A stretch of 64,000 bases of DNA from the NCBI GenBank assembly GCA_949291115.1, contig CASETY010000004.1, positions 1 to 64,000 of the forward strand, read 5' to 3'. Position numbers and translations under genes: made by a program. Positions within the stretch are counted from its first letter, which is position 1. The number at the start of each line of letters is the position of its first letter. The stretch is from an uncultured bacterium. GTDB lineage: Bacteria > Bacillota_I > Bacilli_A > Acholeplasmatales > Anaeroplasmataceae. Positions 1 to 64,000 of this stretch are shown here, piece by piece. The notes under the pieces were generated by a model, which saw nothing but the letters and a program-made list of their open reading frames with translations, had not been told where the DNA came from and made no database searches.

Positions 1-85
1 TCCAAAGTAGACTTTAATAATTTTGGAGGTCGCGAATCCCTTAAGGGATTGTTATTCTTTAATTATTTTATTTGTCTACTTTGGA
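1..85. repeat. Nested inverted-repeat element at window edge
   Basis: Outer 12-bp perfect arms TCCAAAGTAGAC (1-12) and GTCTACTTTGGA (74-85) enclose a second pair, AATAATT (16-22) and AATTATT (61-67), and a central perfect palindrome AATCCCTTAAGGGATT (35-50). The element lies downstream of the minus-strand gene ending at 124. There is no T-run typical of an intrinsic terminator and no tRNA fold. It could be a small palindromic repeat, a structured RNA or a recombination site; the left flank is outside the window, so its true extent is unknown. Confidence 0.6.
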
Positions 86-123
86 GATATCATATCAAAT
101 CACTTACAACCTTCTTTTTTTAT

Positions 124-447
124 TTAAAATTGATTTAACAATTCTCCTAATCTATAAAGCCAAATACAAGTAGCTAAAACCACAATACAAACAGCTAGCA
201 CATTTATACCAAGATATCTAAATTTAAATATACCTTTTAATTGCTTTATAAAAATAGAACACAATAATAAAATTATATACACTAAAAATAAGCCTAATAC
301 AACATAGATGTGTGAAATAAGAAAAAATCCTTCAATTAATCCTTCAAATCTTGAAAAATCAGCATACGCCATAATACAAGCACAACAAAGATGTAAAGTA
401 GCTAACACTATTAAAATAATAGAAAACACTATATTAAATTTTTTCAT
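124..447 (-). CDS. Small integral membrane protein, unknown function
   Basis: Encodes 107 residues with about three hydrophobic segments (roughly 5-28, 38-67 and 77-98) joined by short charged loops, so it is almost certainly a membrane protein. I do not recognise a family. It starts 18 bp downstream of the secreted-protein gene ending at 466, with a possible RBS (GGAGG) just before its ATG, so the two genes probably form an operon driven from the promoter near 1300. A partner or immunity role for the secreted protein is possible but is only inference from position and topology. Confidence 0.6.
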   Translation of the reverse strand: MKKFNIVFSIILIVLATLHLCCACIMAYADFSRFEGLIEGFFLISHIYVVLGLFLVYIILLLCSIFIKQLKGIFKFRYLGINVLAVCIVVLATCIWLYRLGELLNQF

Positions 448-465
448 AAATTTTGCTCCTCCTTA

Positions 466-1233
466 TTAAGCAATTGGACCATCTATATCCATATTAACAT
501 AGTTATAAATAACACTTGGAACATTATATGGAGTAGTTGTTGTTGTATATGCATAAAAATTACCATATGCATATATTTCTCTTCTTTTTCCTGAGCTAAT
601 TACAATATTGACTTGTTTTAAATATCTATAGTTAAATATGATATATGTTAGCTTAGCATTATTAAATAAGTCTAAAGCTAACATAGCACATTGTGAATCA
701 GCTAATGGCGTATTAATTAAGTAGTAATCATATGCAACTTTATTATTTGTTAAATCCATGTTCTTATGTAATTCACTATTACCATCATAATTTTCATGTG
801 CAGTTGTGAAATCTAAAGCAAATTCTGGTGTTGTAGAAGAGCATAACAACATCGTCCAGTAACAATGTTGAAAGGCATTTCCATAATCACCATCACCGCA
901 ATTATTTGGAAAATAAAATTGTGTGTCTTCTATTGCTTTGTTACGAGTATAGCCTAGTGGAATAGCATATTGTGGATATAATGCCACTAACGCTAATTCA
1001 CTAGTAGTTAATGTCCATCCAAAAATATCATACTGCTCAGATTGTAATGAAATTTGATTCTTTAATGTGCATTCATAATAATAGTCATACACCTGTTCTT
1101 GTGACCAATCTTCATCAATGTTTTTTAAATCAGAAAAGTACACCACATACTCTTCTACAAAATTGTCGTTTGTAAATGACATTAAAGAAAAGCTAAATGT
1201 AAATAATAAAATAATAGTTAGAATTCTTTTCAT
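466..1233 (-). CDS. Secreted protein with a DUF6973-like domain
   Basis: A 255-residue protein with an N-terminal signal peptide (residues 1-19, hydrophobic core LTIILLFTFSFSLM). The central part holds the pattern GNAFQHCYWTMLLC followed by TAHE about 20 residues later. This resembles the A-F-R/Q-H-x-Y-W and A-H-E motifs of DUF6973 proteins, a poorly characterised family sometimes suggested to be phospholipase-like. Conserved His and Glu residues could be catalytic or metal-binding. It is the first gene of a likely two-gene unit with the small membrane protein. The start is supported by the purine-rich GAAAGGAAGGG just upstream. Secretion is well supported; the biochemical role is unknown. 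Confidence 0.6.
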   Translation of the reverse strand: MKRILTIILLFTFSFSLMSFTNDNFVEEYVVYFSDLKNIDEDWSQEQVYDYYYECTLKNQISLQSEQYDIFGWTLTTSELALVALYPQYAIPLGYTRNKAIEDTQFYFPNNCGDGDYGNAFQHCYWTMLLCSSTTPEFALDFTTAHENYDGNSELHKNMDLTNNKVAYDYYLINTPLADSQCAMLALDLFNNAKLTYIIFNYRYLKQVNIVISSGKRREIYAYGNFYAYTTTTTPYNVPSVIYNYVNMDIDGPIA

Positions 1234-1275
1234 AAACTAACCCTTCCTTTCTTCATAGGTAAAACCTATAAGTTT

Positions 1276-1303
1276 ATAGTAGTCTTTTTTTTTTCAATGT
1301 CAA
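1276..1303 (-). promoter_or_regulatory. Sigma-A type promoter for the secreted-protein operon
   Basis: On the minus strand TTGACA (1303-1298) is followed after 16 bp by TACTAT (1281-1276). A short hairpin, ATAGGT/ACCTAT (about 1255-1269), lies between the promoter and the RBS of the gene starting at 1233. Confidence 0.6.
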
Positions 1304-1342
1304 TACTTTTCTTTAATTTTGTAAAATCTTTACAATTTATAT

Positions 1343-1386
1343 AAAAAGACCAATTTAGTATTAAACACTAACATTGGCCTTTTTTA
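1343..1386 (-). terminator. Intrinsic terminator after the ABC exporter gene
   Basis: Arms near 1349-1359 and 1368-1378 (CCAAT-TTAGT with ACTAA-C-ATTGG) are flanked by A-runs and T-runs on both sides, so the hairpin could work in both directions. It sits immediately after the stop of the gene ending at 1388. Confidence 0.7.
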
Positions 1387-1387
1387 A

Positions 1388-4114
1388 CTATTCAGTTCTT
1401 AAAGCTTGAGCTGGATCTTTTTTAGCTGCTCCTCTAGCGGGAATGAACCCTGATATCGCATTTAATAATACACTTACAAGTACCATTATTAATGCTTGCC
1501 ACCAAGGTAATGCGGCGATTGGATAAATGCCAGCAACTTGATAAACTATAATATTAGCTACAATTTGAATTATGTAAGTAATTACGATACCTACTAAACC
1601 AGAAGCTAAACCTGTCATCATTGTTTCAGCATTGAATAAGTTAGATACATCTTTCTTGCGTCCACCAAGTGATCTAATAACACCAATTTCTTTTACACGT
1701 TCCATTACTGATACATAAGTTATAATTGCAATCATTACACATGATACCACAAGTGATAAAGCTGTAAAACAAATTAATGCTATTGTTACTATATCGATTA
1801 AACCATTAATAATAGTAATAATCAATTCCATTGAATCAGTATATTTAATTTGGTTAAGTCTTTCTTCTTTTGTTAAAGTAACAGTACTACCATCTTTAGT
1901 AAATGTTACATCACCATCATTATTCCAAGCATCTAAATAATCAGTAACTAAATCTTTTTCTTCAAAGGATAGTGGATAAATAGAAATGAAATTAGGTAAT
2001 TCTTTACCACCAAGATCACGCATTGATGGACCAGACACACTAACATTAGACATAAACTGACCCATAAGAGATGTTGATGAATTAGATCCTGGTAGACATG
2101 TTGTATCACTTTTTACTTCATTGCCGTCTACATCATAATATCTATATGTATAATCTATATTATATAAATCAACTGAAACTGGTTTTCCAGAACTTGGGTC
2201 TAGTATTTGGCCTTTAACACCAAAACTAAAATCACCATCATCATTACTTTTTTCTCTAGCAAATTCAATAATTTCTGAATTTTTAGAATCAGCTAACATT
2301 CTTTTTGATAAAGCTTCGGTATAATAAAATCCACTTTTTAAACAACCATAATATAAGTCATCTTTAGGCTTAATTACACCTACTACTTTTAATTCAACAG
2401 GTTGACCTGTTGTAATATCATCTTTATAAGAATTATATTTAAATGGATGTTGATATTTAAGCATAACATTTTCATCATTTATTGATTCAAAAACAGAATC
2501 ATTTGGATAATAATAGAATGATTTAGCTTTTAATTCATCAAAACTAAAACGCATTTTATTATCTGTTGCATCTGGTGTCATAGCTAAAGATAAGAATTCT
2601 TCTTGTGAATAATAACCAAGTTGAGCTAAGGTAAGATCAGTAATAGTTTGGTCATCACTAACAACTAATAATAATTCATTTTCATTAGTTGGAAACTTAC
2701 CATCTAAAAGTTCATATTGGCTCATAACATATTCTTCATTTGGTAAAACTTGACTCATTGTATTACCAAGAGACATTATCATTGAAGCAAATTCACGATA
2801 ATCTTCTTGTGTCATTAATAATGATTGATACATGCTTTTGATAACTGTTAATGATGGATTTTCTGTAATTTCATCATTAATTTTAAAATCTGTATAGATG
2901 TTATTGCTTAGATTAATACCATAATCATAAGTCATAACATTATAGTATTCTTGAGGCATACTATTTAAGTAAGCCATATAGTTTTCATCAATATCATTAG
3001 TTACAATCGTTGGATTATCACCAACTAAATTCTTAGATATAAATTCTAATAAAGATTCAACATTAACAGCATTTTCAACAACCTCTAGTTTTTCAGAAGT
3101 TGTCATATTACTCATTAATGCATTTAAATCTAAAGCTGTTTCTTCTATCGTAATAGGATTACCAGATAACATATCATCTTGCATAGAAGCTATATAACCT
3201 TTAACACCTGAAGATACCGCTAGAACAGCTGAGATACCGACAATACCAATGCTACCTGCAATACAAGTAAGAATTGTTCTTTTAGCTTTTGATGATAGGT
3301 TACGAGCTGATAGTTTAAAGCTTGTCCACCAACTCATCTTCGCTTTTTCACTCTTTTGCTTGGCTTTTTGCTCGGCCAAAGATAAATTAGCGTTAATTTT
3401 GTTAGTTTCTTCAACTTCTTTAATTTCATCTTCAACGGTAAATGGATTTGAATCTTCAATTATTCTACCATCTAATAAACGAACAATACGAGTTGAATAG
3501 GCTTTAGCTAAATCAGGGTTATGAGTAACCATGATAACTAATTTATCTTTAGATATCTCTTTAATTAAATCCATTATTTGAATGGATGTTTCCGTATCTA
3601 AAGCCCCTGTTGGTTCATCTGCTAATAAAATATCAGGTTCATTTACTAAAGCACGGGCAATTGCCACTCTTTGACATTGACCACCTGATAATTGGTTAGG
3701 TTTCTTATTATATAAACCTTTTAAACCAACTTTATCTAAAGCTTCTTTTGCTTTCTTTTGTCTTGCATCTTTACTTAAGCCAGCTATAGTTAAAGCTAAT
3801 TCAACATTACCTAAAATGGTTTGATGAGGAATTAAATTATAGCTTTGAAAAACAAATCCAATGCGATGATTACGGTAAACATCCCAATCATGTTCATTAA
3901 AACTTTTAGTACTTTTCCCGTTAATAATTAAATCGCCAGAAGTATATTGATCTAAACCACCTATAATGTTTAACATTGTGGTTTTACCACAACCAGATGG
4001 GCCTAAAATAGAAACGAATTCATTTTTTCTAAAGGCTAAATTAACTCCTTTTAATGCTTCTACTTTTAAGTCAGCCACTTTATAAATTTTAACAATTTTT
4101 GTTAATCTAAGCAT
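1388..4114 (-). CDS. MacB/FtsX-type ABC exporter, ATPase-permease fusion
   Basis: A 908-residue protein of the MacB/LolCDE-like class. The N-terminal ATPase has Walker A GPSGCGKT (about 38-45), signature LSGGQ (about 142-146), Walker B ILLADEPTG (about 162-170) and the H-loop THN. After a charged linker (230-275) comes one membrane segment, a large extracellular MacB-type domain (about 305-745), then three membrane helices of a FtsX permease domain with the usual ERVKEIGVIRSLGG region. Such proteins work as dimers and move peptides, lipids or antibiotics, or signal mechanically to cell-wall enzymes. I chose the ATG giving MLRLTK because GGAG lies 9 nt upstream; an upstream TTG in frame overlaps that RBS. 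Substrate unknown. Confidence 0.9.
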   Translation of the reverse strand: MLRLTKIVKIYKVADLKVEALKGVNLAFRKNEFVSILGPSGCGKTTMLNIIGGLDQYTSGDLIINGKSTKSFNEHDWDVYRNHRIGFVFQSYNLIPHQTILGNVELALTIAGLSKDARQKKAKEALDKVGLKGLYNKKPNQLSGGQCQRVAIARALVNEPDILLADEPTGALDTETSIQIMDLIKEISKDKLVIMVTHNPDLAKAYSTRIVRLLDGRIIEDSNPFTVEDEIKEVEETNKINANLSLAEQKAKQKSEKAKMSWWTSFKLSARNLSSKAKRTILTCIAGSIGIVGISAVLAVSSGVKGYIASMQDDMLSGNPITIEETALDLNALMSNMTTSEKLEVVENAVNVESLLEFISKNLVGDNPTIVTNDIDENYMAYLNSMPQEYYNVMTYDYGINLSNNIYTDFKINDEITENPSLTVIKSMYQSLLMTQEDYREFASMIMSLGNTMSQVLPNEEYVMSQYELLDGKFPTNENELLLVVSDDQTITDLTLAQLGYYSQEEFLSLAMTPDATDNKMRFSFDELKAKSFYYYPNDSVFESINDENVMLKYQHPFKYNSYKDDITTGQPVELKVVGVIKPKDDLYYGCLKSGFYYTEALSKRMLADSKNSEIIEFAREKSNDDGDFSFGVKGQILDPSSGKPVSVDLYNIDYTYRYYDVDGNEVKSDTTCLPGSNSSTSLMGQFMSNVSVSGPSMRDLGGKELPNFISIYPLSFEEKDLVTDYLDAWNNDGDVTFTKDGSTVTLTKEERLNQIKYTDSMELIITIINGLIDIVTIALICFTALSLVVSCVMIAIITYVSVMERVKEIGVIRSLGGRKKDVSNLFNAETMMTGLASGLVGIVITYIIQIVANIIVYQVAGIYPIAALPWWQALIMVLVSVLLNAISGFIPARGAAKKDPAQALRTE

Positions 4115-4134
4115 TACAATCATCTCCAATTTTC

Positions 4135-4153
4135 AATGTATTAATTATACATT
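4135..4153. promoter_or_regulatory. Inverted repeat over the putative ABC exporter -10 box
   Basis: AATGTAT-N5-ATACATT forms a 7-bp dyad. On the minus strand it contains TATAAT, 20-30 bp upstream of the ABC exporter start, with a weak -35 (TTTATA) 17 bp further up. The arrangement resembles an operator for a dimeric repressor; no regulator gene is adjacent. Confidence 0.35.
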
Positions 4154-4181
4154 TTTATAAAATAAGTATAAAGAGTTTGTA

Positions 4182-5165
4182 TTAAATACTATAATTTCCC
4201 ATAATTAAATAATCATATAGTATTTTTAAGATTTTTTCTTTTTCAGTCTCTTTAAATATTTGGTTTTTAATTTGACTAGAATTAGGTTTACCTTTTAAAT
4301 ACCAAGCGATATGACTGCGCATTTCTAAAGCAGCTAAATGAGATCCTTTTAAATTTTCTAGCATATTATAATGTTCTAAAATTAAATTATAAATTTCTTC
4401 ATTAGTTGGCTTTTCTAAAACAACACCTTTATCAAAATAGTTAACTAACTCTCTAAATATAAAAGGATTACCTAATGAACCCCTACCAATTGCAATTGCT
4501 TTACAACCAGTTTTAAAAAGAGCTCTCGCACTTTCAATATCAACTACATCACCATTACCAATAACGGGAATATTAACAGCTTCAACGACGTCTCTTATAA
4601 CATCATAATTTGCTTTACCAGTATAAAATTGACTACGAGTTCTACCATGAACAGTAATAGCTTTGGCCCCAGCTTTTTCAATTAATTTAGCGTTTGTTAC
4701 CGCATTGATATTATTTTCATCCCAACCAATTCTTATCTTTACTGTTACGGGTTTTTTAACAGCTTCAACTACACTTTTAACTATATTATATACATTGTCC
4801 GGGTCTTGCAATAAAAAGGCTCCAGCATGCGCTTTTTTCGCAACTTTATTAACAGGACAACCCATATTAATATCGATGATATCAGCATCTGTATTTTGAT
4901 CAATAAACTTTGCAGCCTCAACTAAAGATGAAATATCGCCGCCGAATATTTGCATGGAAATCGGGTGTTCCAATGGATTAACTTTTGTCATTTTTAATGT
5001 CTTTTTATTGCCATAACTGATGGCTTTGTCAGAAACCATTTCCGCAACAACTAGCCCTGCCCCCATTTGTTTACAAATAAGTCTAAAGGCTTCATTACAA
5101 ACACCAGCCATAGGGGCTAAAATAAATTGATTTTTAATTAAAACATCACCTATTTTAAACTCCAT
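4182..5165 (-). CDS. dusB: tRNA-dihydrouridine synthase
   Basis: A 327-residue FMN-dependent enzyme that reduces uridine to dihydrouridine in tRNA D-loops. Seen motifs are the N-terminal APMAGVCNEAFR, DINMGCPVNKV with the catalytic Cys (about residue 99), KIRIGWDE, the HGRTRSQFY segment and GNGDV / IGRGSLGNPF of the TIM-barrel phosphate-binding site. The length is typical of the DusB branch found in Firmicutes. The start is the ATG giving MEFKIGD, 8 nt after AGG; a GTG three codons upstream is less likely. It overlaps the end of maf by 11 bp, so the two are translationally coupled. Confidence 0.93.
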   Translation of the reverse strand: MEFKIGDVLIKNQFILAPMAGVCNEAFRLICKQMGAGLVVAEMVSDKAISYGNKKTLKMTKVNPLEHPISMQIFGGDISSLVEAAKFIDQNTDADIIDINMGCPVNKVAKKAHAGAFLLQDPDNVYNIVKSVVEAVKKPVTVKIRIGWDENNINAVTNAKLIEKAGAKAITVHGRTRSQFYTGKANYDVIRDVVEAVNIPVIGNGDVVDIESARALFKTGCKAIAIGRGSLGNPFIFRELVNYFDKGVVLEKPTNEEIYNLILEHYNMLENLKGSHLAALEMRSHIAWYLKGKPNSSQIKNQIFKETEKEKILKILYDYLIMGNYSI

Positions 5166-5724
5166 ATTTTTCACCTATTTCTAAAATTATCTCTTTTACT
5201 TCTTTTATTGGTAGACCTATAATATTTTCTAATTCACCACTATATTCTTTAACTAGTTTTTTACCTATTCCTTGAATGGCATAACTGCCAGCTTTATTAA
5301 AACATTCTTTTGTTTTTATATAATTATAAATATCTTCATCAGTTAAATCATTAAAAGTAACTAACGATTCTACTACATCATTATAGATGGCATCTTTATA
5401 AATAATAGCGTAACCACTAAGCACTTGATGAGTTTTGCCACTAAATTTTTTTAACATTAAAAACGCATCATTTTCATCTTTAGGTTTTCCATAAATAACA
5501 CCATCTAAAGCTACTATGGTATCACAACCAATGACCAAAGCATCTTTATAAATTTCTTTTGTTTTTAGGGCTTTTTTTAAGCCTAAAGCTTTAACGTTTT
5601 CTTTAACTGACTTACTTAAATCTATTGTTTCATCTACTTCTGGCTTATATACTATAAAATCAAAACCGGCTTCTTTTAATAATTGTAATCTTCTTGGTGA
5701 AGATGATCCTAAAACAATTCGCAT
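5155..5724 (-). CDS. maf: Maf-family nucleoside triphosphate pyrophosphatase
   Basis: 189 residues beginning with the family signature LGSSSPRR (residues 5-12), followed by the acidic EVDE and the conserved CDTIV (about 68-72), GKP and GxxHxV segments. Maf proteins hydrolyse dTTP/UTP or modified nucleotides to monophosphates and are linked to cell-division arrest and sanitation of the nucleotide pool. It is the first gene of a pair with dusB. The divergent gene tilS starts 157 bp away, so a shared intergenic region carries both promoters. Confidence 0.92.
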   Translation of the reverse strand: MRIVLGSSSPRRLQLLKEAGFDFIVYKPEVDETIDLSKSVKENVKALGLKKALKTKEIYKDALVIGCDTIVALDGVIYGKPKDENDAFLMLKKFSGKTHQVLSGYAIIYKDAIYNDVVESLVTFNDLTDEDIYNYIKTKECFNKAGSYAIQGIGKKLVKEYSGELENIIGLPIKEVKEIILEIGEKYGV

Positions 5725-5881
5725 ACTTAATCATTCCTTTTTAAACAACTTTAATAATTATACTATATTTTACTTATTTTTAATAATGGGAAATTATGTA
5801 ATTTTAAAGTTTTTTGGTCTAAATCAATGCATTTATTAAAAAAATAGTGTATTATATAGAAGATTTAGAAAGGAAATTAAA

Positions 5882-7165
5882 ATGAATTTAGAAAGTTTAT
5901 TTAAAGATAATCCCTTTACTAAAAATGAATATGTTGTTGTAGCAGTTTCCACAGGAATTGATTCCATGTGTTTGCTTAATATGCTTCTAGAATATAAACA
6001 AAAAATAGTTATTTGTTTTGTTAATCATCATACTAGAGAACAAATTGCAACTGAAGAAGCTTTTTTAAAGTTTTTTTCTAGTAACAATAATATTCCTTTA
6101 GAAATTTTAGATTATTATCATGAAGATTCTTCTAATTTTCAACAAGATGCTAGAAATGCACGTTATGCTTTTTTCTATCAAACAGCTTTAAAATATAATG
6201 CTAAATATATATTAACAGCTCATCACCAAAATGATAATTTAGAATCAATTATGATTAATTTTATTAAAGGTTCTAATTTATATGGTTATGGTGGTATTTC
6301 TAAATTAGTTAAATATAAAGATGTATTTATTTACAGACCTCTTTTAGATATTAGTAGAAATGATATTAAATCTTATTGTGACGAAAATAAAATAGTTTAT
6401 TTTGAAGATGAATCTAATAATAAAGATAAATATTTACGTAATCGTATTAGACATTTTATAACTCCTATTTTAGAAAAAGAAAATCCCAATTTATATCAAG
6501 CTATTAAGCAATATAGTACTATTTTAAAAGAATCTTTTGCTTATATTAGAAAAAGTTCACTTCTTTATCTTAATGAGCACAAGATGAATATTGATGTTTC
6601 TTCTTTTAAAGATTTAGATATCGTTTTAAAAAAAGATATTTTAAATTATTTATTAGAGAAACATAACTTAAATAGTAATTATAATTTAATAATTGATTTA
6701 TTGAAAATTATTGAAAATAATAAACCCCAAGCTATTTATACTTTAAGTAATAATTATTTATTCATTAAAGAATATAATAGATGTTACTTAAAGAAAAAAG
6801 ATAATTCTCTAATTAAAGAAATTACTTTATCATTAGAAGAACAGGTCATCTTTAATGATAAATATAGGTTTTACTTAACTAAAAATCTAAGTAATAATAA
6901 TGAAAATTATCTTAAGATATGTTATAATGATTTAAAGTTGCCGCTTGTTATTAGGACAAGAAAAGATGGTGATTATATGAATCTACCATTCGGCAAGAAA
7001 AAATTAAAGAGTATTTTTATTGATAAAAAAATACCTAGTGAAATTAGAAAAATAACTCCAATCATCACTAATAGTGAAGGAGAAATATTATGGGTGTTAA
7101 ATACAATAAAAAAACCAACATTAGATACGTATATTTATTTAGTATGTGAGGAATTATGTAAATGA
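5882..7165 (+). CDS. tilS: tRNA(Ile)-lysidine synthase
   Basis: 427 residues. TilS attaches lysine to C34 of tRNA-Ile(CAU), an essential ATP-dependent modification that changes decoding from AUG to AUA. The N-terminal PP-loop reads STGIDS (residues 23-28) where most homologues have SGGxDS, so one glycine is replaced by threonine. The core continues with NHHTRE, TAHHQNDNLE and RNRIRH, and the C-terminal domain with RTRKDGDY is present. RBS AAAGGAAA precedes the ATG. It overlaps hpt by 4 bp (ATGA), the usual tilS-hpt-ftsH arrangement of Firmicutes. Confidence 0.93.
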   Translation: MNLESLFKDNPFTKNEYVVVAVSTGIDSMCLLNMLLEYKQKIVICFVNHHTREQIATEEAFLKFFSSNNNIPLEILDYYHEDSSNFQQDARNARYAFFYQTALKYNAKYILTAHHQNDNLESIMINFIKGSNLYGYGGISKLVKYKDVFIYRPLLDISRNDIKSYCDENKIVYFEDESNNKDKYLRNRIRHFITPILEKENPNLYQAIKQYSTILKESFAYIRKSSLLYLNEHKMNIDVSSFKDLDIVLKKDILNYLLEKHNLNSNYNLIIDLLKIIENNKPQAIYTLSNNYLFIKEYNRCYLKKKDNSLIKEITLSLEEQVIFNDKYRFYLTKNLSNNNENYLKICYNDLKLPLVIRTRKDGDYMNLPFGKKKLKSIFIDKKIPSEIRKITPIITNSEGEILWVLNTIKKPTLDTYIYLVCEELCK

Positions 7166-7698
7166 ATAATGATATTAAAAAAGTAATCGTTTCTGAAAGT
7201 GAATTAAAAGCCATTTGTAAAAAATTAGGTGAACAAATTTCTAAAGATTATCAAGATAAATGCCCTATTTTAATTGGTCTTTTAAAAGGGTGTGAACCTT
7301 TTTTTAGTGATTTGATTAAAAACATTAGCATTTATTGTAAACTAGACTTTATGAAAGTTTCATCTTATTTTGGCACAACTGAATCTTCTGGAACTGTAAA
7401 TATTAAATCAGATATTCAGTTTGATGTAAAAGATCAAGATGTAATTATTGTTGACGATATCATTGACACTGGTCGTACTTCTTCTTTAATTAAAAATTTA
7501 TTTGAACAAAGAGGAGCTAAATCAGTTGAACTTTGTTGTTTATTAGATAAACATGAAGCCCGTTTAGTTGATGTTGATGTTAAGTATGTTGGTGGCTATA
7601 TTCCTAATGAATTTGTGGTAGGATATGGCTTAGACTACAATGAATTATACAGAAATCTTCCTTATATCGGTGTATTAAAAGAAGAAATTTATAGATAA
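7162..7698 (+). CDS. hpt: Hypoxanthine phosphoribosyltransferase
   Basis: 178 residues. A purine-salvage enzyme converting hypoxanthine or guanine plus PRPP to IMP or GMP. The PRPP-binding signature VIIVDDIIDTGRT lies at about 94-106, and the early LIGLLKGCEPF and FMKVSSYFG segments match the family. The start codon overlaps the tilS stop (ATGA), and ftsH follows after 13 bp, so translation is coupled across the operon. Confidence 0.94.
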   Translation: MNNDIKKVIVSESELKAICKKLGEQISKDYQDKCPILIGLLKGCEPFFSDLIKNISIYCKLDFMKVSSYFGTTESSGTVNIKSDIQFDVKDQDVIIVDDIIDTGRTSSLIKNLFEQRGAKSVELCCLLDKHEARLVDVDVKYVGGYIPNEFVVGYGLDYNELYRNLPYIGVLKEEIYR

Positions 7699-7711
7699 TG
7701 TGAGGTAAATT

Positions 7712-9754
7712 ATGCAACAAAATAACGATCAAAATCGTAATCAGCCTAAAGGACCTGTTCGTCGCAGAAAACCTGATTGGCTGTTTATAATTGTTTTATT
7801 ATTTGTTTTCATTGGTGCTTATTTCTTAATTTCAAGATTTATGCAAGCACCAGCTAAAAATTTAAATTATAATGAATTTATTACTTACGCTTCTAATGCA
7901 CAAAGCGATAATGGTATTTACATCGCTTCTATGTCTGCATCTCCTGCAGGCGGAGAAAATTATGGCATTATTACGGTTGAAGGTGTACTAGTAGATAAAG
8001 GTACAAATTATCGTTATTATGTAACTATCACTAATGAACAATACAATGCTTTATTTACTAATGATGAAATTAACGCGCCTCTTCCTGTCTTAACACCACT
8101 TAGTGAAAGTGTTTGGTTAAGTATTATTATTAATTTAATACCTTGGGTGTTAATTGTTTTATTCTTTATTTGGATTAGTAAAGCTCAAGGCAATGGTAAA
8201 GCCTTTGATTTTGGTAAATCAACTGCACGCTTAACTCGTGAAAAAACAGTAACTTTTAAAGATGTTGCTGGTTGTGATGAAGAAAAACAGGAATTAGTAG
8301 AAATTATTGATTTCTTAAAGAATCCGCGTAAATATGTGGAAATTGGTGCTCGTATACCAAAAGGTGTTTTATTATATGGTCCTCCAGGAACTGGTAAAAC
8401 TTTACTTGCCAAAGCAGTAGCTGGTGAAGCTAATGTTCCTTTCTTCTCTATTTCTGGTAGTGACTTCGTCGAAATGTTTGTTGGTGTCGGTGCTTCCAGA
8501 GTTCGTGATATGTTTAAAACAGCTAAAGATAATGCCCCTTGTATTATCTTTATCGATGAAATTGATGCTGTTGGTCGTCAACGTGGTGCTGGTATTGGTG
8601 GTGGCCACGATGAACGTGAACAAACATTAAACCAATTATTAGTAGAAATGGATGGTTTTTCTACCAACATTGGTATTATCGTAATGGCTGCGACTAACCG
8701 TCCAGATGTATTAGATCCTGCTTTATTACGTCCAGGCCGTTTTGACCGTCAAATTCAAATTAATAATCCTGATGTTATTGGTAGGGAAGCTATTTTACAT
8801 GTTCATGCTCGTAATAAACACTTTGATTCTACTGTTGATTTTAAAGATATAGCTCACCGTATTCCTGGTTTTAGTGGTGCTGATATTGAAAATTTATTAA
8901 ATGAAGCGGCCTTATTAGCGGCTAGACAAAATCGTAAAGTAATTAATGTTTATGATATTGATGAAGCTATTGACCGTGTAATGATGGGCCCTGCGAAAAA
9001 GACTCGTAAGATGACTGAAAAAGAAAGAAAAATTGTAGCGTTCCACGAAGCTGGTCATGCTGTCATTGGTCTAAAATTAGAAAATTCTAATATTGTGGAA
9101 AAAGTTACTATTATTCCACGTGGACAAGCTGGTGGTTATAACTTAATGATTCCAGCTGAAGAACACTATTTAGAATCTAAAGAATCACTTACAGCTCGCA
9201 TAGTTGGTTATTTAGGAGGCCGTGTAAGTGAAGAGATTAACTTTAATGATGTTACTACTGGTGCTCAAAATGATTTCCAAATGGCAACTAAAATCGCTAG
9301 AGCAATGGTTACTGAATATGGTATGAGTGATCTAGGTCCTGTTCAATATGAAGAAGCTCAAGGTTCTGCTTTCTTAGGCCGTGATTATTTAAAAGAAAAG
9401 AATTTCTCTGATCAAGTAGCCTTAGAAATTGACCGTGAACAAAGAAGAATTATTGAAGAATGTTACGCTAAAGCTAAAGAAATCTTATTAGCTAATATGG
9501 ATTTATTAACTAATATCGCTAATTATTTATTAAAAGTAGAAACTCTTACAAGAGTAGATATTGATGAAATTAATAAGACTGGTCATTTAAGAAGAGCTGA
9601 TGAAAAAGGCAGTCCTTATAATTACCACGATGATACTAATAATAATGTAGATTCTACTGAAGAAAAAACTTTAGATTCTTCTCTTCCTAATAATGAACCT
9701 ATTGAAGAACCTCAAGAAACAACAAAAACAGAAAATTTAGATAATGAGAATTGA
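7712..9754 (+). CDS. ftsH: ATP-dependent membrane zinc metalloprotease FtsH
   Basis: 680 residues. Two membrane helices (about 24-43 and 130-152) flank a short extracytoplasmic domain. The AAA module follows with Walker A GPPGTGKT (223-230), Walker B IIFIDEID and the second region of homology [20 protein letters not shown]. The M41 protease has the zinc motif HEAGH (about 445-449). The C-terminal tail (about 640-680) is acidic and low-complexity. FtsH degrades misassembled membrane proteins and regulatory substrates. It follows hpt by 13 bp and overlaps rqcP by 11 bp. Confidence 0.97.
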
Positions 9755-10004
9755 TAAATTTTTAAAAGTATCTCGTTTAATTAAGCGCCGTGCTTTAGCT
9801 AAAGATGTAACTGATAGTGAAAGAATTTTAGTTAATAATAGAGTTGTAAAACCTTCTTATCAAGTTAAAGTTGGTGATTTAATATCTATTATTTTTGGTA
9901 CTAAAACAATCGTTGTTAGAGTTTTAAAAATTGATAACTCAACTAAGAAGGAAGATGCCACTTCTATGTACGAGTTCGTCCAAGAAATCAAAGAAGAGGT
10001 TTAA
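9744..10004 (+). CDS. rqcP: RqcP, S4-domain ribosome-quality-control factor
   Basis: 86 residues formed almost entirely of an S4 RNA-binding domain: [16 protein letters not shown] at the start, then VNNRVVKPSYQVKVGD. This matches the RqcP/YabO family (HslR-like), which binds obstructed 50S subunits with RqcH and supports C-terminal alanine tailing. The ATG lies inside the end of ftsH (11-bp overlap), indicating translational coupling. A strong terminator overlaps its stop codon and closes the tilS-hpt-ftsH-rqcP operon. Confidence 0.85.
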   Translation: MRIDKFLKVSRLIKRRALAKDVTDSERILVNNRVVKPSYQVKVGDLISIIFGTKTIVVRVLKIDNSTKKEDATSMYEFVQEIKEEV

Positions 10005-10019
10005 CCTCTTCTTTTTGTT
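9987..10019 (+). terminator. Terminator of the tilS-hpt-ftsH-rqcP operon
   Basis: AAGAAGAGGTTTAACCTCTTCTTTTT: a stem of about 9-10 bp with a very short loop followed by a T-run, overlapping the rqcP stop codon. Confidence 0.85.
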
Positions 10020-10033
10020 TAGAGGTATATAAC

Positions 10034-10885
10034 ATGAATTTTTTATACTTATTTATATCTACATTTCTTTTAAACTATTTTTTAATGTGGATAGTTTCTT
10101 TATTACCAATAAAAAATAAAAGAATTGTTTCTAGTATAATAATAACTTTAACTAATGTTGGAACATTCATATATTACATGTATTATTTTTTCCTTTATGT
10201 AGGCCATAATTTAATTCTTGCGGTCAACGAACTAGGCTCTGCATTAGCTATTTTAATAGCCTTTGTAGCGACAATGGTTATGTTATTAGATGGCATTAAA
10301 ATTATCAAAACCAAAAGACAAAGGGCTTTTTTAAATGCCTATAGAAGTAATAAAGTAACACTTCCTTTTATAGTTGTAATTATCATTTTCTATTTGCTTA
10401 GTTTAATAGCTTTAGGTTTTTCAATCTATATTATGACTATTTATGATTCTAAATTATTAATTGCTTTAATTGGAGCTTTATTAGCTTTCTTAGTATTCAT
10501 ATGCTTAGCTACTTATTTATTAATAAGTAATTGTCATTCTAATAATAATTTTAATAAAGGCAATAATTTATTATTCATTTTAGATATTAATGATAAAAGA
10601 TATTTATATGAGGCTGCAATTACAACTTCTATCGATGAATTATTAGGCGAATTAGCTAATATTTATATTTTAACTGAATATGGAAGTTTAATAACTAAAG
10701 ATAAAACTTATTTAGTAAGAGGAATTACTATAAGAAATGAAGCTGAATTTGATCTTAAAAAGACTAAATTATTACCTTTAGAAGATTCTAAATTAACTGA
10801 ATTATCTTATCATTTTTTAAAGTATCAAACTTTGATTATTAAAGTTGATGAAAATTATAATATATTAAAAACGATTAAAAAATGA
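10034..10885 (+). CDS. Polytopic membrane protein, unknown function
   Basis: 283 residues. The first 165 are strongly hydrophobic with about five membrane helices (roughly 1-25, 33-52, 62-85, 110-135 and 140-163), followed by a soluble cytoplasmic C-terminal domain of about 115 residues. I recognise no family motif. It starts 30 bp after the rqcP terminator with GAGG about 10 nt before its ATG. It ends in TGA. A terminator follows directly. Confidence 0.7.
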   Translation: MNFLYLFISTFLLNYFLMWIVSLLPIKNKRIVSSIIITLTNVGTFIYYMYYFFLYVGHNLILAVNELGSALAILIAFVATMVMLLDGIKIIKTKRQRAFLNAYRSNKVTLPFIVVIIIFYLLSLIALGFSIYIMTIYDSKLLIALIGALLAFLVFICLATYLLISNCHSNNNFNKGNNLLFILDINDKRYLYEAAITTSIDELLGELANIYILTEYGSLITKDKTYLVRGITIRNEAEFDLKKTKLLPLEDSKLTELSYHFLKYQTLIIKVDENYNILKTIKK

Positions 10886-10889
10886 AAAA

Positions 10890-10920
10890 CGAGGGATTTT
10901 TAGTCCCTCATATAAAAAAA
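10890..10920 (+). terminator. Terminator after the membrane protein at 10034
   Basis: Stem GAGGGA(TTTTTAG)TCCCTC at 10891-10909, downstream of the TGA stop of the membrane-protein gene. Its T-run is weak (tataaaa), but the position fits. Confidence 0.6.
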
Positions 10921-10946
10921 TAGCGTGGACAGCCCCACGCTATTTT
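10914..10946 (-). terminator. Terminator of the hsp20 operon
   Basis: Stem AATAGCGTGG/CCACGCTATT flanked by an A-run on the left (T-run on the minus strand) and TTTT on the right. It directly follows the stop of the minus-strand hsp20 at 10949 and may act in both directions. Confidence 0.85.
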
Positions 10947-10948
10947 CA

Positions 10949-11341
10949 TTATTCAATTGCAATATGAGTTTCTTGTGGTTTAACAATTTCTTTTTTAGGA
11001 ATGCTTAATGTTAAAACACCACTTTCAAGTTTAGCTTTAATGGCATCTTCATTAACATCACCAACATAATAGCTTCTTTCTAAAGCACGATAGCTTCTTT
11101 CTTGACGAATGTATTTGTGATTGCCTTCGTTCTTGTCTTCTGCTTTATGTTCAGCTTTAACTGTTAAATAACCATCATCAATTGATACATTCACTTCTTC
11201 TTTCTTAAAACCTGGAAGTTCAATATCAATTTCATATTCGTTTTCGTTTTCCTTAACATCTGATTTCATGTCTTCTCTTACACTTGGGAAGAATGTTTCA
11301 AACATATCATCAAATAAACTTAACGCATTATTTTTTTTCAT
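10949..11341 (-). CDS. Hsp20/alpha-crystallin small heat-shock protein
   Basis: 130 residues. The N-terminus (LFDDMFETFFPS) is followed by an alpha-crystallin domain (about 32-122) with the conserved IDIELPGFKKEEVNVSIDDGYLTVKAEH and the late LESGVLTLSIPK (A-x-x-x-n-GVL motif). These ATP-independent holdases bind unfolding proteins in the cytoplasm. It is the second of two tandem hsp20 genes (16-bp gap), expressed from the promoter near 11790 that overlaps CIRCE-like operators. Confidence 0.93.
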   Translation of the reverse strand: MKKNNALSLFDDMFETFFPSVREDMKSDVKENENEYEIDIELPGFKKEEVNVSIDDGYLTVKAEHKAEDKNEGNHKYIRQERSYRALERSYYVGDVNEDAIKAKLESGVLTLSIPKKEIVKPQETHIAIE

Positions 11342-11356
11342 ACAAATTCCCTCTTT

Positions 11357-11719
11357 CTATTCTATGATAATGTGTTTTTTAGTTTCTTCTGGTTTCTTAG
11401 TTATAATAACAACCTCTAAGACACCATCATTATATTTGGCTTTAATATTTTCATAACGAATATCACCAAAATAAATAGAACGTTTCTTAACATTATTATG
11501 TCTTTCTTTTAAAACATAATTGTGATTTTCGTTAGCTTCATTGTTTTTAGAAGCTTTAATATTTAAATAGCCATCATTAAACGATAATTTTATTTCTTCT
11601 TTCTTAAAGCCTGGCAAATCAGCATATACTAAGTAATTGCCGTTTTCTTCAATTACATCTACCAAAAATGCCTTGCGATAATTTTCATCATTATTAAATA
11701 AATTCCATAAATTGTTCAT
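11357..11719 (-). CDS. Hsp20/alpha-crystallin small heat-shock protein, divergent paralogue
   Basis: 120 residues with the alpha-crystallin core (YADLPGFKKEEIKLSFNDGYLNIKA and YNDGVLEVVI). It is shorter than its downstream neighbour and diverged (clearly different N-terminus), consistent with an old tandem duplication. RBS AGGAGG lies 9 nt upstream of the ATG. It is the promoter-proximal gene of the pair. Its untranslated leader contains a second degenerate CIRCE-like repeat, so heat-shock repression by HrcA is likely. Confidence 0.9.
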   Translation of the reverse strand: MNNLWNLFNNDENYRKAFLVDVIEENGNYLVYADLPGFKKEEIKLSFNDGYLNIKASKNNEANENHNYVLKERHNNVKKRSIYFGDIRYENIKAKYNDGVLEVVIITKKPEETKKHIIIE

Positions 11720-11735
11720 TTCTATTACCTCCTGA

Positions 11736-11762
11736 TTGGCACTCTTAATACCTCTCTGCCAA
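11736..11762. promoter_or_regulatory. Degenerate CIRCE-like operator in the hsp20 leader
   Basis: TTGGCACTC-N9-CTCTGCCAA has the 9-9-9 geometry of CIRCE; six of nine arm positions pair. It lies downstream of the -10 box, in the 5' leader of the upstream hsp20 gene. Confidence 0.5.
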
Positions 11763-11775
11763 CCTTACATTTACT

Positions 11776-11803
11776 ATTATAATCATTTTATTGGCACTGT
11801 CAA
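11776..11803 (-). promoter_or_regulatory. Consensus sigma-A promoter of the hsp20 operon
   Basis: On the minus strand a perfect TTGACA (11803-11798) is separated by 16 bp from a perfect TATAAT (11781-11776). The -35 box lies inside the upstream CIRCE element, so a bound repressor would block RNA polymerase. Confidence 0.8.
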
Positions 11804-11817
11804 TAGTTAAGTGCTAA
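11791..11817. promoter_or_regulatory. CIRCE operator (HrcA site)
   Basis: TTGGCACTG-N9-AAGTGCTAA closely matches the CIRCE consensus TTAGCACTC-N9-GAGTGCTAA, with seven of nine arm positions pairing. It overlaps the -35 box of the hsp20 promoter. HrcA itself is not encoded in this window. Confidence 0.8.
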
Positions 11818-11827
11818 TTTTTTTAAA

Positions 11828-11857
11828 AAAATAAAAACTAAGTGTAAAACTTAGTTT
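11828..11857 (-). terminator. Terminator after the AlbA_2-domain gene
   Basis: AAAACTAAGTGTAAAACTTAGTTTT (about 11832-11856): an 8-9 bp stem with A-run and T-run flanks, directly after the stop at 11859. Confidence 0.75.
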
Positions 11858-11858
11858 T

Positions 11859-12887
11859 TTATCTTTTGTTTTTAGGTATACTTATTATAAACATTTTAGA
11901 AGTAGCCATGATAACCGGCTCTATTTGATGTTTTTTTGAACGATTGTAGATTTCTTTAATGCCATTATATTTAAATAAATTAACATAATTAAGCATTTTA
12001 AAGACTTTAACTAATTTAGGATTTCGTGAATTGGTTTTGCCTTCTATAACATCTTCTGTTTTTAAATTATAAATACCACCAGGTGATATAAAATTAATTT
12101 TATTAGGACTCACTTCTACTTTAATTGTTTCGTTTACTTGCCAGTTACGATGAACAAAGGCATTAATTAAAGCTTCTTTTAAGATGACTTGATCGTAGTT
12201 TTTAATATTTACAAAGTAATTCAATATATCATCTATTTGTTTAAGAATTGATCCTTTAAAAAATTTACGTTTAATTATGTTGTTTTTATTATCCACTAAA
12301 TAGATTTTGGCTTTTTGCTTAAAGTTATCACTTAGTAAATAGGCTAAATTGGTATATTTGTTTTCTTTTAAAAGTCCACAAGTTTCATAATTAAAGTAAC
12401 ATTTGTTTTCTTTTACTTTATTTTCTAAATATTTAAAATCAAGTAATTTAAAATTAGAAAGTAAATCTTCATAGTGAAGATTGTTGCTTTCTAGCTTTAA
12501 TTCTTCAATTTGTTTAGTGGTGGCTGGGAATTTAGATGTTTCAAAACGAACAAATACACCCTTGTTATTACAACCAACGTTAGTTAAATAATAAGGTTTA
12601 TTGTCACCTTCACTAACTGATATTTCTAAAACGCCATCTTCATTCCAATTAAGATTAATAAAATTTTGAGGATTAGGGCTGATTACATTGCCAGCCAACC
12701 AATTTATAATCTTAGATTCTTCAATGTCTTTTTCTTTTCTTGATAGTTCCCAGTGCAAAATGCCCCGATCATCAACACCGACATAAATAGTTCCTCCATG
12801 TGTATTTAAAAAAGCAATAATTTCCTTTTTTATTTCAGGAGTTACTTCTCTTTTTAATTCTGTTACTTCACTTTCATAGTATTTCAT
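11859..12887 (-). CDS. AlbA_2-domain ATP-binding protein (putative transcriptional regulator)
   Basis: 342 residues. The N-terminal 110 residues are an AlbA_2 (Schlafen-type) domain with E-S-x-x-x-E-L-K-R and the segment IIAFLNTHGGTIYVGVDDRG. The C-terminal part has the RNHPNPKLV-like motif GKTNSRNPKLVKVFKML and ALINAFVHRNW of COG2865-type proteins, usually annotated as ATP-dependent regulators or helicase-related. The role in this family is not established. I chose the ATG with GGTG about 8 nt upstream; two GTG codons further up are less likely. It has its own terminator and appears monocistronic. Confidence 0.75.
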   Translation of the reverse strand: MKYYESEVTELKREVTPEIKKEIIAFLNTHGGTIYVGVDDRGILHWELSRKEKDIEESKIINWLAGNVISPNPQNFINLNWNEDGVLEISVSEGDNKPYYLTNVGCNNKGVFVRFETSKFPATTKQIEELKLESNNLHYEDLLSNFKLLDFKYLENKVKENKCYFNYETCGLLKENKYTNLAYLLSDNFKQKAKIYLVDNKNNIIKRKFFKGSILKQIDDILNYFVNIKNYDQVILKEALINAFVHRNWQVNETIKVEVSPNKINFISPGGIYNLKTEDVIEGKTNSRNPKLVKVFKMLNYVNLFKYNGIKEIYNRSKKHQIEPVIMATSKMFIISIPKNKR

Positions 12888-12942
12888 AGCCTTCACCACT
12901 TATATTTTAAACTATTATAATTATAAAATATAGTAACAAATA

Positions 12943-13026
12943 AAAAAACCTAGTCACAATGTTTGGTCGCTTATGGCTGCTACCTCTCGGTCCTGACCAG
13001 GTTCACTACAAACAATTGACTAGGGT
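12943..13026 (-). ncRNA. ffs: Signal recognition particle RNA, small bacterial type
   Basis: Read on the minus strand, the core GGTCAGGACCGAGAGGTAGCAGCC matches the Ffh-binding domain of 4.5S/SRP RNA: the asymmetric loop CAG-A and a GNRA-type tetraloop (here GAGA), plus the AGCAGCC 3' strand. Terminal strands CCCTAGTCA and TGACTAGG pair, and a run of Ts follows. This is the short, domain-IV form lacking an Alu domain. It works with Ffh and FtsY in co-translational targeting of membrane proteins. Confidence 0.93.
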
Positions 13027-13064
13027 GAATAAATAATACCATTTTTGTTTAATTTAAGCAAGTA

Positions 13065-14015
13065 TTACTGAAACATTTTTTTCTTTTTGAAAACAAAGAA
13101 AACAATAATACAAACAATAACACTAAGTATTAATGGTAACCACCAAAAACTAAAAGGTATCGGTTCGTTAGTGTTCATGCCATAAAAACTAAAGATGATA
13201 TTTGGTATAGACATAATTATAGTAATTACTGTTAATATTTTCATTACTATATTTAAATTGTTAGATATTACAGAAGCAAACGCATCCATTGTACCAGATA
13301 AGATATTAGAATAAATATTACACATTTCAATTGCTTGGTGTAATTCAATTAAAACATCATCAATTAAATCTTGATCTTCATCAAATAGTTTAATTACTTT
13401 ACCTCTCATAATTTTATTAACGATGATTTCATCAGTTTTAAGAGAGGTTGAAAAATAAACTAGTGACTTTTCTAAACCTAACATTTGAATTAATTCTCGA
13501 TTTTCCATAGATTGATGAAGTTTTTGTTCAGTTAAACTAGATAATTTATCAATTTGTCTTAAGTATGCTAAATATCTTTGTGACATTCTTAACATTAATG
13601 TTAAGAAAAATCTAGTTCTTAAAGCTGTGTTTATTCCTTTTACTAAGCCGTTTTTTATATCAGTTAACTCTAAACATTCTTTGTTAGACATAGTAATAAT
13701 CATATTATTATAAGTAATATAAGCTACTGGCGATGTTGTATATTGTAAGGCTGTTATATCTTTATTATTTTCATTACTGTTAAGAACTGGAAAGTCAACA
13801 ACGATTAATCTTTGAATAACATCATCATCAAAATCAATGTGCGGACTTTCCTCTTCATCCAAGGCCGATTTAACAAATTCAGGTAAAATGCCTAAATCAT
13901 TAATTAGATAATTTTTTTCTTCTTCAGTTGGCGATAAGACATTAAGCCAACAGCCTTCTTCAGGTTTTTCAATTTTTAATAACTTATTATCAAATGTTTT
14001 ATAGATTTCAATCAT
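13065..14015 (-). CDS. corA: CorA-family magnesium transporter
   Basis: 316 residues. A long cytoplasmic N-terminal domain (1-250) with helical stalk is followed by two C-terminal membrane helices (about 255-277 and 290-309). The pore signature YGMN is present at 278-281, followed by a short periplasmic-type loop carrying NEP and then the basic tail KKKK. CorA pentamers carry Mg2+ inward. RBS AGGAGG is close to the ATG. The upstream flavoprotein gene ends 16 bp before it. Confidence 0.93.
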   Translation of the reverse strand: MIEIYKTFDNKLLKIEKPEEGCWLNVLSPTEEEKNYLINDLGILPEFVKSALDEEESPHIDFDDDVIQRLIVVDFPVLNSNENNKDITALQYTTSPVAYITYNNMIITMSNKECLELTDIKNGLVKGINTALRTRFFLTLMLRMSQRYLAYLRQIDKLSSLTEQKLHQSMENRELIQMLGLEKSLVYFSTSLKTDEIIVNKIMRGKVIKLFDEDQDLIDDVLIELHQAIEMCNIYSNILSGTMDAFASVISNNLNIVMKILTVITIIMSIPNIIFSFYGMNTNEPIPFSFWWLPLILSVIVCIIVFFVFKKKKMFQ

Positions 14016-14031
14016 TTTGCATTTCCCTCCT

Positions 14032-14928
14032 TTATTTTGTTAGGGCACTAATAGCCGCGATTGCTCCTTCAGCTACAGCTGTTGCGACTTGTCTAACTTT
14101 TTTATTAATTATATCACCACAAGCATAAACGCCTTCTAAATTAGTTTCCATCATAGAATTCGTTAAAATATAACCATCTTGCATATTTACTTCATTAAAA
14201 ATACCAGAGGCTGGACTTGAACCAATATAGCTAAATTCACCATCACAATTAATAGTTGTTTCATCATTTGTTTTATTGTTTTTAATGATTACGCTTTCTA
14301 ATTTATCTAAACCAACAAATTCTTTTACACTAGAATGATATATTACTTCTATATTATTTTTAGTTAATATTTTCTTTTTAAATTCATCTATGCAAACTAA
14401 GCTATCTTCTACAACTACCAAATATACTTTGGCAACAAAGTTGCTTAAAAATAAAGCTTCTTTAACGGCGCCATCTGCCCCACCAACAACCATAACTTTT
14501 TTATTTACGTACAATTCTTTATGTAATGAAGCGTTCATTCTAACGCCTTTGCCAGTTAAGCGTTCTTCGCCTTTAACCCATAATCTTTTAGGGTTAGTTC
14601 CACAAGCAATAATAACTTTTTTAGCTTGATATGTTTCTTTATTAGTTATTATTGTTTTAATATTGTCCTTTAAGTTTGTTTCAACAACTTCTTCATTTTT
14701 TACTATAATTGCATATTCTTTTAGTTGTTCTTCCATTCTTGAAGCTAAGCTTATGCCTGTTTCTTCTTTAATAATGCCTGTATAATGAGTTACTTTAGAA
14801 ACGTTTCTAATTAAGCCACCAACTTGTTTTCTTTCTAATACTAATAAATTAGCTCCTCTACTTTTAGCATAAATAGCGGCACTAACACCAGCTGGCCCTG
14901 CCCCAATTATTATTAAATCATAAAACAT
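14032..14928 (-). CDS. Thioredoxin-reductase-like FAD oxidoreductase lacking the CxxC
   Basis: 298 residues. The fold follows thioredoxin reductase: FAD-binding GAGPAGVSAA (9-18), the GTNPKRLWVKGEERLTGKGV segment, an NAD(P)-binding VVGGADGAVKEA (about 150-161) and the C-terminal YACGDI...QVATAVAEGAIAA. Where true TrxB has CATCDG (just after the ...TGKGV segment) this protein has RMNASLHK, so both redox cysteines are absent. It is therefore unlikely to reduce thioredoxin. It could be a ferredoxin/flavodoxin-NADP reductase relative or a flavin-dependent oxidoreductase with another partner. It lies 2 bp from tadA, in the tdk-tadA-corA run. Confidence 0.85.
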   Translation of the reverse strand: MFYDLIIIGAGPAGVSAAIYAKSRGANLLVLERKQVGGLIRNVSKVTHYTGIIKEETGISLASRMEEQLKEYAIIVKNEEVVETNLKDNIKTIITNKETYQAKKVIIACGTNPKRLWVKGEERLTGKGVRMNASLHKELYVNKKVMVVGGADGAVKEALFLSNFVAKVYLVVVEDSLVCIDEFKKKILTKNNIEVIYHSSVKEFVGLDKLESVIIKNNKTNDETTINCDGEFSYIGSSPASGIFNEVNMQDGYILTNSMMETNLEGVYACGDIINKKVRQVATAVAEGAIAAISALTK

Positions 14929-14930
14929 TT

Positions 14931-15404
14931 TTAGCCTTCTTTCTTAATTAGTTTATTCTTTTTTTGTTCTCTTAATTCTTGAAAAAAAGTAGTTATAATT
15001 TTACTACATTCTTCTATTTCTAAATAATTAAAATTTACTTTGTGTGGATATTTATCAAACAAATTAACATTACTAATAACAGAGCCATTTCTTTTATCTA
15101 AAGCACCAAAATAAACATTTTTGATTCTTGCTTGAATAATCGCTCCTGCACACATTGGACATGGTTCTAAAGTTACATATAAACTAGCATCTTCTAAACG
15201 CCAATATTTAGTTTTCTTACTAGCTTTATTTAAGGCAATAATTTCAGCGTGGGCTAAAGGATTTTCTTTAGATTCTCTAAGATTATGCCCCCTAGCAATA
15301 ATCTTATCATCTACAACAATTACACAACCAACAGGAACTTCGCCTTTTTTATAAGCTTTTAAAGCTTCTTTATAAGCTTCTTTTAAATAATGATTATTAA
15401 TCAT
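14931..15404 (-). CDS. tadA: tRNA-specific adenosine deaminase
   Basis: 157 residues from the ATG giving MINNHYL, which has GAGG 8 nt upstream; the reading frame is open further upstream but that part overlaps tdk. The zinc site is complete: HAE (His52, Glu54) and PCPMC (Cys82, Cys85). TadA converts A34 of tRNA-Arg(ACG) to inosine so one tRNA reads CGU, CGC and CGA. It overlaps the last codons of tdk by 8 bp, implying coupled translation. Confidence 0.93.
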   Translation of the reverse strand: MINNHYLKEAYKEALKAYKKGEVPVGCVIVVDDKIIARGHNLRESKENPLAHAEIIALNKASKKTKYWRLEDASLYVTLEPCPMCAGAIIQARIKNVYFGALDKRNGSVISNVNLFDKYPHKVNFNYLEIEECSKIITTFFQELREQKKNKLIKKEG

Positions 15405-15984
15405 TAACAACCTCGTGACATTTACGACATCTTGCTTCATATGATTCTTTAGCGCCAACCATTATCGTCTCTGAACTGGCTTTGGCGGGCTTACCATCAA
15501 TTATACGTTGTGTTCTAGTAGCTTCTTCACCACACACCATACAAATAGCTGTTAATTTAGTTACATGTTCAGCAAGGGCTAATAACTCTGGCATAATACC
15601 AAAGGGCTCTCCTTTAAAATCTAAATCTAAGCCTGCACAAATAATCCTTAACCCTTGGTTAGCGTATTTAGTTAATAATTTTATGATACTTTTATCAAAA
15701 AATTGAACTTCATCAATAACTAAAGCGCTAATGTCATCAGTTACATATTTTTCAATATCTTCTGGCTTATTAATATCAATCGGAATAGCTTTAATCTTAC
15801 TTTTATTATGACTAACAACTTCACCAGTTGAATAACGATTATCTATGTTAGCTTTAAATATTAAATATTTTTTCTTAGCATATTCCATTCTTCTTGTTCT
15901 TCTAATTAATTCTTCTGTTTTACCAGCGAACATCGGTCCACAGATAACTTCTATTTCACCAATTTTATTTTCACTATAATACAT
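15397..15984 (-). CDS. tdk: Thymidine kinase
   Basis: 195 residues. The P-loop GPMFAGKT (16-23), DEVQFF (about 90-95) and the lasso domain with two Cys pairs (CMVCGE and CRKCHE) that bind structural zinc are all present, matching the type II TK of Firmicutes. It phosphorylates thymidine in the dNTP salvage pathway. It follows rpmE, separated by that gene's terminator, and is coupled to tadA. Confidence 0.95.
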   Translation of the reverse strand: MYYSENKIGEIEVICGPMFAGKTEELIRRTRRMEYAKKKYLIFKANIDNRYSTGEVVSHNKSKIKAIPIDINKPEDIEKYVTDDISALVIDEVQFFDKSIIKLLTKYANQGLRIICAGLDLDFKGEPFGIMPELLALAEHVTKLTAICMVCGEEATRTQRIIDGKPAKASSETIMVGAKESYEARCRKCHEVVND

Positions 15985-16004
15985 AATTAACTCCCTTTTT
16001 AAAA

Positions 16005-16027
16005 TAAAAAGGCCCTATTGAGCCTTT
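16005..16027 (-). terminator. Terminator of rpmE
   Basis: AAAGGC(CCTATTGA)GCCTTT, with a T-run on the minus strand (TTTTTATTTT). It lies between rpmE and tdk. Confidence 0.75.
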
Positions 16028-16041
16028 ATAAATACTTGTTA

Positions 16042-16260
16042 TTACTTTTCTTCTTTTTTATCTAAGCCATAACGTTTATTGAAACGAGTAACTCTACCAT
16101 CAGCTTGAGTAAATACTTGTTTACCAGTATAGAATGGATGGCAATTTGAACATGTATCAACACGAATTTCGTTTAATACTGAACCTGTTTCAAAAACATT
16201 ACCGCATGTAGTACAAGTAACTTTTACAGTTTTATAATTTGGATGAATTCCGTTTTTCAT
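16042..16260 (-). CDS. rpmE: 50S ribosomal protein L31, zinc-binding form
   Basis: 72 residues. Two Cys pairs, CTTC (Cys16, Cys19) and CSNC (Cys37, Cys40), form the zinc site of the C+ L31 type, and HPFYTGKQ is the family signature. L31 bridges the ribosomal subunits. The leader between promoter and ATG is about 45 nt and carries a small hairpin, which might serve autoregulation. It is monocistronic with its own terminator. Confidence 0.95.
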
Positions 16261-16288
16261 TGTACCTTACACTCCTTCCGCCATGATA

Positions 16289-16340
16289 TTACTACCATAG
16301 TAAGCGTTAAGATTCTACCATAAGTAGCCTTTTATTGCAA
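16289..16340 (-). promoter_or_regulatory. rpmE promoter and leader hairpin
   Basis: On the minus strand TTGCAA (16340-16335), 17 bp spacer, TAGAAT (16317-16312) with an upstream TGG that resembles an extended -10. The leader contains TTACTA-tgg-TAGTAA (16303-16289), a 6-bp hairpin just upstream of GGAAGGAGTG. L31 leaders in several phyla are autoregulatory, but I cannot match this one to a named motif. Confidence 0.5.
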
Positions 16341-16374
16341 GTTAAAAATTAAATAAAAAATTTTTATTTTTTTG

Positions 16375-16402
16375 TTGCATTCAAAAAATAATATGGTATA
16401 AT
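16375..16402 (+). promoter_or_regulatory. Promoter of tRNA-Gly
   Basis: TTGCAT (16375-16380), 16-bp spacer, TATAAT (16397-16402); the mature tRNA begins 12 bp after the -10. Confidence 0.65.
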
Positions 16403-16413
16403 AATCATTGCCT

Positions 16414-16488
16414 GCCGTAGTAGTACAATGGCTAGTACATCTGATTGCCATTCAGATGATGTGGGTTCGATTCCCATCTATGGCTCCA
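16414..16488 (+). tRNA. tRNA-Gly(GCC)
   Basis: Full cloverleaf: acceptor GCCGTAG with CTATGGC, D-stem GTAC/GTAC, anticodon stem TCTGA/TCAGA with loop TTGCCAT (anticodon GCC), T-arm GTGGG-TTCGATT-CCCAT and an encoded CCA. It has its own promoter and terminator. Any open reading frame across it is spurious. Confidence 0.95.
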
Positions 16489-16501
16489 AACAAAGAAATT
16501 C

Positions 16502-16524
16502 AAGAGGGTAAATCCTCTTTTTTT
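16502..16524 (+). terminator. Terminator of tRNA-Gly
   Basis: AAGAGG(GTAAAT)CCTCTT followed by a run of Ts, 13 bp after the CCA end. Confidence 0.85.
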
Positions 16525-16542
16525 ATTTATATAACTATAAAA

Positions 16543-16579
16543 ATCACGCATTTGTTTCATAAATACGTGATATTTTTTT
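16543..16579 (+). terminator. Second hairpin with T-run
   Basis: ATCACGCATTT...AAATACGTGAT stem followed by TATTTTTTTATTTT. A back-up terminator for the tRNA transcript, or a barrier to readthrough into the convergent Lrp operon. Confidence 0.55.
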
Positions 16580-16600
16580 ATTTTATTAATTATTTGATTA

Positions 16601-16657
16601 TAAAAATAACCTCAAACTATTTTACTGTTTCTTAGTCAGATAATTTGAGGTTTTTAT
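16601..16657 (-). terminator. Terminator of the Lrp operon
   Basis: Long-loop hairpin AACCTCAAA (16608-16616) with TTTGAGGTT (16644-16652), flanked by A-rich and T-rich runs on both sides. It follows the lrp stop at 16679. Confidence 0.6.
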
Positions 16658-16678
16658 TAATGTTTTTAGTTCTAATTA

Positions 16679-17179
16679 TTATATAATAGGGATATTTGTT
16701 TTTCTTTTTTCTGTGTTAATAACAATAGATGTTTCAATATTAGAAACTGATGGTAATTTTACTAGTTTATCTAAAACAATTTCATGGTAATCTTGTAAGT
16801 CTTTAGCTATTACCTTTAATAAGAAAGCACCTCTACCTGTAGTCATGTATACTTCTAATACTTGTGGTATTTGTTTAGCTTCTTCACAAAATTCTAAAAT
16901 AGATGTACGATTAAGGTTTTTTAGTTCAACTGTTAAAAAAGCTTGAATTTCATATCCTAAAGTTTTTTCATTTAATAAGGTAACTGTTTTATCAATATAG
17001 CCATATTCTTTTAAATTTTTAACTCGTAATAAACATGAAGAAGGGGCTAATTCAACTATTTGAGCTAGTTCTAAATTAGAAATATCACCTTTTTCTTGAA
17101 TTACTTCTAGAATTTTTTTATCTGCTTCATCTAATGTAAAGCGAGTACTTCTTTTGGGGGTAATTTTCTCTTGTTCCAT
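16679..17179 (-). CDS. Lrp/AsnC-family transcriptional regulator
   Basis: 166 residues. An N-terminal winged helix-turn-helix (about 15-65; DKKILEVIQEKGDISNLELAQIV and SSCLLRVKNLKEYGYI) is joined to a C-terminal RAM/ligand-binding domain (about 75-155; VLEVYMTTGRGAFLLKV). Members sense amino acids and regulate metabolism or transport. It is the last gene of a four-gene operon starting at 19069, 10 bp after the transposase-derived gene. Its target is unknown, and no amino-acid gene is adjacent. Confidence 0.88.
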   Translation of the reverse strand: MEQEKITPKRSTRFTLDEADKKILEVIQEKGDISNLELAQIVELAPSSCLLRVKNLKEYGYIDKTVTLLNEKTLGYEIQAFLTVELKNLNRTSILEFCEEAKQIPQVLEVYMTTGRGAFLLKVIAKDLQDYHEIVLDKLVKLPSVSNIETSIVINTEKRKTNIPII

Positions 17180-17189
17180 TTTTTCTCCT

Positions 17190-17882
17190 TTAAATTTTTA
17201 AGTATGCGATAAATTTTGTATTTTGAGGGGCCAAACTTCTTAATATAGGGATAAATCCTTCACCTTTACGAACAGACGCAATTACTTTTATTGGTAGTTC
17301 TTTTTTTACATATTTGCTTAATGTTTTTATTAATTCTTCTTCGTTTAATGATTTAAAAATATAAAAGCCAATGATTTTAGCGCTATAATAGTCTCTAATT
17401 ACTACTAATCTTTTTTTACTATAACTAATTAAATCAATTGATAAATCAATACTATTATAGTTAGTTAACATTTCTTGATAGCTTTTTTCTCTTATTTCAT
17501 CATAATTTTGGGCTAATAAATCTAAAACTTTATGATATAAAATATCGATATTTCGTTCAGAAATTGTTATATTTCTTTCTTCTAATTCATATAATATTTT
17601 CTCACGAGAATAGTTATGAGTCTTGTAATGATAAATCATTAGTAAGATTTTCATTGAATATTTAATTCCTTTAAGGGCAAATTTAGTAGCTGTTTGGGAA
17701 AAATAAACTTTATCATCATTACAATTTGGGCACTTATAACCTAAATTACGAACAAAGACTTTTTTACCATTAGAAAAGAATACTGTTTTAGAAGAAATAC
17801 TGTAACAATATTTTAATTGATGGTTACATTTAGGACAGTAAGTTATCTCTGGCTTATAATTTTTAGTAACTATTTGAGTCAT
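17190..17882 (-). CDS. Transposase-derived protein, C-terminally short and catalytically broken
   Basis: 230 residues. A zinc ribbon (CPKC about 17-20, CPNC about 52-55) and a helix-turn-helix-like region (about 80-130) lead into the start of a DDE-type RNase H fold: SIDLISYSKKRLVVIRDYYS, then KVIASVRKGEGFIPILRSL. In DDE transposases the second strand normally ends in a catalytic Asp (I-x-x-D-G); here that position is Ser in IASVRKG. The protein ends about 20 residues later, with no room for the rest of the catalytic domain. I see no terminal inverted repeats. Intact reading frame, RBS and tight spacing (12 bp to the upstream gene, 10 bp to Lrp) suggest domestication rather than decay. Confidence 0.65.
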   Translation of the reverse strand: MTQIVTKNYKPEITYCPKCNHQLKYCYSISSKTVFFSNGKKVFVRNLGYKCPNCNDDKVYFSQTATKFALKGIKYSMKILLMIYHYKTHNYSREKILYELEERNITISERNIDILYHKVLDLLAQNYDEIREKSYQEMLTNYNSIDLSIDLISYSKKRLVVIRDYYSAKIIGFYIFKSLNEEELIKTLSKYVKKELPIKVIASVRKGEGFIPILRSLAPQNTKFIAYLKI

Positions 17883-17894
17883 ATAATTACCTTC

Positions 17895-18560
17895 TTATGA
17901 TTCTTTAACTAATTCTTCTAATTTTAAATCTTTCTTTAAATTGCTGACAGGGCTTACAAATTCTTCTGTTGGGTCTAAAACATTAACTTCTTTTAGTTCG
18001 TTAGCTTCTTTATCAAAATAGAATCCTTCATAAAAAATATTTTTGCCTTGAAATGAATAATCAGGAAGTCTTTCCAAAACTACATCATTAACTTCTAAAA
18101 AAATTTCAAAACCAACAAATTTACTACATTTATTTAAACCAGGAAATGATTCTTGTTTTTTATCATCTTTCTTATCTTCTTCAACTGGTTTTAAATAAAC
18201 ATCTAATTGATTGATAAAAGTTACTTTATAAGCAGTCTTACCAACAACTTTCATATAAACATAACCAAAATTTGTATCTCGTTTACTATAATTATTTTCA
18301 ATTAATGAATTTTCTATTTCATTAATATCTTTTTTATATACATTAGTTTTATATTTTCTTTTCTTTGGCTTAAACTTAACTGATCTAGCAATCGCTGCTT
18401 GTAAAGAAAATGTCATAATGATTAAATCAATCATTAATACTACTGTCGCAGCTGTTCTATTTTGAGCATATATATTCCAAACAATTATTCCTATTCCCGC
18501 CAAAAAAGTAATCCCTGCAATAAGCCATAGCACCCATGGTTTTATTGGTTTATAACCCAT
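17895..18560 (-). CDS. Membrane-anchored protein, unknown function
   Basis: 221 residues. Two adjacent membrane helices near the N-terminus (about 8-28 and 38-56) are followed by a basic stretch (KPKKRKYKTN) and a soluble domain of about 150 residues rich in Lys, Glu and aromatic residues. I recognise no family. The RBS GGAGG overlaps the end of the upstream gene (2-bp gap), so it is tightly coupled with the gene at 18563 and followed by the transposase-derived gene. Confidence 0.65.
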   Translation of the reverse strand: MGYKPIKPWVLWLIAGITFLAGIGIIVWNIYAQNRTAATVVLMIDLIIMTFSLQAAIARSVKFKPKKRKYKTNVYKKDINEIENSLIENNYSKRDTNFGYVYMKVVGKTAYKVTFINQLDVYLKPVEEDKKDDKKQESFPGLNKCSKFVGFEIFLEVNDVVLERLPDYSFQGKNIFYEGFYFDKEANELKEVNVLDPTEEFVSPVSNLKKDLKLEELVKES

Positions 18561-18562
18561 TA

Positions 18563-19069
18563 TTAATAGTCCTCCTTGTCATGACAAGCTAAATCAAAGA
18601 AGATAGCTGTTCTATAATACTTCATTAACTGAAAATCATATTCTGGTAATGGTTTATAATATTCTAAACATACCATTTCATTATTATAAATTAATACTTG
18701 TTGATAACCATTATTGGTCATAAAAGTATTTTCAAGGGCAAATTCTTTTATTTGTCTATCTTTATGTTCAATAACATAAATATTAATACTTTTAGCTGTG
18801 TTTTTTTCTTCTTCTGTTAATAAATCTTTTTTTATTAAGTGTGTATTAGTTGTTTTGTTATAGTTGAATTTTATAAAATCTTTAACAAGAACAAATTTAA
18901 AAAACCAACCTAAATAAACACGACCTCTAATAATACAACTTTCATCTTCTAAAATAATTCTATCTTTAGCATATTCTAAACTAGCATTAAAGTAATCAAA
19001 TGTTCTTGAATCAAAATAGCCAGCATAGTCAACTTTTTCTTTGTTTTTTCTTTTAAAAAAATCAAACAC
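18563..19069 (-). CDS. Conserved-looking soluble protein, unknown function
   Basis: 168 residues from a GTG giving MFDFFKRKNKEK; GGAGG lies 8 nt before this GTG, and the in-frame ATG upstream overlaps that RBS. It is a soluble protein with many aromatic and acidic residues and no recognised motif. It is the first gene of the operon running to Lrp. The next gene down starts 2 bp after its stop. A membrane/soluble pair working together is plausible but unproven. The divergent LD-carboxypeptidase gene shares the upstream region, which holds two opposing TATAAT boxes (19098-19103 minus, 19114-19119 plus). Confidence 0.6.
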   Translation of the reverse strand: MFDFFKRKNKEKVDYAGYFDSRTFDYFNASLEYAKDRIILEDESCIIRGRVYLGWFFKFVLVKDFIKFNYNKTTNTHLIKKDLLTEEEKNTAKSINIYVIEHKDRQIKEFALENTFMTNNGYQQVLIYNNEMVCLEYYKPLPEYDFQLMKYYRTAIFFDLACHDKEDY

Positions 19070-19150
19070 GAATGATTCCTCCATTCTTTGTGTAAATTAT
19101 ACCATAGATGTGTTATAATTTCTAATAGAAAATAAGGAGTGATTATATTT

Positions 19151-20131
19151 ATGAATAAAATTATTTATTTAGTTGCGCCTAGTTTTGGATGTACTACTGA
19201 ACCTTATAAAAGTAAACTGAAAGAAGCAATTAAAAACTTAAAACAACTAGGTTTTCATATCATTGAAGGTGAAAATATTTATAAAAGTGATTGTTCTTTA
19301 GCTTCTACTAGTCCTAAAGAAAGAGCCTTAGAAATTGTAGAAGCTTTTAAGAGTGAGGCTGATATTATTATGTCAGTTGGCGGTGGGGAAATGATGTGTG
19401 AAATTTTGCCTTTCCTAGACTTTCCTTTATTAAAACAATTTAATAAGGTGTTTGTTGGTTTTTCTGATAATACCAATTTAACTTTCACACTAACTACTAT
19501 TAATGATCAAGAAACTATCTACGGACCTAACGCCCCTTCTTTTTATCATCTTCCTTTTAGATATCATACTTTAGATTTAATTAAAATGCTAAATGGCAAA
19601 ACCTCTTTTAAAGGCTATAAAAAATGGGAGAAAGAAAGTCTAGTGGATGAAGACCATCCTTTAGCCCCTTTAAATCTAAAAAAAGATAAAGTTATAATTA
19701 GTTATAATTATGAAAAGCCATTTACAGGAATTATGTTAGGTGGTTGCTTAGACTGTTTAATAACTTTATGTGGAACGAAATATGATCATGTTAAAGAATA
19801 TATTAAAAAACACAAAAATATTATTTGGTATTTAGAAGCTTGTGATTTAAATCCTCTTGGCATTAAAAGAGCTTTATTTCAGCTAAGAGAGGCTGGTTGG
19901 TTTAACACAGCAAGTGGTTTTTTAATAGGTAGACCTTTATGTGACGATTTAGAAATAATGGGTTTAAATAAATATGAAGCTGTAACGGATATTCTTTCTG
20001 CTTTTAATAAACCAATTTTAATGGATATTGATTTAGGTCACTATCCACCATCAATGCCAATTTATAATGGTAAAAAGGCTATAGTTAAATTAGATAATAT
20101 TAATAACATTCATATAATTTATAAGAAGTAA
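19151..20131 (+). CDS. LD-carboxypeptidase, S66 family (MccF-like)
   Basis: 326 residues. The serine nucleophile sits in GFSDNT (Ser105), after the GGGEM strand. The other triad members are Glu in WYLEACD and His in DLGHYPP, as in MccF and LdcA. The family cleaves the amide bond between L- and D-centres in murein tetrapeptides, or hydrolyses microcin-C-like aminoacyl nucleotides and gives immunity. The N-terminal YLVAPSFGCTTEPYK is closer to the MccF-like branch. I chose ATG giving MNKIIY, with AAGGAG 11 nt upstream; the earlier GTG overlaps the RBS. A tRNA gene follows 13 bp after the stop. Confidence 0.88.
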   Translation: MNKIIYLVAPSFGCTTEPYKSKLKEAIKNLKQLGFHIIEGENIYKSDCSLASTSPKERALEIVEAFKSEADIIMSVGGGEMMCEILPFLDFPLLKQFNKVFVGFSDNTNLTFTLTTINDQETIYGPNAPSFYHLPFRYHTLDLIKMLNGKTSFKGYKKWEKESLVDEDHPLAPLNLKKDKVIISYNYEKPFTGIMLGGCLDCLITLCGTKYDHVKEYIKKHKNIIWYLEACDLNPLGIKRALFQLREAGWFNTASGFLIGRPLCDDLEIMGLNKYEAVTDILSAFNKPILMDIDLGHYPPSMPIYNGKKAIVKLDNINNIHIIYKK

Positions 20132-20140
20132 TTACTTCTT
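20123..20140 (+). other. Palindromic hairpin between LD-carboxypeptidase and tRNA
   Basis: AAGAAGTAATTACTTCTT is a perfect palindrome spanning the stop codon, with ATTT then the mature tRNA 5' end 4 nt later. It may be a weak terminator or a processing signal. A TATAAT at 20113-20118, inside the end of the coding sequence, could give the tRNA its own start site. Confidence 0.45.
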
Positions 20141-20144
20141 ATTT

Positions 20145-20221
20145 GTGGATATGACGCAATTGGTAGACGTACTACATTCAGACTGTAGGTTTTATGAGTT
20201 CGAATCTCATTATCCACACCA
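20145..20221 (+). tRNA. tRNA with anticodon CAG (Leu), short variable loop
   Basis: Acceptor GTGGATA pairs with TATCCAC, discriminator A, encoded CCA. The D-arm (ACG-CAATTGGTAGA-CGT, 3-bp stem) looks like that of leucine tRNAs. The anticodon stem CTACA/TGTAG has loop TTCAGAC, anticodon CAG. The variable region is only GTTTT, so the molecule is class I, while bacterial leucine tRNAs normally have a long variable arm. Total length is 77 nt including CCA. By anticodon it should read CUG as leucine; the missing arm makes its identity uncertain. Confidence 0.85.
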
Positions 20222-20254
20222 AAAACAAAAAAAAGAAAGGGGTAATAATTAATT

Positions 20255-20671
20255 ATGAAATATATTATAGATAAAGATACAATTTATTTAAGAATTGACA
20301 AGGGGGAAGAAGTTTGTTCTTCTTTGTTAAAAATAGCTAAAGAATTAAATATCAATAGTGCTTCTATTAGTGGACTTGGTGCTTCTAATGAATTTACTGT
20401 TGGGGTTTTTGATTTAGATAAAAAGGAATTTATTGGCAACAATTTTAAAACAGAATATGAAATCACTAATTTAACTGGTAATTTAAGTTTAAAGGATAAT
20501 TTACCGTATTTGCATTTACATGGAACTTTCGCTAATTTAAAAGAAGTTGTTGGTGGTCATGTAACTAAATGTATTATTAGTTTAACTGCAGAAATGGTTA
20601 TTAAGAAAACAAACAAAAAAATAAACAGAATTTTTGATAATGAAACTGGTTTAAATTTATGGGATTTTTAA
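20255..20671 (+). CDS. PPC/DUF296-domain protein
   Basis: 138 residues forming a single PPC (DUF296) domain: LRIDKGEEV, SISGLGASNEFTVGVFD, the YEITNLTGNLS strand, PYLHLHGTF with conserved His residues, and GGHVTKCIISLTAE. The domain trimerises and occurs alone in bacteria; in plants it is fused to AT-hooks. The bacterial function is not settled, though the clustered histidines suggest metal binding. RBS AAAGGGG is present 13 nt upstream. A bidirectional terminator follows. Confidence 0.82.
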   Translation: MKYIIDKDTIYLRIDKGEEVCSSLLKIAKELNINSASISGLGASNEFTVGVFDLDKKEFIGNNFKTEYEITNLTGNLSLKDNLPYLHLHGTFANLKEVVGGHVTKCIISLTAEMVIKKTNKKINRIFDNETGLNLWDF

Positions 20672-20717
20672 AAAAGCTCTATAAATCTACTTTTGGTAGA
20701 AATATAGAGCATTTTTT
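20671..20717. terminator. Bidirectional terminator between convergent genes
   Basis: GCTCTATA (20676-20683) pairs with TATAGAGC (20703-20710), with a smaller inner stem TCTAC/GTAGA. A-run on the left and T-run on the right allow use from both strands. Confidence 0.85.
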
Positions 20718-21753
20718 ATATCACAAAAATACCAACATAACCTGCTAGCATTATTATTACAAATAAAGAAACAATACTTAATAAAGATGTCCAAACAACT
20801 AATTGACCAGCTAATTCGGCATCCTGATTCATAGATTGAGCCATTGGCACACTACTTACCGCAATCGGAGTGGCGAATAATGCAATTAAAGCTGGGAAAA
20901 AATTAATAATATCAGCGTTCATACTTTTTAAAATGAAGTAAAAAGGAATTAAACAAATTGCTGGAACTAAAGCTTCTCTTATAATAGTTCCGACGATAAT
21001 TTGAAATTTTAATTTCTTAACTGCACCGAAAGTAAAACCAGCACCTAACATAATTAAAGCTAAAGGTGTTGCCATATTAGCTACTTGACTTAAAGGCTTA
21101 TAAATAATGTTTATATCCCCTATTCTAAAATCAACGTTGCACGCTATTAAAATTTGTCTTATACCAAGAACAACCAAACCACTAAATACACCAATAATTA
21201 ATGGATTTTTAATTATGTTTAATAATAACTTCTTGACATTTATTTTTTCACCATTAATTTTATCAAAAACAGTTAAAGATATAACCGCAAACATATTGAA
21301 AAATGGAATTGAAACCGCCGCCACTAAAGCCGCAATTGCGACTATTTCTGATTCACCACCAAGTCCTAATGATTCAGAAATAAAAGCTGCTAAAGCTGTA
21401 CCAATAATGGCGTAATTTGAACGATAAAATGCTTGATGCATAACACCTTTTTGTTTATCATCTTTAATACAAAACTTAACAAAAAGAAAGCCAATCACAA
21501 ATAACATAAATATAAATAAAATTACATATAATATAAATAATCCATAATCTTTTAATTTGCTTAAGTCTTCAATGTCATAAACATTTTTAAATAATAAAAT
21601 TGGAATTAAAATCCGAAAACAAAAGTTGTTACAGGTTTTTTGAAAATCACCTTTAATAACTTTTAATTTTTTTAATATATATCCTAATACTACCAAAATG
21701 ACAATTGGTAAAACAGCGTCACACGCCATTAAAAAAGAATCAAGTAGATTCAT
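20716..21753 (-). CDS. AEC-family transporter (auxin efflux carrier type)
   Basis: 345 residues with about ten membrane helices in two bundles and the family pattern ILKKLKVIKGDF near the N-terminus, NYAIIGTALAAF in the middle and LFATPIAVSSVPMAQ near the C-terminus. Bacterial AEC proteins are often malate, citrate or other organic-acid permeases (MleP-like). It has its own promoter at 21778-21806, and the RBS GAGGG lies upstream of the ATG. The substrate cannot be told from sequence. Confidence 0.85.
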   Translation of the reverse strand: MNLLDSFLMACDAVLPIVILVVLGYILKKLKVIKGDFQKTCNNFCFRILIPILLFKNVYDIEDLSKLKDYGLFILYVILFIFMLFVIGFLFVKFCIKDDKQKGVMHQAFYRSNYAIIGTALAAFISESLGLGGESEIVAIAALVAAVSIPFFNMFAVISLTVFDKINGEKINVKKLLLNIIKNPLIIGVFSGLVVLGIRQILIACNVDFRIGDINIIYKPLSQVANMATPLALIMLGAGFTFGAVKKLKFQIIVGTIIREALVPAICLIPFYFILKSMNADIINFFPALIALFATPIAVSSVPMAQSMNQDAELAGQLVVWTSLLSIVSLFVIIMLAGYVGIFVI

Positions 21754-21777
21754 TAATATCCCTCATTTCTATTAAGT

Positions 21778-21806
21778 ATATTAATAATCTTTTGATTCTT
21801 TGTCAA
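21778..21806 (-). promoter_or_regulatory. Promoter of the AEC transporter gene
   Basis: On the minus strand TTGACA (21806-21801), 17-bp spacer, TAATAT (21783-21778). Confidence 0.65.
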
Positions 21807-21826
21807 TAATTAAAGGGCTTTTAAAC

Positions 21827-23161
21827 TTATTTACCTAAACAAAATTTAGTAAATAAAGCTGTAATTAATTCTTCAGGATAAGATTCGCCTGTAATTTCTC
21901 CTAATTTATCGAAAGCTTCTTTTAAATCAATTTCAATTAAAGAAACATCCATCAAGGCTTTCGCACTAGCTAGCGCGTTTTGTAAAGCAGTATAAGCTTT
22001 CGTCATTAAATCATATTGTCTTGTATTATTTAAGGTAGGATCATATTCATTAAATTCATTTAACGCCAATAATTTATAAATGGCCTCTTTTAATTCTTCC
22101 ATACCTTCTTTATTTAAAGCTGATATATAAATAATGTTTTCTAAATTCCATATTGGATCTAAGTCTTTTTTATTAGCGATAATTAAATGTTTCTTTTTAT
22201 TAACTAATTCAATTAGTTCATAATCTTCTTTTTGCAATGGTTTAGATGAATCTAAAACTAAAAGAACTAAATAAGCTTCTTCTATTACTTTTTTAGATTT
22301 CATAACTCCTATATTTTCAATCACATCTAAACTTTCTCTAATACCAGCTGTATCTAATAAGTGAAGTGTTACTTCTCCTAAATTAATACTACCTTCAACA
22401 ATATCTCTAGTAGTTCCTGCTATATTAGATACAATGGCTTTATCTTCATCTAAAAGCATATTTAAAAGACTGCTTTTACCAACATTAGGACGACCTACAA
22501 TTGCGGTTTTTACACCTTTAATTACTACTTTAGAAATTTTTGAATTATCTAATATTTTAGCCATTTTTTGAATTAACTCTTCAAGATGAGGCATCAAATA
22601 ATTTATATCAACATCAACTGTATCATCATATTCTGGATAATCAATATTCACTTCAATTTTAGCTAATAAATCTAATATTTTATTTCTTAAATCTTCAATA
22701 GTAACTTTAAGTTTTGAAGATAAGGCATTTAAAGAACTTTTTAAAGCTAATTTGTTTTCGGCTTCAACAATATCCATAATAGATTCTGCTTCCGTTAAAT
22801 CCATCTTATGATTTAAAAAAGCTCGTTTAGAAAATTCACCTGGTTCTGCCATCCTAAAACCAATTTTTAGTAATAGTTTTAATATTTCGTGAGTTACAAA
22901 AACACCACCATGACAATTAATTTCACAACTATTTTCACCATCAAAAGAATGAGGGGCTTTAAAAATAGAAACCATTACTTCATCATATACTTCATTTTCA
23001 TAAACGATATGGCCATATACTATTCTATTGCCAGGAACTTTTTCTAAATCTTTGCCTTTGAATATTTTATTAACTAATTTTATAGCATCTTTTCCACTAC
23101 ATCTAATTATTGAAATTGCACCTTTACCATAAGGTGTTGCGATTGCACAAATATTTTCCAT
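21827..23161 (-). CDS. mnmE: tRNA modification GTPase MnmE
   Basis: 444 residues. An N-terminal formyl-THF-binding domain (MENICAIATPYGKGAISIIR) is followed by helical domain parts that flank a G domain: GRPNVGKSS (about 219-227), TTRDI, DTAGIRE and NKKD. The C-terminus ends in CLGK, the conserved C-(I/L)-GK motif. With MnmG it installs the cmnm5 group at U34 of several tRNAs. A TATAAT lies 17 bp upstream of the start on the minus strand, so the leader is very short. Confidence 0.96.
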   Translation of the reverse strand: MENICAIATPYGKGAISIIRCSGKDAIKLVNKIFKGKDLEKVPGNRIVYGHIVYENEVYDEVMVSIFKAPHSFDGENSCEINCHGGVFVTHEILKLLLKIGFRMAEPGEFSKRAFLNHKMDLTEAESIMDIVEAENKLALKSSLNALSSKLKVTIEDLRNKILDLLAKIEVNIDYPEYDDTVDVDINYLMPHLEELIQKMAKILDNSKISKVVIKGVKTAIVGRPNVGKSSLLNMLLDEDKAIVSNIAGTTRDIVEGSINLGEVTLHLLDTAGIRESLDVIENIGVMKSKKVIEEAYLVLLVLDSSKPLQKEDYELIELVNKKKHLIIANKKDLDPIWNLENIIYISALNKEGMEELKEAIYKLLALNEFNEYDPTLNNTRQYDLMTKAYTALQNALASAKALMDVSLIEIDLKEAFDKLGEITGESYPEELITALFTKFCLGK

Positions 23162-23209
23162 TTTACCACCAATTCATATTATAGTGCATTTCGCTTTTTT
23201 TGGCTACCT

Positions 23210-24637
23210 TTAACTAGTTTTTCTTTTATGATAAATGATAAAGGTTGTACCTATAATAGCTAAACCTAGTAAAACACCACCAATTATTAATAGATAAGTA
23301 TAATCATTAGTATGAGTGATTTTAGGACTTTCTACTTTTATTTTAAATTGATAATTTTCTACTTCATTATTTTCTAGTACAACACTAGCAGTGGCTATAT
23401 ATTCGCCTTCTTTAACTTCATTACCAAAATAATCACTAGCAATGCTTATTTTTTTATAGTTGGCAGGAACGATACCTTCACTTTTTAAAATAGAGGCTAA
23501 TTCTTCTTCATTAACTTTATTATTAGTTGATAAAGTAACTAAATTATCTACTTCGATTACTGGTTTAGTAGTATCACTAATTGTGACATTTATTTTAATG
23601 CTGCCTTTATTACCTGATCCATCAGTATAACTAATTACTACTTCTTGTAAACCTAGTTTCTTTTCATTAAATTCACTATCTACTACAAACTTAGTTCTAT
23701 CGATATCTTTTTCATAATTATCAAAACAAGTTAGGCCGTTTTTTAAGACTTCTAAACTTATTTCATCTTTACCATAAGTAAAGTTGTAGCTAGTTGTTCC
23801 AGAAAAAACAGGGGCAGTTAAATCAAGGACAGTGATTTTATTAGAAACCATTGTTAAATTACCACTTGAATCAGTTACTTTAGCCACAATATAATATTCA
23901 CCAATTTTAACTTCATCAAAAATAGCTGGATAATTAGTAATGAATTTTATTTTATCAGTTAAATCACCATCATAATCATCAGTGGCATGATATCTAGTTT
24001 TAATTTCCTCTAAAGTTGTTCCATCATCATAATTAATAACATGTTGTAAGTCACTAATTGAAGGGGTAAGTTCTACATCTAAAATTAAAACATCTTCTAA
24101 TTTAGTATTACCCTTAGTTTCATTTTTAACATAATTAAAATATCCTTCAAATATCTTTCTACTATTAGTAGTAAGTCTATCAAGTTGGACTACAATATAA
24201 CCTTTACGAAGACCTAAATCTTCATCAATATAAACATAATTACCGATTTCTTCTTCAAATTTTTCGTCCCAACTAACAAAATATTTACCTAGACATTTAT
24301 CAATTTCTTCTGGTTTAATAACATCTTCGGTAACTGGTTGATAGGGATTTTCATAACCACAAATATTTGCTTTTAAGACAGCGTAACCGCCTTTATAGTG
24401 TAGATAATCATAAGGATCTCTGTAATCAGAACCAAAACCTTCGGAATTTTTTAATTCATCAGACATATAAATAGGTAGGGCATACCAACCATAAGTTTCT
24501 ACATCATCTTCTTCTGTAAAATGACGATAACTTGAAATGACAAGGCCGCCACCTGTTTCATTTTCTTCAGCCATACTATTTGTAGTAATAGCTATAAATC
24601 CCAATGCCATTAAGATAACAATAATAATTTTTTTCAT
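23210..24637 (-). CDS. Anchored surface protein with Ig-like (DUF5011-type) domains
   Basis: 475 residues: signal peptide (1-23), an N-terminal unknown region (25-175), two bacterial Ig-like domains of the DUF5011/Cry22 type (about 195-270, DYDGDLTDKIKF and VTDSSGNLTMVSNKITV; about 272-355, ending VSYTDGSGNKGSIKINVTISDTTKPVI), a further domain, then a C-terminal membrane helix (about 448-469) and a KRKTS tail. It is exported and stays attached by the C-terminal anchor; there is no LPXTG. Translation initiation looks unusual, with the Shine-Dalgarno separated from the ATG by a perfect hairpin. It may function in adhesion or the envelope. Confidence 0.75.
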   Translation of the reverse strand: MKKIIIVILMALGFIAITTNSMAEENETGGGLVISSYRHFTEEDDVETYGWYALPIYMSDELKNSEGFGSDYRDPYDYLHYKGGYAVLKANICGYENPYQPVTEDVIKPEEIDKCLGKYFVSWDEKFEEEIGNYVYIDEDLGLRKGYIVVQLDRLTTNSRKIFEGYFNYVKNETKGNTKLEDVLILDVELTPSISDLQHVINYDDGTTLEEIKTRYHATDDYDGDLTDKIKFITNYPAIFDEVKIGEYYIVAKVTDSSGNLTMVSNKITVLDLTAPVFSGTTSYNFTYGKDEISLEVLKNGLTCFDNYEKDIDRTKFVVDSEFNEKKLGLQEVVISYTDGSGNKGSIKINVTISDTTKPVIEVDNLVTLSTNNKVNEEELASILKSEGIVPANYKKISIASDYFGNEVKEGEYIATASVVLENNEVENYQFKIKVESPKITHTNDYTYLLIIGGVLLGLAIIGTTFIIYHKRKTS

Positions 24638-24678
24638 TTTTTATGGTAATTAATTTAGGCTAAATTAATTACTCCTCC
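24638..24678 (-). promoter_or_regulatory. Distant Shine-Dalgarno bridged by a 12-bp hairpin
   Basis: On the minus strand GGAGGAG (24678-24672) is followed by GTAATTAATTTA-GCC-TAAATTAATTAC, a perfect 12-bp stem with a 3-nt loop (24672-24646), then CATAAAAA and the ATG (24637). No other RBS is near the ATG, and an in-frame TAA in the hairpin excludes an upstream start. Folding would bring the SD to about 8-9 nt from the start codon. A 9-codon leader reading frame (MKGGVINLA) also overlaps the SD. Confidence 0.6.
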
Positions 24679-24724
24679 TTTCATTTTCTTTGCCGGCATA
24701 TAATATATAGACAAATAAATAAAA

Positions 24725-24755
24725 AGAAAAAACCAAAAGTTAAAACTTTTGGTTT
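24725..24755 (-). terminator. Terminator of the purA-DUF523 unit
   Basis: AAACCAAAAGT/ACTTTTGGTTT hairpin overlapping the stop codon at 24740, with TTTTTTC downstream on the minus strand. Confidence 0.8.
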
Positions 24756-25189
24756 ACATATTCTAAAAATAGCTCTATTTCATTTTCAGTAAATACTTTA
24801 ATACCATTTTCAGCTAATAAAGATGTAGTAATACCTTTACCTTCAATTAAAGTATTAGTAAATGTACCATCATAAATATAGTTTTTACCACATGATGGGC
24901 TTTTTTCTTTAACAATCGCCACTTTTATATTGTCTTTTAAGGCTTTTTCTAAAGCTAAATTTGCTCCTTTTAAATAATTATTAGTGACATCTATATTATC
25001 TTTATTAATAACTTTATTTTCTTTGATTTCAGCTGGTGTTCTTGGAATACTAAGTCCACCTTCTACTTCTGGGCACATTAAAACAAATTCTAATTTATCA
25101 TTTAAACTAATTAGTTTTTCATTAAGATTATTTTTCCCATTATATTTAGTATTATGACCTAAAAGACAAGCACTTACTAAAACTTTCAT
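24740..25189 (-). CDS. DUF523 family protein
   Basis: 149 residues. The family signature VSACLLGHNTKYNGKNN is at the N-terminus, CPEVEGGLSIPRTPAEI in the middle (about 39-55) and VKEKSPSCGKNYIYDGTF near 92-109. The three conserved Cys residues (about 8, 39 and 99) are those that hold a [4Fe-4S] cluster in TudS, a thiouracil desulfidase of this family. A role in removing sulfur from damaged or salvaged thiouracil is therefore possible. It overlaps the end of purA by 4 bp (ATGA). Confidence 0.82.
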   Translation of the reverse strand: MKVLVSACLLGHNTKYNGKNNLNEKLISLNDKLEFVLMCPEVEGGLSIPRTPAEIKENKVINKDNIDVTNNYLKGANLALEKALKDNIKVAIVKEKSPSCGKNYIYDGTFTNTLIEGKGITTSLLAENGIKVFTENEIELFLEYVNQKF

Positions 25190-26472
25190 TTGTTAAATAT
25201 TTGTTTCCTAATAATTGTTTGGTTTCTTTCTGCACCTACTGATATCATATCTACACTAATACCAGTATATTTTTCAATAACTTTTACATAATTTTTAGCT
25301 TCTAGTGGTAATTTAGAAAAGTCTTTAATATTTGTAATATCTTCTTGCCACGTTGGTAGGGTAATATAATTAGGAATACATCTTTCATATTCATCTAAAG
25401 TTGAAGGGATTGTATTAATAATATTACCATCTAATGTATAAGATACACATATTTTTAATTCTTTTATACCAGTTAATACATCAAATAACATTAAAGCTAG
25501 AGAATCAATTCCTGATATTCTTTTAGCATAATTCACAACTACTAAATCTAAATAACCAACTCTTCTTGGTCTTTTAGTAACTGTGCCATACTCATGACCA
25601 ACTTCTCTTATATGATCACCTAAACTGTCTTTTAATTCTGTTGGGAAAGGACCTTCACCTACACGCGTTGTATAGGCTTTACAAATACCAACACAATGAT
25701 CAATATATTTTGGCGCAATGCCGGCATTTAATGGAACTGAGGCAGCTGTTGGTGATGATGATGTTACGTAAGGATATGTTCCGTGATCTAAACAAAGCAT
25801 AGTTCCTTGTGCACCTTCAAATAAAATATTTTTATTTTGTTTAATTTCTTCATCTAGTATTAAAGAAGTATCACAAACAAAATCTTTTAATTGTAAAGCA
25901 TACTCTTTATATTCATCATAAATTTCATCAACATCATATTCTTTTAAGCCTAACATTTTTAATTCTTTGTTTTTAATTAAAAGTGTTTCTTCTAATACTT
26001 TTCTAAAAGTAGTTAGATTTACTAAATCACCCATTCTAATACCAATACGGTTAGCTTTGTCGGCGTAACAAGGGCCAATACCTTTTTTAGTAGTCCCAAT
26101 TTTATGTTCACCTTTAAACTGTTCATTAGCTCCATCAATATCAATATGATAAGGCATAATTACATGAGCTCTATTAGAAATGTATAATTTATAGTTTATA
26201 ATTCCTTTTTCTTCTAAACCCTTTAATTCATTTAACATAGCTTTAGGGTTAATAACCATCCCATTAGCTAAAACATTTTTAATATTAGGGTTAAAAATAC
26301 CAGAAGGTATTGTTTGCAAAGCAAATTTTTCATTACCAATTTTAATCGTATGACCGGCATTATTACCGCCTTGTGTTCTAACAACAACATCAGCGTTTTG
26401 AGCTAAAAAATCGGTTACTTTGCCTTTTCCTTCGTCTCCCCATTGACTACCAACAACTACTAATCTACTCAT
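25186..26472 (-). CDS. purA: Adenylosuccinate synthetase
   Basis: 428 residues. It condenses IMP and aspartate using GTP, the committed step to AMP. Seen are the N-terminal GSQWGDEGKGK (8-18) with the catalytic Asp, GGNNAGHT (35-42) with the catalytic His, FEGAQGTMLCLDHGTYPYVTSS, and TTRVGEGPFPTE. It sits between the FAD dehydrogenase gene (3-bp gap) and the DUF523 gene (overlap), so all three are likely co-transcribed. Confidence 0.96.
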   Translation of the reverse strand: MSRLVVVGSQWGDEGKGKVTDFLAQNADVVVRTQGGNNAGHTIKIGNEKFALQTIPSGIFNPNIKNVLANGMVINPKAMLNELKGLEEKGIINYKLYISNRAHVIMPYHIDIDGANEQFKGEHKIGTTKKGIGPCYADKANRIGIRMGDLVNLTTFRKVLEETLLIKNKELKMLGLKEYDVDEIYDEYKEYALQLKDFVCDTSLILDEEIKQNKNILFEGAQGTMLCLDHGTYPYVTSSSPTAASVPLNAGIAPKYIDHCVGICKAYTTRVGEGPFPTELKDSLGDHIREVGHEYGTVTKRPRRVGYLDLVVVNYAKRISGIDSLALMLFDVLTGIKELKICVSYTLDGNIINTIPSTLDEYERCIPNYITLPTWQEDITNIKDFSKLPLEAKNYVKVIEKYTGISVDMISVGAERNQTIIRKQIFNK

Positions 26473-26475
26473 TTA

Positions 26476-27888
26476 CTATTTTTTAATCCTTTCTATGATA
26501 TCTCTAGCTACATAAACACCATTGGCTCCTGCTTGGGCAAGTCCTCTAGTTAAACCAGCACCATCACCACCAACATAGAAACCTTTAATTTTAGTTTCAA
26601 AGTTGTTGCTTACTTCTGGTCTAGCTGAATAGAATTTAGCTTCAACACCATAAAATAAAGTGTGTTCATTAGCGATACCTGGTGTAACATAATCTAAGGC
26701 TTCAATCATTTCGATAATTGATTTCATAGTATTATATGGTAAAACTAAACCTAAGTCACCTGGAACTGCTTCTTTTAAAGATGGCGTAACAAATCCTTCT
26801 TGTAGACGTTTCGCCGTCGTTCTTCTACCTTTTTTAATATCACCATAACGTTGAACAATAACTGAACCACAAGATAATTGATTAGCTAATCTAGAAACTT
26901 CATGAGCATATTCATTTGGTTTATCAAATGGTTCACTAAATTTATGAGACACTAATAAAGCAAAATTAGTATTATGAGTACCTAATTTAGGATCATTATA
27001 AGCATGACCATTAGCTAAAATAGTGCCACTATGGTTTTCTACTACAACATGGCCACTAGGGTTTGAACAAAAAGTTCTAACTTCAGTCCCTACTGAGGTT
27101 CTAAAAACAAACTTACCTTCATATAAGTTTTTATTTATTTCTTCCATAACTACATCATTAGTTTCTACTCTTACCCCAACGTCAACTTGATTATGAATCA
27201 TATGAATATGATGTTCTTCACAAATGCTTTGTAACCAAGTAGAACCATCTCTACCAACAGCCACAAAACAATAAGGAGCTTCTATTTTTTCATCACCAAT
27301 CATAATACCTTTGATTTGACCATCTTCGATAATAACATCAGTTACTTCAGTTTGAAAACGCATATCAATATGTTTTTGTAAATCTTCAAAGATAGCCTTT
27401 AAAATAGATAAGTTATTTTCTGTGCCTAAATGACGAACTTGCGCTCTTAATAACTTAAGCCCTACCGCATATCCTCTTTTTTCAATTTCCCTAACTTTAT
27501 CAGTTAAAGGGTCAGTAATAACGGTAGTGGCACCATATTTTAAATTAATAGAATCTACATATCTAATTAAATTTTCAACAACTTCATTTGGCAAATAGTC
27601 GGTCATCCAACCACCAAATTCACTAGTAATGTTAAATTTACCATCAGAATAAGCGCCAGCTCCCCCAAAACCATTAGTTATTGAACAAGCTGGATAACAG
27701 CCTTGAACACCATTTTTATTAACTGGACACTTAGCTAATTTATGTTCCAAAACCGGACATCTACGATGATAAATGTCATTACCTTTATCAACTAATAAAA
27801 CTTTTAATTCAGGAGCTTTAGTCATTAACTCATAAGCCGCATATAAGCCAGCAGGCCCGGCTCCCACTATTATACAATCGTATTTCAT
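26476..27888 (-). CDS. FAD-dependent dehydrogenase, COG2509 type
   Basis: 470 residues. The N-terminus has the dinucleotide-binding GAGPAGLYAAYEL (8-20) followed by a Cys-rich region (RRCPVLEHKLAKC, QGCYPAC) and the family-typical GFGGAGAYSDGKFN. The C-terminus has GGDGAGLTRGLAQAGANGV for the FAD. These conserved but uncharacterised proteins are widespread in anaerobic Firmicutes; substrate and acceptor are not known. The gene is 3 bp from purA and 36 bp downstream of mfd. Confidence 0.82.
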   Translation of the reverse strand: MKYDCIIVGAGPAGLYAAYELMTKAPELKVLLVDKGNDIYHRRCPVLEHKLAKCPVNKNGVQGCYPACSITNGFGGAGAYSDGKFNITSEFGGWMTDYLPNEVVENLIRYVDSINLKYGATTVITDPLTDKVREIEKRGYAVGLKLLRAQVRHLGTENNLSILKAIFEDLQKHIDMRFQTEVTDVIIEDGQIKGIMIGDEKIEAPYCFVAVGRDGSTWLQSICEEHHIHMIHNQVDVGVRVETNDVVMEEINKNLYEGKFVFRTSVGTEVRTFCSNPSGHVVVENHSGTILANGHAYNDPKLGTHNTNFALLVSHKFSEPFDKPNEYAHEVSRLANQLSCGSVIVQRYGDIKKGRRTTAKRLQEGFVTPSLKEAVPGDLGLVLPYNTMKSIIEMIEALDYVTPGIANEHTLFYGVEAKFYSARPEVSNNFETKIKGFYVGGDGAGLTRGLAQAGANGVYVARDIIERIKK

Positions 27889-27924
27889 TTAATATCACCT
27901 TTTTTATTATACTAAAGTTTTCTT

Positions 27925-30900
27925 TTATTTTCTAGTTGTTACTGCTATCTCACTTAAATAATTAACAACGTCTTTAAATGTTTTAATCATTACTTTATTA
28001 TTCTTAGAAACTAACTCTAAAAAAGGGTTTTTATACCTTAAAGATAAGTAAGGATATTTCTTTAAAGTTAAGAACCATAAGCTACCATCAATCTTAGCTG
28101 TTTCTTCTTTATTCATTTTAATTACTAATGTGTTATTTTCTTCATAAATGTCATCAAAACCAAATTTAGTAATCATATTTTTAAAGAGTTTTTCCCACAT
28201 GTAATTGGTTGTTTCTTTATCTATATTACCAAATCTATCTTTTAATTCATTTGTTAAATCCATTAACATTGATAGTGAATTTAGTTTTTCAATCTTACGG
28301 TGAATATCAATTCTTACACTTTCATTTTCAATATAATCTTTATTGATAGATAATGAAAGAAGTGGGGTGGCCTCTATTTTAGATGTCTCTTCTTTAACTG
28401 GTGGTAAATGATTAATTTCTTCATTCATTATTTTTAAATACATATCTAACCCTACTGAATCAATAAAACCTGATTGTTCAGCTCCTAAAATATCACCAGC
28501 ACCTCTAATTGATAAATCACGCATCGCAATCTTAAAACCACTACCAAGTTCGCTAAATTCTTTTATTACTTCTAACCTTTTTTCCGCTTCAATTGTTAAA
28601 CGTTTATGAGGTTCATAAAACAAATAAGCATAAGCTATTTTATTAGTTCTACCAATTCTACCTCTTATTTGATAAAGTTGCGATAAACCTAAATGATCAG
28701 CGTCATGAATAATTAAAGTGTTAGTTTCAGGAATATCAATACCTGTTTCAATAATTGTTGTACAAATTAAAACATTATATACACCTTGGGCAAAATCATA
28801 TACTCTTTTTTCTAATTCATTACTTTTTAATCTACCGTGGGCAAAGACAACCTTAGCTTCTGGAACTAAATTACTAATATGACTTGCGACTTCTTCAATA
28901 TCTTCTACATAATTATATAAATAAAAGACTTGGCCACCTCTAGCTAATTCTCTAGTTATTGCATCATGAATAATTGAATCATTTCTTTCTAATACATAAG
29001 TTTGAATAGGGTATCTATTTTTAGGCGGTGTTTCAATCATTGATAAATCTTTAATACCTAAAATAGACATTTGTAATGTTCTTGGAATTGGCGTGGCTGA
29101 TAGTGTAATAGAATCAACATTAACTTTTAATTCCTTAATTCTTTCTTTATGAATAACACCAAAACGTTGTTCCTCATCAACAATTAAAAGGCCTAAATTA
29201 TAAAATTTAATATCACTAGATAATATACGATGCGTACCAATTATAATATCTATACTGCCATTACTTAAATCATTTAAAATTTCTTTAACTTTTTTAGAAG
29301 GAACAAAACGATTTAAAACCTCTACTCTAATGGCATATTTTTCCATTCTTGTTTTAAAGGTATTATAATGTTGGTTTGATAAAATGGTTGTTGGACAAAG
29401 TAAAGCTACCTGTTTTCCTCCATAAACAGCTTTAAAAGCCGCCCTTAAAGCTACTTCTGTCTTACCATAACCAACATCACCACATATTAATCTATCCATT
29501 GGATGAGGAGATTCCATGTCCTTTTTAACCATTTCTACCGCTTCTTTTTGACCAGCTGTTAATTCATAATCAAAATCAGCCTCAAATAAAGCTTGTTCAG
29601 GTGAATCTTCTTTGAAACTAAATCCTTTTGTTTTTTCTCTAGTTGCGTATAATTTGATTAATCTATCGGAAATATCTTTTATTTTCTTTCTAACTTTTTC
29701 TTTAGTACGAGCCCATTCACTACTACCTATTTCATGTAAATTAATACCATCTATATCTTTAGAAGCATATTTCATAATCGAAGAAATTTTTTCAATGGGA
29801 ATATACAAAGAACTCTTGTTTTTATATTCAACATAAATGTAATCTCGATTAATACCATTGTTTTTTAAGGTTTTCAAACCTAAATAACGACCAATACCAT
29901 AATCATAATGAACAATATAATCGCCTATTTCTAATTCATCATAACGATTTATTTTAGAGGCGTTCTTATAAATCGATTTATAACGAGGCGTCTTCTTTTT
30001 AGCTTCAACATCTAATAGATTATGTTCATTAATAATATAAATATCATAGTCATTAAAAATTATTGATGGTAATTTATCACTAGTAATAAATATATTACTA
30101 TTATCTTTAGGTTCATAAACAGTTCCTTCATTGTAGAAAACATCATTATCAAATAAACTTTTTTTAAGTTTTGGTATAAATTCATTATTTACTGATAAAA
30201 TGACTTTTCGTAATTGTTGTAATCTTTTTAAATCCGCAATAATCGCTTTTTCTTTACCTTGATAATTAGTAACTTCACTAACATTAAAACTTAAATCAAC
30301 ATCACCTATAGTTCTTAAACCTTCAATCATTATTTTATTAGCAATATTATCTAAATTATAAAAAGGCTCCATTTTTAAAATAGAATAACCACCTAAACGA
30401 TTACAATATTCATTTAAATCTAAAAACATAGTGGTTTTAACATCTTCTATCTTTTTAGCGTCGATAAAATATATTTTTTTGTTGTTACTATAATCTAAAA
30501 TATTATTATCGTCTTCATAGAAAAAATATAGATATCTACTTAATCTTTCTAAATTATTTCTTTCTTTTAAGTTTTCAATATCTTTATTAATTGTGTCTAA
30601 TTCTAAAGTAGATAATTCATTATTTTCAATAAAAAGATTAATTTTAGCTAAAGCTTTAGAAAGTGTTTCATCATCATATAAAAATTCTTTAATTGGATAA
30701 ATATTAATCTTATCTACTAAAGCTAAAGAACGCTGAGTAGTTGTATCATAAAACTTAATACTTTCAATTTCATCATCAAAAAAATCTATTCTTATTGGCT
30801 TGTCATAACCAAATAAAAAAACATCTAAAATCTCACCACGACGCGAAAATTCACCTGTTTTCATTGTTAGATAATTTTGACTATAACCCATAATTAGAAG

Positions 30901-31350
30901 TTCTTTTACAAGTTCTTCTCTTTTTATTACATCACCTTTTTTAAGTTCTAATATATGACTTTTAAAGATGTTTTTATTAACTTCTTTTTTTAATATACCT
31001 GTCGTATTAGTCACAACAATTTTGTGTTCATTTTTTAATAAAGAAGTTATTGTTTCAATTCTTTCAAATAAAAAATCATTTGAACTCGTTAGCATTTCAG
31101 AAGTTAAAAGTTCATCTGCTGGAAAGAATAAAACATCATCAAAAGAAACAAATTCTATTAAATTTTCATAATATTTTTGGGCTTCTTGAATAGTAGGAAG
31201 TACAACAAAAATAGTATCTTCATTCATTTTATAATCGACTAAAATTAATAAAAGATTAAGATTAAAATTTGTTTTATTTATTTTAAGATTACTATTATTA
31301 ATTACTTTATTAATTTTAGGATTATTACTTAAATATTGATAAATGTTCAT
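27925..31350 (-). CDS. mfd: Transcription-repair coupling factor
   Basis: 1141 residues with the full Mfd layout: UvrB-like N-terminal domains (1-about 350), RNA-polymerase-interacting CarD-like domain beginning GDYIVHYDYGIGRYLGL (about 470-535), RecG-like translocase with GDVGYGKTE (around 629), DEEQRFG (around 723), SATPIPRTLQ and QIRGRIGR, and the C-terminal TRCF domain (about 1000-1110). It removes stalled RNA polymerase and recruits UvrA. It follows pth (36-bp gap with that gene's terminator). Confidence 0.97.
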   Translation of the reverse strand: MNIYQYLSNNPKINKVINNSNLKINKTNFNLNLLLILVDYKMNEDTIFVVLPTIQEAQKYYENLIEFVSFDDVLFFPADELLTSEMLTSSNDFLFERIETITSLLKNEHKIVVTNTTGILKKEVNKNIFKSHILELKKGDVIKREELVKELLIMGYSQNYLTMKTGEFSRRGEILDVFLFGYDKPIRIDFFDDEIESIKFYDTTTQRSLALVDKINIYPIKEFLYDDETLSKALAKINLFIENNELSTLELDTINKDIENLKERNNLERLSRYLYFFYEDDNNILDYSNNKKIYFIDAKKIEDVKTTMFLDLNEYCNRLGGYSILKMEPFYNLDNIANKIMIEGLRTIGDVDLSFNVSEVTNYQGKEKAIIADLKRLQQLRKVILSVNNEFIPKLKKSLFDNDVFYNEGTVYEPKDNSNIFITSDKLPSIIFNDYDIYIINEHNLLDVEAKKKTPRYKSIYKNASKINRYDELEIGDYIVHYDYGIGRYLGLKTLKNNGINRDYIYVEYKNKSSLYIPIEKISSIMKYASKDIDGINLHEIGSSEWARTKEKVRKKIKDISDRLIKLYATREKTKGFSFKEDSPEQALFEADFDYELTAGQKEAVEMVKKDMESPHPMDRLICGDVGYGKTEVALRAAFKAVYGGKQVALLCPTTILSNQHYNTFKTRMEKYAIRVEVLNRFVPSKKVKEILNDLSNGSIDIIIGTHRILSSDIKFYNLGLLIVDEEQRFGVIHKERIKELKVNVDSITLSATPIPRTLQMSILGIKDLSMIETPPKNRYPIQTYVLERNDSIIHDAITRELARGGQVFYLYNYVEDIEEVASHISNLVPEAKVVFAHGRLKSNELEKRVYDFAQGVYNVLICTTIIETGIDIPETNTLIIHDADHLGLSQLYQIRGRIGRTNKIAYAYLFYEPHKRLTIEAEKRLEVIKEFSELGSGFKIAMRDLSIRGAGDILGAEQSGFIDSVGLDMYLKIMNEEINHLPPVKEETSKIEATPLLSLSINKDYIENESVRIDIHRKIEKLNSLSMLMDLTNELKDRFGNIDKETTNYMWEKLFKNMITKFGFDDIYEENNTLVIKMNKEETAKIDGSLWFLTLKKYPYLSLRYKNPFLELVSKNNKVMIKTFKDVVNYLSEIAVTTRK

Positions 31351-31370
31351 TTTTTCCTCCTAAAGCACTA

Positions 31371-31393
31371 AAAAGTGAGTAAACACTCACTTC
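31371..31393 (-). terminator. Terminator of prs-pth
   Basis: AAGTGAG/CTCACTT hairpin overlapping the pth stop codon, with CTTTTTAG following on the minus strand. Confidence 0.7.
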
Positions 31394-31953
31394 TTTGAAT
31401 ATTTAGATGAAATTTTCATAAAAGGAATATTATCTATAAAATCTTTAATAGCTAAAGAAGCTTCTTTAATAGCTTCATTAATTAAAACTAATTCTTCACT
31501 ACTAAATTTAGATAAAACATATTCTGCTGGCGTCATATTAGGGTTTCTACCAATACCTATTTTTATTCTATTAAAAGTATCAGTATGTAATACATTAATA
31601 ATGCTTTTTAAGCCATTATGCCCACCAGAAGCACCTTTTTCTCTTAATCTAACTCTTCCTAAGTTAGAATCCAAATCATCAACAATTACTAATATATCTT
31701 TAATATCAACTTTAAAATAATTTTTTAATAATATTAAAGAATCACCACTTAAATTCATATAGGTAGACGGCTTTAGAAAAATAACTTTTTCACTGTTAAA
31801 GTTTTTAATAGCTACTTGCCCTTTAAATCTTTTTTCTTCTTTGAAATCCAAATTATTTAACGAAGCAAAATAATCTAAAGTCATAAACCCTATGTTATGT
31901 TTTGTATTAGCATAAGTTTCGGTTGGATTACCTAAACCTACGATTAACTTCAT
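31387..31953 (-). CDS. pth: Peptidyl-tRNA hydrolase
   Basis: 188 residues. GLGNPTETYANTKHNIGF (6-23) carries the conserved Asn and the catalytic His19; VDDLDSNLGRVRLREKGASGGHNGLKSI (about 91-118) carries the other active-site residues. It recycles tRNAs from drop-off peptidyl-tRNAs. The start codon overlaps the prs stop (TAATG), so translation is coupled to prs. Confidence 0.95.
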   Translation of the reverse strand: MKLIVGLGNPTETYANTKHNIGFMTLDYFASLNNLDFKEEKRFKGQVAIKNFNSEKVIFLKPSTYMNLSGDSLILLKNYFKVDIKDILVIVDDLDSNLGRVRLREKGASGGHNGLKSIINVLHTDTFNRIKIGIGRNPNMTPAEYVLSKFSSEELVLINEAIKEASLAIKDFIDNIPFMKISSKYSKK

Positions 31954-32942
31954 TATAACAACTCTCTTTTAGACTTATCGTATGAATATGTAAATAAACC
32001 AGATAATGGTTCATCACTTAAAATTCTTAAAATACCATGTCCTAATAATTCACCAACTGATAAAACTTTAATCTTCGGAATTTGTTTTTCTTTTGGTAAG
32101 CAAATAGTGTTTGTAATTACTAATTCTTCAATACATGAATTTTGAATACGTTCAATAGCTGGATTAGATAAAACCCCATGAGTTGCACAGGCAATAACTT
32201 TTTTAGCGCCTGCTTTCTTTAAAGCTTCGGCACCAGCAGTTAAAGTACCAGCTGTATCAACCATATCATCTACTAAAATACAAATTTTATTTGTCACATC
32301 ACCCAAAATATTCATAACTTCAGCTTTATTAGGTTCAGGACGACGTTTATCAATGATACCGATTGGACATTCTAAAACTTTGGCAAATTCACGTGCTCTC
32401 GTTACTCCACCATGATCAGGAGAAACAACTATTAATTCTTTGCCATCTATATGTTTATCAATAAGATAATTAACTAATGTAGGTAAACCCATAAAGTTAT
32501 CAATTGGAATATTAAAGAAACCTTGAATTTGAGCTGCATGTAAGTCCATTGCGATTACACGATCAGCACCAGCTGTTTGTAATAAGTCTGCTACTAACTT
32601 AGCAGAAATTGGCTGACGTGATCTAGCTTTACGATCTTGTCTTGAATAACCATAATAAGGAATAATTAAGTTAATAGTTTTCGCAGAAGCTCTTTTTAAA
32701 GCATCACACATTATTAATAATTCCATTAAATGTTCATTAACAGGTGCACTCGTTGGTTGAATGACAAATACATGGTGACCACGTACAGTTTCATTAATAT
32801 TTACATTTATCTCCCCATCTGCAAAATGTAATACATCACAATTACCAAGTTCAATTCCAATACTTTTGGCGATTTCTTCAGCTAAAGGACGATTTGAAGA
32901 TAAACTAAATAATTTTACTTTTTTACCTAATAATAAAGACAT
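31953..32942 (-). CDS. prs: Ribose-phosphate pyrophosphokinase
   Basis: 329 residues. It makes PRPP from ribose 5-phosphate and ATP, feeding the purine, pyrimidine and hpt reactions. The PRPP-binding loop [21 protein letters not shown] and the flexible-loop region [20 protein letters not shown] are intact, as is the metal site [21 protein letters not shown] is near the ATG. It forms a two-gene unit with pth. Confidence 0.96.
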
Positions 32943-32966
32943 CTTATTTTTTCCTCCTTAAAACAC

Positions 32967-32983
32967 CTTGATATTATATCAAG
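32967..32983. promoter_or_regulatory. Perfect palindrome over a TATAAT upstream of prs
   Basis: CTTGATATTATATCAAG (8 bp per arm). On the minus strand it contains TATAAT, about 30 bp before the prs start codon. It could be an operator on the prs -10 box or a weak terminator for ispE; I cannot separate the two. Confidence 0.4.
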
Positions 32984-32996
32984 TTTTAATTCTTAT

Positions 32997-33812
32997 TTAA
33001 AGATTATTAATTATTTTAGTTTTTATGATAGCGCATTCACTAAAATTTTTATTAAGTGATTTATATTGTTTCAAATCAAAAACATATCTAGTAGGACCAC
33101 TGCCACTTTGATAAGACTTTATATTTAAAGCTTTAAATTTCTTACAAAATAGATTATATTCATCGTTCTTTAAAGCGGGTTTTTCTAAATCATTAAAAAT
33201 ATTATCTTCCAATTTACTTAAATCACCTTTAATTAAAGCATCTTTAATCATTAAAGTATTATCTTCTTTTTCTATATATTCATAATTATTATAAATAGTC
33301 TTAGTGCTTAAGCCAAAATTAGGTTTAATAATAATTAAAGGTATTTCTTTAATTTTAGAAATAAAATCTAATATTTCCCCCCTACCTGTACAAATAGCAG
33401 GCCTACTATAAAGAGTAAAGGCATTGTCAGAGCCTAACATATTCGCTAGTTTTTCTAATTCTTTTAAAGAAATGTTTAAATTAAATAATCTGTTTAATCC
33501 TCTTAAAGTAGCGCTAGCATCACTAGAACCACCAGCTAACCCTGCCGCAATTGGTATTTTTTTATTAACTTCAATTTTCACATTTTCCTTAAGTTTATAA
33601 GTTTCTTTAAATAGTTTTAAAGTTTTTAAAATCACATTGTTTTCAATATAAATTTTAGTAACAACTTCATCTTTATCACTAAAAGAAAAATATAATTCAT
33701 CATATAAATCAATAGGTACCATTAAACTATTTATATTATGATAACCATCTTCATTAGTAGGGTAAACTCGTAAAGAAAGGTTAACTTTCGCATAAGCTTT
33801 TTCTTTAATCAT
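32997..33812 (-). CDS. ispE: 4-(cytidine 5'-diphospho)-2-C-methyl-D-erythritol kinase
   Basis: 271 residues. A GHMP kinase of the MEP isoprenoid pathway. Seen are the N-terminal AYAKVNLSLRV, the ATP-binding PIAAGLAGGSSDASATLRGLN (about 88-108) and the late SGSGPTRYVF, which matches the GSGPT motif of the family. I chose ATG giving MIKEKAY, 6 nt after AGGTG; an in-frame GTG three codons earlier overlaps the RBS. It overlaps rsmA by 8 bp, as in many Firmicutes (rnmV-rsmA-ispE). Confidence 0.93.
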   Translation of the reverse strand: MIKEKAYAKVNLSLRVYPTNEDGYHNINSLMVPIDLYDELYFSFSDKDEVVTKIYIENNVILKTLKLFKETYKLKENVKIEVNKKIPIAAGLAGGSSDASATLRGLNRLFNLNISLKELEKLANMLGSDNAFTLYSRPAICTGRGEILDFISKIKEIPLIIIKPNFGLSTKTIYNNYEYIEKEDNTLMIKDALIKGDLSKLEDNIFNDLEKPALKNDEYNLFCKKFKALNIKSYQSGSGPTRYVFDLKQYKSLNKNFSECAIIKTKIINNL

Positions 33813-34611
33813 TCTTTTCACCTATTTTATCACTTAAATTAATAATATCATCAACACTAAGCTCTTCTGCTCTAATAGCTTCTTTTAAATGTAGCTCATT
33901 ATAAATTGTATTTATTTTATCATTATTTAAATTAAATTCTTTTAAATTGTTTTTTAAAGTTTTTCTTCTTTGCTTAAAAATAGCTCTATTAACTTGATAA
34001 AATAATTTTTCGTTCTTTGGTTTTAAAGGATATTCAAATGGAATAAGTTCAATAACCGCTGAATTAACTTTTGGAGCTGGATTAAAAGAAGTGTTTTTTA
34101 CCATAAATAATTTTGAAGCTTTTGTTTTATATTGAATTAAAACAGATAAAGCATTATAGTCCTTCGTCTGCGGTTTAGATGTTAAACGCATCGCTACTTC
34201 ATCTTGAATCATAAATATATATCTATTTATTTTTAAATTCTTTTCTAATAAACCTAAAATAATTGGGGTAGTAATATAATAAGGAAGATTACCTATCATT
34301 ATTATTTCATCATAATCATTAAACTTTTTAATATCTTCACTAATATTAGCTTTTAAAATATCTTGATTAATGATTGTTAAATTATTGGCTTTAATTTCTT
34401 CTTTTAAATAGTCTACTAAATTATAATCAATTTCATAAGCTAAAACATATTTAGCTTCTTTAACTAATAATTTAGTCAAAGCACCCATTCCCGGACCTAT
34501 TTCAATAACTAAAGAGTTTTTAGTTATTTTTGCACTTTTAACAATATTATTTATAACATTATTATCAATTAAAAAGTTTTGGCCAAACATTTTCTTAGCA
34601 ACTATTTTCAT
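33805..34611 (-). CDS. rsmA: 16S rRNA dimethyladenosine transferase
   Basis: 268 residues. It dimethylates two adjacent adenines in helix 45 of 16S rRNA. Motifs: GQNFLIDNNVINNIV, SAM-binding EIGPGMGALT (about 38-47), and the catalytic NLPYYITTPI (about 109-118). The C-terminal helical domain with KQRRKTLKNNL is present. Its ATG lies inside the end of rnmV (17-bp overlap), with AAGGAG 13 nt upstream. Confidence 0.96.
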   Translation of the reverse strand: MKIVAKKMFGQNFLIDNNVINNIVKSAKITKNSLVIEIGPGMGALTKLLVKEAKYVLAYEIDYNLVDYLKEEIKANNLTIINQDILKANISEDIKKFNDYDEIIMIGNLPYYITTPIILGLLEKNLKINRYIFMIQDEVAMRLTSKPQTKDYNALSVLIQYKTKASKLFMVKNTSFNPAPKVNSAVIELIPFEYPLKPKNEKLFYQVNRAIFKQRRKTLKNNLKEFNLNNDKINTIYNELHLKEAIRAEELSVDDIINLSDKIGEKND

Positions 34612-35140
34612 ATTCTTTTAAAATCTCCTTAATTTTTTCTAAAGCAATATTATAAGCATTTAATCGTTCAATTAACATCTTAGTGTTTGGCCTACCAATA
34701 TTCAAAATATCCGCTAAATAAGCCCTTTTTAATGATGAATCTTTATAGCCAGTAAGTCCTAATTCATACATTAGACTGAAATTATAAATTCCTTCTTTTC
34801 CTTCATTTTTGTATAAGTTTTTTAATGATTCAATAATATCTTCTTTACTAGCGTGTTCAACGCCAACTTTCTTTTTATTTTTAGAAATGGCTTTTTCTTT
34901 TTTTATATAAGCATTAAGGCAATTAGGTACTTCTTTTAAAATTGCTTTTCTAATACTTTCACCAGGAAAATCTGGATCAAAGAAAAGGATAATCTCACTA
35001 GTTTTACTATATTCTTTTAATCTTTTAATTAAATCTTGACTTATAATTTTACCACCGGTAACTTCAATATAAGCATCTTTATATACTTCTTTAATTTTAT
35101 TTAAATCATGAATTCCTTCAACGACAATTACTTGTTTCAT
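34595..35140 (-). CDS. rnmV: Ribonuclease M5
   Basis: 181 residues. A Toprim domain with VVEGIHDLNKIKEVY (catalytic Glu near residue 8) and the DxD motif FFDPDFPGE (about 57-65) precedes a C-terminal helical region. RNase M5 matures 5S rRNA. The start is the ATG giving MKQVIVVEG with GAGAGG 4-5 nt upstream. It is followed by overlapping rsmA, a standard Firmicutes order. Confidence 0.93.
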   Translation of the reverse strand: MKQVIVVEGIHDLNKIKEVYKDAYIEVTGGKIISQDLIKRLKEYSKTSEIILFFDPDFPGESIRKAILKEVPNCLNAYIKKEKAISKNKKKVGVEHASKEDIIESLKNLYKNEGKEGIYNFSLMYELGLTGYKDSSLKRAYLADILNIGRPNTKMLIERLNAYNIALEKIKEILKEYENSC

Positions 35141-35141
35141 G

Positions 35142-36326
35142 CTACCTCTCAAAATAATATATTCTTTTTACTTTTTTATATGATGATTGTGACAATGATT
35201 TGATAATTGGTGAATATTCTTCTAAAGATATTATTTGATTATCAGGATTAATAAGTTTAATTTTATTTTTTTCAGAAGTTTGCGCTAAATAAGCAGTCGC
35301 ACTTACTTCTGATTCACTATAAAAATATTTAGATTTGTTATATTTACTAATATCAATATTATCATCTGTTAATTCAATATATTTAAAAAGTTTTCTATTT
35401 TCTAAAGCATTCGCTAGTATATTTAAAATTTCATCTTCTGATTTAGTTAATTGTTTTACTAAACCATTAACATAATTATCATCTAATTCAATATATTCAT
35501 TAATATTGTGATTGTCTTTAATAAAAGTTAAGAATGATTCAATATTGGCATTTATATTTATATTAGCTAAAGTCAAATCCTTAATTCTTAAATATATTTT
35601 TTCTAATAATAATTCATAGGCTCTAGCAACAGGATGATAATAAACTTGAAAATACATATGATATCTACTCATTAGATAAGATTCAACAGAATGAACTCCT
35701 GTTACTTTTACATAGACATCATTATTAGTAATGACTAAACTTCTTAATATACGATTACGATCAATAGTTCCATAAGTTGCCCCTGTAAAATAAGCATCGC
35801 GTGGTAAATAATCCATTCTATCGACATCTAATTGACTAGAAATTAGTTTTTCAACTACTTTATATTGACTTTGTTTTCTAATAATATTAGCTACATCTTT
35901 TGGATCTATTTCATTATTTTTTAATATTTTAAAAATTTCACCATCTTTATTTTCGATTATACGCGCTGTCATTTCTTCATGAGGTACACTTAAAACTTGT
36001 TCAAAGGCATGAGAATAAGGACCATGACCAATATCATGAAGCAAAGCGGCTATTAATAATAATAATTGTTCATATTCTGATAAAAGATTAGCTCCTTCCA
36101 CATTTTTAAGTACTAAATTAGCCATTTGATAACTTCCTAAAGCATGAGTAAAACGCGAATGTTCAGCTGTTGGAAATACCATTGACACTCCACTTAATTG
36201 TCTTATTCTCCTTAGTCTTTGAACTTCTTTAGCATCTATTAATTCTAAAATTACAGCGTAATTAACTTCTATGTATCCATATAATGGGTCTCTAAACACT
36301 TTTGATTTGCTAAGTTTTTTATACAA
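35142..36326 (-). CDS. HD-domain phosphohydrolase (dGTPase-like, YwfO family)
   Basis: 394 residues. The N-terminus FRDPLYGYIEV and RLRRIRQLSG are typical of the COG1078 family. Metal-binding residues lie in H...HDIGHGPYSHAFE (about 93-106) and later QLDVDRMDYLPRDAYFTG. Relatives hydrolyse dNTPs or (p)ppGpp-like nucleotides. I favour a TTG start (MYKKLSK) because AGAGG is 8 nt upstream; an earlier GTG overlaps the RBS. It is the first gene of the run HD-rnmV-rsmA-ispE. Confidence 0.88.
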   Translation of the reverse strand: MYKKLSKSKVFRDPLYGYIEVNYAVILELIDAKEVQRLRRIRQLSGVSMVFPTAEHSRFTHALGSYQMANLVLKNVEGANLLSEYEQLLLLIAALLHDIGHGPYSHAFEQVLSVPHEEMTARIIENKDGEIFKILKNNEIDPKDVANIIRKQSQYKVVEKLISSQLDVDRMDYLPRDAYFTGATYGTIDRNRILRSLVITNNDVYVKVTGVHSVESYLMSRYHMYFQVYYHPVARAYELLLEKIYLRIKDLTLANININANIESFLTFIKDNHNINEYIELDDNYVNGLVKQLTKSEDEILNILANALENRKLFKYIELTDDNIDISKYNKSKYFYSESEVSATAYLAQTSEKNKIKLINPDNQIISLEEYSPIIKSLSQSSYKKVKRIYYFER

Positions 36327-36372
36327 AATGACCACCTCTTCTTTTTAATTATAGCATTTTTTAAAAGAACTC

Positions 36373-36401
36373 TTTACTAAAAGTTTCAAAAATACTATAA
36401 T
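36373..36401 (+). promoter_or_regulatory. Promoter of the pduL-like gene
   Basis: TTTACT (36373-36378), 17-bp spacer, TATAAT (36396-36401); AAGGAG follows 11 bp further down. Confidence 0.65.
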
Positions 36402-36423
36402 TTTAACGAAGGAGATAAAAAAA

Positions 36424-36996
36424 ATGAAACAAATTTTAATTGAAACAAGTGCTAGACACGTACATGTAACAAAAGAAACATTAGAAATCTTATTTGGCAA
36501 AGGAGCAACATTAGAAGTTAAGAAAATGTTATCACAACCTGGACAATTCGCTTCTAATCAAAAAGTTAAAGTTGTTGGCCCTAAAGGTGAATTAAACTGC
36601 TCAATTTTAGGTCCTGAAAGAAAAGAAAACCAAGTTGAAGTGTCATTTACTGATGCAAGAAGCTTAGGAGTTGTAGCTCCTGTTAGAGAATCTGGTGATA
36701 TTAAAGGTTCTGCTCCTTGTAAGTTAGTTGGCCCTTGCGGTGAAGTTGAACTTGAAGAAGGCGTAATCGTTGCCAAACGTCATGTTCATATGACTGAAGA
36801 AGACGCTAAAGAATTTGGTGTTAATAATGGTGATATTGTAAAAGTTAAAGTAGTTACTGAAACTGGTAGAAAATTAATTTTCGATGATACTGTAATCAGA
36901 GTATCTAAAAATTATGCTTTAGCTATGCATATTGATACAGATGAATCAAATGCTGGTGCTTTATCAGGCGTTATTTATGGTGAATTAGTTAAATAA
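36424..36996 (+). CDS. PduL-type phosphate acyltransferase
   Basis: 190 residues made of two PduL beta-barrel repeats. Zinc/active-site histidines are in ARHVHVT (about 11-17) and AKRHVHMT (about 117-124), and the C-terminal AMHIDTDESNAGAL matches the family. PduL converts acyl-CoA plus phosphate to acyl phosphate and CoA. No microcompartment shell genes are visible here and I see no N-terminal encapsulation peptide, so a cytosolic phosphotransacetylase role is likely, taking acetyl-CoA from pyruvate formate-lyase to acetyl phosphate. It is monocistronic with its own promoter and terminator. Confidence 0.9.
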   Translation: MKQILIETSARHVHVTKETLEILFGKGATLEVKKMLSQPGQFASNQKVKVVGPKGELNCSILGPERKENQVEVSFTDARSLGVVAPVRESGDIKGSAPCKLVGPCGEVELEEGVIVAKRHVHMTEEDAKEFGVNNGDIVKVKVVTETGRKLIFDDTVIRVSKNYALAMHIDTDESNAGALSGVIYGELVK

Positions 36997-37000
36997 TATA

Positions 37001-37042
37001 AAAATGAGAGCTTGATTCTTAAAGATTCAAGCTCTTTTTTTT
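37001..37042. terminator. Bidirectional terminator between pduL-like gene and histidine kinase
   Basis: GAGCTTGA (37008-37015) pairs with TCAAGCTC (37027-37034), followed by a run of eight Ts on the plus strand. The convergent kinase gene ends at 37041, so the hairpin can serve both. Confidence 0.85.
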
Positions 37043-38366
37043 ACTTATAGATTACAAAAGAAACGCCACCATTCTCTTCATTATAAACATTAAGTTTTAA
37101 ATTAAAGAAATCAAGTGTTTTCTTTACAATACTCATACCTAAACCAAATTGACCTTTAGCACCTTTTTCATAGGCTTTAAAATTACCATTTAAAAAAGCA
37201 TCTTCAATATGAGGACCGTCATTATAAATAGTTACCTTATTCTTCTTTGTGGTTATAATAATTTTTGATTTAGCGTATCTTAAGGCATTATCTAATATAT
37301 TGCCAATAACTGTTATAAAATTATCACGATAACCATCGAAGTAACAATCCTCTAAGTTTAAAACAATGTCAACTTTACCATTAAATGTATACGGAGACGC
37401 TACTTCTTGACATATTTCTTTCATGTTAATTTGTTCAAACGACTTATCTTTAGATAAATATTCTAGTTTATTATATTGTAATAATTGATTTACTTTTTCT
37501 TTTAAAATATCAGCTTGTTTTAAAATAGTCTCGGCTGCCTCTAAATTTAAAACACCATCTTGAATAGCTTCGGCATAATTTTTAATAACCGCAATTGGTG
37601 TTTTAAAATCGTGACTAACATTTTGTAACATTTCTTGTTTAGTTAATTCTGAATTTTTAATATCCACACGCATTTCTTCAATACTTAAAGACAATTCCGT
37701 TATTTCATCATTACCTTCATCAATATATTCTTCACTATAATCACTAGATTTAATATGATTAACATGTTCTTGTAACTTCTTAATTCTTTTAATTAGTTTA
37801 TTAATCCAAACAGAAACAATAACTGATATTAAAATTAAAACTAAGCTAAAGATTAAAGCTACATAAGCTATCATTCTTTGTTTAAACATGTTTGTATAAT
37901 CATCATTAATTAAAAATACAACAAAGTTATGATAATCAAATTCATCTATTTGGCGTGATAAGGCTATTTTATAGTAATAAATATCACCTTGACTTAAAAC
38001 AAATTCACCAATATCACTTTGTAAATTAAAAGCATTATTGATTACTTCATCTAATATTTCTTCACTACTAACTATATTAAAAGGATCGTTATAATTTGTT
38101 ATTAAAACATTTTTATCTTCAATATTTATTTTACCTTGAATAATCCAAAAATTATAATTTTCATCAGAAGAAGTTTTGATTTCTTCACCATTTTCCCAAG
38201 CAAAAGCTGTAATTGAAGAATAGGCATTTAATCTAAAATAAGTTTCATTTTCGGTTATATCACTTAAAATATTGATAATAACAATTAAAACTAAACCAAA
38301 AGCTGCCAAAATAAGTGAAAAAAATAGTAAGAATACTTTGGATGATATTCCTCTTTTAACTACCAT
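37041..38366 (-). CDS. Sensor histidine kinase
   Basis: 441 residues. Membrane helices at about 10-33 and 165-189 flank an extracytoplasmic sensor region of about 130 residues. Then come a HAMP-like linker, a HisKA domain with NVSHDFKTPIAVIKNYAEAI (phospho-accepting His252), and an HATPase_c domain with N-box DNALRYAKS and the GLGMSIVKK glycine motif. It phosphorylates the OmpR-type regulator encoded just upstream. Reading frames overlap by 7 bp (ATGGTAG). The signal is unknown. Confidence 0.93.
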   Translation of the reverse strand: MVVKRGISSKVFLLFFSLILAAFGLVLIVIINILSDITENETYFRLNAYSSITAFAWENGEEIKTSSDENYNFWIIQGKINIEDKNVLITNYNDPFNIVSSEEILDEVINNAFNLQSDIGEFVLSQGDIYYYKIALSRQIDEFDYHNFVVFLINDDYTNMFKQRMIAYVALIFSLVLILISVIVSVWINKLIKRIKKLQEHVNHIKSSDYSEEYIDEGNDEITELSLSIEEMRVDIKNSELTKQEMLQNVSHDFKTPIAVIKNYAEAIQDGVLNLEAAETILKQADILKEKVNQLLQYNKLEYLSKDKSFEQINMKEICQEVASPYTFNGKVDIVLNLEDCYFDGYRDNFITVIGNILDNALRYAKSKIIITTKKNKVTIYNDGPHIEDAFLNGNFKAYEKGAKGQFGLGMSIVKKTLDFFNLKLNVYNEENGGVSFVIYK

Positions 38367-39025
38367 AATAAACGATACCCATAACCATAAATAGTCTCGA
38401 CATTGAGGTTTTTCATCTTACTTCTTAGTCGTCTAAGCAAATCATCAACAACCCTGTCACTGCCAAAATATTCATCGCCCCAAACATGATTAATAATTTG
38501 TTCACGGGCTAAAGCTTTATTTTTATTTATAACTAAAAAGCATAATAAATCATATTCTTTAGATGTTAAAACAAGTTGTTCATTGTTTTCGTAAACACTT
38601 CTTTTATCTAAATCAATTAAATAACCATTATAATTAATAACATTGGTTTCTTGATTTTCTTTGTAACATCTAGCTAATATTCTTTTAACTCTTAAGACTA
38701 ATTCTCTAAGTGAATATGGCTTAGCTAAATAATCATCACTACCTAATTCAAGACCCATAACTTTATCAATATCTTGATCACGAGCAGAAGTAAAAATAAC
38801 TGGGATATCTTTGTTTTCTTCTTTAATGGCTTTAATCAAGTCATAGCCTGTTGTCATTCCTGGTAACATTATATCTAAAATCCAAAGATGAAAACTATCT
38901 TTTAAATGGTTTAAAGCTTCTTCTCCTGTCGTAAAAAGAACTGTTTGATAACCTTCTTTATCTAAATATTTAACTAATAGGTTAGCTAAATCTTTCTCAT
39001 CTTCTACAATCGCAATTTTATACAT
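38360..39025 (-). CDS. OmpR/PhoB-family response regulator
   Basis: 221 residues. The receiver domain has acidic pocket VEDE (about 7-10), phospho-acceptor Asp51 (ILDIMLPG), Thr/Ser in FTSA (about 78-81) and Lys102 (AKPYS). The C-terminal winged helix (about 130-221) contains LTSKEYDLLCFL and SDRVVDDLLRRLRSK. It is paired with the overlapping kinase gene. RBS AGAGGTG is upstream of the ATG. It lies 34 bp downstream of a strong terminator and a small RNA, and a promoter of its own can be drawn at 39050-39078. Confidence 0.94.
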   Translation of the reverse strand: MYKIAIVEDEKDLANLLVKYLDKEGYQTVLFTTGEEALNHLKDSFHLWILDIMLPGMTTGYDLIKAIKEENKDIPVIFTSARDQDIDKVMGLELGSDDYLAKPYSLRELVLRVKRILARCYKENQETNVINYNGYLIDLDKRSVYENNEQLVLTSKEYDLLCFLVINKNKALAREQIINHVWGDEYFGSDRVVDDLLRRLRSKMKNLNVETIYGYGYRLLW

Positions 39026-39049
39026 ATGGCAAGTTCACCTCTTTATAAA

Positions 39050-39078
39050 ATTATATAATAAAAAGTGATAAAGGACAA
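39050..39078 (-). promoter_or_regulatory. Possible promoter of the two-component operon
   Basis: On the minus strand TTGTCC (39078-39073), 17-bp spacer, perfect TATAAT (39055-39050). The -35 box lies in the terminator stem of the upstream RNA. If real, the two-component genes do not depend on readthrough from the small RNA promoter. Confidence 0.45.
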
Positions 39079-39180
39079 CCTATTAAAAGTTGTCCTTTAT
39101 CTGGGAGAGTTATAGTTTGCTTATGAAAAAGATATCTATCTATTAGGGAGAGTGATAGATACATGCTAGATTTAACTAGC
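39059..39180 (-). ncRNA. Candidate small RNA (or leader) with two CUCUCCC motifs
   Basis: Bounded by a strong promoter (39187-39216) and a 13-bp terminator hairpin. Read on the minus strand: hairpin GCTAG/CTAGC (39180-39165); an 8-bp hairpin TATCTATC/GATAGATA (39161-39154 with 39140-39133) whose 13-nt loop exposes CUCUCCC (39152-39146); a single-stranded A/U-rich stretch; a second CUCUCCC (39109-39103) just before the terminator stem. No coding frame is apparent. C-rich loops are typical of Gram-positive trans-acting sRNAs that pair with Shine-Dalgarno sequences. It could instead be an attenuating leader of the response-regulator gene 35 nt downstream. Confidence 0.65.
39067..39101 (-). terminator. 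Terminator of the candidate small RNA
   Basis: GATAAAGGACAAC (39101-39089 on the minus strand) pairs over 13 bp with GTTGTCCTTTATC (39079-39067), 9-nt loop, then AC and TTTTT. There is no T-run on the plus-strand side, so it is directional. Confidence 0.88.
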
Positions 39181-39186
39181 TTCAGT

Positions 39187-39216
39187 ATTATAGCATATTT
39201 CAATATGGTTTGTAAA
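39187..39216 (-). promoter_or_regulatory. Promoter of the candidate small RNA
   Basis: On the minus strand TTTACA (39216-39211), 18-bp spacer, TATAAT (39192-39187), with TGC just before the -10 (extended -10). Confidence 0.7.
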
Positions 39217-39286
39217 TCCTATTTAAATAAATATTATTTTTATTTACGCTTTTTTTGATTATTAACCAATAAAATTAAGATAAATT

Positions 39287-39321
39287 AAAAAAACTTAATG
39301 AGAAAACTCACTAAGTTTTTG
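39287..39321 (-). terminator. Terminator of rpoE
   Basis: ACTTA-A-TGAG (39293-39302) pairs with CTCA-C-TAAGT (39307-39316), A-run and T-run on either side. It follows the rpoE stop at 39326. The roughly 70 bp between it and the small RNA promoter hold no gene that I can see. Confidence 0.75.
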
Positions 39322-39325
39322 ATTA

Positions 39326-39844
39326 TTAATTATCATACATATCTTCAAAATCATCCATGTAATCATTATACTTATCTTCATCGAAGTCTTCATCTTCATC
39401 GTAACGTTCTAATAAATGACCTTCATCATCATGTTCGAAATCGTCACTATCATCTAAGTCTTCGTCTTCATTATCTTCGTCTTCTAATTCTTCGTCATAC
39501 ATATCTTCATCTAGTTCATCGTCTAAATCAAGACCTTCTTCATGATCGATAATTTCTTCATCATCTTCTTCAATATCTTCTAAATTGATGAAGTCAGAAC
39601 CATCTTTATCGTATTCTTTTAAAGATTGACGGCTTTTTAAATCCCATTCATCTTCACCCATATATACGAATTTTGCCGAAGTTGTGATATCTAAATATAA
39701 TTGAGTAGCGTAGTCTGTATTATTTAAATCTAAACCTTTAGCTTCTAAAGTTAATTTAATAAGGTCAGCCATTTTCATTTTATCATTATGTTCTGTTAAA
39801 ATTTTAGTAGCTACTTCTAACATTGATAATTGGTTTTCTTGCAT
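39326..39844 (-). CDS. rpoE: DNA-directed RNA polymerase delta subunit
   Basis: 172 residues. The N-terminal HARE-HTH domain (about 8-75: MLEVATKILTEH, LIKLTLEAKGL, SAKFVYMGEDEWDLKSRQSL) is followed by a long, almost purely acidic Asp/Glu tail (about 85-172) that is intrinsically disordered. Delta is specific to Firmicutes and increases promoter selectivity and polymerase recycling. A promoter with 17-bp spacing lies just upstream, and GGAGG is 7 nt before the ATG. Plus-strand frames across the acidic tail are artefacts of its repetitive codons. Confidence 0.95.
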   Translation of the reverse strand: MQENQLSMLEVATKILTEHNDKMKMADLIKLTLEAKGLDLNNTDYATQLYLDITTSAKFVYMGEDEWDLKSRQSLKEYDKDGSDFINLEDIEEDDEEIIDHEEGLDLDDELDEDMYDEELEDEDNEDEDLDDSDDFEHDDEGHLLERYDEDEDFDEDKYNDYMDDFEDMYDN

Positions 39845-39867
39845 GTTATTACCTCCAGCGACTCTAT

Positions 39868-39896
39868 ATTTTACCTAAAAATTAACATTAATGCAA
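39868..39896 (-). promoter_or_regulatory. Promoter of rpoE
   Basis: On the minus strand TTGCAT (39896-39891), 17-bp spacer, TAAAAT (39873-39868). Confidence 0.6.
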
Positions 39897-39901
39897 GTAA
39901 T

Positions 39902-40249
39902 TTATGACCACTTTAAGATGATTTTATGAGAAGATAGATAATATTTATCATCATATAAGTCATAATCTATTTCTATTTGTTTATTTTCTTTAATTAATTT
40001 AGTGGTTTTTATTTTAAAAAACATTTGACCAATTTCATTTTGATAAATTGTTTCACTAAATTCATTATCTTTAAAAATTAACTTTTGATAATTTTTTCCT
40101 TCTCTAATTAATTCATTATTAAAAAAATCATAAGTAACATTTTCTTTAGCTAAATGATCATAAAAAAACAATTTATTATCACTATAATCACCATCAACTA
40201 CAATGTTATATTTTACATCTTTATTACCTATTTCATAATAAATTTTCAT
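39902..40249 (-). CDS. DUF1934-like beta-barrel protein
   Basis: 115 residues of alternating beta-strand pattern without a signal peptide (YNIVVDGDYSDNKLFFYDH..., FFKIKTTKLIKENKQIEIDYDLY). Size, strand pattern and lack of membrane segments resemble DUF1934 (YwiB) proteins with a calycin-like barrel, but similarity is judged by eye. The start codon overlaps the recR stop by 1 bp, so it is the last gene of the dnaX-ebfC-recR operon. Confidence 0.55.
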   Translation of the reverse strand: MKIYYEIGNKDVKYNIVVDGDYSDNKLFFYDHLAKENVTYDFFNNELIREGKNYQKLIFKDNEFSETIYQNEIGQMFFKIKTTKLIKENKQIEIDYDLYDDKYYLSSHKIILKWS

Positions 40250-40854
40250 TAATATTTATTTCTTCCTTCTAAAGCCCTTAATAATGTTAATTCATCAACA
40301 TATTCAATATCGCCACCGACTGGCATACCATAAGCTAAACGGCTAATTTTAATATCTTTGTAATCACTTAATAATTCTTTTATATATTTGGCAGTTGTTT
40401 CTCCTTCTAAAGTGGCATTACAAGCTAAGATAACTTCATCAATTAAATTAGCTTTCGCTTTTTCTAATAAGGGTTCAATATTTAAATCGTCAATACTAAT
40501 ACCTTTAGCAAATTTGATTGAACCATTTAAAACATTATAAATGCCATTATATTCATTTAAGTTTTCAATAATAAATACATCTTTAGGTTGTTCAACTACC
40601 ATTATTTGTCTATGATTACGCTTTTCATCTTGGCAAATATCACAAATATCATTGGTTGTTAAATTACCACAATTTTTACAATGATGAATATTATTTTTAA
40701 CATTATCAAGATTGTTTATGAATTCTTCAACATCGATATTTGATAAGTCATTCAATACTGAAAAAGCGTATCTTTCAGCCGTTTTTCTGCCAACACCTGG
40801 TAAACATTTAAAAGACTCAATTAAATCTTCTAAATATTTAGGATATTTAATCAT
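40249..40854 (-). CDS. recR: Recombination mediator RecR
   Basis: 201 residues. A helix-hairpin-helix (LPGVGRKTAERYAF, 18-31), a four-Cys zinc finger (CKNCGNLTTNDICDIC, about 57-72), a Toprim domain with MVVEQPKDVF, and the C-terminal GMPVGGDIEYVDELTL are all present. RecR loads RecA together with RecO and RecF. It overlaps ebfC by 1 bp. Confidence 0.96.
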   Translation of the reverse strand: MIKYPKYLEDLIESFKCLPGVGRKTAERYAFSVLNDLSNIDVEEFINNLDNVKNNIHHCKNCGNLTTNDICDICQDEKRNHRQIMVVEQPKDVFIIENLNEYNGIYNVLNGSIKFAKGISIDDLNIEPLLEKAKANLIDEVILACNATLEGETTAKYIKELLSDYKDIKISRLAYGMPVGGDIEYVDELTLLRALEGRNKY

Positions 40855-41153
40855 TAGAATAAGCCACCTGTCATGCTAGCATATGGACCTAAGATTTTTT
40901 GAGAAGCTTCTTCAATCTTTTTATTCGCATCATTTAATGCAGATACAATTGAATCTTCTAACATTTCTAAATCATCTTTATCTTCAATAACTGAAGTATC
41001 AATTTTAACACCAACAACTTCATGAGAACCTTTTACACTAACAGTTACAACCCCACCTGCTTGGCCAGTAAAAACAGTTTCTTGTAACTTTGCTTGCGCT
41101 TGTTCCAATTCTTTTTGCATTTTTCTTAATTTCATCATCATTGCTTGATTCAT
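40854..41153 (-). CDS. ebfC: YbaB/EbfC nucleoid-associated protein
   Basis: 99 residues. The N-terminal coiled helix (MMMKLRKMQKELEQAQAKLQE) is followed by the beta-sheet core VFTGQAGGVVTVSVKGSHEVVGVKID and the C-terminal helix, as in the YbaB dimer. It binds DNA and, as usual, sits between dnaX (4-bp gap) and recR (1-bp overlap). Confidence 0.94.
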   Translation of the reverse strand: MNQAMMMKLRKMQKELEQAQAKLQETVFTGQAGGVVTVSVKGSHEVVGVKIDTSVIEDKDDLEMLEDSIVSALNDANKKIEEASQKILGPYASMTGGLF

Positions 41154-41157
41154 TTTT

Positions 41158-42900
41158 CTATTCCTCCATTACTTCTAATTTATCATCAAAAATGGTTTTC
41201 AAATCACCAATTATTTTATTTTCTTCACCACTATCTTTATTTGGTTTTTGTGGTAAATGAACAGGAATGATAATATTGTCTAAAATTGGTTTTTCAATAC
41301 CTGTCTCATATTTTTTCTTATAATCAATTTTAATTTGACTCCATATATTATGCGGTATTGCATAATAGTTTTCAATAGATGGTACTATATTTTTTAAAAT
41401 TTCTAATATTTTATGATAGTTTTGATAAGTCATTACTCTTTCACAAAAGCCTTTATCTTGTAAAACGACAATTAAAGAGTTTGTGCTAGCAGCTACTACT
41501 TTACCATTTGTTAACATGTTAACGATAACTTCACTACCATATTTTATTTTAATGTTTTCCCATTCATTTAAGAAAAGTTCTTTTGTTTCTTTTGAACCTT
41601 CATTTAAACAATCATTAATCATTTTAATATTTATAAGATTGTCATCTACAACTACTTCTTTTTCTTCTTTATTTATTTGTTCCTTTATTTTTAAAAGATC
41701 GCTTGCTTTAGTTGTATTATAATTTATTACTTCTTTTACAACTTCTTTATTATTTTTTAGTTTTTCTAACTCAATACTTAATTGATTAATTCTTTCATTT
41801 AATAATGTTGTATCTTGAATGTTTTTATCGGCCATTTTTAAAATAGCTAAGTCTAAAAATGATTCTTTTCTAGTTGAAAATTTCATTTGATTAAAACATT
41901 CATTTAAAATATCTAACCATTTAAAAATTAAATCATTAGGTATTTTTTTAATATATTCTTTAACTTCTTCAACATTAAAAAAAGGTGCATTAACATCATT
42001 AATTTTAACTTTTTGAACTAATATATTTCTTAAATGTAACATTAAGTCTGTTGTTATTTTAGGAACTTCTTTACCTTTATTTTCTAAATAACTTAATTTA
42101 TCTAAAGCTTTTATACTTTCTTGTTCATAAGCAAATTTAACAATATCAAATAAGTCTTGATCAGCTATTTCCCCTGATACTGCTAACACATCGTCAATAG
42201 TTATAGTATTAGATGTTGCATAAGAAATTACTTGATCTAATAAACTTAAGGCATCACGCATACCACCTTGACTAGCTAAGACTATTTTTAAAATAGCTTC
42301 ATCTGTAATTTCTAACTTTTCTTCCTGACAAACATATCTAATTCTTTCATCGATACCTTCATTAGAAATAGCTTGAAAATCAAAACGTTGACAACGTGAT
42401 AAAATTGTATTTGGTAATTTATAAGGTTCTGTGGTCGCTAAAATAAAAACAACATATGAAGGCGGTTCTTCTAAAGTTTTAAGCAAAGCATTAAAAGCCG
42501 CATTACTTAACATATGAACTTCATCGATAATATAAACTTTATATCGACAAGTAGATGGTAAATATTTTACACTGTCACGAAGGGCTCTAATATCATCGGC
42601 GCCATTATTAGAAGCCGCATCTATTTCAATTACATCGGCAATACTTCCTTGACTAATTCCTTTACAAATATCACATTCTAAACAAGGAGAAATAGTTGGT
42701 CCTTTTTCACAACATAATGCTTTCGCAAAAATTTTAGCTAATGTTGTTTTACCAGTTCCACGTGGTCCACAAAATAAATAAGCATGGCCTACTTTATTAT
42801 GAATAATTGCGTTTTCTAAAGTCCTTACAATCGCCTTTTGATCAACTACCTCTTTAAATGTTTGAGGTCTATAGGCTCTATAAAGTGCTTGATAACTCAC
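41158..42900 (-). CDS. dnaX: DNA polymerase III subunits gamma/tau
   Basis: 580 residues. The clamp-loader AAA+ core has LYRAYRPQTF, Walker A GPRGTGKT (about 40-47), a four-Cys zinc module (CCEKGPTISPCLECDIC), Walker B IIDEVHML, and sensor 1 ATTEP. A long C-terminal tau-like region follows. I see no slippery A-run typical of the E. coli frameshift. The start is a GTG (MSYQALYRAY) 6 nt after GGAGGTG; the in-frame ATG upstream overlaps that RBS. It overlaps the previous gene by 23 bp. Confidence 0.95.
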   Translation of the reverse strand: MSYQALYRAYRPQTFKEVVDQKAIVRTLENAIIHNKVGHAYLFCGPRGTGKTTLAKIFAKALCCEKGPTISPCLECDICKGISQGSIADVIEIDAASNNGADDIRALRDSVKYLPSTCRYKVYIIDEVHMLSNAAFNALLKTLEEPPSYVVFILATTEPYKLPNTILSRCQRFDFQAISNEGIDERIRYVCQEEKLEITDEAILKIVLASQGGMRDALSLLDQVISYATSNTITIDDVLAVSGEIADQDLFDIVKFAYEQESIKALDKLSYLENKGKEVPKITTDLMLHLRNILVQKVKINDVNAPFFNVEEVKEYIKKIPNDLIFKWLDILNECFNQMKFSTRKESFLDLAILKMADKNIQDTTLLNERINQLSIELEKLKNNKEVVKEVINYNTTKASDLLKIKEQINKEEKEVVVDDNLINIKMINDCLNEGSKETKELFLNEWENIKIKYGSEVIVNMLTNGKVVAASTNSLIVVLQDKGFCERVMTYQNYHKILEILKNIVPSIENYYAIPHNIWSQIKIDYKKKYETGIEKPILDNIIIPVHLPQKPNKDSGEENKIIGDLKTIFDDKLEVMEE

Positions 42901-43666
42901 TATCTTCACCTCCATCTACTAATATATATGTATCTTTTGTTTCTGTGTCATTGTTGTAATAACTATAATATGTCATATAAATTTGATTAGAAACCATTAA
43001 ATCTAAAACTGTGGTTGATAGACCATCATAATTCAAATCAATACCTAATGTGCGGTAACTTGCACTAACAATATCTGAACAATATTTTCTTCTTTCAATA
43101 CCAAAAACAAAGGAAAAATTATAAGGTTGGCCTAATAATGAAACACCTTCTAAAAAGGCTTTAAATCTATTTTCTTTGTTTGTGTTTACTCTAAAGGCAA
43201 AAGTTTCTTCATAATAACTATTATTCCAAGTACTAATGCTATAAACTTTCGCTACTGTCGTCGTATCAAAACCAGTTGTTTCAATTGTGTTAGAGGTTGT
43301 TATATGATAATTACTATCATAATAATTCCCGCAAAGTAAACCGGCATGACCACCAACATAAAATTCAACGGTTTCTCTTACGATTTGTGAATTAAAACCG
43401 CCTCTAGTAGTAGCTAAAATATCTCCAGGTCCATATGGTAATAAATTATTACCTACTTTTTGATAAGTTTTATCATCTAGTTTAAAATCAGAACTAACAA
43501 AAAAAATGCGTTTTTCTGTTGTTGATAATTCTTCTTGTAAAACACCTTTTTCAATAAAATTATTAACTTTTTGCCGCACATATATATGTTCGGTTGCGGC
43601 CCCTACTGTTGCCCAAAATAAGAGGGCTAGTAGTCCTAACATTATTAAACCAAGTACTTTTTTCAT
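42878..43666 (-). CDS. Secreted or membrane-anchored YiiX-like permuted papain-fold protein
   Basis: 262 residues. An N-terminal hydrophobic segment (4-23) acts as signal or anchor. The body carries PGDILATTRGGF, then GGHAGLL with a conserved His, and later RRKYCSDIVSASYRTLGIDL with a conserved Cys, the order (His before Cys) expected of circularly permuted NlpC/P60 proteins of the YiiX/YycO type. These act on amide or thioester bonds, possibly in the cell wall. No Shine-Dalgarno is visible at the ATG; TAAAAT lies 6 nt upstream, so the mRNA could be leaderless. It heads the operon with dnaX. Confidence 0.65.
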   Translation of the reverse strand: MKKVLGLIMLGLLALLFWATVGAATEHIYVRQKVNNFIEKGVLQEELSTTEKRIFFVSSDFKLDDKTYQKVGNNLLPYGPGDILATTRGGFNSQIVRETVEFYVGGHAGLLCGNYYDSNYHITTSNTIETTGFDTTTVAKVYSISTWNNSYYEETFAFRVNTNKENRFKAFLEGVSLLGQPYNFSFVFGIERRKYCSDIVSASYRTLGIDLNYDGLSTTVLDLMVSNQIYMTYYSYYNNDTETKDTYILVDGGEDSELSSTL

Positions 43667-43699
43667 GCTACTATTTTAACTCATTTTAATCAAAAATAA

Positions 43700-43731
43700 A
43701 AGTCCTTAAGTGTATATCCTTAAGAACCTTA
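43700..43731 (-). terminator. Terminator of the rnpA-yidC-jag operon
   Basis: GTTCTTAAG (43727-43719) pairs with CTTAAGGAC (43710-43702) on the minus strand, followed by TTTTATTTTT. It is just after the jag stop at 43737. Confidence 0.8.
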
Positions 43732-43736
43732 TTTTA

Positions 43737-44339
43737 CTAAATTTTTGGTTTTATAACAACCGCTCTATCTTTACCTTCACCTTCAGATTCAGTATAAACA
43801 TCACGCCAATTTGCTAGTTTTTCATGAATAACATGTCTTTCATAAGCATTCATTGGTGTTAATTTAACTGCAATCTTAGTTTTAATAACTTCAGAAGCAG
43901 TTTTAGTAGCTAAAATTTCTAATTGACGATCGCGAGCTTCACGATAATCACCAATATCTAATGTAATAATATGACGTTCTTTACTATAATTAGATATTAA
44001 ATATCTTACTAATGTTTGTAAAGCTTCTAAAGTTTTACCACCATGACCAATTAATAAAGCATTTTCACTACTTTCAATTAAATAATGAATTTCAGTTTCT
44101 TCTTTAACTGTTCTAGTTTCAATTTGATAACCAATATGCATAGCCTTTAAGATATTTTCAATATATCTTCTACCTTCTAAAGCTAAGTCAATATCAACAA
44201 ATGCTTCACAGTTTAAACCTTGTTCTACTTCACCTAAAACATGAATAAATATTTTGTCTTCTGGTAATCTTAACATTTCTGAAGCTTTTGTTAAAGCTTC
44301 TTCTTCACTATTAGCTATAACGGCAATTTTTAATTTCAT
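43737..44339 (-). CDS. jag: Jag/KhpB RNA-binding protein
   Basis: 200 residues. A Jag N-terminal domain (about 3-50: SEEEALTKASEMLRLPEDKIFIHVLG) is followed by a KH domain (about 75-130: LLIGHGGKTLEALQTLVRYL) and an R3H domain (about 140-200: LTPMNAYERHVIHEKLANW). It binds RNA and affects cell division and wall synthesis in Firmicutes. It follows yidC by 4 bp, the standard rpmH-rnpA-yidC-jag order. Confidence 0.94.
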   Translation of the reverse strand: MKLKIAVIANSEEEALTKASEMLRLPEDKIFIHVLGEVEQGLNCEAFVDIDLALEGRRYIENILKAMHIGYQIETRTVKEETEIHYLIESSENALLIGHGGKTLEALQTLVRYLISNYSKERHIITLDIGDYREARDRQLEILATKTASEVIKTKIAVKLTPMNAYERHVIHEKLANWRDVYTESEGEGKDRAVVIKPKI

Positions 44340-44343
44340 ATTA

Positions 44344-45312
44344 TCACATCTTTTCTTTTGTCATTTTGTAATAAGCACGTTCATTTAATTTACGTGTTAA
44401 TTGTGATTGGAATAATTGATAAATGGCACCAATAAGCCAATAAATAGATAAGGCTGTAGATGATAAAGCAATAAAGAAGAACATTACTACCATGACAATA
44501 TTCATGATACGCATTTGTTTAGCTTGGTCATTTGCCTTTGGATTGTAATTAGTCTTTTTAACATATGATGGCTTTCTTTGAGCTAATTTTTGACTTAAGA
44601 AAGTTAAACCAGCATATATTAAAGCGATGGCAATACAAAAGATTCTATCTTTTAATTCACCAACTGTAGCTGATGTACCATTTAATTCGAAGAAACCAAA
44701 TAATTTAGTATTAGTTAAAGCAAATTTACCGTATGTTTCAACAACAACACCATTGCTTAACACTGTTGTAGTAGTTAAATTAACTCTTCTTACAACTTCA
44801 TACATTGCGATAAAGATTGGAAATTGAATAAATGTTGAAAATAAACAACCAAGAGGATTAAATTTATATTTTTTATAAATCATCATCATTTCTTGTTGCA
44901 TACGTTTTTGACTATTAGGATCTTTTCTAAAAGCGTATTTCTTTTGTAATTTATCAATTTCTGGTTGCATAACTTGCATCTTTAAAGTCATACTATTTTG
45001 ACGACTATAAATAGGCCATGCGACTGTTCTAATAATAATTGTTGTAAAAACAATACCCCAGAAGAATGAATTTCCTAAACCTTTACCAATTGAACTACAT
45101 AACCAAGCGAATGGATAAGATAGGATAGAAACACCCCATCCCCAAAAACCATCCCAGAATCCTTGGAAATGAAATTCATTACCCCAAGTTGTATATACAT
45201 TATTGTACCAATAATCAGCACTAGTTCTACAACTTGATAAGCCTAAGACAACTAACAAAACAATGAATAAAGCCGTAAATTTATATATGTTTCGGTGTAA
45301 AAATAATTTCAC
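44344..45312 (-). CDS. yidC: Membrane protein insertase YidC (lipoprotein form)
   Basis: 322 residues. A lipoprotein signal with lipobox LSSC (Cys28) is followed by the conserved membrane core with about five helices: FFWGIVFTTIIIRTVAWPIY, the hydrophilic-groove Arg in that helix, FNPLGCLFSTFIQFPIFIAMYEVVRR, and ALSIYWLIGAIYQLFQ. The tail is basic. YidC inserts membrane proteins alone or with SecYEG. It overlaps rnpA by 32 bp. Confidence 0.96.
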   Translation of the reverse strand: MKLFLHRNIYKFTALFIVLLVVLGLSSCRTSADYWYNNVYTTWGNEFHFQGFWDGFWGWGVSILSYPFAWLCSSIGKGLGNSFFWGIVFTTIIIRTVAWPIYSRQNSMTLKMQVMQPEIDKLQKKYAFRKDPNSQKRMQQEMMMIYKKYKFNPLGCLFSTFIQFPIFIAMYEVVRRVNLTTTTVLSNGVVVETYGKFALTNTKLFGFFELNGTSATVGELKDRIFCIAIALIYAGLTFLSQKLAQRKPSYVKKTNYNPKANDQAKQMRIMNIVMVVMFFFIALSSTALSIYWLIGAIYQLFQSQLTRKLNERAYYKMTKEKM

Positions 45313-45661
45313 TGTTTTCTCCTTTAATTTTATTTAATGATTTTTTTAATAAATATAAGAATTGTTTATCTAATTTTTGATAATCTAATTCTAATATTTT
45401 AGGCTTAGCTACAATAAAAATTAAAATTCCTTCAGGAATAATGTTTTGATATTTTTGAAATAAAGAACGTAATCTTCTTTTTTCTTTATTTCTTATATGA
45501 GCGTCACCTATTTTTTTTCCTACACTTATCGCATAACGAAAATGGCTGGTTTCGTTTACTTTCTTTACAAAAAAGCGCATTTCTAATGAATTAACACTTT
45601 TATTTTCTTTAATTACTGACTCAATTTCTTGAGTTTTCTTTATGCGAAATTCTTTTTTCAT
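45281..45661 (-). CDS. rnpA: Ribonuclease P protein component
   Basis: 126 residues, basic. FRYAISVGKKIGDAHIRNKEKRRLRSLF carries the RNR-type motif that binds RNase P RNA, and the N-terminus RIKKTQEIESVI matches the family. It supports 5' maturation of tRNAs. It is separated from rpmH by a hairpin that may attenuate transcription into rnpA. Confidence 0.95.
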   Translation of the reverse strand: MKKEFRIKKTQEIESVIKENKSVNSLEMRFFVKKVNETSHFRYAISVGKKIGDAHIRNKEKRRLRSLFQKYQNIIPEGILIFIVAKPKILELDYQKLDKQFLYLLKKSLNKIKGENSEIIFTPKHI

Positions 45662-45685
45662 AAATATCTAAGAATTTAATAAAAA

Positions 45686-45738
45686 AAGACTACTAAAAAA
45701 TAATTGATTTGTTCTAGTAGTCCTGGTATTTTTTTTAT
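45686..45738 (-). terminator. Hairpin between rpmH and rnpA
   Basis: On the minus strand GACTACTA pairs with TAGTAGTC across a loop of about 20 nt and is followed by seven Ts. It lies directly after rpmH; partial readthrough into rnpA-yidC-jag is expected, since no other promoter is obvious there. Confidence 0.75.
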
Positions 45739-45742
45739 TAAA

Positions 45743-45877
45743 TTAAACAGCTAATTGCTTTCTACCTTTTTTACGTCTACGAGCTAAAACTTTACGTCCA
45801 TTCTTAGAAGACATTCTAACACGGAAACCATGAGTAACTTGTCTTTTACGTTTGTTAGGTTGATATGTTCTTTTCAT
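45743..45877 (-). CDS. rpmH: 50S ribosomal protein L34
   Basis: 44 residues: [19 protein letters not shown]..., then [18 protein letters not shown] and QLAV at the end, the typical L34 sequence and length. It is strongly basic. An RBS (GAAAGGCAGG) precedes the ATG. L34 is the conserved gene flanking oriC on the side opposite dnaA. Confidence 0.97.
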
Positions 45878-45989
45878 ATTTAAAACCTGCCTTTCTCTTT
45901 GAAACCATGCTTGCCTATATTACCATATCTTGAAACTAAAAACAAGTGTTTTTTTATAATAACTACTCTTTTTAGCTATTTTGTTAATT

Positions 45990-46678
45990 GTAAAAGTAAA
46001 TTTTGCTTATTATAATTTTTATACTTTATTAAAACTAAATGGATTTAAATCACTCATTTTAAATAAATTATCCATTTATATTAAACCAATAGACTTAAAA
46101 ATCAAATTTTTCAATACTTACTTCAGTGTTTTTAGTAACACCTATTTTTACTTATCTTTTATAATTTATTCTTTTTAAGCTTTTTTAGAGTATTTTATGT
46201 ATTTAAATTGATATTTTTTTTATTTATGTTGGTGGATAACTTCTAAAATTAAGCTTAGTTACGCTTTTATTAGCTTTTATTTTACTTTTACAAACTTTTT
46301 TTATTTTCTTTTTTTGTAAACTATTTATTATTTTTGATGTATTTTTAATTTACATAATTTTGTAAAATTGACTTTTTTAGCCTTATTAGGCCAAAAAGTA
46401 CGTATGTTTAAAAATATTAAAAAAACTTATTAACATTTTTTTGGGGATATTTTTTATTAAAATGTGGATAAGTTTTCCACTTAGTTATCCACTTGTTGAT
46501 ATGTTGAAAAGTGGTAATTATGCTTTTATTTACGCTTTTTTTTTAATAGTTATCCACATTTTTTGTTTTTTAAAAGTAAATATTGAAATAGTTATCCACA
46601 ATTTTATGTGGATAACTTTTTATTCCGTTTTTTTCTAATTATGATAAAATATCTTCACTAAAAAGAGGTGAGTTTATT
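45990..46678 (+). other. oriC: oriC, upstream part with DnaA-box cluster
   Basis: About 800 bp between rpmH and dnaA is extremely AT-rich and carries no credible gene. It contains perfect DnaA boxes at 46463-46471 (reverse), 46550-46558, 46592-46600 and 46607-46615 (reverse), with close variants at 46231-46239 and 46485-46493. The last two boxes face each other just before the dnaA promoter and RBS (AGAGGTGAG), suggesting dnaA autoregulation. Together with the boxes between dnaA and dnaN this forms a bipartite origin like that of Bacillus. Confidence 0.85.
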
Positions 46679-48019
46679 ATGCAGATTACATATCAAGATT
46701 TATGGACAAAAACTCGCGATCATTTAGCCAACTGTTTAACAGAAGATACTTTTAATGATACATTTGGAGAAGTTACTAAAGTAGTTAAATTTATTAATGG
46801 TAATATTTTTGTTTTAGTACCAGATCCATTTATTAAATCTAAAATAAATAATATGTACATTGAAAGAATTAATGATATTTTAAAGTCGTTAACTCCTGAT
46901 AAACTAAAGTTTAAATTTGTTTGTGAAAATGAAGTAAATCCCGAAGTCAAAAAAGAAAATATAACAACAAATAATCGTTTGTTTATTAATAATTTAAATG
47001 AAAATTTCAGTTTTGAATCATTTGTTGTTGGTGAATCTAATATGTTTGGTTATCGTATGAGCCTTAATGTAGCTGAACAACCGGGTGTTATAGCTAACCC
47101 ACTTTATATTTTTGGTGGTGTTGGTCTTGGTAAAACCCATTTGATGCAAGCTATAGGTAATTATATATTAGATAAAGATATTAATAAAAAAGTAAGATAT
47201 ATTCAAGCTACTGATTTTATTGTTGATTATAGTAAGGCTACTCAATCTTCTAATATGGATTTATTTGATGAAAAATATCATAATTTAGATTGTTTATTAG
47301 TTGATGATATTCAAATGTTAGAAACAGCTAAAAAAAGTCAAAATGAGTTTTTTAAGTTGTTTGAAGAATTAATAACTCGTAAAAAACAAATTGTCATTAC
47401 TAGTGATCGACCTGCTAGCGAATTAAATGGTATTGTTGATCGTCTTACTTCTAGATTCCAATCTGGCATGAATGTTGATATTAAAAAACCAGATTTGGAA
47501 CAAAGAATTAATATTTTAAATCGTAAAGCTTTAGAATCTTCTACTAAAAAGATTCCTAAGGAAGTTTTAGTATTTATCGCGGAAAATTTTACTAATAATA
47601 TTAGAGAATTAGAAGGCGCTCTAAATAGAGTTATTAGTCATAGTGATGTTTATAATTATGATGATATTACTTTAGAAAGAGCTACAGATGCTTTAGATGC
47701 ATTATTAAAATATAAGAAACAGACTGATAAAAAGACTGATAATTATGAAAATTTATTAAGTATTATCGCTAATTTTTATAATATTACGATTAATGATTTA
47801 ATTTCAAATCAACGTAAACAAACTTTTGTTCTTCCAAGACATATAACAATGTATATTTTAAAGAACCATTATAACTTACCATTTGCGAAAATTGGTAAAA
47901 TTTTAGGTGGTAGAGACCACACAACAATTATGAATGGTTGTTTAAAGATTGAACAAGAACTTAAAAATAATAAAGATTTAAAGTTAGCTATTGATACTAT
48001 TTTAAAGAAATGTGGATAA
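46679..48019 (+). CDS. dnaA: Chromosomal replication initiator DnaA
   Basis: 446 residues. Domain I (1-about 80), a short linker, the AAA+ domain with FGGVGLGKTHLMQAIGN (Walker A near 146-153), Walker B LLVDDIQ, and sensor II RELEGALNR. The C-terminal helix-turn-helix has the DnaA signature GRDHTTIMNGC (about 415-425), which contacts DnaA boxes. It opens oriC. A DnaA box overlaps its stop codon. RBS GAGGTGAG is 7 nt before the ATG. Confidence 0.98.
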   Translation: MQITYQDLWTKTRDHLANCLTEDTFNDTFGEVTKVVKFINGNIFVLVPDPFIKSKINNMYIERINDILKSLTPDKLKFKFVCENEVNPEVKKENITTNNRLFINNLNENFSFESFVVGESNMFGYRMSLNVAEQPGVIANPLYIFGGVGLGKTHLMQAIGNYILDKDINKKVRYIQATDFIVDYSKATQSSNMDLFDEKYHNLDCLLVDDIQMLETAKKSQNEFFKLFEELITRKKQIVITSDRPASELNGIVDRLTSRFQSGMNVDIKKPDLEQRINILNRKALESSTKKIPKEVLVFIAENFTNNIRELEGALNRVISHSDVYNYDDITLERATDALDALLKYKKQTDKKTDNYENLLSIIANFYNITINDLISNQRKQTFVLPRHITMYILKNHYNLPFAKIGKILGGRDHTTIMNGCLKIEQELKNNKDLKLAIDTILKKCG

Positions 48020-48140
48020 AAAAAGTTATCAACATATTTATTAACATCGTTTTTTTGGCTTAATTAAAGAAAAAAAACTAGTTATCCACAAATCCACATC
48101 TATTAATAATAATAACAATATATTATAATAATAAATATAT
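48011..48140 (+). other. oriC: oriC, downstream part: DnaA boxes and AT-rich unwinding region
   Basis: DnaA boxes at 48011-48019 (reverse, over the dnaA stop), 48026-48034 (TTATCAACA, one mismatch) and 48082-48090 (perfect). After the last box comes ATCCACATC and then CTATTAATAATAATAAC, whose triplet pattern (CTA TTA ATA ATA) resembles DnaA-trio motifs, followed by pure A/T sequence to 48140. This is the likely duplex-unwinding element. Confidence 0.75.
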
Positions 48141-48153
48141 AATGGAGGCCCAT

Positions 48154-49299
48154 ATGAATTTTACAATTGATAGAGATGTATTATTAGAAAAATTAACTAT
48201 TATTAATCATGGTTTACCATCTAAAACTCCGATGAAAGTTTTAGAATGTATTAAAATTGAAGTTACTGATCAAGATGTTTATTTAACTTCTTCTAATAGT
48301 GATATTGCGATTGAAGTATTAGTAAAAGATTCTTCTTTAGTAATTCAAGAACCAGGTAGAACCGTTGTACCTGGTAAATTATTCATAGATTTAGTTAAAG
48401 CTTTTGATTCTAAGAAAGTTACTATTTTCTTAATTGAAGATCGTTCTTTAATGTTAAAAGCTGATCGTAAAGAATATATGATTAATATTATGGATGTATC
48501 AGATTATCCAAATCCTAAATTTGGTACTTTAGAAAATCCTTTTAGTTTACCTGCTTTTTTAGTTAAACAATTAATTGATGAAACTATTTTTGCTTGTTCA
48601 AATATTAATCGTAGTCCAATGTTACTAGGTGTTAATTTTAAATTAACTTCTAATGTTTTAAAAGCTACTTCTACTAATAGTTATCGTTTAAGTCAAAAAA
48701 TTATCAATATTGAAAATTATAATGATTTTGAAGTTACTATTCCTGCTAAGTCTTTAGATGAATTAGAAAAATGTTTAGATAGTTATGATCCTAAAGGAAA
48801 TGTAGATTTATATTTTACAGAAGGTAAATTAGTATTTAAATTCCAAAATGTTATGTTCTTAACTAATCTTTTGGATGGTAATTTCCCTGATACTTCTAGT
48901 ATTATTCCTGAATCAAATCCAATTACTGTTCGTTTTAATAAAGATGAGTTGTTACAAGCGTTAAATCGTATTTCTATTTTATCACCAGCAGAAAAAGTAA
49001 CTGATAGAGAAATTTCTTTTAATGCTATTAAATTAAAAATAGATAAGACTAATGAAGTAGAATTATCTAGTGCTAATAATCAAGGTGCTGGTAAAGAAAT
49101 TGTAGTGCCAACTGATATAAATATAAATGAACCATTAGTTATTGGTTTTAGTTCTAAATATTTAACAGAGGCTTTAAAAGTAATTCCTTCAACAGAAGTT
49201 GAATTAGGCTTTAAAAATAGTATGAAACAATTTACTATTAAAGGTATTGATTACCCTTCTTTAGTAGAATTAGTTTTACCATTTAGATTAGATGAATAA
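48154..49299 (+). CDS. dnaN: DNA polymerase III beta subunit (sliding clamp)
   Basis: 381 residues from the ATG giving MNFTIDRDVLLE, with GGAGG 5 nt upstream; an in-frame ATG four codons earlier overlaps this RBS. Three similar clamp domains (about 1-125, 126-250 and 251-381) end with LPFRLDE, close to the conserved MPVRL-type C-terminus that lines the binding groove. It forms the ring that tethers polymerase. A strong terminator follows, so dnaA-dnaN end here. Confidence 0.97.
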   Translation: MNFTIDRDVLLEKLTIINHGLPSKTPMKVLECIKIEVTDQDVYLTSSNSDIAIEVLVKDSSLVIQEPGRTVVPGKLFIDLVKAFDSKKVTIFLIEDRSLMLKADRKEYMINIMDVSDYPNPKFGTLENPFSLPAFLVKQLIDETIFACSNINRSPMLLGVNFKLTSNVLKATSTNSYRLSQKIINIENYNDFEVTIPAKSLDELEKCLDSYDPKGNVDLYFTEGKLVFKFQNVMFLTNLLDGNFPDTSSIIPESNPITVRFNKDELLQALNRISILSPAEKVTDREISFNAIKLKIDKTNEVELSSANNQGAGKEIVVPTDININEPLVIGFSSKYLTEALKVIPSTEVELGFKNSMKQFTIKGIDYPSLVELVLPFRLDE

Positions 49300-49302
49300 T
49301 CT

Positions 49303-49335
49303 TATTAAGAGTGAGAAAAATTCACTCTTTTTTCT
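49303..49335 (+). terminator. Terminator of dnaA-dnaN
   Basis: AAGAGTGA(GAAAAAT)TCACTCTT followed by a T-run, directly after the dnaN stop. Confidence 0.85.
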
Positions 49336-49569
49336 TTTTTATTGCAAATTAAGTTTACTAATTATCTTAATTTTATTTAAGTTAATCAGTAATTTTTAGT
49401 TGTTTTTATAAAATTAGTTTATTTTTAGTTAAAAATGCGTATTTTTAATTTTAAAGGCTTATTTTTCAAAAAACAATATTATCTAATATATTTTTACTTT
49501 TTTAGTATTTTCGCTTATATTTCTTTAAAAAAGGCTTATTTTATGATATAATAACTCGGGTGAAAAATT
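49336..49569 (+). promoter_or_regulatory. AT-rich intergenic region with promoter for yaaA-recF-gyrB-gyrA
   Basis: No gene is visible. A TATAAT around 49546-49551 lies about 18 bp before the yaaA start and is the likely -10. The region carries several copies of a GGCTTATTTT/CGCTTATATT motif (near 49453, 49512 and 49531) and A/T-rich tracts; similar GCTTTTATT words occur upstream of dnaA. Confidence 0.4.
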
Positions 49570-49782
49570 ATGAAAGAAATCACATTAACTAAAGAATATA
49601 TAACTTTAGGTCAATTACTCAAGATTGTTGACTTAATAAATAGTGGTGGTGAGGCTAAGTTTTTTTTACAAGATTCTAAAAATCAAATCACTGTTGATGG
49701 TATCTTAGAAAATAGACGTGGCCGTAAATTATATAGTGGTTCAGTTGTTAAGATTAATGACAAAGAATATAAAATTATATGA
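49570..49782 (+). CDS. yaaA: YaaA, S4-domain RNA-binding protein
   Basis: 70 residues forming one S4 domain: LTKEYITLGQLLKIVDLINSGGEAKFFL, GILENRRGRKLYSGSVVKI. It is the conserved small gene between dnaN and recF in Firmicutes, suggested to bind ribosomal RNA. It overlaps recF by 4 bp (ATGA). Confidence 0.92.
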   Translation: MKEITLTKEYITLGQLLKIVDLINSGGEAKFFLQDSKNQITVDGILENRRGRKLYSGSVVKINDKEYKII

Positions 49783-50804
49783 TTAAAGAAATCACGTTAA
49801 AAGACTTTCGTAATTTTAATTATATTAAATTTAATACCATGAATAATTTAGTTATTTTATTAGGTGATAATGGTAGTGGGAAAACTTCTTTATTAGAAGC
49901 TATTTATTTAGCTTCTACTACTAAATCAATGCGCACTAATAATTACAAAAATATGATTAATAAAAGTAAAGAAAATAGTGTAATTGATATTTTAACTAAT
50001 AAAATTTTAAGAGTAGTTTTAACTAATAAGAAGAAGTATTTTTATGTAAATAATAAAGAATATAAAACTTTAGAATTTATAAATAATCTTAAAACTATTT
50101 TATTTATGCCAAGTGATTTAGAAATCATTTATGGTAGTAAAAGTTTAAAAAGGAAGTTTATTGATCTTAATTTAAGTATCATTGATTCTAAATATTTAAA
50201 GATATTTTTAAATTATAAGAAATTACTTAATAAAAGAAATAATTTATTAAAAGAAGTTAATGTTAATTATAAGTTATTGAATTCAATAACAGAAATGTTA
50301 ATTAAATATGCTTATAATTTAAATCTTTTAAAAGCTAATTTTTTAAATGAGTTAAATATTAATTTAGTTACTATTTGTAATGAATTACATTTTGGTAAAG
50401 TAGAAGTTAAGGCTAATATTTTAACAAATTTAGATAAGATTAAAGAAATGTATAAGAATAATTTAAATTTAGATTTAAAGTATAAAGCTACTATTTATGG
50501 TCCTCATCGAGATGATTTTATTTTTTTACTCAATCAAAATGATGCGAAAGTTTATGCTTCTCAAGGACAAGTAAGAATGATTATGATTATCTTAAAATTA
50601 GCTATTTTAAAGATATTGAATAAAAATGATTTAGAAACAATTTTGTTATTAGATGATGTATTTGGTGAATTAGATAGTTTTAATCAACAAACCTTAATTA
50701 ATTACTTAGGTGAAAATCAAACGTTTATCACTACTACATCTTTAAATGATATACCCAAGAATTTATTAGAAAAAGCTTTGATAATAAAGCTAGAAAGGAA
50801 TTAA
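49779..50804 (+). CDS. recF: DNA replication and repair protein RecF
   Basis: 341 residues. An SMC-like ATPase with Walker A LLGDNGSGKTSLLEAIY (about 27-43), signature SQGQVRM (about 264-270) and Walker B LLLDDVFGELD. RecF binds gaps and, with RecO/RecR, loads RecA. The early ITLKDFRNF is typical. It overlaps yaaA (ATGA) and is followed by gyrB after 3 bp. Confidence 0.96.
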   Translation: MIKEITLKDFRNFNYIKFNTMNNLVILLGDNGSGKTSLLEAIYLASTTKSMRTNNYKNMINKSKENSVIDILTNKILRVVLTNKKKYFYVNNKEYKTLEFINNLKTILFMPSDLEIIYGSKSLKRKFIDLNLSIIDSKYLKIFLNYKKLLNKRNNLLKEVNVNYKLLNSITEMLIKYAYNLNLLKANFLNELNINLVTICNELHFGKVEVKANILTNLDKIKEMYKNNLNLDLKYKATIYGPHRDDFIFLLNQNDAKVYASQGQVRMIMIILKLAILKILNKNDLETILLLDDVFGELDSFNQQTLINYLGENQTFITTTSLNDIPKNLLEKALIIKLERN

Positions 50805-52718
<1,914 letters not shown>

Positions 52719-52735
52719 TTTAAAGGAGAGAAAAA

Positions 52736-55231
52736 ATGAATCATGATAAAAGTGATTTCTTAGCTGCTGAAAGCCAAGAAACAGAACGTATAGAAAAATT
52801 AAATATTAATGAAAAATTACAAAAATCTTTTTTAAGCTACGCTATGTCTGTTATTGTTAGTAGAGCTTTACCAGATATTAGAGATGGTTTAAAACCAGTT
52901 CAAAGAAGAATCGTCTATGGTATGAATGAAATGGGTGTTTATTATAATGTAGCTCATAAAAAATCAGCTCGTATCGTCGGTGATGTTATGGGTAAATACC
53001 ATCCACATGGTGACTCTTCTATTTACGATGCGATGGTTAGAATGGCTCAACCATTTAGTTATCGTTATCCTTTAGTAGATGGTCATGGTAACTTTGGTAA
53101 TATTGATGGTGATGGCGCCGCCGCTATGCGTTATACCGAAGCTCGTATGAGTAAAATTGCTGCTGAACTAGTAAGAGATATTGATAAAAACACAGTTGAT
53201 TTTATTGATAATTATGATGGTACAGAAAAAGAACCAGTAGTTCTTCCTTCACGTATTCCTAACTTGTTAGTAAACGGCGCAACTGGTATTGCGGTTGGAA
53301 TGGCTACTAATATTCCTCCTCATAATTTAGGAGAAGTTGTTGATGCGATTATTGCCTTAATTCATAATTCTGAGATTACAATTGACGAGTTGATGCAATA
53401 TATAAAAGGCCCAGATTTCCCTACAGGAGGCCAAATTTTAGGCCTTACAGGTTTAAGAAATGCTTATACTACTGGTAATGGTACTATCTTAATTAGATCA
53501 AAAGCGGAAATCGAAACTAATGAGAAAAATGGTAAGAATTCAATCATTGTGACTGAAATTCCATACATGGTAAATAAGACAAAATTGATTGAAAGAATTG
53601 CCGAAATTGCGAAAGATAAAATAGTTGAAGGTATCACTGACATTAGAGATGAATCTAATCGTAAAGGTATCAGAATCGTTATTGAATTAAGAAAAGATGT
53701 TAATCCAGAGGTTATGTTAAATAACTTATATAAATATACACAGTTACAAGCTAGCTTCGGTATTAATATGATTTGTTTAATTAATAATGAACCAAGAACT
53801 ATTTCTCTTAAACAAGCTTTAGAAGAATATTTAAAATTCCAAATTGAAATTATTACAAGAAGAACAGAATTTAATTTAAATAAAGCTTTAGAACGTTTAC
53901 ATATTTTAGAAGGTTATGTAATTGCTCAAGATAATATTGATGAAATTATTAAAATTATTAGAGAAACAACTGATGGTTCAGAAAAAGAAAAATTAATTCA
54001 AAGATTTAATTTAACTGATGTTCAAGCAACAGCTATTTTAGATATGCAATTAAGAAGATTATCTGGTTTAAATCGTGAAAAGATTTTAAATGAAATTGAT
54101 GAATTAAATAAATTAGTTGTGGATTTGAAAGATATTTTAGCGCGTCCAGAAAGAAAATTAAATTTAATTGAAAATGAATTATTAGAAATTAAAGAAAAAT
54201 ATAGTGATGAAAGAAAGAGTGAAATTTGTCTTCATCAAGATTTAAGCATTGAAAATGAAGATTTAATTCCACGTGAAGATGTAATTATTACAATTACTAA
54301 TAAAGGTTATGCAAAACGCATGAAACAAGATAGTTATAAGGTTCAAAATCGTGGTGGAGTTGGTGTTTCTGGCATTAAAACTAAAGAAGATGATGATGTT
54401 AGAGATATTATTCCTACTTCTACACATGATTTCTTATACTTCTTTACTAATTTAGGTAGAGTATATGCTATTAAAGCTTATCAAATACCGGCTTCTTCTA
54501 GAACAGCTAAAGGCTTACCTTTAGTAAATGTCTTAAATTTAGGTGAAAATGAAACTATTAGAGCGGTTACTAATATACCTTCTTCTTTAGAAACAGGTTA
54601 TTTATTGTTCACAACTAAAGATGGTTTAGTAAAACGTAGTGATATTAGTGAATTTAAGAATATTAGAGCTAATGGTAAAATAGCTATTTCATTAAAAGAT
54701 AATGATGAATTAGTATCTGTCTTATTAACAGATGGTAATAAAGAAATTGTTATTGGTGCATCTAATGGTAAAGCAATTAGATTTAATGAAAATGACATTA
54801 GAATAATGGGTCGAACAGCTGCCGGAGTTAAAGGTATTAGATTCCAAGAAAATGATTATGTTGTCGGTGTTGCCTTAGTAAGTGATGATTCTAATGAAAT
54901 ATTAGTAATTACTGAAAAAGGTTATGGCAAACGTAGTGATGCTTCTTCTTATCGTTTACAATCTCGTGGTGGTATGGGTGTTAAAGCTTTAAATGTTACC
55001 GAAAAGAATGGTCGTTTAGTAGCTTTAAAGAGTGTATCAGATGATAAAGATTTAATTATTACAACTGATAAAGGTATGGTAATAAGAATACATATTAAAG
55101 ATATATCTTTATTAGGTCGTGCTTCTCAAGGTGTTAAACTAATTAGATTAAAAGATGATCATTCAATTTCTACCGTTGCGATTGTTGAAGAAAATCAAGA
55201 AGAATTAACAAACTTAGAGGAACAAGAATAA
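52736..55231 (+). CDS. gyrA: DNA gyrase subunit A
   Basis: 831 residues. The breakage-reunion domain has [34 protein letters not shown] and the catalytic Tyr133 in [11 protein letters not shown]. The C-terminal beta-pinwheel is present with the GyrA box-like [10 protein letters not shown]. With GyrB it introduces negative supercoils. Its Shine-Dalgarno (GGAGAG, 52725-52730) is perfectly complementary to the CUCUCC core of the candidate small RNA at 39059-39180. A terminator overlaps the stop codon. Confidence 0.98.
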
Positions 55232-55246
55232 TCTTGTTCCTTTTTA
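55218..55246 (+). terminator. Terminator of yaaA-recF-gyrB-gyrA
   Basis: GGAACAAGA (55219-55227) pairs with TCTTGTTCC (55232-55240), followed by five Ts. The next gene begins only 5-11 bp later, with its AGG just after the T-run, so some readthrough or a promoter within gyrA is needed for that gene. Confidence 0.8.
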
Positions 55247-55250
55247 GGTT

Positions 55251-57560
55251 ATGTCTATGAAAAATATTGCAATTAGAGAACTAGCCTTTTTCGTATATCA
55301 AAAAGGGAATTTATCTTCTGAACTTTCATTTAATAGTGATGCTAAAGAAGGTAGTATAATCCATTCCTTAAGACAAAGTGAATATGGTAAAGAAGCCATT
55401 AAAGAATATTATATTAATCATAAATTAATAATTGATAAAGAAGAATATAATTTTATTGGTTTTGTTGATGGCTTATTAGAAAAAGATAAACGTTTAGTTC
55501 TAGAAGAAATTAAAACAACCGATTTAAATGTCTACGATGAAAATTTTCAAATCAAAGATGAACATTTAGCTCAGTTAAAACTATATGCTTACTTCTTATA
55601 TTTAGAAACAAATATCTTAGATATTGAATTAAATCTACTCTATATAGAAAGAAAAACCTTAAAAAGAAGAAATTATAAATATAAAGTTACTAGTGATGAA
55701 TTAACTAATTTCTTTAATGAAACAATTACAATTTATTTAACATACTTTAATACCATAAATAAAATAGAAATAGAAAGATTAGTTACAACCAACAAATTAG
55801 AATTTCCTTTTTCAATAAGAGATGGTCAACAAGAAATTATAGAAGCTACTCTTACTAATTTTATTAATAATGATATTTTATATATTTTAGCGCCAACTGG
55901 GATAGGTAAAACAATGGCTACTTTATATCCAGCTATTAAATCAATGAGTAAAATTGGTGATAAAGTATTTTACTTAACAGCCAAAAATAGTGGTAAGACT
56001 TCGGCTATTCAAGCTTTAAATATTTTAAAAGAAAATGGATTAAGATTAAAAAGTATTGAATTAGTAGCTAAAAAGAAAATATGTTTATATGGTAAAGAAA
56101 ATTGTAAAATGGAAGAATGTCCATATGCCAAAAACTTCTTTGAAAAGTTAAAAGAAGCCACGTTAGATATTTTAACTAATAATGATATTATTGATAATAA
56201 TATATTAATAGATTATGCAATGAAATATGAAATATGTAGTTTTGAATATGCATTAAATATATCATTATATACTTCGGTAATAATAGCTGATTATAATTAT
56301 GTTTTTGATCCTAAAGTTAAATTAATAAGGTATTTTGAACAAGATAATTTTAAACCATATCTTTTAGTTGACGAAGCTCATAACTTAGTTTCTAGAAGTT
56401 TAGAAATGTATTCTAATAGTTTAAGTATTTATACATTAATAAAGTTAAAAAACTTATTTATTAATGAAAAAATAATCTATAAGAAAATACTGGTTTTAAT
56501 TAATTATCTTCATAAAACATATGATGATAAAGTAACTACTATAAGTTCATTTATAAGTAAAGATAAAGATTTAAATTTAGAAAATTATCTAATAGATATT
56601 GTTGATGACATTTATAATTATTTAGAATTTAATGATAACATTGATAATAAAGATGAAATATTAGAAGGCTATTTTGCATTAAAAGATTATTTAAGAATAG
56701 CTAATTTATATGATAGGACGCATTTGTTTATTGTTAAATTAGAAAACAATAATTTAATAATAAGACTTAAATGTTTAGATGCATCTAACTATTTATTAGA
56801 AACTATTAATAATCATTCAAGTGGCACAGTTTATTTTTCAGCTACTTTATATCCACTTAATTATTACAAGAGTTTTTTAAGTCAAAATGAAGGTTCTTAT
56901 TTAGAACTTACATCACCGTTTAATAAAGACAATTTACTTTTAATGAATATGCCTATATCAACAAGATATAATGATAGACACTATACAATTGACTTAATTG
57001 TAGATGCAATTAAAAAATGTATTATGGCTAAACAAGGCCATTATATAGTATTCTTTCCCTCTTATGAATATTTAAATTTAATTGTTTCAAATATTAATAT
57101 TGATGATTATGAAATGATTGTTCAAACCAAAGATAAACCAATAAATTATTTTATGGACAAATTTAAAAGTAAAGATAATATTTTAGGTTTCTTTGTACTT
57201 GGTGGTATTTATAGTGAGGGTATTGATTATGTTGGTGAAATGTTAGATGGTGTAATAATTGTTGGGGTTGGTATGCCGCAAATTAATGAAGAAAATAATC
57301 TTTTAAAGACTTATTTTGATAATATAAATAATAAAGGTTTTTTATATAGTTATACTTATCCAGGTTTTAATAAAATTGTCCAAGCGGTTGGTAGAGTTAT
57401 TAGAACCGAAACTGATAAAGGGATTGCTTTATTAATTGATGATAGATATCAGTCGCAAATTTATAAAGAAATCTTTCCTGCTCATTGGTCTAATATTAAA
57501 TATTTAAATTTTGATAGTAATTTAGATGAATTACTTTTGGAATTTTGGGCAAAAAAATAG
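55251..57560 (+). CDS. Nuclease-helicase fusion: PD-(D/E)XK domain plus XPD/DinG-type helicase
   Basis: 769 residues. The N-terminal 170 residues look like a RecB/Cas4-type nuclease: E-rich start, FVDGLL (about 67-72) and EEIKT (about 84-88) give the D...ExK pattern. The helicase has Walker A APTGIGKT (about 214-221), an XPD-type iron-sulfur domain with Cys near 277, 284, 289 and 328, DEAH (about 374), and the C-terminal QAVGRVIRTETDKG. Such enzymes are 5'-3' Fe-S helicases of DNA repair. AGG is 2 nt from the first ATG and 8 nt from the second (55257), so the latter may be the real start. Confidence 0.82.
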   Translation: MSMKNIAIRELAFFVYQKGNLSSELSFNSDAKEGSIIHSLRQSEYGKEAIKEYYINHKLIIDKEEYNFIGFVDGLLEKDKRLVLEEIKTTDLNVYDENFQIKDEHLAQLKLYAYFLYLETNILDIELNLLYIERKTLKRRNYKYKVTSDELTNFFNETITIYLTYFNTINKIEIERLVTTNKLEFPFSIRDGQQEIIEATLTNFINNDILYILAPTGIGKTMATLYPAIKSMSKIGDKVFYLTAKNSGKTSAIQALNILKENGLRLKSIELVAKKKICLYGKENCKMEECPYAKNFFEKLKEATLDILTNNDIIDNNILIDYAMKYEICSFEYALNISLYTSVIIADYNYVFDPKVKLIRYFEQDNFKPYLLVDEAHNLVSRSLEMYSNSLSIYTLIKLKNLFINEKIIYKKILVLINYLHKTYDDKVTTISSFISKDKDLNLENYLIDIVDDIYNYLEFNDNIDNKDEILEGYFALKDYLRIANLYDRTHLFIVKLENNNLIIRLKCLDASNYLLETINNHSSGTVYFSATLYPLNYYKSFLSQNEGSYLELTSPFNKDNLLLMNMPISTRYNDRHYTIDLIVDAIKKCIMAKQGHYIVFFPSYEYLNLIVSNINIDDYEMIVQTKDKPINYFMDKFKSKDNILGFFVLGGIYSEGIDYVGEMLDGVIIVGVGMPQINEENNLLKTYFDNINNKGFLYSYTYPGFNKIVQAVGRVIRTETDKGIALLIDDRYQSQIYKEIFPAHWSNIKYLNFDSNLDELLLEFWAKK

Positions 57561-57585
57561 TAGAAATTTTGTTTCTACTATTTTA
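57551..57585. terminator. Bidirectional terminator between helicase and HIT genes
   Basis: TAGTAGAAA (57558-57566) pairs with TTTCTACTA (57572-57580), with a seven-A run on the left and TTTT on the right; it overlaps both convergent stop codons. Confidence 0.85.
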
Positions 57586-57973
57586 GCTTATTATAAACTT
57601 CATTTAAATCAATGTCTTTACTATTGTCAGTCATTACCATTTTAAAATTATCGTTAGGATAACGTGGAATAATATGTACATGAAAATGCATTACACTTTG
57701 GCCAGCAACTTCACCACAATTGTTAATAATATTAATTCCAGGGGCGTTTAATTTAGCTTTTATTTGGATAGCTAACATTTGAACTACTTTCATTAAATGT
57801 AAATATAAGTCTGCTGGTATTTCACAAATGTTTTCATAATGTTCTTTAGGTAAAACTAGTGTGTGACCATAAGTGGCTTGACTTATATCAAGGATTGCTA
57901 TTACTTTATCATCTTCATATATTTTTTTAGAAGGTATCTTTCCTTCATTAATTAAACAAAATACACAACTCAT
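57578..57973 (-). CDS. HIT-family nucleotide hydrolase/transferase
   Basis: 131 residues. The histidine triad HFHVHIIPRY (about 95-104) contains the catalytic central His; CVFCLINEGKIPSKKIYED with a Cys pair and GHTLVLPKEHY are also typical. HIT proteins hydrolyse nucleoside phosphoramidates or dinucleoside polyphosphates. It is a single gene divergent from the desulfoferrodoxin gene. Confidence 0.92.
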   Translation of the reverse strand: MSCVFCLINEGKIPSKKIYEDDKVIAILDISQATYGHTLVLPKEHYENICEIPADLYLHLMKVVQMLAIQIKAKLNAPGINIINNCGEVAGQSVMHFHVHIIPRYPNDNFKMVMTDNSKDIDLNEVYNKLK

Positions 57974-58070
57974 AAATAAACCTCCGTTTATTTAATTATA
58001 CAATATTTTAAGCAAATTAGTTTTAAGTTTTTAAAAAAATGTTATAATTAAAATATAGGAGGACTTAATA

Positions 58071-58445
58071 ATGAAATTTTATTTATGTAAGCATTGTAAG
58101 AATTTAGTAGAAATGGTAATGGATAGTGGTGTAAATCCTGTTTGTTGTGGCGAAAAGATGGAAGAATTAAAAGCTAATACAACAGACGCAGCACAAGAAA
58201 AACATGTACCAGTAGTTAATGTTTCAGGCAATGTTGTAAATGTGGTTGTTGGATCTGTTTTACATCCACAAACAGAAGCTCATTTAATTAATTTTATTGT
58301 TTTAAAAACTTGTTGCAAGGTTTACCGTAAAGATTTAACAAAAGATGATGAACCAAAAGCTTCTTTTGTTTTAGAAGATGGTGAAAAGCCTTTAGAAGTT
58401 TATGCTTACTGTAATTTACATGGATTATGGAAAGCTAGTTTATAA
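58071..58445 (+). CDS. Desulfoferrodoxin (class I superoxide reductase)
   Basis: 124 residues. The N-terminal desulforedoxin site has Cys6, Cys9, Cys25 and Cys26 (FeCys4, centre I). Centre II ligands are present: His45 (KHVPVV), His65 and His71 (LHPQTEAH), Cys114 and His117 (YCNLHGLW). It reduces superoxide to hydrogen peroxide in anaerobes without making oxygen. It has AGGAGG before the ATG, a TATAAT about 30 bp upstream, and its own terminator. It lies just before the oxygen-sensitive pyruvate formate-lyase genes, which fits a protective role. Confidence 0.95.
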   Translation: MKFYLCKHCKNLVEMVMDSGVNPVCCGEKMEELKANTTDAAQEKHVPVVNVSGNVVNVVVGSVLHPQTEAHLINFIVLKTCCKVYRKDLTKDDEPKASFVLEDGEKPLEVYAYCNLHGLWKASL

Positions 58446-58449
58446 TTCT

Positions 58450-58481
58450 ATTAGTTGTGATTTTTATCACAACTTTTTTTA
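58450..58481 (+). terminator. Terminator of the desulfoferrodoxin gene
   Basis: AGTTGTGA (58453-58460) pairs with TCACAACT (58467-58474), followed by TTTTTT. The pflA RBS (GGGG) begins a few bp later. Confidence 0.85.
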
Positions 58482-58493
58482 GGGGTAGATAAC

Positions 58494-59231
58494 ATGGAAG
58501 GAAAAATACATTCTTTTGAATCGTTTGGAACTGTTGATGGACCTGGAATAAGATTTGTTATTTTCTTTAAAGGCTGTCCATTAAGATGTTTATATTGTCA
58601 TAATCCTGATACTTGGACTTTTGAAAATTCTAAAACATATAGTGAAGATGAAATTATCAAAGAAGCTTTAAAATATAAAGGTTATTGGGGTGAAAAAGGT
58701 GGCGTCACTATAACAGGTGGAGAACCAACCTTACAACTTGATTTTTTAATTAGTTTACTTAAGAAATTTAAAGAATATAATGTTCATACTGCTGTTGATA
58801 CTTGTGGTTATTTGTTTAATGAAAATAACAAAGATAAGTATTTAGAATTGATTAAATATACAGATTTATTCTTATTAGATATTAAACATATCAATAATGA
58901 AGAACATATAAAACTAACATCTAAAGAAAATAAAAGCATATTAAACTTTGCCAAATTTTTAAGTGACAATAACAAAAGTATGTGGATTAGACATGTTTTA
59001 GTTCCTACTATTACTGATAATGATTCATATTTATATCAATTAAAAGAATTTATTGAGTCTTTAAAAACAGTTGAAAAAGTTGAAGTGTTACCTTATCATA
59101 CTTTAGGTGTAAATAAATATAAAATGTTAAATATTAAATATCCTTTAGAAGGAATTAATAGTCCTTCTAAGGAAAGAGTTATGAATGCCAAAAATATTTT
59201 AGAGGTTAAAAAATATGCAGCTAAATATTGA
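58494..59231 (+). CDS. pflA: Pyruvate formate-lyase-activating enzyme
   Basis: 245 residues. A radical SAM enzyme with the cluster motif GCPLRCLYCHNPDTW (Cys28, Cys32, Cys35) and the GGEPTLQ segment (about 76-82). It uses SAM to make the glycyl radical on PFL. Here its substrate would be the separate 76-residue glycyl-radical protein at 61649. It overlaps the thioredoxin-like gene by 17 bp, with pflB beyond, so the four genes probably act together. Confidence 0.95.
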   Translation: MEGKIHSFESFGTVDGPGIRFVIFFKGCPLRCLYCHNPDTWTFENSKTYSEDEIIKEALKYKGYWGEKGGVTITGGEPTLQLDFLISLLKKFKEYNVHTAVDTCGYLFNENNKDKYLELIKYTDLFLLDIKHINNEEHIKLTSKENKSILNFAKFLSDNNKSMWIRHVLVPTITDNDSYLYQLKEFIESLKTVEKVEVLPYHTLGVNKYKMLNIKYPLEGINSPSKERVMNAKNILEVKKYAAKY

Positions 59232-59538
59232 AAATTATAAAAAAGAATTAAGAGGAATAAGTGTTGTTGAAGTTTCTGGCGAAGGATGTGCCAATTGTAT
59301 TACCTTAATGCCGATACTATATAAAATATTATCTTTAAGAGATGATTGTGTATTACATCACTTAGAAGTAAATGAACAAAATATGGCCTTATGTAAGGAA
59401 TTTTCAATAGATAGAGTTCCTACAATTCTCGTACTTAAAGATAGAGAAGTGATGGCTAGATGCACTGGTTATCAACCAGAAGAAATATTAGAAATTTGGT
59501 TAGACACTAAAATAAATGAAATTAAAAACAATGTATAG
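59215..59538 (+). CDS. Thioredoxin-fold protein with CANC active site
   Basis: 107 residues. The fold shows GEGCANCITLMPILYKI (Cys25 and Cys28; CANC instead of CGPC), a cis-Pro in RVPTILVL (Pro69) and the GYQPEEIL helix. It begins inside pflA (17-bp overlap), with AGAGG 6-7 nt before its ATG, and ends 70 bp before pflB. The placement suggests redox maintenance of the PFL system, for example keeping the catalytic cysteines reduced, but this is inference. No thioredoxin reductase with redox cysteines is seen in the window. Confidence 0.82.
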   Translation: MQLNIENYKKELRGISVVEVSGEGCANCITLMPILYKILSLRDDCVLHHLEVNEQNMALCKEFSIDRVPTILVLKDREVMARCTGYQPEEILEIWLDTKINEIKNNV

Positions 59539-59608
59539 AGCATATTGCTTGCGTTTTTATTAATAGTTTGATAGTATTTAAATATCTTTTTTGAAAGGAA
59601 GTGTTTTT

Positions 59609-61636
59609 ATGTATTTAGGATGGGAAGGTTTTAACCTTGGTAAATGGAGTAATGATGAAGTCGATGTTAGAGACTTCATTCAAAGAAATTATACACCATA
59701 TTTAGGTGATTCTTCTTTCTTAGCTGGTCCAACAGAAGCTACTAAAAAATTGTGGGACATTGTTTTAGATTTATCTAAAAAAGAAAGAGAAAATGGTGGT
59801 GTATTAGATGCTGATACAGATATCATTTCAACTATTACTTCTCATGGTCCTTGTTATTTAGATAAAGATTTAGAAAAGATTGTTGGTTTACAAACGGATA
59901 AACCATTTAAAAGATCACTACAACCATTTGGTGGTATAAAAATGGCTACAGAAGCTTGTGAAATGTATGGCTACCATGTAAGTGACCGTGTAAAAGAAAT
60001 TTTTACAAAATATCGTAAAACTCATAATGATGGTGTTTATGATGCTTATACACCAGAAATGAGGGCTGCTAGACGTGCACATATTCTAACAGGTTTACCT
60101 GATACATATGGTAGAGGCCGTATTGTTGGTGATTATAGAAGAGTTGCCTTATATGGTGTTGATTATTTAATTAAACATAAAGAATTAGATAAATCTTTAA
60201 TAGGTGGGGAAATGCGTCCTGACCGTATTAGAGACCGTGAAGAATTATCTGAACAAATTAAAGCCTTAAAAGCTTTAAAAGAAATGGCTTTAAGTTATGG
60301 TGTTGACATTAGTGAACCAGCTAAAACAGCTAAAGAAGCTATTCAAGCATTATATTTTGGTTATTTAGCAGCTGTTAAAGATCAAAACGGTGCTGCGATG
60401 TCTATTGGTAGAAATACTACATTCTTAGATATTTATATTGAACGTGATTTACAAAAAGGTATTCTTACGGAAACAGAAGCCCAAGAATTAATGGATCATT
60501 TTGTAATGAAATTAAGAATTGTTAAGTTCATGCGTATTCGTGAATATAATGAATTATTTAGTGGTGATCCAACATGGGTAACTGAATCAATTGGTGGTAT
60601 GGGTGTTGATGGTCGTACTTTAGTTACTAAAAACTCATTTAGAGTTTTACATACTTTAGATAATCTAGGCCCAGCTCCAGAACCAAACTTAACAGTTCTA
60701 TGGAGCAAAAATTTACCAATTAACTTTAAAAAATATTGTGCAGAAATGTCTATTAAGACATCAGCCATTCAATATGAATCTGATGATTTAATGCGTCCAA
60801 CTATGGGTGATGACTATTGTATTGCTTGTTGCGTATCTTCTATGCGTGTTGGTAAAGATATGCAATTCTTTGGTGCTCGTGCTAACTTAGCTAAGTGTTT
60901 ATTATATGCTTTAAATGGTGGTAAAGACGAATTAATGACTGATAAAGAAGGTAATCCTTATCAAGTATCACCACGTTTTGAAGGTGTATATGGCAATGAT
61001 GCTTTAAATTATAAAGAAGTTATTATTAAATATGAACAAATGATGGAATGGTTAGCTGACTTATATGTTAACACCTTAAATCTAATTCATTATATGCATG
61101 ATAAATATTCATATGAAGCTTTAGAAATGGCTTTACATGATACTAATGTTCACCGTTTCTTTGCGACAGGTATTGCTGGTTTATCTTGTGCTGTAGATTC
61201 ACTTTCAGCTATTAAATATGCAAAAGTATATCCTATTAGAAATGAAAAAGGGGTAATTGTTGATTTTAAAACAGAAGGCGATTTCCCTAAATATGGTAAT
61301 AATGATGAAAGAGCTGATGAGATTGCCGTATGGCTTGTAAAAACATTCATGAATAAGATTAAAAAACACTATACTTATCGTGAATCTGAACCAACAATGT
61401 CAATTTTAACTATTACTTCTAATGTTGTTTATGGCAAAAAGACAGGTAATACACCAGATGGTAGAAAAGCTGGTGAACCATTAGCACCAGGGGCAAACCC
61501 AATGCATGGTCGTGATTCACATGGAGCCTTAGCTTCTTTAGAATCAGTAGCTAAATTACCATATGAATATTCTAGAGATGGTATTTCTAATACTTTCTCA
61601 GTTACACCACAATCATTAGGAAAAGATGAAGACTAA
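59609..61636 (+). CDS. pflB: Pyruvate formate-lyase catalytic core, lacking the glycyl-radical domain
   Basis: 675 residues. The ten-stranded barrel of PFL is recognisable throughout, with the adjacent active-site cysteines Cys407-Cys408 in [11 protein letters not shown] (E. coli Cys418-Cys419) and the late [32 protein letters not shown]. The frame stops right after [10 protein letters not shown], where intact PFLs run on into the C-terminal glycyl-radical domain; that domain is a separate gene 12 bp downstream. Core plus small protein total 751 residues, the usual PFL length. The start ATG (MYLGWEGF) has AAAGGAAG 8 nt upstream; an in-frame TTG earlier is unlikely. Confidence 0.95.
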
Positions 61637-61648
61637 GGAGGATATTTC

Positions 61649-61879
61649 ATGTCAAGAGTAGATAATTTAGTACAAATGCTAGACACTTATGTTGCCGATG
61701 GTGGCTATCATTTAAATGTGAATGTGTTTAATAGAGAGACCTTACTAGATGCCCAAAAACATCCAGAAAAGTATCCTCAATTAACAATTAGAGTATCTGG
61801 TTACGCCGTTAATTTTATTAAATTAACGAAAGAACAACAAGATGATGTAATCAGTAGAACTATTCATGAATCTATGTAA
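61649..61879 (+). CDS. Stand-alone glycyl-radical subunit completing split pyruvate formate-lyase
   Basis: 76 residues corresponding to the C-terminal end of [26 protein letters not shown]..., [16 protein letters not shown] with the radical Gly51, and the ending [18 protein letters not shown] lies 9 nt before its ATG and overlaps the pflB stop region. The gene is in the same frame as pflB; removing TAAGGAGGATATTTCATG would rejoin the two proteins in the linker. E. coli GrcA (YfiD) is a similar free domain, but there PFL keeps its own. Here the core has none, so this protein should be essential for PFL activity. Confidence 0.93.
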
Positions 61880-61892
61880 TTAAAAATATAGA

Positions 61893-61942
61893 AAAAAGGC
61901 TTAATTAAGAGAATTTAAACTCATTAATTAAGCCTTTATTTT
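61893..61942. terminator. Bidirectional terminator after the split PFL genes
   Basis: AAAGGCTTAATTAA (61895-61908) pairs over 14 bp with TTAATTAAGCCTTT (61924-61937), with A-run and T-run flanks; the convergent MBL-fold gene ends at 61941. Confidence 0.88.
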
Positions 61943-63176
61943 ATACTCCATAACTTGGCCAAACTCTTTGAGGAACCTTGATAGAATCTTTGTCAGAAGC
62001 AGAACTATATTTACCATTAGTTGTTACATATATTTCTTCATTAAACCAAGCACTATCTTTAAGTTTAGTTAAATTGTTAGAAGCAGCTAAGCCAATTTCA
62101 ACGCCGTTACATGAAATAATAATATTACCGTTAAAAGATGTCATACTATCAGTAACATTATCATACATAGAAGTTACATATATTTGATCGGTATATTTAG
62201 CCACTCTATCAATAAAATCTTGGGTAGGGAAATCATTCTTATAATTGGTAGTATATTGTTTATTACCAGCACAACAACAAACACAAACAATCGCAGGTTT
62301 TATTTTTCTTAAAAGACAATCATTTGAAGAAGTTTTTGAACCGTGATGACCTGCCTTAAATAAATCAACTTCTGGTAAAGTTTTAGCTTCGCTAGAATCA
62401 TCATAATAAGCAGCTAAAGCTTCTTCACCTTCTTTTTCTAAGTCACCTGTTAACATGAAATGATGATCATCATAGTTAAACATCGTACAAACTGAATAAT
62501 TATTTTCGTTACTGCTCGTTTCAAAATAGAATTTATTATATAAAATATCCATAGTTATATTATTATTTTCATCCAATATAAAAGTGGAAGAAGCACCATT
62601 TGAATTACTAAAACATTCAGCAGCTGTCATTATATTAGTACCATTTTCTTCAATATAATCAATAGCTGTTAAGAAATCTTTATATATTTGTGTGGATTTG
62701 TTGGTAAGATTATTATAAATAAAGTTATCTACTTCATAATTATATAAAATACCAGTTCTTGAATCACCAGATTTATTACCAACAAAAGCGGAAATGTGAT
62801 CACTATCGCCATGAGTCGCAATAACATATTCTAGAGTATTATCAGTAACATAATTATCTAGATAATCACTAATATAAGTAGCACTATTTTTTTCACTACC
62901 AGCATCAATTAATATATCAGTATCGCCAGCTTTAATATAAATTGAATCACCAGTAGAATCGTTGCCAAGTTCTATGAAATGAATACTAAATTCCTCATAA
63001 GTAACTCCTTCTAAAACATCTGTTTGATTTTCATTTAAATTTAACAATATATTAATTTTTGTCTTTAAGTTAAAGATATTAAAGTAGTAAAGAATAAATA
63101 AAATAATTACCACAATTATTAATATTGATAAAATATAAATATTAACTTTTCTCTTTCTTTTTCTTTGTTTTGCCAT
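61941..63176 (-). CDS. Membrane-anchored ComEC-like metallo-beta-lactamase-fold protein
   Basis: 411 residues. A basic N-terminus (KQRKRKRK) and one membrane helix (about 12-34) anchor an extracytoplasmic MBL domain. The metal motif is ATHGDSDHISAF (HxDxDH, about 116-121), with further ligands in LTGDLE and KAGHHGSKTSS, as in the C-terminal domain of ComEC and its stand-alone relatives. It lacks the ComEC channel. It may be an extracellular nuclease or phosphodiesterase. Start ATG (MAKQRK) has AGGGTG 6 nt upstream. Confidence 0.82.
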   Translation of the reverse strand: MAKQRKRKRKVNIYILSILIIVVIILFILYYFNIFNLKTKINILLNLNENQTDVLEGVTYEEFSIHFIELGNDSTGDSIYIKAGDTDILIDAGSEKNSATYISDYLDNYVTDNTLEYVIATHGDSDHISAFVGNKSGDSRTGILYNYEVDNFIYNNLTNKSTQIYKDFLTAIDYIEENGTNIMTAAECFSNSNGASSTFILDENNNITMDILYNKFYFETSSNENNYSVCTMFNYDDHHFMLTGDLEKEGEEALAAYYDDSSEAKTLPEVDLFKAGHHGSKTSSNDCLLRKIKPAIVCVCCCAGNKQYTTNYKNDFPTQDFIDRVAKYTDQIYVTSMYDNVTDSMTSFNGNIIISCNGVEIGLAASNNLTKLKDSAWFNEEIYVTTNGKYSSASDKDSIKVPQRVWPSYGV

Positions 63177-63255
63177 AAATATCACCCTATATATTTGTTC
63201 ATATATTATAATTCTCTTTAATTATATTTGCAAGTCTAAAAAAAATAAATTAATA

Positions 63256-63281
63256 AATAGCTTAATAAGGCTATTTTTCTA
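63256..63281. terminator. Small hairpin with flanking A and T runs
   Basis: AATAGC(TTAATAAG)GCTATT followed by TTTCT, between the divergent MBL gene and the mntP promoter. No gene ends here, so it may only insulate the promoter. Confidence 0.4.
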
Positions 63282-63295
63282 AAATTAAAAAACGA

Positions 63296-63324
63296 TTGAC
63301 TAATTAGGATATTTAGTGTATACT
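63296..63324 (+). promoter_or_regulatory. Promoter of the mntP transcription unit
   Basis: TTGACT (63296-63301), 17-bp spacer, TATACT (63319-63324). The riboswitch begins about 10 bp downstream. Confidence 0.75.
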
Positions 63325-63333
63325 TTTATTAAT

Positions 63334-63415
63334 TTAAGGGAGTAGTTCGCTACTTGTAGTTACTTAGTCTACATAATGGTTTATCCAGGCTTAGTATTAA
63401 AGAACGAGACTTATG
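63334..63415 (+). ncRNA. yybP-ykoY (Mn2+) riboswitch aptamer
   Basis: The conserved 5' strand TAAGGGAGTAG (63335-63345) and 3' strand CGAGACTTA (63405-63413) match the two docking loops and closing P1 (TAAG/CTTA) of the yybP-ykoY class. Between them are hairpins GTAG-TTCG-CTAC and TGTAG/CTACA. The element precedes a MntP-type manganese exporter, the canonical target gene of this riboswitch. Mn2+ binding should stabilise P1 and prevent the overlapping terminator from forming, so it is an ON switch. Confidence 0.82.
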
Positions 63416-63449
63416 CTTTTTTAGCATAGTTTTCGTTCTTATTTTTTTG
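63399..63449 (+). terminator. Riboswitch expression-platform terminator
   Basis: AAGAACGA-GAC-TTATGCT pairs with AGCATA-GTT-TTCGTTCTT, then a T-run (63442-63448). Its 5' arm contains the GAGACTTA that also forms the aptamer 3' strand, so the two structures exclude each other. Confidence 0.85.
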
Positions 63450-63458
63450 GAGGAATTT

Positions 63459-64000
63459 ATGGATTATTTAAATGTGTTTATAACTTCACTTTCAATGTCA
63501 ATGGACGCTTCTACTGTAGGGGCAGTTGATGGTGTAAAAGAAAGTGGTATGAAGATTAAAAAGAAAATATTAATTGCTTTTTTATTTGGATTCTTACAGT
63601 TTTTAATGCCACTGATTGGTTATTTTATAGGCTATAGTTTTAAAGAATATGTTGTTTCTTATATACCATATATTGCTTTTAGTTTATTGTTTTTATTAGC
63701 TTTGAAATCATTTATTGATTTTCTTAAAAGTAGAAATAATGAAGAAATAACAAAAGAAAAAATATCATTTAAAGAAATAATAATTCAAGGTATTGCTACT
63801 TCAATTGATGCATTTTCCATTGGTTTTGTTTTCTTAAATTATGGAATAAAAGATGCGATGATAACTTTTGTTATTATTGGGATAGTTACTTTTATTCTTT
63901 CTTTTATAACGATTAATTTAGGTAATTTGATTGCTTCTAAATTGGAAAAATATAGTGGTTTAATTTCGGCTTTAATTTTTTTAGCTGTAGGCATTAAAAT
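63459..64000 (+). CDS. mntP: MntP-family manganese efflux pump (partial, cut by window end)
   Basis: The first 180 residues are in the window. Membrane helices repeat the MntP pattern: the N-terminal TSLSMSMDASTVGAVDG with a conserved Asp in SMSMDA, and the second repeat IIIQGIATSIDAFSIGFVF with SIDAFS. Six helices are expected in total. RBS GGAGGA is 5 nt before the ATG. The yybP-ykoY element upstream ties expression to Mn2+. The 3' end is outside the window. Confidence 0.92.
   Translation, partial: MDYLNVFITSLSMSMDASTVGAVDGVKESGMKIKKKILIAFLFGFLQFLMPLIGYFIGYSFKEYVVSYIPYIAFSLLFLLALKSFIDFLKSRNNEEITKEKISFKEIIIQGIATSIDAFSIGFVFLNYGIKDAMITFVIIGIVTFILSFITINLGNLIASKLEKYSGLISALIFLAVGIK

Follow-up and report, generated by a model that had tools for sequence, protein, structure and literature searches.

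A small RNA gene ahead of a two-component system

The window, as we call the whole analysed stretch of 64,000 nucleotides, contains a two-component system (TCS) preceded by a compact non-coding unit, downstream of rpoE. The relevant features, all on the minus strand, are:

37041-38366, minus: sensor histidine kinase (HAMP, HisKA, HATPase)
38360-39025, minus: response regulator, OmpR/PhoB type (receiver and winged-helix DNA-binding domain)
39050-39078, minus: putative separate response-regulator promoter, TTGTCC-17-TATAAT (from sequence)
39060-39183, minus: small RNA (sRNA) of about 120 nt, TCS-linked member of its family (covariance-model match 39060-39179, 115 bits)
39067-39101, minus: intrinsic terminator, 15-bp stem (fold and covariation)
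39103-39109, minus: second CUCUCCC, at the 3′ end of the linker, directly before the terminator (sequence and fold)
39103-39131, minus: single-stranded linker CUUUUUCAUAAGCAAACUAUAACUCUCCC, about 29 nt (fold and conservation)
39132-39162, minus: second hairpin, 9 bp with a 13-nt loop (fold and covariation)
39146-39152, minus: first CUCUCCC, inside the loop of the second hairpin (sequence and fold)
39165-39180, minus: 5′ hairpin, GCUAG/CUAGC in the window (fold and genus orthologues)
39187-39216, minus: sRNA promoter TTTACA-18 bp-TATAAT with extended -10 (TGC) (from sequence)
39326-39844, minus: rpoE, RNA polymerase delta subunit, the upstream gene, which has a terminator of its own (39320-39289)

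The sRNA promoter hexamers, TTTACA (39216-39211) and TG-N-TATAAT (39192-39187), show 11 of 12 matches, and transcription is expected to start near 39181. An original prediction made from this DNA had already proposed the extended -10 promoter, the 5′ hairpin, the second hairpin with CUCUCCC in its loop and the other CUCUCCC before the terminator; promoter sequence and RNA fold agree with all of these. Its terminator was also found, with a stem (39101-39067) of 15 bp rather than 13, followed by the tail ACTTTTT. The region holds two terminators, against 0.1 expected from shuffled sequence. Promoter-like matches in the AT-rich spacer, in contrast, were no commoner than chance (4 vs 3.7), and the case for an sRNA therefore needed other evidence, above all conservation.

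At minimum energy the 124-nt RNA folds into exactly three hairpins and the open linker, and the energy of this fold is far below that of shuffled sequences (z = -7.05, none of 200 shuffles being equally stable). The open linker holds an anti-start-like UUUUUCAU in addition to the second CUCUCCC. An Rfam scan over the sRNA returned no family at its gathering score and no credible match at E<=5; the weak matches were at chance level, as for rliA with 17.7 bits against a cut-off of 50. Elsewhere in the window the same scan marked ordinary features, an L31 leader and the bacterial small SRP RNA, at 16272-16300 and 12943-13027.

Conservation, covariation and copy number

We examined the structure in 27 chosen members, where 95.5% of the cells were paired and covariation reached 0.359 vs 0.181 in shuffled alignments, none of 500 being as high. 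Sliding the pairing partners destroyed this signal. Among 30 divergent members, in a model-built alignment that leans towards the structure, all 19 pairs had changed on both sides (122 such cells; 0 of 500 shuffles), including the six modelled pairs of the second hairpin. The covariance model was built without the 5′ hairpin, the arms of which differ wholly in sequence among genus orthologues and yet are still complementary. With our first alignment RNAalifold recovered the terminator only, because MAFFT had misaligned hairpins 1 and 2; later work used a cleaner subset and an imposed structure. Thus covariation in related genomes, named as a check in the original prediction, was found in the hairpins, and the C-rich loops, loss of which in relatives was to speak against the RNA, have persisted: CUCCC or UCCC is kept in the loop of the second hairpin in nearly all copies.

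Most positions of the linker CUUUUUCAUAAGCAAACUAUAACUCUCCC do not vary, an invariance that is overstated since copies were partly selected by that very pattern. Weaker, model-based members vary more, and the parts kept in them are UUUUCAYAA, AACUAUAACUCUCCC and the UCCC in the loop.

In the family to which the window belongs, that of the gut bacterium Anaeroplasma bactoclasticum, the covariance model gave 80 matches in 47 of 55 genomes; the 105 genomes taken from the order's other families yielded none. The 47 genomes carry one to six copies each, the six being found in genome G001, while the window's own genome has three that the model recognises: the window copy and two on another contig (C9:18923 and C9:19252). 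A blastn of the region against 60 relatives found matches not only within the genus but also in other genera of its family, paralogues included. A scan for the exact linker, with one genome per species in 84,980 species, hit only records labelled Anaeroplasma, Anaeroplasmataceae or Acholeplasmatales, or loosely named MAGs (Mollicutes, Erysipelotrichaceae, Bacillales, uncultured); the linker was absent from all viral contigs scanned. Two linker copies, on NZ_QXEV01000002 and NZ_QXEV01000016, lie in the cultured type strain Anaeroplasma bactoclasticum ATCC 27112, which makes the family directly testable.

Although promoter-like matches occur at chance level and a 50-codon open frame crosses the window copy, neither a fortuitous combination of promoter, hairpins and terminator in an intergenic spacer nor a small protein gene deserves practically any credence. 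Both are already refuted by conservation with covariation, to which copy number adds; moreover, 14 of 57 copies lack any ATG and about half have ATG frames of at most 8 codons. By sequence comparison, conservation far above chance confirmed the observation that the window holds a real, previously uncatalogued small RNA.

Other units resemble the family without being recognised by the model. In the own genome a third unit lies between the two C9 copies (L038 about 5042-5250, G000:C9), with the same box (described below) and 5′ hairpin, a diverged linker with CCAAACCCUUUUGUUUACUUUCC and its own terminator. Some genomes that gave no model match (L301 of G013; L294 and L297) have hairpins, a terminator and a sequence resembling the box ahead of the response regulator, the G013 unit (L301) having UUCUCCCCCC where CUCUCCC would stand. 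These pre-regulator units are possibly diverged members.

The neighbouring regulator and a direct repeat upstream of sRNA promoters

In 36 genomes the response-regulator gene orthologous to that of the window has one sRNA copy immediately ahead of it on the same strand, 30-105 nt away in 35 of them and 522 nt away in the remaining one, which has an insertion. There (L003 1011-1469, G002:C44), the insertion of a short transposase-like frame has separated the sRNA terminator from the response regulator.

The sequences upstream of the copies share a direct repeat, CATAA-N5-CATAA (a CAYAWTTTNMCAYA-type box), present in strict form ahead of 35 out of 55, among them most TCS-linked copies, where it sits on the sRNA promoter. 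Its position is tightly held: it starts exactly 45 bp before the -10 in 28 copies and again in four more that were scored at 50, once the ambiguity of a TATAGTATACT-type -10 is resolved, while in three copies it is found at 65/66 bp, two helical turns further. The background is 2 boxes in 792 kb of strand. In the consensus of box and promoter, CATAaTTTC.CATAAtttT..gAtAaT, three half-sites follow one another at intervals of 10 bp and a -35 hexamer is lacking; read from the sequence, this is how promoters that depend on an OmpR-type activator are built. Across genera the recognition-helix region of the regulator, FGSDRVVDDL[LM]RRLR, is conserved, G022 having a single substitution. From this helix conservation and from the synteny we infer that the neighbouring response regulator binds the box. 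The box has been lost from the window copy and is also missing from the copies of three congeners; without a box and with a near-consensus promoter, the window copy is probably expressed independently of the regulator. A box also occurs 70-80 bp before a gene for a Bax-inhibitor-1-like membrane protein in three genus species (L179, L180, L190 near 1500).

The same synteny could mean that the RNA is a terminated 5′ leader of the response-regulator operon, with read-through (attenuation) controlling the operon, an option which the original prediction had kept. Same-strand placement at short distance fits this idea, and read-through from the box-bearing promoters of most TCS-linked copies would give autoregulation. 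Seven unlinked copies, however, including both modelled copies of the C9 array, face a convergent gene, so that there is nothing for them to lead. The terminator stems are strong and no conserved alternative pairing was seen, and in one genome an insertion separates RNA from regulator. In addition, the regulator gene has a TATAAT of its own after the terminator in 17 of 22 TCS-linked copies. A separate regulator promoter, which had been thought drawable, is indeed present as sequence in the window (39078-39050), and there and in several congeners the 3′ arm of the terminator includes a TTGTCC 17-18 bp before TATAAT, an arrangement shared by most TCS-linked copies of the genus; the sRNA terminator could thus also provide the -35 for the promoter of the regulator gene. 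Because of the convergent-facing copies and this TATAAT, a leader-only attenuator is disfavoured and we hold it quite improbable. The view that the RNA is independent and exposes C-rich motifs has, in contrast, gained strong support from its multiple copies, its covariation and its standalone copies.

Relation to known sRNAs and possible mode of action

The anatomy of the window sRNA recalls several systems of low-GC Gram-positive bacteria, among them listerial and streptococcal stress RNAs. LhrC1-5 of Listeria monocytogenes are multi-copy sRNAs regulated by LisRK which block Shine-Dalgarno (SD) sequences through CUCCC (PMC4132741). The window family is likewise multi-copy (1 to 6 per genome), and its window member has redundant CUCCC/UCCC motifs in a loop and a single-stranded stretch. 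Two-component control may be a further likeness, as suggested by box and regulator synteny, the window copy itself having no box. Unlike LhrC, the window sRNA has an extra 5′ hairpin and no third CUCCC in the terminator loop, and it gave no credible Rfam match to any family; one copy of the family adjoins the regulator gene, and Hfq was not detected in 55 family genomes. In the csRNAs of the streptococcal CiaRH regulon, anti-SD and anti-AUG sequences lie in an unpaired region and the operator is a direct repeat (PMC3091779). These too are multi-copy and related through the unpaired region between hairpins, and the window linker is comparably unpaired, with UUUUUCAU (anti-AUG, CAU) and CUCUCCC (anti-SD). 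A direct repeat ahead of the -10 is likewise shared, but CATAA-N5-CATAA starts 45 bp before it whereas TTTAAG-N5-TTTAAG of the csRNAs ends 10 bp before; the linker sequence is another one and no csRNA family was matched in Rfam. RsaE, FsrA, SprD and RNAIII pair with targets through an exposed C-rich UCCC in a loop or single strand (PMC4132741), and such a motif is exposed in the window sRNA as well, with different promoters and structure and no sequence match in Rfam. By design, the sRNA would work like LhrC and csRNAs; in view of the missing Rfam match and the different operator we count it as a member of neither; it represents a new family of known design.

We probably deal, in our judgement, with a trans-acting sRNA gene, the TCS-linked member of a multi-copy family peculiar to Anaeroplasma-type Mollicutes, which is under TCS control and acts against translation starts independently of Hfq. 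Computation shows the unit of about 120 nt, its covarying hairpins, the linker, the copies, the regulator synteny and the box. The remaining steps would be as follows. An envelope or membrane signal would lead the neighbouring OmpR-type regulator to bind the box and switch on the sRNA copies, the C9 array keeping this regulated form, unlike the box-less window copy. CUCUCCC, complementary to GGGAGAG, would then pair with purine-rich SD stretches of mRNAs, and UUUUUCAU, being complementary to AUGAAAAA, with AUGAAAAA-type start codons, and translation of a set of mRNAs would be blocked without Hfq, for which no match above cut-off was obtained in 55 genomes while five control genomes were positive.

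The search for targets yielded none, though such a failure does not prove their absence. In a screen of separate stretches making up about 41% of the own genome, window included, duplex energies of the linker over 426 translation starts were no better than those of 40 shuffled linkers. SD blocking, as originally proposed, is plausible by anatomy and by analogy with LhrC and csRNAs, but shows no enrichment in the energy screen. Looking for GGGAGAG near start codons had also been suggested; in the own genome, GGGAGAG-N-ATG was found before no real gene, and its matches were the antisense strands of the sRNAs themselves and, at C9:12122, that of a second sRNA candidate. The gyrA ribosome-binding site, put forward as a perfect partner, does carry GGAGAG (52725-52730), but the motif is confined to the window species and absent in seven of seven congeners, and we rejected this target. 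Two other candidates were dismissed: a spermidine-type permease gene with GGAGAG, the site of which is not conserved, and the minus-strand gene at 469-1233, encoding an orphan secreted-type protein (MKRILTIILLF...). The latter offers the best two-part pairing in the window, the linker covering SD and AUG with about -19.4 kcal/mol, but it has no orthologue in the seven congeners.

The lack of enrichment over translation starts also bears on a different function, in which the linker would sequester an RNA-binding protein or another RNA instead of acting on many mRNA starts. Its 29 nearly invariant unpaired nucleotides exceed what a simple SD-blocking seed needs, which we count against the anti-start mechanism, and multiple copies would raise the dose of such a sponge. 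The linker, however, includes two blocks, UUUUUCAU resembling an anti-start element and CUCUCCC resembling an anti-SD element, a similar module is carried by a second RNA class that has a different promoter, and no candidate protein is known; we regard sequestration as rather unlikely.

This would be a clearly delimited sRNA family in bacteria without detectable Hfq, from a Mollicutes branch (Anaeroplasma) in which our literature search turned up no study of sRNAs. In Mollicutes as a whole it has predecessors, since sRNA predictions for Mycoplasma have been published (PMC5088518, PMC6199787). The family would represent a third, apparently independent case of a TCS joined to a multi-copy sRNA with exposed anti-SD/anti-start motifs and would speak for convergent circuit evolution. 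More tentatively, and with less confidence than doubt, one may imagine a shared start-blocking network in Hfq-less Anaeroplasma-type bacteria: the TCS-controlled family and at least one further sRNA class with a cre-like promoter would share a UUUUCA...CUCUCCC module, so that envelope and carbon signals might converge on the same mRNAs, in a circuit that arose independently of LisRK-LhrC and CiaRH-csRNA.

The second candidate class was noticed in the own genome at about 12061-12181 of G000:C9 (L113 1440-1560, L165). It has a cre-like promoter, TTGACAAGCGCTTTCA, with TATTAT/TATATA, and a short RNA ending in AACUUUUCAAAUAAUCUCUCCC just before the terminator. A blastn search showed relatives of this unit in G001, in several genomes of g6 and in two of g5 (L166-L170, L172, L174, L175, L177, L178).
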